11,380 nt of DNA from Planctomycetota bacterium (lineage in GTDB: Bacteria; Planctomycetota; Phycisphaerae; WQYP01). Every line of letters starts with the position of its first letter. Position 1 is the first letter of the stretch. Shown in pieces: positions 1 through 11,380 of this stretch. The translations under genes and the position numbers were made by a program. The stretch is taken from the NCBI GenBank assembly GCA_021785155.1, contig JAJYGE010000470.1, positions 1 through 11,380 of the forward strand. The letters run 5' to 3'. The notes under the pieces are model-generated. The model was not told the DNA's origin. It did no database searches and worked only from the letters and a program-made list of their open reading frames with translations.

Positions 1-2
1 TG

Positions 3-122
3 GCCAACACCACTGAAGATATGAAAGGAAACGTCGAGGAAGCCACGTTCACGGTGATCAGTGATGCGACACCGTTGCAGGAGCGAGCCTTGAAACTTCT
101 GGGATTGTACCCAGTACGGTAA
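3..122 (+). CDS. C-terminal fragment of an unrecognised protein, possibly a transposase (5' end outside window)
   Basis: The frame is open from the window edge and ends at TAA 120-122, giving 39 residues with the tail TPLQERALKLLGLYPVR. I do not firmly recognise it. The ending, a 'TPLQ-x-x-A-L-x-L-L-G-L' pattern, resembles from memory the C-termini of some IS4/IS1634-type transposases. The palindrome just after the stop and the gene-poor sequence beyond would suit the end of an insertion sequence. That is inference only: the catalytic part lies outside the window and I cannot see a terminal inverted repeat pair. An ordinary chromosomal protein remains possible. Confidence 0.4.
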   Translation, partial: ANTTEDMKGNVEEATFTVISDATPLQERALKLLGLYPVR

Positions 123-138
123 AGGCAAAAAATAAGGA

Positions 139-160
139 AATCCCTGTAAATACAGGGGTT
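139..160. repeat. Palindrome after the partial gene: terminator or element end
   Basis: The core ccctgta-aa-tacaggg is a perfect 7-bp inverted repeat. Adding one G-T pair and two A-T pairs extends it to 10 bp (139-148 with 151-160). It starts 17 nt after the stop codon of the fragment at 3-122, and a short T run (gcttttgg) follows at about 167-170. It may form a transcription terminator or be part of an insertion-sequence end. The very short loop makes a classical intrinsic terminator uncertain. Confidence 0.45.
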
Positions 161-440
161 GTCTGCTTTTGGTGGGGGGAACTACGGATTAATAGTAGCT
201 GCTTGTTTACCGTCGTCGCCGCAGCGACAGCTCAACTCTCTGCTACTCGCCAACTCCGCCATCCTCCGCTTACCGCCGCTACCTCGTGGTTCAAATCCCC
301 CCCCCTCGTCGTCGCCTCTTTGCGTTCTTACGTTACTTTGCGGTTAACCCCTTTGTGCATCGCCCGTCGTTCTGTCGTCGCATCCTCGCTGACCACGGCT
401 TCCTCCCCGTACAATCCCCTCTCGTATCCGTGCCATCGAT

Positions 441-459
441 GGTGCGTGTGACAGTTTAC
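441..459 (+). repeat. Motif shared with 11350-11368, copy 1
   Basis: The 19-nt word ending tgtgacagtttac matches 11350-11368 at 16 of 19 positions in the same orientation. It lies in the gene-free stretch beyond the transposase-like fragment. It could be part of an insertion-sequence end or a protein-binding site; two copies do not decide which. Confidence 0.4.
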
Positions 460-598
460 ATGGCGCGTTGAGCATCGAGCGTAAGCGGTGGCGCGCTATT
501 GGCAACAGTTAACCCGCCCCTGTCCACGGCGCGCCGGAACGGTGGTTGGCTTGCCGCCGGCTGATCTTTTTTAACAAATACAGGCACACTCAAAATGC

Positions 599-1582
599 TC
601 ATCGATAGCCATTGGGATTGGCCTGAAACCAGCGCCACGCGGATGCGACAATTTCATTTAGATCGGTGATTTTGGCTTTCCATGAAAAATCTTTGGCCAT
701 GCGATCAGGTGAGGCGAAAAGTGCTGGAGGATCACCGGGACGGCGGGCGATTTCGCGGGTGGGAATTGTTTGGCCGGTGACTTTGCGGCACGCAGCAATG
801 ATTTCCCGCACTGAATAACCCCGTCCCACGCCAAGATTGTAAAACAGTCCTTGGCCCGGCTGCAGATTTTCCAGCAGTACCAGATGGGCATCGACCAGAT
901 CCCATACATGAATGTAGTCCCGAATACATGTACCGTCCGCAGTGGGATAATCGTTACCAAAAATGTCCACCGCCGGGCGCTGGCCCAGTGCTACTTGCAA
1001 TACAATGGGAATCAGATGGGTTTCCGGACGGTGATCTTCGCCGATCGTGCCATCAAGCGCTGACCCGGCCACATTAAAATAACGCGGGGCCGCAAAAGCC
1101 AAGCCTTCCGCGTGGGCGGTATCTTTGAGAATATGCTCCACCATAAGTTTGCTTTGGCCATAAGGGCTGATGGGGCTTTGCGGCAAATCTTCCGTAATCG
1201 GCACGCGCGTTGGTTCGCCGTAAGTCGCGCAGGTGCTCGAAAAGACCAGTTTTTTCACACCCGCGAGATTCATGGCATCCAACATACTGACCGTATTGGA
1301 AACGTTGTTGCGATAATATTTCCGCGGATCCTGCACGCTTTCACCGACATACGCGCTGGCGGCAAAGTGCATGACGGCCTCAATTTTATCCGCCATAAAC
1401 AGGGCCGCCAGAGCGGCGGTATTGGCACAATCCATGACCACGAATTTGGCTTTAGGATGCACCGCGGCACGATGGCCCATGGTCAAATTATCAATGGCGG
1501 TTACGGTATGGCCGCGCTGCACAAGTAATTTCACCGCATGGGAGCCGATATAACCCGCTCCGCCAATAACCGCAATGTTCAT
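599..1582 (-). CDS. galE: UDP-glucose 4-epimerase
   Basis: The enzyme interconverts UDP-glucose and UDP-galactose in the cytoplasm and so feeds polysaccharide and cell-surface glycan synthesis. It has 327 residues, close to the usual ~330-340. It is an extended short-chain dehydrogenase. The NAD-binding GGAGYIG is at residues 7-13. The catalytic Ser/Thr lie in SSTCATYG (115-122), and Tyr141 and Lys145 in SPYGQSK form the YxxxK pair. The family blocks PRYFNVAG and RDYIHVWDL follow. I chose the ATG at 1582 because the protein then begins MNIAVIGGAGYIG and AAGGGGAA lies upstream; the upstream extension of the frame adds 25 unrelated residues. The stop is TGA. It is the last gene of the minus-strand run, 298 nt after rplI, so it may have its own promoter. 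A related NDP-sugar epimerase is possible, but GalE fits best. Confidence 0.93.
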   Translation of the reverse strand: MNIAVIGGAGYIGSHAVKLLVQRGHTVTAIDNLTMGHRAAVHPKAKFVVMDCANTAALAALFMADKIEAVMHFAASAYVGESVQDPRKYYRNNVSNTVSMLDAMNLAGVKKLVFSSTCATYGEPTRVPITEDLPQSPISPYGQSKLMVEHILKDTAHAEGLAFAAPRYFNVAGSALDGTIGEDHRPETHLIPIVLQVALGQRPAVDIFGNDYPTADGTCIRDYIHVWDLVDAHLVLLENLQPGQGLFYNLGVGRGYSVREIIAACRKVTGQTIPTREIARRPGDPPALFASPDRMAKDFSWKAKITDLNEIVASAWRWFQANPNGYR

Positions 1583-1880
1583 AATAGATTCCCCTTTTAT
1601 TTTACCGTTGAATCGGATTCTTTGAGGGCCGTAAACGGCAACGCCGGGTGGTATCACGACGCATCACGTTCGGTGCGGCGATGTCGCTCCGGCAAATCGC
1701 ACCGCCGCAGGGTCGCTTATTTCCGGCAATTGTACCACCACGGTTTTTCCAACAATTCTGGCGTTGGCATGAACACATTTGCCCGTGGGGCCGAAGCGTT
1801 AAAACCAGTTCAACGGCCAGCGGTGACGCTTCCCCGTTCCGCTGTCGGCACTTGCCGATCTTGATCGCCCGGGGCGGCCA
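1583..1880. other. 298-nt spacer between rplI and galE
   Basis: No credible gene is seen on either strand. Just past the rplI stop, tcggca-ct-tgccga (1845-1858) is a perfect 6-bp inverted repeat, but no T run follows it in the direction of rplI transcription, so it is not a convincing intrinsic terminator. Close to galE the minus strand has TAAAAT upstream of the ribosome site, which could be a -10 box, but I find no good -35 partner. The length suggests galE is transcribed separately from the ribosomal-protein block. Confidence 0.4.
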
Positions 1881-2417
1881 TTATGCGGAAACAGGTTGGT
1901 CGCCACTTTCCGCAGCCGGAGCTGCGGCGGGTTCTGATGCCGCAGTGGCCGGGACAGTTTGACCCTCGGCGGTCTTTTCACGCACCACCCAGACCTTGAT
2001 CTGACATTTTAAGTCGCCCGCCAACTGCACGGGTACCTGGAAGGTGTCAATGCGTCGCAGCGGTTCATCAAGGCGCACATCGTCCGCCTGCACGGCGTGT
2101 CCAAGTTTCTGCAGCTCCTCGGCAATATCGCGGCGGGAAACAGATCCAAACAAATGACCTTCGTCATTGGAGGCCCGGGCAATGGTGATTTCCAAGCCTT
2201 CAATAGCCTGCACCAGTTTTTCCTTCTGCTCGCGCAGAAGCTGGAGCTTGGCTTCATATTCTTTTCGGGCCGCTTCATAGCGTTTGATATTTCCCTCGGT
2301 CGGGGAAATTGCCAGATTGTGCGGCAGCAGGTAATTGCGGGCAAATCCATCGCGCACATTAACGACTTCGCCAACCGTGCCGATGTTTTCAATGGTGTCT
2401 GTCAACAATACTTTCAT
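1881..2417 (-). CDS. rplI: Large ribosomal subunit protein bL9
   Basis: bL9 binds 23S rRNA at the base of the L1 stalk and helps hold the reading frame. The 178-residue product starts MKVLLTDTIENIGTVGEVV and continues with the family signature G-x-x-V-N-V-R-D-G-F-A-R-N-Y-L-L-P (about residues 16-33). A long charged connecting helix (about 43-75) and the C-terminal domain follow. Typical bL9 has about 150 residues; here a tail of roughly 30 Ala/Pro/Glu-rich residues is added, probably disordered. The ATG at 2417 is supported by GAGG about 6 nt upstream and by the family N-terminus; an upstream ATG in frame would add ten unrelated residues. It lies 59 nt after ssb and is probably co-transcribed with it. 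The usual neighbour rpsR is not between them. Confidence 0.96.
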   Translation of the reverse strand: MKVLLTDTIENIGTVGEVVNVRDGFARNYLLPHNLAISPTEGNIKRYEAARKEYEAKLQLLREQKEKLVQAIEGLEITIARASNDEGHLFGSVSRRDIAEELQKLGHAVQADDVRLDEPLRRIDTFQVPVQLAGDLKCQIKVWVVREKTAEGQTVPATAASEPAAAPAAESGDQPVSA

Positions 2418-2476
2418 GGGGTACCTCAGTGTATTAAAAATTCTCACAATTTTATCAATCTATCTCCGGGTCTGTT

Positions 2477-2986
2477 TCAGAACGGGATGTCATCATCCCG
2501 GATGGGTGGACTGTCCGGTTCGGTGGGCGGCGGCCCATCGGTTGACGGTGCGGGTCGCGCCGGCGCGCTGCGTGCGGCGGGGCGGTACGCGGGGCGAGCG
2601 GACGCCGGCTCGCCGCCTTCCTCCGGGGCCGCTCCGGCCTCGCCGCTACCGGCGGGACGGCCATCAATGAATTGGAACCCTTCAATGATCACGCGCATTT
2701 TACTGCGTTTGGTGCCGTCCTGAGCATCCCACTGATCAAGCTTAAGTCGGCCCTCAATGAATACCGGGCGGCCCTTGCGCAGGTATTTGGAAAGGGTTTC
2801 AGCCTGCCGACCATAGGAGACACAATCGACGAAAGTGACTTCTTCCCGCGGCTGACCATCCTGGCTGTTCCAGCGACGATTGACCGCCAGGCCCATTTCA
2901 CAAACGGGGGTCTGACTGGGCAGATAACTTAACTGCGGATCGCGGGTAAGATTACCCATCAGAAACACTTTATTCAAATTGGCCAT
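2477..2986 (-). CDS. ssb: Single-stranded DNA-binding protein
   Basis: SSB coats single-stranded DNA in replication, repair and recombination and recruits partner proteins through its C-terminal tip. The 169 residues comprise an N-terminal OB-fold (about 1-108; MANLNKVFLMGNLTRDPQL, and later the block TFVDCVSYGRQAETLSKYL), a Gly/Ala/Pro/Arg-rich flexible linker (about 110-160) and the canonical acidic tip DDDIPF. The stop is TGA directly after this tip, which shows that TGA is a true stop codon in this genome. The ATG at 2986 is chosen because AGGAGAGG lies just upstream; the in-frame ATG at 3004 would overlap that site. The gene sits between rpsF (75 nt) and rplI (59 nt), the common bacterial arrangement. 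Confidence 0.96.
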   Translation of the reverse strand: MANLNKVFLMGNLTRDPQLSYLPSQTPVCEMGLAVNRRWNSQDGQPREEVTFVDCVSYGRQAETLSKYLRKGRPVFIEGRLKLDQWDAQDGTKRSKMRVIIEGFQFIDGRPAGSGEAGAAPEEGGEPASARPAYRPAARSAPARPAPSTDGPPPTEPDSPPIRDDDIPF

Positions 2987-3061
2987 GAACCTCTCCTGAT
3001 CCAATCAGGCCTGACCGCAGGTCGTACGGGATCGCATGAAAACGCATGGCCGACGGGCAAA

Positions 3062-3529
3062 TTACTTGCCGTCGGCGATATCTACCACAGTCACGGTTCC
3101 TTCAATGGCGTCAACCACCGGTTCCACAGAATTTGTGCGATCCCGATCAGGCCGCCGCGACGTGCTGCGCCCGAAGTGATCTTCCACAATCGGCTGCTGC
3201 GGAACCATGGCTTCCACATCCTTCAACGCCAGATGCTCGGCCTTAATGACCAGGACCCGCAGAATATTTTCCGATAACTGCGCGTCACGTTCAATGCCGG
3301 CGATCTTCGGGCCTTCCGCCTTGAAAAATGCCAGAACATATACACCGCGTTTGTTGCCTTTAATGGCATAGGCCAGGCGACGTTCATCCCATTTTCTAAG
3401 ATGCAGGATTTCAGCGTTGGCGCGGTGAAGTATATGCTCCACCTCCGCCTTCGCCGCATCCCAATTGCCGCTGGCATAGCCCGCGTTGAGAAGAAACATT
3501 GCCTCGTACTGCCGGACATGGGTAGCCAT
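3062..3529 (-). CDS. rpsF: Small ribosomal subunit protein bS6
   Basis: bS6 binds the central domain of 16S rRNA as a heterodimer with bS18. The product begins MATHVRQYEAMFLLN, and the family block KWDERRLAYAIKGNKRGVYVLAFF lies at about residues 46-69 (K46, R50, R51, Y54). At 155 residues it is longer than the typical ~95-135. The extra part is a charged, Arg/Asp-rich C-terminal tail after the ferredoxin-like domain (about residue 105 onward). The ATG at 3529 has GGAG about 7 nt upstream; the longer open frame adds a Cys/Gly-rich stretch foreign to the family. It lies 78 nt after pth and 75 nt before ssb. Its partner gene rpsR is absent from the window. Confidence 0.94.
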   Translation of the reverse strand: MATHVRQYEAMFLLNAGYASGNWDAAKAEVEHILHRANAEILHLRKWDERRLAYAIKGNKRGVYVLAFFKAEGPKIAGIERDAQLSENILRVLVIKAEHLALKDVEAMVPQQPIVEDHFGRSTSRRPDRDRTNSVEPVVDAIEGTVTVVDIADGK

Positions 3530-3607
3530 AAATGCTCCAATTCGCTCCAGACGGCGAGCGGCACAACACGCGCCGCCATGGGTTTCACCGCCGGGCACAA
3601 AAAATTA

Positions 3608-4210
3608 TCACTTCTCCGAACCCTCGTTGCCGACGTTAAAGCGATTCATCGCTTTCTCCACGCCATGCAAAGCCCAATATTGTACCGCCTCGGCCGCCTG
3701 GTTCAAAGCGACCTGCACATCCGCCCATTGGCCGGGCGAAAATGCGGACAATACATACGCTTCCAACGGCACCCGCCCAGGCTCATCCACGCCCACACGC
3801 AGGCGGGCATAATCGGTTGCCGCCCTGGATGTTGCCGTAACCAACGCACCCAGATGCCGTTGCACATCCGCCAAGCCGTTATGGCCGCCGCTGGAACCTC
3901 CGGCTCGCAGCCGGATTGTGCCGCAGGGAAGATGAATATCATCCACCACCACCAGCAGGTCCTCAATGGTCAGGCCATGGAATCGCATCGCCGCCGCCAT
4001 TGACTGCCCGCTGCGATTCATATACGTCGCGGGCTTGAGCAGTAGAATTTTATCGGGCCCCGATCCAATCTGACAGCACATTCCGTCAAAGCCCGACTTC
4101 CACCGTTCTCCGGCGGATCCGGCCAGAATATCCAGCACCATAAACCCGGCATTATGCCGCGTGCGGGCATATTCCGCACCTGGATTTCCTAAACCGGTCA
4201 CCAGTTTCAT
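3608..4210 (-). CDS. pth: Peptidyl-tRNA hydrolase
   Basis: The enzyme releases tRNA from peptidyl-tRNA dropped by ribosomes and is normally essential. It has 200 residues, the family's usual size (~190-200). The N-terminus MKLVTGLGNPGAEYARTRHNAGF is diagnostic. By alignment with the E. coli enzyme, the catalytic residues are Asn9, His19, Asp91 (in VVVDDIHLPCG) and Asn101 (in GGSSGGHNGL). The start is the ATG at 4210; the Shine-Dalgarno is only a weak G-rich CAGGGCGG. The stop is TGA. It lies 120 nt after rplY and 78 nt before rpsF. The rplY-pth pair is a common bacterial arrangement and links tRNA recycling with the 5S rRNA-binding protein. Confidence 0.96.
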   Translation of the reverse strand: MKLVTGLGNPGAEYARTRHNAGFMVLDILAGSAGERWKSGFDGMCCQIGSGPDKILLLKPATYMNRSGQSMAAAMRFHGLTIEDLLVVVDDIHLPCGTIRLRAGGSSGGHNGLADVQRHLGALVTATSRAATDYARLRVGVDEPGRVPLEAYVLSAFSPGQWADVQVALNQAAEAVQYWALHGVEKAMNRFNVGNEGSEK

Positions 4211-4330
4211 GCCGCCCTGCCCGTCCCGGCGTGCCGAGACAATCCTTTGCTGCCAACATTATTGCGGCATCGAAGATTTACGCGGCCAACGTCCGTGCCA
4301 GCACGCCGCCCGATCCGCAGCTTCCAGTGC

Positions 4331-5044
4331 TTATTTCTTGCCTGGAGCATCCTTCTTGGCACCCGGGGCCGCCGTCGCCGATGTCGCCGCTGCCGCTGCG
4401 CCTTCGGCGCCTTCCACCGGTTTCTTGCCGATCACTTCGGGTTCCGCCGGGCCTGCCGCCGCCGTCACTTCCGGCTCCACTTCCTTCACCGTGCGGACCT
4501 GACAGAGAATTTGCTCCGGCGGGTTGATCAACCGCACGCCGGCGGGCAGCGGAATATCTTTAGCATGAACCATCCCGTGTATTTCCAGGTGCTCCACGCT
4601 GAATCGGATGGTATCGGGAATATCCAGCGGCAGGACTTCCACTTCCACTTCCGCAATCTGCACTTCCAGGATTCCGCCCTCTTTGGCACCCTTGGGAATT
4701 CCCCGGAACTCCACGGGTACCTTTACGCGCACCTTGTGGCTCGGATCAATGCGCATGAAATCGACATGTTCAATGGCCATCTGCAGATGATCATATTGCA
4801 CATCCTGAATCAGTACGTGCTCTATGGAGCCATTGAGATTAATGTCCACCAGATGCGCTCCGGAGTGAATGGCGCGTTCGGTTTCCTTGGCCCCCAGTTC
4901 TATGGACAGGTTCTCTTTGGCCAGTCCGTAGAGGACGCCTGGAACCTTGCCCTGTTTCCGCAGTTGCAGGGCCCCCTTGCGCCCCGGTTCGCTGCGCACG
5001 GAGACTTCAAGGACGTGACGATTGTGTTCGGTTGTTGCCACCAT
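4331..5044 (-). CDS. rplY: Large ribosomal subunit protein bL25, Ctc (long) type
   Basis: This is the 5S rRNA-binding ribosomal protein of the longer Ctc form, which has two domains. Of its 237 residues, about 1-95 form the L25 domain (LEVSVRSEPGRKGALQLRK, then GKVPGVLYG, a block typical of the family). About 100-190 form the beta-rich C-terminal domain (HKVRVKVPVEFRGIPKGAK, EVEVLPLDIPD). The last ~45 residues are Ala/Glu/Pro/Lys-rich and probably disordered. The ATG at 5044 has GAGGAG about 8 nt upstream. The gene sits 64 nt after prs and 120 nt before pth. Ala/Pro-rich tails on bL25 and bL9 and a linker in SSB give these products a shared low-complexity character. Confidence 0.94.
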   Translation of the reverse strand: MVATTEHNRHVLEVSVRSEPGRKGALQLRKQGKVPGVLYGLAKENLSIELGAKETERAIHSGAHLVDINLNGSIEHVLIQDVQYDHLQMAIEHVDFMRIDPSHKVRVKVPVEFRGIPKGAKEGGILEVQIAEVEVEVLPLDIPDTIRFSVEHLEIHGMVHAKDIPLPAGVRLINPPEQILCQVRTVKEVEPEVTAAAGPAEPEVIGKKPVEGAEGAAAAATSATAAPGAKKDAPGKK

Positions 5045-5108
5045 GGCTGATTCTCCTCAATGAATGTTTGTTAACAAAATTCTCTGGTTTATTCTGTTTA
5101 TGTTCTTA

Positions 5109-6092
5109 TTATCGCTTTCCGCCATTGCCGCCATTATCAAATAAAATGGACACTGACTCATTCAAGTGTATGCGCTTGATGGCTTCCCCCAGCAGATCCG
5201 CCACGGAAAGTACCACCAGGCGATCTCGTATCGGATCAAGTCGCGCATCAAGGGGTACGGTATCGGTAATGACAATTTTAGCTATCGGACTTTTGGCCAG
5301 GCGTTCCACAGCGCTGCCGGCAAAAATACCGTGCGTGGCGGCAATATGCACCGCGCGGGCACCATGATCCATGAGAATTCGGCTGGCTTCCGAAACCGTT
5401 CCACCCGTGGTGATCATGTCATCAAACATCAGCACGGTTTTATCTTTAACATCACCGACAATGGTGGACATTGTAACTTTGGTGCCCGATTGCCGGCGCT
5501 TGTCAATAAACGCCAAATCACCACCGAGCACCTCGGCGTAATAACTCGCGGCCTTCAGATTTCCCGGATCAGGAGACACAATGGCGATGCGGCCCAATTC
5601 CGGAAGCTGCTTTTTATACCACGCCACAAACACCGGTGAGGCCAGCAGATGATCCACCGGCAAATCAAAGAATCCCTGCACCTGCGCCGCGTGTAAATCC
5701 ATCGCAATCACCCGGTCCACACCCGCGGCCGTGATGATGTTGGCCACCATCTTCGCGGTAATCGGGGTGCGGCCCTCGCTTTTGCGATCCTGCCGGGCGT
5801 AGCCGAAATACGGCACCACCGCGGTAATCCGCATGGCCGATGCCCGCATCAGGCAATCCACCCAGATCAGCAGTTCAATAAGCGTATCATTGACCGGCTG
5901 ACAGGTCGGCTGAACGATAAAGCAGTCTCTTCCGCGTACATCTTCATCAAGTTTAACGATCAACTCGCCATCCGGAAAACTTTCCGTGCGGGCCTTGCCC
6001 AATGGAATGCCGATGTGATCACAAATGTTTTTCGTCAGCCCCGGAGATCACCGGCCCGCGAAAATCTTCAGTTGATGTTGCAGATCACTCAT
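5109..6092 (-). CDS. prs: Ribose-phosphate pyrophosphokinase (PRPP synthetase) with an in-frame TGA at codon 15
   Basis: The enzyme makes PRPP from ribose 5-phosphate and ATP for nucleotide, NAD, His and Trp synthesis, and is usually essential. From the ATG at 6092 the frame reads MSDLQHQLKIFAGR, then TGA (6048-6050), then SPGLTKNICDHIGIPLGKAR and on to the end: 327 codons against 315-320 in E. coli and B. subtilis. Motifs, counting the TGA as residue 15: FPDGELIVKLDEDVRGRD at 39-56, ATP-site ARQDRK at 99-104, DLHA at 132-135, and PRPP loop FDDMITTGGT at 223-232. KIFAG and the following Leu keep exactly the E. coli spacing (KLFAGNATPEL), so this is a substitution, not a frameshift. The only later start is the TTG at 6002, without a ribosome site, and it would delete the first ~30 residues. 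It could be a point mutation, a consensus error or a read-through codon. The gene lies between glmU and rplY. Confidence 0.88.
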
Positions 6093-6254
6093 AGACAAAT
6101 ACCCGGGCGAAAATTTCTTCACCGTTCTTAAAACAAAATTTCCCCGGTGGCGCGTCACCGCACCATACCGAGTTCTTCATCCTTGAAACAAGAATCCCTA
6201 CAGACAGAGACCCTTGAAATCCTTGACGCCTTTACGCGCTCAAATCCGCCGTTG
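6093..6254. other. Spacer between the GlmU-like gene and prs
   Basis: These 162 nt hold no gene. The frame after the GlmU-like TAG reaches another stop (TGA) within five codons, so the beta-helix domain does not continue here. On the minus strand TTGTTT followed after ~17-18 nt by GTATGG/TATGGT is a weak promoter-like pair about 100 nt before the prs ATG. Only a poor G-rich sequence stands in front of that ATG. Confidence 0.3.
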
Positions 6255-7181
6255 CTATGCGGGAAATTTCCCGCCCCGGCCTATTATCATAGCGGCCGTC
6301 ACATGGCTGCCCGGAGCGATTTCCGCCCCCGCGCCAACCCACGTGAACGCCTCGAGCACAGTATCTTGACCGATTTTCGCGCCAAATTCAATCCATGTGT
6401 TCTCCGGGCTTACGATTGTCACTCCGGAATCCATTACCGCGGCCTGGATTCGGCGCTGCATAACGCGGCTCACCACCGCCAATTCCAGGCGGGAATTAAT
6501 GCTTAAAATGTCCTCCGCCGGCACCGCCGCTAAAGCCGTTACGCTCCGGCCCCCACGACGTACAATCGCCAACGTATCAGTTAAATAATATTCACCTTTT
6601 TGATTATTCGGCTTTATTTGATCCAATGCGCTAAAAAGAGATTCCGATTCGAACAAATAATAGGATGGGTTTACCTCCCGGATGGCGCGTTGGTCCGCCG
6701 AGGCGTCTTTTTCCTCCACAATCGCCAAAATCTCACCGGACGCATCGCGGACAATACGCCCATACCCGGCCGGATTATCTATCACACTCGTGGCCAACGT
6801 CATTGCGGCCTGCTTGCAGCGATGTTCCTCAAGGATTCGCGACAAGGTTGCAGGCCGAATTAACGGACCATCCCCGGCGAGTACAAAAACGTCACCGGCG
6901 AAGCCCCGCAACGCCTCCCGGCATACCTGAACCGCATGGCCCGTACCTTTCTGTTCTCGCTGATGCACCCACACAATATCTGCTTGCCCCGCAAACTCCC
7001 GCATAACCGCTTCCCGGTCGTGCCCCACCACCACCACAATACGCTCGGCACCAGCCTCTCGCACCGCATCGAGCACATACGCCAGCATGGCCCGCCCGCA
7101 AATTTCATGGAGCACCTTGACACGCTGACTTTTCATCCGGGTCGATTTACCGGCGGCGAGAATAATGGCGGCAATGGACAT
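6255..7181 (-). CDS. glmU: UDP-N-acetylglucosamine pyrophosphorylase (GlmU-like, uridylyltransferase domain only)
   Basis: The protein should join GlcNAc-1-phosphate and UTP to form UDP-GlcNAc, the precursor of peptidoglycan and lipid A sugars. The nucleotidyltransferase domain (about 1-230) shows LAAGKSTRMKS (8-18), QKGTGHAV (77-84), GDGP (103-106, Asp104 for metal), GYGRI (139-143), EVN (169-171), EYYLTD (197-202) and Asn229. A short left-handed beta-helix stretch follows (about 250-300), and the protein stops at residue 308. E. coli GlmU has 456 residues; its acetyltransferase domain is wholly missing here, so GlcN-1-phosphate acetylation must be done by another protein if this pathway is complete. 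The ATG at 7181 has AAGGAG about 9 nt upstream. The stop is TAG. It is the first protein gene after tRNA-Gln and precedes prs, which supports a precursor-supply role. Confidence 0.88.
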   Translation of the reverse strand: MSIAAIILAAGKSTRMKSQRVKVLHEICGRAMLAYVLDAVREAGAERIVVVVGHDREAVMREFAGQADIVWVHQREQKGTGHAVQVCREALRGFAGDVFVLAGDGPLIRPATLSRILEEHRCKQAAMTLATSVIDNPAGYGRIVRDASGEILAIVEEKDASADQRAIREVNPSYYLFESESLFSALDQIKPNNQKGEYYLTDTLAIVRRGGRSVTALAAVPAEDILSINSRLELAVVSRVMQRRIQAAVMDSGVTIVSPENTWIEFGAKIGQDTVLEAFTWVGAGAEIAPGSHVTAAMIIGRGGKFPA

Positions 7182-7497
7182 TTAACTTCGTCTCCTTTTC
7201 AGAGCCAACCTTCTGTGCCTTATTGGCTTTCCTGAGTTACTGTTTAAAATCTTCTGCGCGGCTTTGGTCTCTGGGAAAAAAAGCATCGAGCATGAGGGCA
7301 TTGAACAGTAGGCCGCAGGCGGCGTCACCGGGCAAACACCAGCAATTACTGCTGGCCAGCCTTATTTGCTCACCTGATCGCCTGCTCCATTTTCACCTGC
7401 TCTGTTTTGGCCTTCGGCCAAAGCATTTTGAGCAGTAGAGAGTAGAGCAGTAGACCGTCCCGGTGCGCCGGGACTCTGTTTTGGCATTCGGCCAAAA
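7182..7497. repeat. Hairpin-rich spacer between tRNA-Gln and the GlmU-like gene
   Basis: No gene is seen. Inverted repeats: ccagca-attac-tgctgg (7339-7355), tttggcc-ttc-ggccaaa (7406-7422, extendable to 10 bp with one G-T pair), gtcccgg-tgcg-ccgggac (7457-7474) and gttttggc-attcg-gccaaaac (7478-7498). Short direct repeats: agcagtaga at 7431 and 7446, and cctgctc at 7381 and 7397. On the minus strand a T7 run lies at 7282-7276. These could end the tRNA transcript or form mRNA structure ahead of glmU. None has the ideal hairpin-plus-U-tract form. Confidence 0.55.
7400..7424. repeat. 25-nt hairpin repeat, copy 1
   Basis: This unit, beginning ctctgttttggc and ending in ggccaaagc, matches the copy at 7474-7498 at 23 of 25 positions. 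Each copy is itself an inverted repeat around a small loop containing ttc. The two copies lie 74 nt apart in the same orientation. Confidence 0.7.
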
Positions 7498-7498
7498 C
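7474..7498. repeat. 25-nt hairpin repeat, copy 2, abutting the tRNA 3' end
   Basis: The second copy of the unit has two differences from copy 1. Here the stem is gttttggc/gccaaaac with loop attcg. Its last base, 7498, is also the discriminator base of the minus-strand tRNA-Gln, so the hairpin begins exactly where the mature tRNA ends. It may serve as a 3' processing or termination signal, or mark an insertion at the tRNA end. Confidence 0.7.
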
Positions 7499-7568
7499 TG
7501 GGGGATCTGGATTCGAACCAGAACAAGCAGAACCAAAATCTGCTGTGCTACCGTTACACCATCCCCCA
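7498..7568 (-). tRNA. tRNA-Gln (anticodon UUG)
   Basis: On the minus strand a 71-nt cloverleaf folds fully. The acceptor stem TGGGGGA (7568-7562) pairs with TCCCCCA. The D-arm region is GTGTAACGGTAGCAC. The anticodon arm is GCAGA-TTTTGGT-TCTGC, with TTG as bases 34-36. The T-arm is TCTGG-TTCGAAT-CCAGA. The discriminator is G and the first pair U1-A72 is weak; both are known identity features of bacterial tRNA-Gln. CCA is not encoded (TTT follows), so it must be added by the nucleotidyltransferase. It reads toward the GlmU-like gene and away from rimO. Confidence 0.96.
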
Positions 7569-7614
7569 AAAAGCGCTTGTCGGGCGCGAAATATCCGCAG
7601 ACGACAAGCCCTGT

Positions 7615-7644
7615 ACTGTATCCGATACGCCTACCACGGGTCAA
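7615..7644 (-). promoter_or_regulatory. Candidate sigma-70-type promoter for tRNA-Gln
   Basis: On the minus strand TTGACC (7644-7639) is followed after 18 nt by TACAGT (7620-7615). These match 5/6 and 4/6 of the consensus. Transcription would start near 7607, about 40 nt before the tRNA, just ahead of or within an inverted repeat that could serve leader processing. Confidence 0.5.
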
Positions 7645-7855
7645 ACCGCTGTTGGTTCCACACTCCGTGGTGGCGTGGCAATTTTTCCGGGCGAACAGCG
7701 AAATCAACGGCATAAATGCCGGCGCTTTAGAGAAGGGTTCGTCTTGGAAACTCGCACCCCGGACCCCTGCCCGGATTTACTGCCACGCCCGATCGGGAGG
7801 TTCGCGGCGGCTCACCTGCTGGTTTTAACACCTGGAATCTGCTATCCTCAATCAC

Positions 7856-7875
7856 GCCCAGATTGGGCAATTTTT
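7856..7875 (+). terminator. Small hairpin with T run ahead of rimO
   Basis: gccca-gat-tgggc is a perfect 5-bp stem with a 3-nt loop, followed by aa and five T, the shape of a weak intrinsic terminator on the plus strand. Its right arm is the same sequence as the proposed -35 box of rimO, so it may shield rimO from upstream transcription. The short stem keeps confidence low. Confidence 0.35.
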
Positions 7876-7891
7876 CCTGATTATGGATAAT
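7863..7891 (+). promoter_or_regulatory. Candidate promoter for rimO, very close to its start codon
   Basis: TTGGGC (7863-7868) and GATAAT (7886-7891; 5/6 to TATAAT) are spaced by exactly 17 nt. Only 11 nt separate the -10 box from the ATG, and no purine-rich Shine-Dalgarno is present. Transcription would begin about 4-6 nt before the ATG, giving a leaderless or nearly leaderless mRNA. Confidence 0.5.
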
Positions 7892-7902
7892 GTGATCGCA
7901 CG

Positions 7903-9408
7903 ATGGCTGGACGAAAAAATATAAAATCCAAGACAACTGTGTTCCCGGCAGTACGGCGGGTGGCACTGGTCTCTTTGGGTTGCCCCAAGAACCTCATTGA
8001 CAGTGAACGGATGCTCGGATTATTGGCCGCTGATGGCATCGCCATTACCGATGATCACGCCGCCGCCGATGCCATTGTCATTAACACCTGCGGCTTTCTG
8101 GAAGCCAGCAAAGCCGAGGCACTGGAAGTTATTAACGAAGCGTTGGGCGAAAAAGCCAAAGCGTTGAAAAAAGGCCGGGACAAACGTGTGATTGTCGCCG
8201 GCTGTCTGGTGCAGCGCCAACGCTCCAAATTATTGGATGAAGCGCCCGGTGTTGATGCTCTCGTGGGTGTATTTGATCGCGAAAATATTGTCACTGCGGT
8301 GCGCGGATCATCCGCCGCGGTCGCCAATGCGGATATGGGAGAATTCCATGCGGTAACGCAAATGATTCATCGCCATGACCGCGGCAAGGTCGGCTATTTT
8401 GAATCCGATGCGGGCCGCCTGCGCCTGACACCCCGGCATTATGGCTATTTGCGCATTTCCGAAGGCTGCAATCAGGGCTGCACCTTTTGCACCATTCCCA
8501 GTATCCGTGGCCGTATGCGCAGCAAGCCTCTTGCCGATATTATCAATGAAGCCCGCGAACTGGTTACCGATGGAGCCTTTGAACTCAATGTCATTGGGCA
8601 GGATACCACCAGTTACGGCAGTGATATTGGTTATGACGGCCCCGGCCAGGGCTTGACCGGCCTGATTAAAACGTTGGATAAACTCGATAGCGTCGGCTGG
8701 ATTCGTTTGATGTACGCCTATCCAAGCTGCTTTGCCGATGACATGATTAAGGCTCTGGCCGATGCCGGGCGATGGGTCAAATACATTGATATGCCTTTGC
8801 AGCATATCAATGATGATATTCTGCACACCATGCGCCGCAAAACTTCCCGGCGGCAAATAACCACCCTGCTGGAAAAACTCCGCAAATGGATTCCCGGCAT
8901 CAGTATTCGCACCACCTTTATCAGCGGGTTTCCCGGAGAAACCGAGGCGCAACATGCTGAATTGGTGGAGTTTGTGCGGCAGTTTGAATTTGACTGTCTG
9001 GGCGTTTTTGAATATTCGCCCGAGCCGGAAACGCCGGCTGGGCGACTGTGGAAATCGCAAGCTGTCGCGGCGGAGGTGGCCAAACGGCGTCGGGAAGAAA
9101 TTATGCTCGCCCAGCAGGAAGTGGTGTTCAAGGTCAATCAGGCGCAGGTTGGGAAGACCGTTGCCGTGCTTATTGACGCCGCGGACAAAAAGCGGCGCAC
9201 GGCGGTTGGGCGTCATGCCGGGCAGGCCCCGGATATTGACGGGCAGGTGCTGCTGCAAGGTATTGATGCGACAGCGGGTGATATAATTCAGGCGGAAATT
9301 GAAGATTGGAAGCATTACGATTTAATCGCCACGCCCATTGATTATAAAGCAGTCCGCGCCGGCCATAAGCCGTTAAGCCTCCCGGTTTTTGCCGGCGATA
9401 CGGAATAA
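7903..9408 (+). CDS. rimO: Ribosomal protein uS12 methylthiotransferase
   Basis: RimO is a radical-SAM enzyme with two [4Fe-4S] clusters that methylthiolates a conserved aspartate of uS12. Its domains are the N-terminal MTTase domain with Cys27 (SLGCPKN), Cys63 (NTCGF) and Cys101 (AGCLVQR); the radical SAM core with Cys189, Cys193 and Cys196 (EGCNQGCTFC) followed by IPSIRGRMRSK; and a C-terminal TRAM RNA-binding domain (about 405-480). SLGCPKN and the IPSIRGRMRS context favour RimO over MiaB. At 501 residues it is longer than E. coli RimO (441): there is a basic extension of about 17 residues before VRRVALVSLGCPKN and some extra C-terminal sequence. The ATG at 7903 has no Shine-Dalgarno but suits the close promoter; a GTG at 7939 is an alternative start. 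It is divergent from tRNA-Gln and lies 210 nt upstream of pgsA, with which it may share a transcript. Confidence 0.94.
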   Translation: MAGRKNIKSKTTVFPAVRRVALVSLGCPKNLIDSERMLGLLAADGIAITDDHAAADAIVINTCGFLEASKAEALEVINEALGEKAKALKKGRDKRVIVAGCLVQRQRSKLLDEAPGVDALVGVFDRENIVTAVRGSSAAVANADMGEFHAVTQMIHRHDRGKVGYFESDAGRLRLTPRHYGYLRISEGCNQGCTFCTIPSIRGRMRSKPLADIINEARELVTDGAFELNVIGQDTTSYGSDIGYDGPGQGLTGLIKTLDKLDSVGWIRLMYAYPSCFADDMIKALADAGRWVKYIDMPLQHINDDILHTMRRKTSRRQITTLLEKLRKWIPGISIRTTFISGFPGETEAQHAELVEFVRQFEFDCLGVFEYSPEPETPAGRLWKSQAVAAEVAKRRREEIMLAQQEVVFKVNQAQVGKTVAVLIDAADKKRRTAVGRHAGQAPDIDGQVLLQGIDATAGDIIQAEIEDWKHYDLIATPIDYKAVRAGHKPLSLPVFAGDTE

Positions 9409-9618
9409 CAGGCCGTCCGATCGATCGCGTCGGCAGCGACGGCGGAATGATTTCCCCGGCAGGCGCGGCGTGGTCGGCGATCTGATCGGGAATTGACGAA
9501 GGAATCTCCGAAGCGGTGCGGACCGTAAAACCAAAGGCTGTTGGCGGGCTTGGCCGTGACAAGGCATACAATACCTTGGGGGAAACGCGGCAGTGGCTTG
9601 GTTCAGGCGTGACATGAT

Positions 9619-10254
9619 ATGTACCGGCAAATCCCCAATCTGATAACATTAAGCCGACTTGTGCTCACGGCTCTCTTTTTTATTGCCATCAATTTTGCGG
9701 GGCATCAGCGGAATATTTCGCTTTGCATGTGGATTGCGCTGGTTATTTTTATGCTTGCGGTGGCCAGCGACGCACTTGACGGTTATCTGGCTCGATCCTG
9801 GAAAGTGGAAAGTGCGTTTGGCCGGGTTGTGGATCCATTTGCGGATAAAATTCTCATCTGTGGGGCATTTATATTTTTCGCCGCGCCGCAACTCATGTTG
9901 CCGCATCTTACCCTCACGCCCGTGGCCCAAGGTTCGGAGCTTACCGGCGTCGCGCCATGGATGGCGGTGGTGCTGATTGCTCGGGAATTTCTGGTGACAG
10001 GCATCCGCGGGCTGGCGGAATCCAAAGGCATCGACTTTCGCGCGATGTGGACCGGGAAAGTTAAAATGATGGTGCAATGTGCGGCGGTGGTGGGCGTGCT
10101 GGTATATCTGGCGCTGGTATATGAGATTCAAAATCAGGCGGTGCTGGAATTTTTCCGCTGGGCACGGGACATCGCAATCTGGGCCACGCTGATTATCACA
10201 ATTGTCTCCGCCTGGCAATACATTTCCAAGGCCTGGCGCATTATTGACGCATAG
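9619..10254 (+). CDS. pgsA: CDP-diacylglycerol--glycerol-3-phosphate 3-phosphatidyltransferase
   Basis: This integral membrane enzyme makes phosphatidylglycerol phosphate, the committed step to phosphatidylglycerol and cardiolipin. Of its 211 residues the N-terminus MYRQIPNLITLSRLVLTALF is typical of PgsA. The complete CDP-alcohol phosphatidyltransferase signature is present: Asp51, Asp54, Gly55, Ala58, Arg59, Gly68, Asp72 and Asp76 in the D-x2-DG-x2-AR-x8-G-x3-D-x3-D pattern. Hydrophobic segments lie at about 9-27, 35-50, 77-90, 110-127, 148-165 and 180-200, which suits a six-helix protein. The ATG at 9619 has only a weak ribosome site. It follows rimO on the same strand and converges with ilvE. 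Other CDP-alcohol transferases share the motif, but length and N-terminus favour PgsA. Confidence 0.9.
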   Translation: MYRQIPNLITLSRLVLTALFFIAINFAGHQRNISLCMWIALVIFMLAVASDALDGYLARSWKVESAFGRVVDPFADKILICGAFIFFAAPQLMLPHLTLTPVAQGSELTGVAPWMAVVLIAREFLVTGIRGLAESKGIDFRAMWTGKVKMMVQCAAVVGVLVYLALVYEIQNQAVLEFFRWARDIAIWATLIITIVSAWQYISKAWRIIDA

Positions 10255-10273
10255 TCGGCCAGCCGGGATTTGA

Positions 10274-10298
10274 TCCGTCGCCCGCGCGGAAATTTTTT
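10274..10298 (+). terminator. Candidate intrinsic terminator for pgsA
   Basis: TCCGT (10274-10278) can pair with GCGGA (10286-10290) using one G-T pair, around a 7-nt loop, and aaTTTTTT follows. It starts 20 nt after the pgsA stop in the convergent gap. The stem is short, so it would be weak. Confidence 0.35.
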
Positions 10299-10338
10299 GA
10301 TCCGTGTGTTATCTGTGGAGGTAAAATGATAGCGCTGG

Positions 10339-11256
10339 TCACACGCCTGTCGCCAGTTTTTCCCGCTGGCTTTTGGCGGCGGGGGATTCGGCGTGGCCGC
10401 CGTTGCGCGCGTAATGATGAAACGTGGTGGTGAGTTGCCGGGTGATCGGCCCGACTTGGCCGTCGCCGATCATGCGTTTGTCCACACTGGTCACAGGAAC
10501 CACTTCCGCGCCGGTGCCCGTCAGGAAACATTCATCGGCGGTGTATAAATCATAACGTGTCAGATTGGTTTGCTGCGTTGGAATGCCCGCCGCCTGCGCC
10601 AGCTCCAGAACCGCTTCCCGCGTAATGCCCAGCAGAATACCGCTTTCTTCCGCGGGTGTCCGCAATTGGCCATCCCGCACGATAAAAATATTATCCGCGG
10701 TACATTCACACACGAAGCCCAGCGGATTGAGCATCACCGCTTCCGGCACGCCGGCGTCAATGGCTTCCCATTTGGCCATGATATTATTGAGGTAATTCAG
10801 GCTTTTAATTTTCGGTGACAACGCCGCCGCCGCAATACGCGGTGTACTGGCGGTAATAATGGCCATGCCTTTGCGGTACGTCGCCTCCGAGTACATTTTA
10901 ATGGTATCGGCAATGATAAAAATAGAGGGTTTGCCGCAGTTAGCCGGAGAGATGCCCAGCGCCCCCACGCCGCGCGTTACCAGAAGGCGAATATAGGAAT
11001 CGGCGAGTTTATTGGCCTGCAACGTGGCGGCGATGGCTTCGCCAATGTCATGTTGCGAAAGCGGAATTTCCAGGCGAATGGCCTTGGCCGAGTTATAGAG
11101 CCGCTTGAGGTGATCAGCCAGGCGAAATACGCGGCCATTGTATTGGCGCAGGCCCTCAAATACGCCGTCACCATAAAGCAGTCCGTGATCAAAAACACTC
11201 ACGGCGGCTTGCTCCATGGGAACCAGCCGCCCATCCATCCACACCATTTTGCTCAT
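10339..11256 (-). CDS. ilvE: Branched-chain amino acid aminotransferase (class IV, PLP-dependent)
   Basis: The enzyme transfers the amino group between glutamate and the 2-oxo acids of Val, Leu and Ile, the last step of their synthesis. Its 305 residues match the class-IV fold length. It begins with VWMDGRLVPMEQAAVSVFDHG, then LLYGDGVFEGLR (26-37). The PLP Schiff-base lysine is Lys151 in KSLNYLNNIMAK, and Glu184 (CECTADNIF) is the likely pyridine-nitrogen partner. LLGITR (208-213) and LTGTGAEVVPV (245-255) complete the cofactor site. The start is the ATG at 11256, with a modest AGGCGG ribosome site and a good promoter about 35-65 nt upstream. D-amino acid aminotransferase or aminodeoxychorismate lyase are related alternatives, but KSLNYLNN and GTGAEVVPV favour IlvE. 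Confidence 0.9.
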   Translation of the reverse strand: MSKMVWMDGRLVPMEQAAVSVFDHGLLYGDGVFEGLRQYNGRVFRLADHLKRLYNSAKAIRLEIPLSQHDIGEAIAATLQANKLADSYIRLLVTRGVGALGISPANCGKPSIFIIADTIKMYSEATYRKGMAIITASTPRIAAAALSPKIKSLNYLNNIMAKWEAIDAGVPEAVMLNPLGFVCECTADNIFIVRDGQLRTPAEESGILLGITREAVLELAQAAGIPTQQTNLTRYDLYTADECFLTGTGAEVVPVTSVDKRMIGDGQVGPITRQLTTTFHHYARNGGHAESPAAKSQREKLATGV

Positions 11257-11294
11257 AACCGGACCGCCTGTTCATAACAGTTACAGAGTTTAAC

Positions 11295-11323
11295 ATTTTA
11301 ATCGCAGAAGGCGACGGAAGCAA
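11295..11323 (-). promoter_or_regulatory. Candidate sigma-70-type promoter for ilvE
   Basis: On the minus strand TTGCTT (11323-11318) is followed after exactly 17 nt by TAAAAT (11300-11295; 5/6 to the -10 consensus). The start of transcription would fall near 11288, leaving a leader of about 30 nt before the ATG. Confidence 0.55.
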
Positions 11324-11349
11324 AAAAGGGGGGATTTGCCCTTCGCCTG

Positions 11350-11368
11350 GGGGTGTGTGACACTTTAC
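11350..11368 (+). repeat. Motif shared with 441-459, copy 2
   Basis: The word ending tgtgacactttac lies upstream of the ilvE promoter near the window edge. With the copy at 441-459 it brackets the whole gene block in direct orientation. What follows it is outside the window. Confidence 0.4.
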
Positions 11369-11380
11369 GCGGGTTACGCA

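Follow-up and report, generated by a model that had tools for sequence, protein, structure and literature searches.

Gene content of the window

The window analyzed here is a stretch of 11,380 nucleotides from an uncultured planctomycete. Its putative genes, named from features of their sequences, are galE, rplI, ssb, rpsF, pth, a long L25/Ctc-type ribosomal protein gene, prs, a GlmU-like gene, tRNA-Gln, rimO, pgsA and ilvE; Pfam was run on the prs, GlmU-like, galE-like and rimO-like proteins only. When the window was compared by blastn (E 1e-10) with three longer stretches from relatives (L088–L090), matches were confined to positions ~1921–7590, with none on the galE side (1–1900) or on the rimO–pgsA–ilvE side (7590–11,380). 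The segment at 7356–7482, beside the tRNA-Gln, matches four places within ~570 bases of L088 (7120–7693), pointing to a small local repeat that flanks the tRNA in that relative. The GlmU-like protein (6255–7181, minus strand) is 308 residues long and contains a nucleotidyltransferase domain and a short hexapeptide stretch, without a full acetyltransferase half. Its counterparts in five congeners (L001, L004, L006, L007 and L008) are 308–309 residues long, and so the short form looks like a lineage trait rather than a break; the L003 protein shares the same end and measures 378 residues from its first Met.

An in-frame TGA in prs

The prs frame, which encodes ribose-phosphate pyrophosphokinase (PRPP synthetase, Prs), spans 5109–6092 on the minus strand. 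Translation from the ATG at 6092 yields MSDLQHQLKIFAGR, followed by an in-frame TGA at codon 15 (6050–6048), after which the frame continues as SPGLTKNICDHIGIPLGKARTESF through to its stop at 5111–5109. The identity of the gene is supported by the part downstream of the TGA, in which the Pribosyltran_N and phosphoribosyltransferase domains score above the Pfam cut-offs (PF13793, 149 bits against a cut-off of 25; PF14572, 84.3 against 27; PF00156, 43.6 against 26.3). This part also matches solved Prs sequences with E values down to 4.5e-83. The domain order of PF13793 and PF14572 is that of Prs, and the window protein contains DLHAAQ and DDMITTGGT, which we take to be typical Prs motifs. Where it departs from the family is at its start: the N-terminal strand and the core do not lie in a single open frame but are separated by the TGA at codon 15, which is accompanied by an altered codon 16, a combination seen in no relative read.

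The initial annotation of this DNA, made from the letters alone, had described the TGA as lying in a frame with homology intact on both sides, and this description holds for the sequence as given. Spacing around the TGA equals that of the eight closest relatives with zero indels, which also upholds the earlier exclusion of a frameshift. A frameshift or bypass is ruled out by this lack of indels, and both other frames were seen by eye to close shortly after the site. An alternative genetic code is likewise ruled out, as TGA terminates four other genes of the window (galE, ssb, pth and ilvE), in agreement with the earlier view that it is a genuine stop here.

Sense codons at the site in the relatives examined

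Scanning genome contigs gave 93 confirmed stretches, of which 79 distinct loci were kept. The best eight encode Prs proteins 94–96% identical to the window protein beyond the stop and belong to MAGs of uncultured Planctomycetota, one of them labelled Phycisphaerales. No prs DNA closer than 85% was present in the genomes searched from the genus (8) or the family (28), which indicates that the window's own species is not among the genomes searched. In one of the 28 family genomes, G022, we found a 31-base match only and no prs.

With respect to codon 15 itself, 60 distinct sequences among 111 Prs records (the window included) were readable at the site by motif. Aligning relatives at this codon had been proposed at the outset as a check, and it revealed a sense codon, and no stop, in all 59 of the other distinct loci. 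A further 20 Prs sequences that missed the motif were read as peptides and have no stop, and the remaining 31 are, by subtraction, duplicates.

In a protein search, 8000 candidates were scored and the best 120 were listed; the database was clustered at 90%, so closer relatives may hide behind representatives. Among these best 120, 118 run through the site, and the two that begin after it (P0039 and P0097) are possible fragments, their contigs being 1,058 bases long. The initial annotation had regarded relatives starting downstream of the codon as evidence against read-through, and these two are the sole sequences of that kind among the best 120. At an ungapped offset, the residue facing codon 15 in the 118 is Ala in 82, Ser in 32, Asn in two, and Tyr and Gly in one each, such that 114 of 118 carry Ser or Ala. 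A KIFAG-like strand precedes the site in all 44 relatives whose N-termini were read. That the contig fuses the sequences of two species at this point was also considered and rejected, the identity to each of six relatives being alike on both sides.

A private four-base block creates the TGA

Comparison with the eight closest relatives revealed 18 private positions among the 981 of the window prs. Four of these are contiguous and form a GATC block at 6049–6046 (minus strand), where the eight relatives agree among themselves. This block creates the TGA and alters codon 16, and three of its four bases fall at first or second codon positions. If private sites were placed at random, such a run would be expected ~1e-4 times by a crude hand calculation. 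The TGA had initially been treated as a single-base event, one base from GGA (Gly) or TCA (Ser). That account has to be replaced by one of four contiguous private bases in which codon 16 is changed as well. Moreover, two or three substitutions separate TGA from the Ser and Ala codons found in the eight closest relatives, and the argument from a one-base distance to GGA or TCA, judged against these codons, does not fit this lineage.

The same block was recovered when 5.3 kb of the window were aligned to six relatives (without G002 and G006, and with G001 covering part only). The window is the longest branch in this alignment, with 304 private columns compared to 4–108 for the others. It contains three other private four-base runs, at 4601, 2994 and 2637, as well as three private three-base runs, and the six relatives have no private four-base run at all. 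The run at 4601 is in coding sequence of the L25-like gene that aligns without gaps, from which it follows that four-base runs can also arise by ordinary divergence on this long branch; the run at 2994 is beside the ssb start, and that at 2637 is late in ssb. Within prs, the block at 6049–6046 is the sole private four-base run, and conserved residues are affected. GATC does not recur in any other private three- or four-base run of the 5.3-kb alignment. An exact 23-base search for the block in viral contigs gave zero matches, which says little, since this is expected for a bacterial gene.

The start of prs also contains three copies of GTGATC within 72 bases (6017–6088, minus strand). These are located at codons 2–4, at the block, and in a GTGATCAC palindrome at 6022. 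The first and last of these stretches pair with one another in a predicted RNA fold, and their counterparts in relative L001 are predicted to pair too.

Selective constraint and copy number

Compared with the eight closest relatives from codon 17 onward, the window frame has a dN/dS of 0.024–0.032. The corresponding values are 0.010–0.054 among tabulated pairs of those relatives, and mostly higher against more distant ones. Of the 14 private prs positions outside the block, one alters the protein (N260S). This constraint, comparable to that in the relatives, indicates that normal selection acted on the frame until very recently, or still does. A long-standing pseudogene is ruled out on the same grounds, as relaxed constraint is absent and N260S is the only private protein change outside the block.

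In terms of copy number, PF13793 has exactly one match in each of eight congeneric genomes, none of which contains a second prs, and all 14 control genomes match the family. One full-length Prs was found in each of 13 relatives searched, with an extra weak 70-residue match in G013. The prs counts, and those for selA and selB given below, refer to relatives' genomes that are MAGs of untold completeness, the window's own genome standing outside them. PMC9221600 bears on the essentiality of prs. With one prs in each of the eight congeneric genomes, a real null is expected to be lethal; a fixed null would be expected to be so unless the window genome has something that its relatives lack.

Origin of the block

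Taken together, these observations are most consistent with the TGA being the product of a four-base error at 6049–6046 in the contig consensus, to which we assign a probability of about 0.7. The stop-containing block is private, length-preserving and placed within a constrained gene. We infer that it originated in sequencing or assembly. Under this reading, an uncultured Phycisphaerales-like planctomycete would carry an ordinary, functional prs, and the in-frame TGA would be an accident of the consensus error. Errors four bases long are uncommon in consensus sequence. Nonetheless, the expected lethality of a null, the single occurrence of the stop and the absence of decay tip the balance toward error. 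The block shares with consensus and assembly errors in metagenome contigs, as generally known, its private and sharply bounded character, its restriction to a single sequence and the otherwise undecayed state of the gene; it differs in being length-preserving and four bases long, which is less common than single-base or homopolymer errors. A candidate route is suggested by the plus strand, on which the site reads AGATC, presumably the first five bases of a common Illumina adapter. An untrimmed five-base adapter stub at a read or contig end, if merged into the consensus, would yield a length-preserving block. As no other private run of three or four bases is GATC, the adapter route leans on one site and a ~1-in-256 coincidence. 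Among the publications listed on adapter remnants and misassembly, none was judged to be on point.

The principal competitor, which we regard as doubtful though well ahead of the other alternatives, is a recent and real multinucleotide mutation in which a short stretch of GTGATCT at 6088–6082 (codons 2–4) was copied 37 bases downstream in the course of replication, replacing four bases and inactivating prs. The strain would then belong to a lineage that is rare or dying out, or its genome would encode a further PRPP synthetase that covers the loss. The block indeed falls within a second GTGATCT, at 6051–6045 (minus strand), which gives a 7-base direct match to the possible template upstream; the upstream copy is present in five of six relatives aligned, with G005 differing by one base. 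Counting the observed one, 5 of 256 tetramers would give a match of at least 7 bases within 50 bases of the site, but 13 of 256 do as well within 100 bases and 22 of 256 within 150, so that the match is suggestive only. Template switching has been described as a cause of multinucleotide changes in excerpts of PMC8604942 and PMC7954356, and the changes described there resemble the block in that adjacent bases are replaced together and matching sequence lies nearby. However, the excerpt of PMC8604942 concerns switching between inverted repeats, whereas a direct copy is needed here, and the match in the window spans 7 bases only and loses weight as the radius is widened. The coincidences behind the adapter stub and the 7-mer are each modest. 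What weighs further against a real mutation is the copy number of prs: no second copy in the eight congeneric genomes, and one full-length match in 13 of 13 relatives. The remaining readings keep the TGA and a working enzyme. One, that translation starts at the TTG at 6002 or at a non-standard codon and gives an N-terminally shortened but working Prs, is very improbable. The initial annotation had found no ATG or GTG before the conserved core, and indeed none comes first after the stop, but TTG 6002 opens a 297-residue frame (5109–6002, minus strand), the longest downstream alternative, which still matches PF13793. This frame enters the profile only at position 25 and lacks everything through codon 30, including the KIFAG-like strand kept in all of the relatives noted above, and no purine-rich ribosome site was seen by eye before the TTG. 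Although P0039 and P0097 do begin after the site, in 118 of the best 120 homologues the post-stop part is preceded by 11 or more residues. The solved sequences agree: of 32 matched, one is an amidophosphoribosyltransferase and the other 31 are PRPP synthetases or associated proteins (two), and in each of these 31 the chain ahead of the aligned region exceeds that of the query by 8 residues or more.

Read-through of a real TGA, whether by near-cognate decoding, a suppressor tRNA or selenocysteine insertion, would give full-length Prs, perhaps at a low level, and we hold it to be just as improbable as the shortened protein. Full constraint on the frame after the stop and the single-copy state of prs in the congeneric genomes searched are in keeping with it. 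An error or a very recent stop would, however, leave the same constraint just as readily. TGA ends four other window genes, and no recoding model explains the codon 16 change made by the same block. Selenocysteine in particular is considered unlikely, and the case against recoding, which for the machinery draws on relatives' genomes, is strong though short of final. Within the eight congeneric genomes, selA was absent at E ≤ 0.001 (controls: 4 of 14 match, one above the cut-off) and selB was nowhere above its cut-off (controls: 2 of 14); the sub-cut-off selB matches cover profile positions 1–301 of 581, as expected of other translation GTPases. The predicted RNA fold at the site is no stronger than that of shuffled sequences (z −0.08 and +1.23), and a SECIS-type hairpin just after the UGA is not seen, the 61-base segment that starts at the UGA being less stably folded than shuffled versions are on average (z +1.23). 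Cys faces the UGA in 0 of the 118 homologues read (of the best 120). The prs frame resembles known UGA recoding in having an in-frame UGA followed by conserved coding sequence, but differs in the lack of Cys homologues, of selA in the genus genomes searched and of special RNA structure. Among the publications listed on in-frame TGA, read-through and essential bacterial genes, none was judged to be on point. Among the options raised in the initial annotation, then, a consensus error fits best, a null covered by a second prs gains no backing from the relatives, read-through is without positive evidence, and a downstream start is opposed by the homologues.

Implications

The prs gene is normally an uninterrupted, essential housekeeping gene that makes PRPP, and here a stop stands near its start in one environmental sequence. 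The most likely source of this stop is faulty assembly or a private mutation of very recent date, and not a new way of reading genes. An essential single-copy enzyme dependent on stop read-through would be surprising if real. A living planctomycete lineage whose single prs truly has UGA as codon 15, and in which read-through supplies enough PRPP synthetase, would have its PRPP supply limited by the decoding of one stop codon; we consider such a lineage very improbable. The living organism most likely carries a sense codon at codon 15 and makes a normal PRPP synthetase. The case shows that a private multi-base block in one contig can mimic recoding, and that most of the answer comes from asking how wide the change is and which codons relatives have there.
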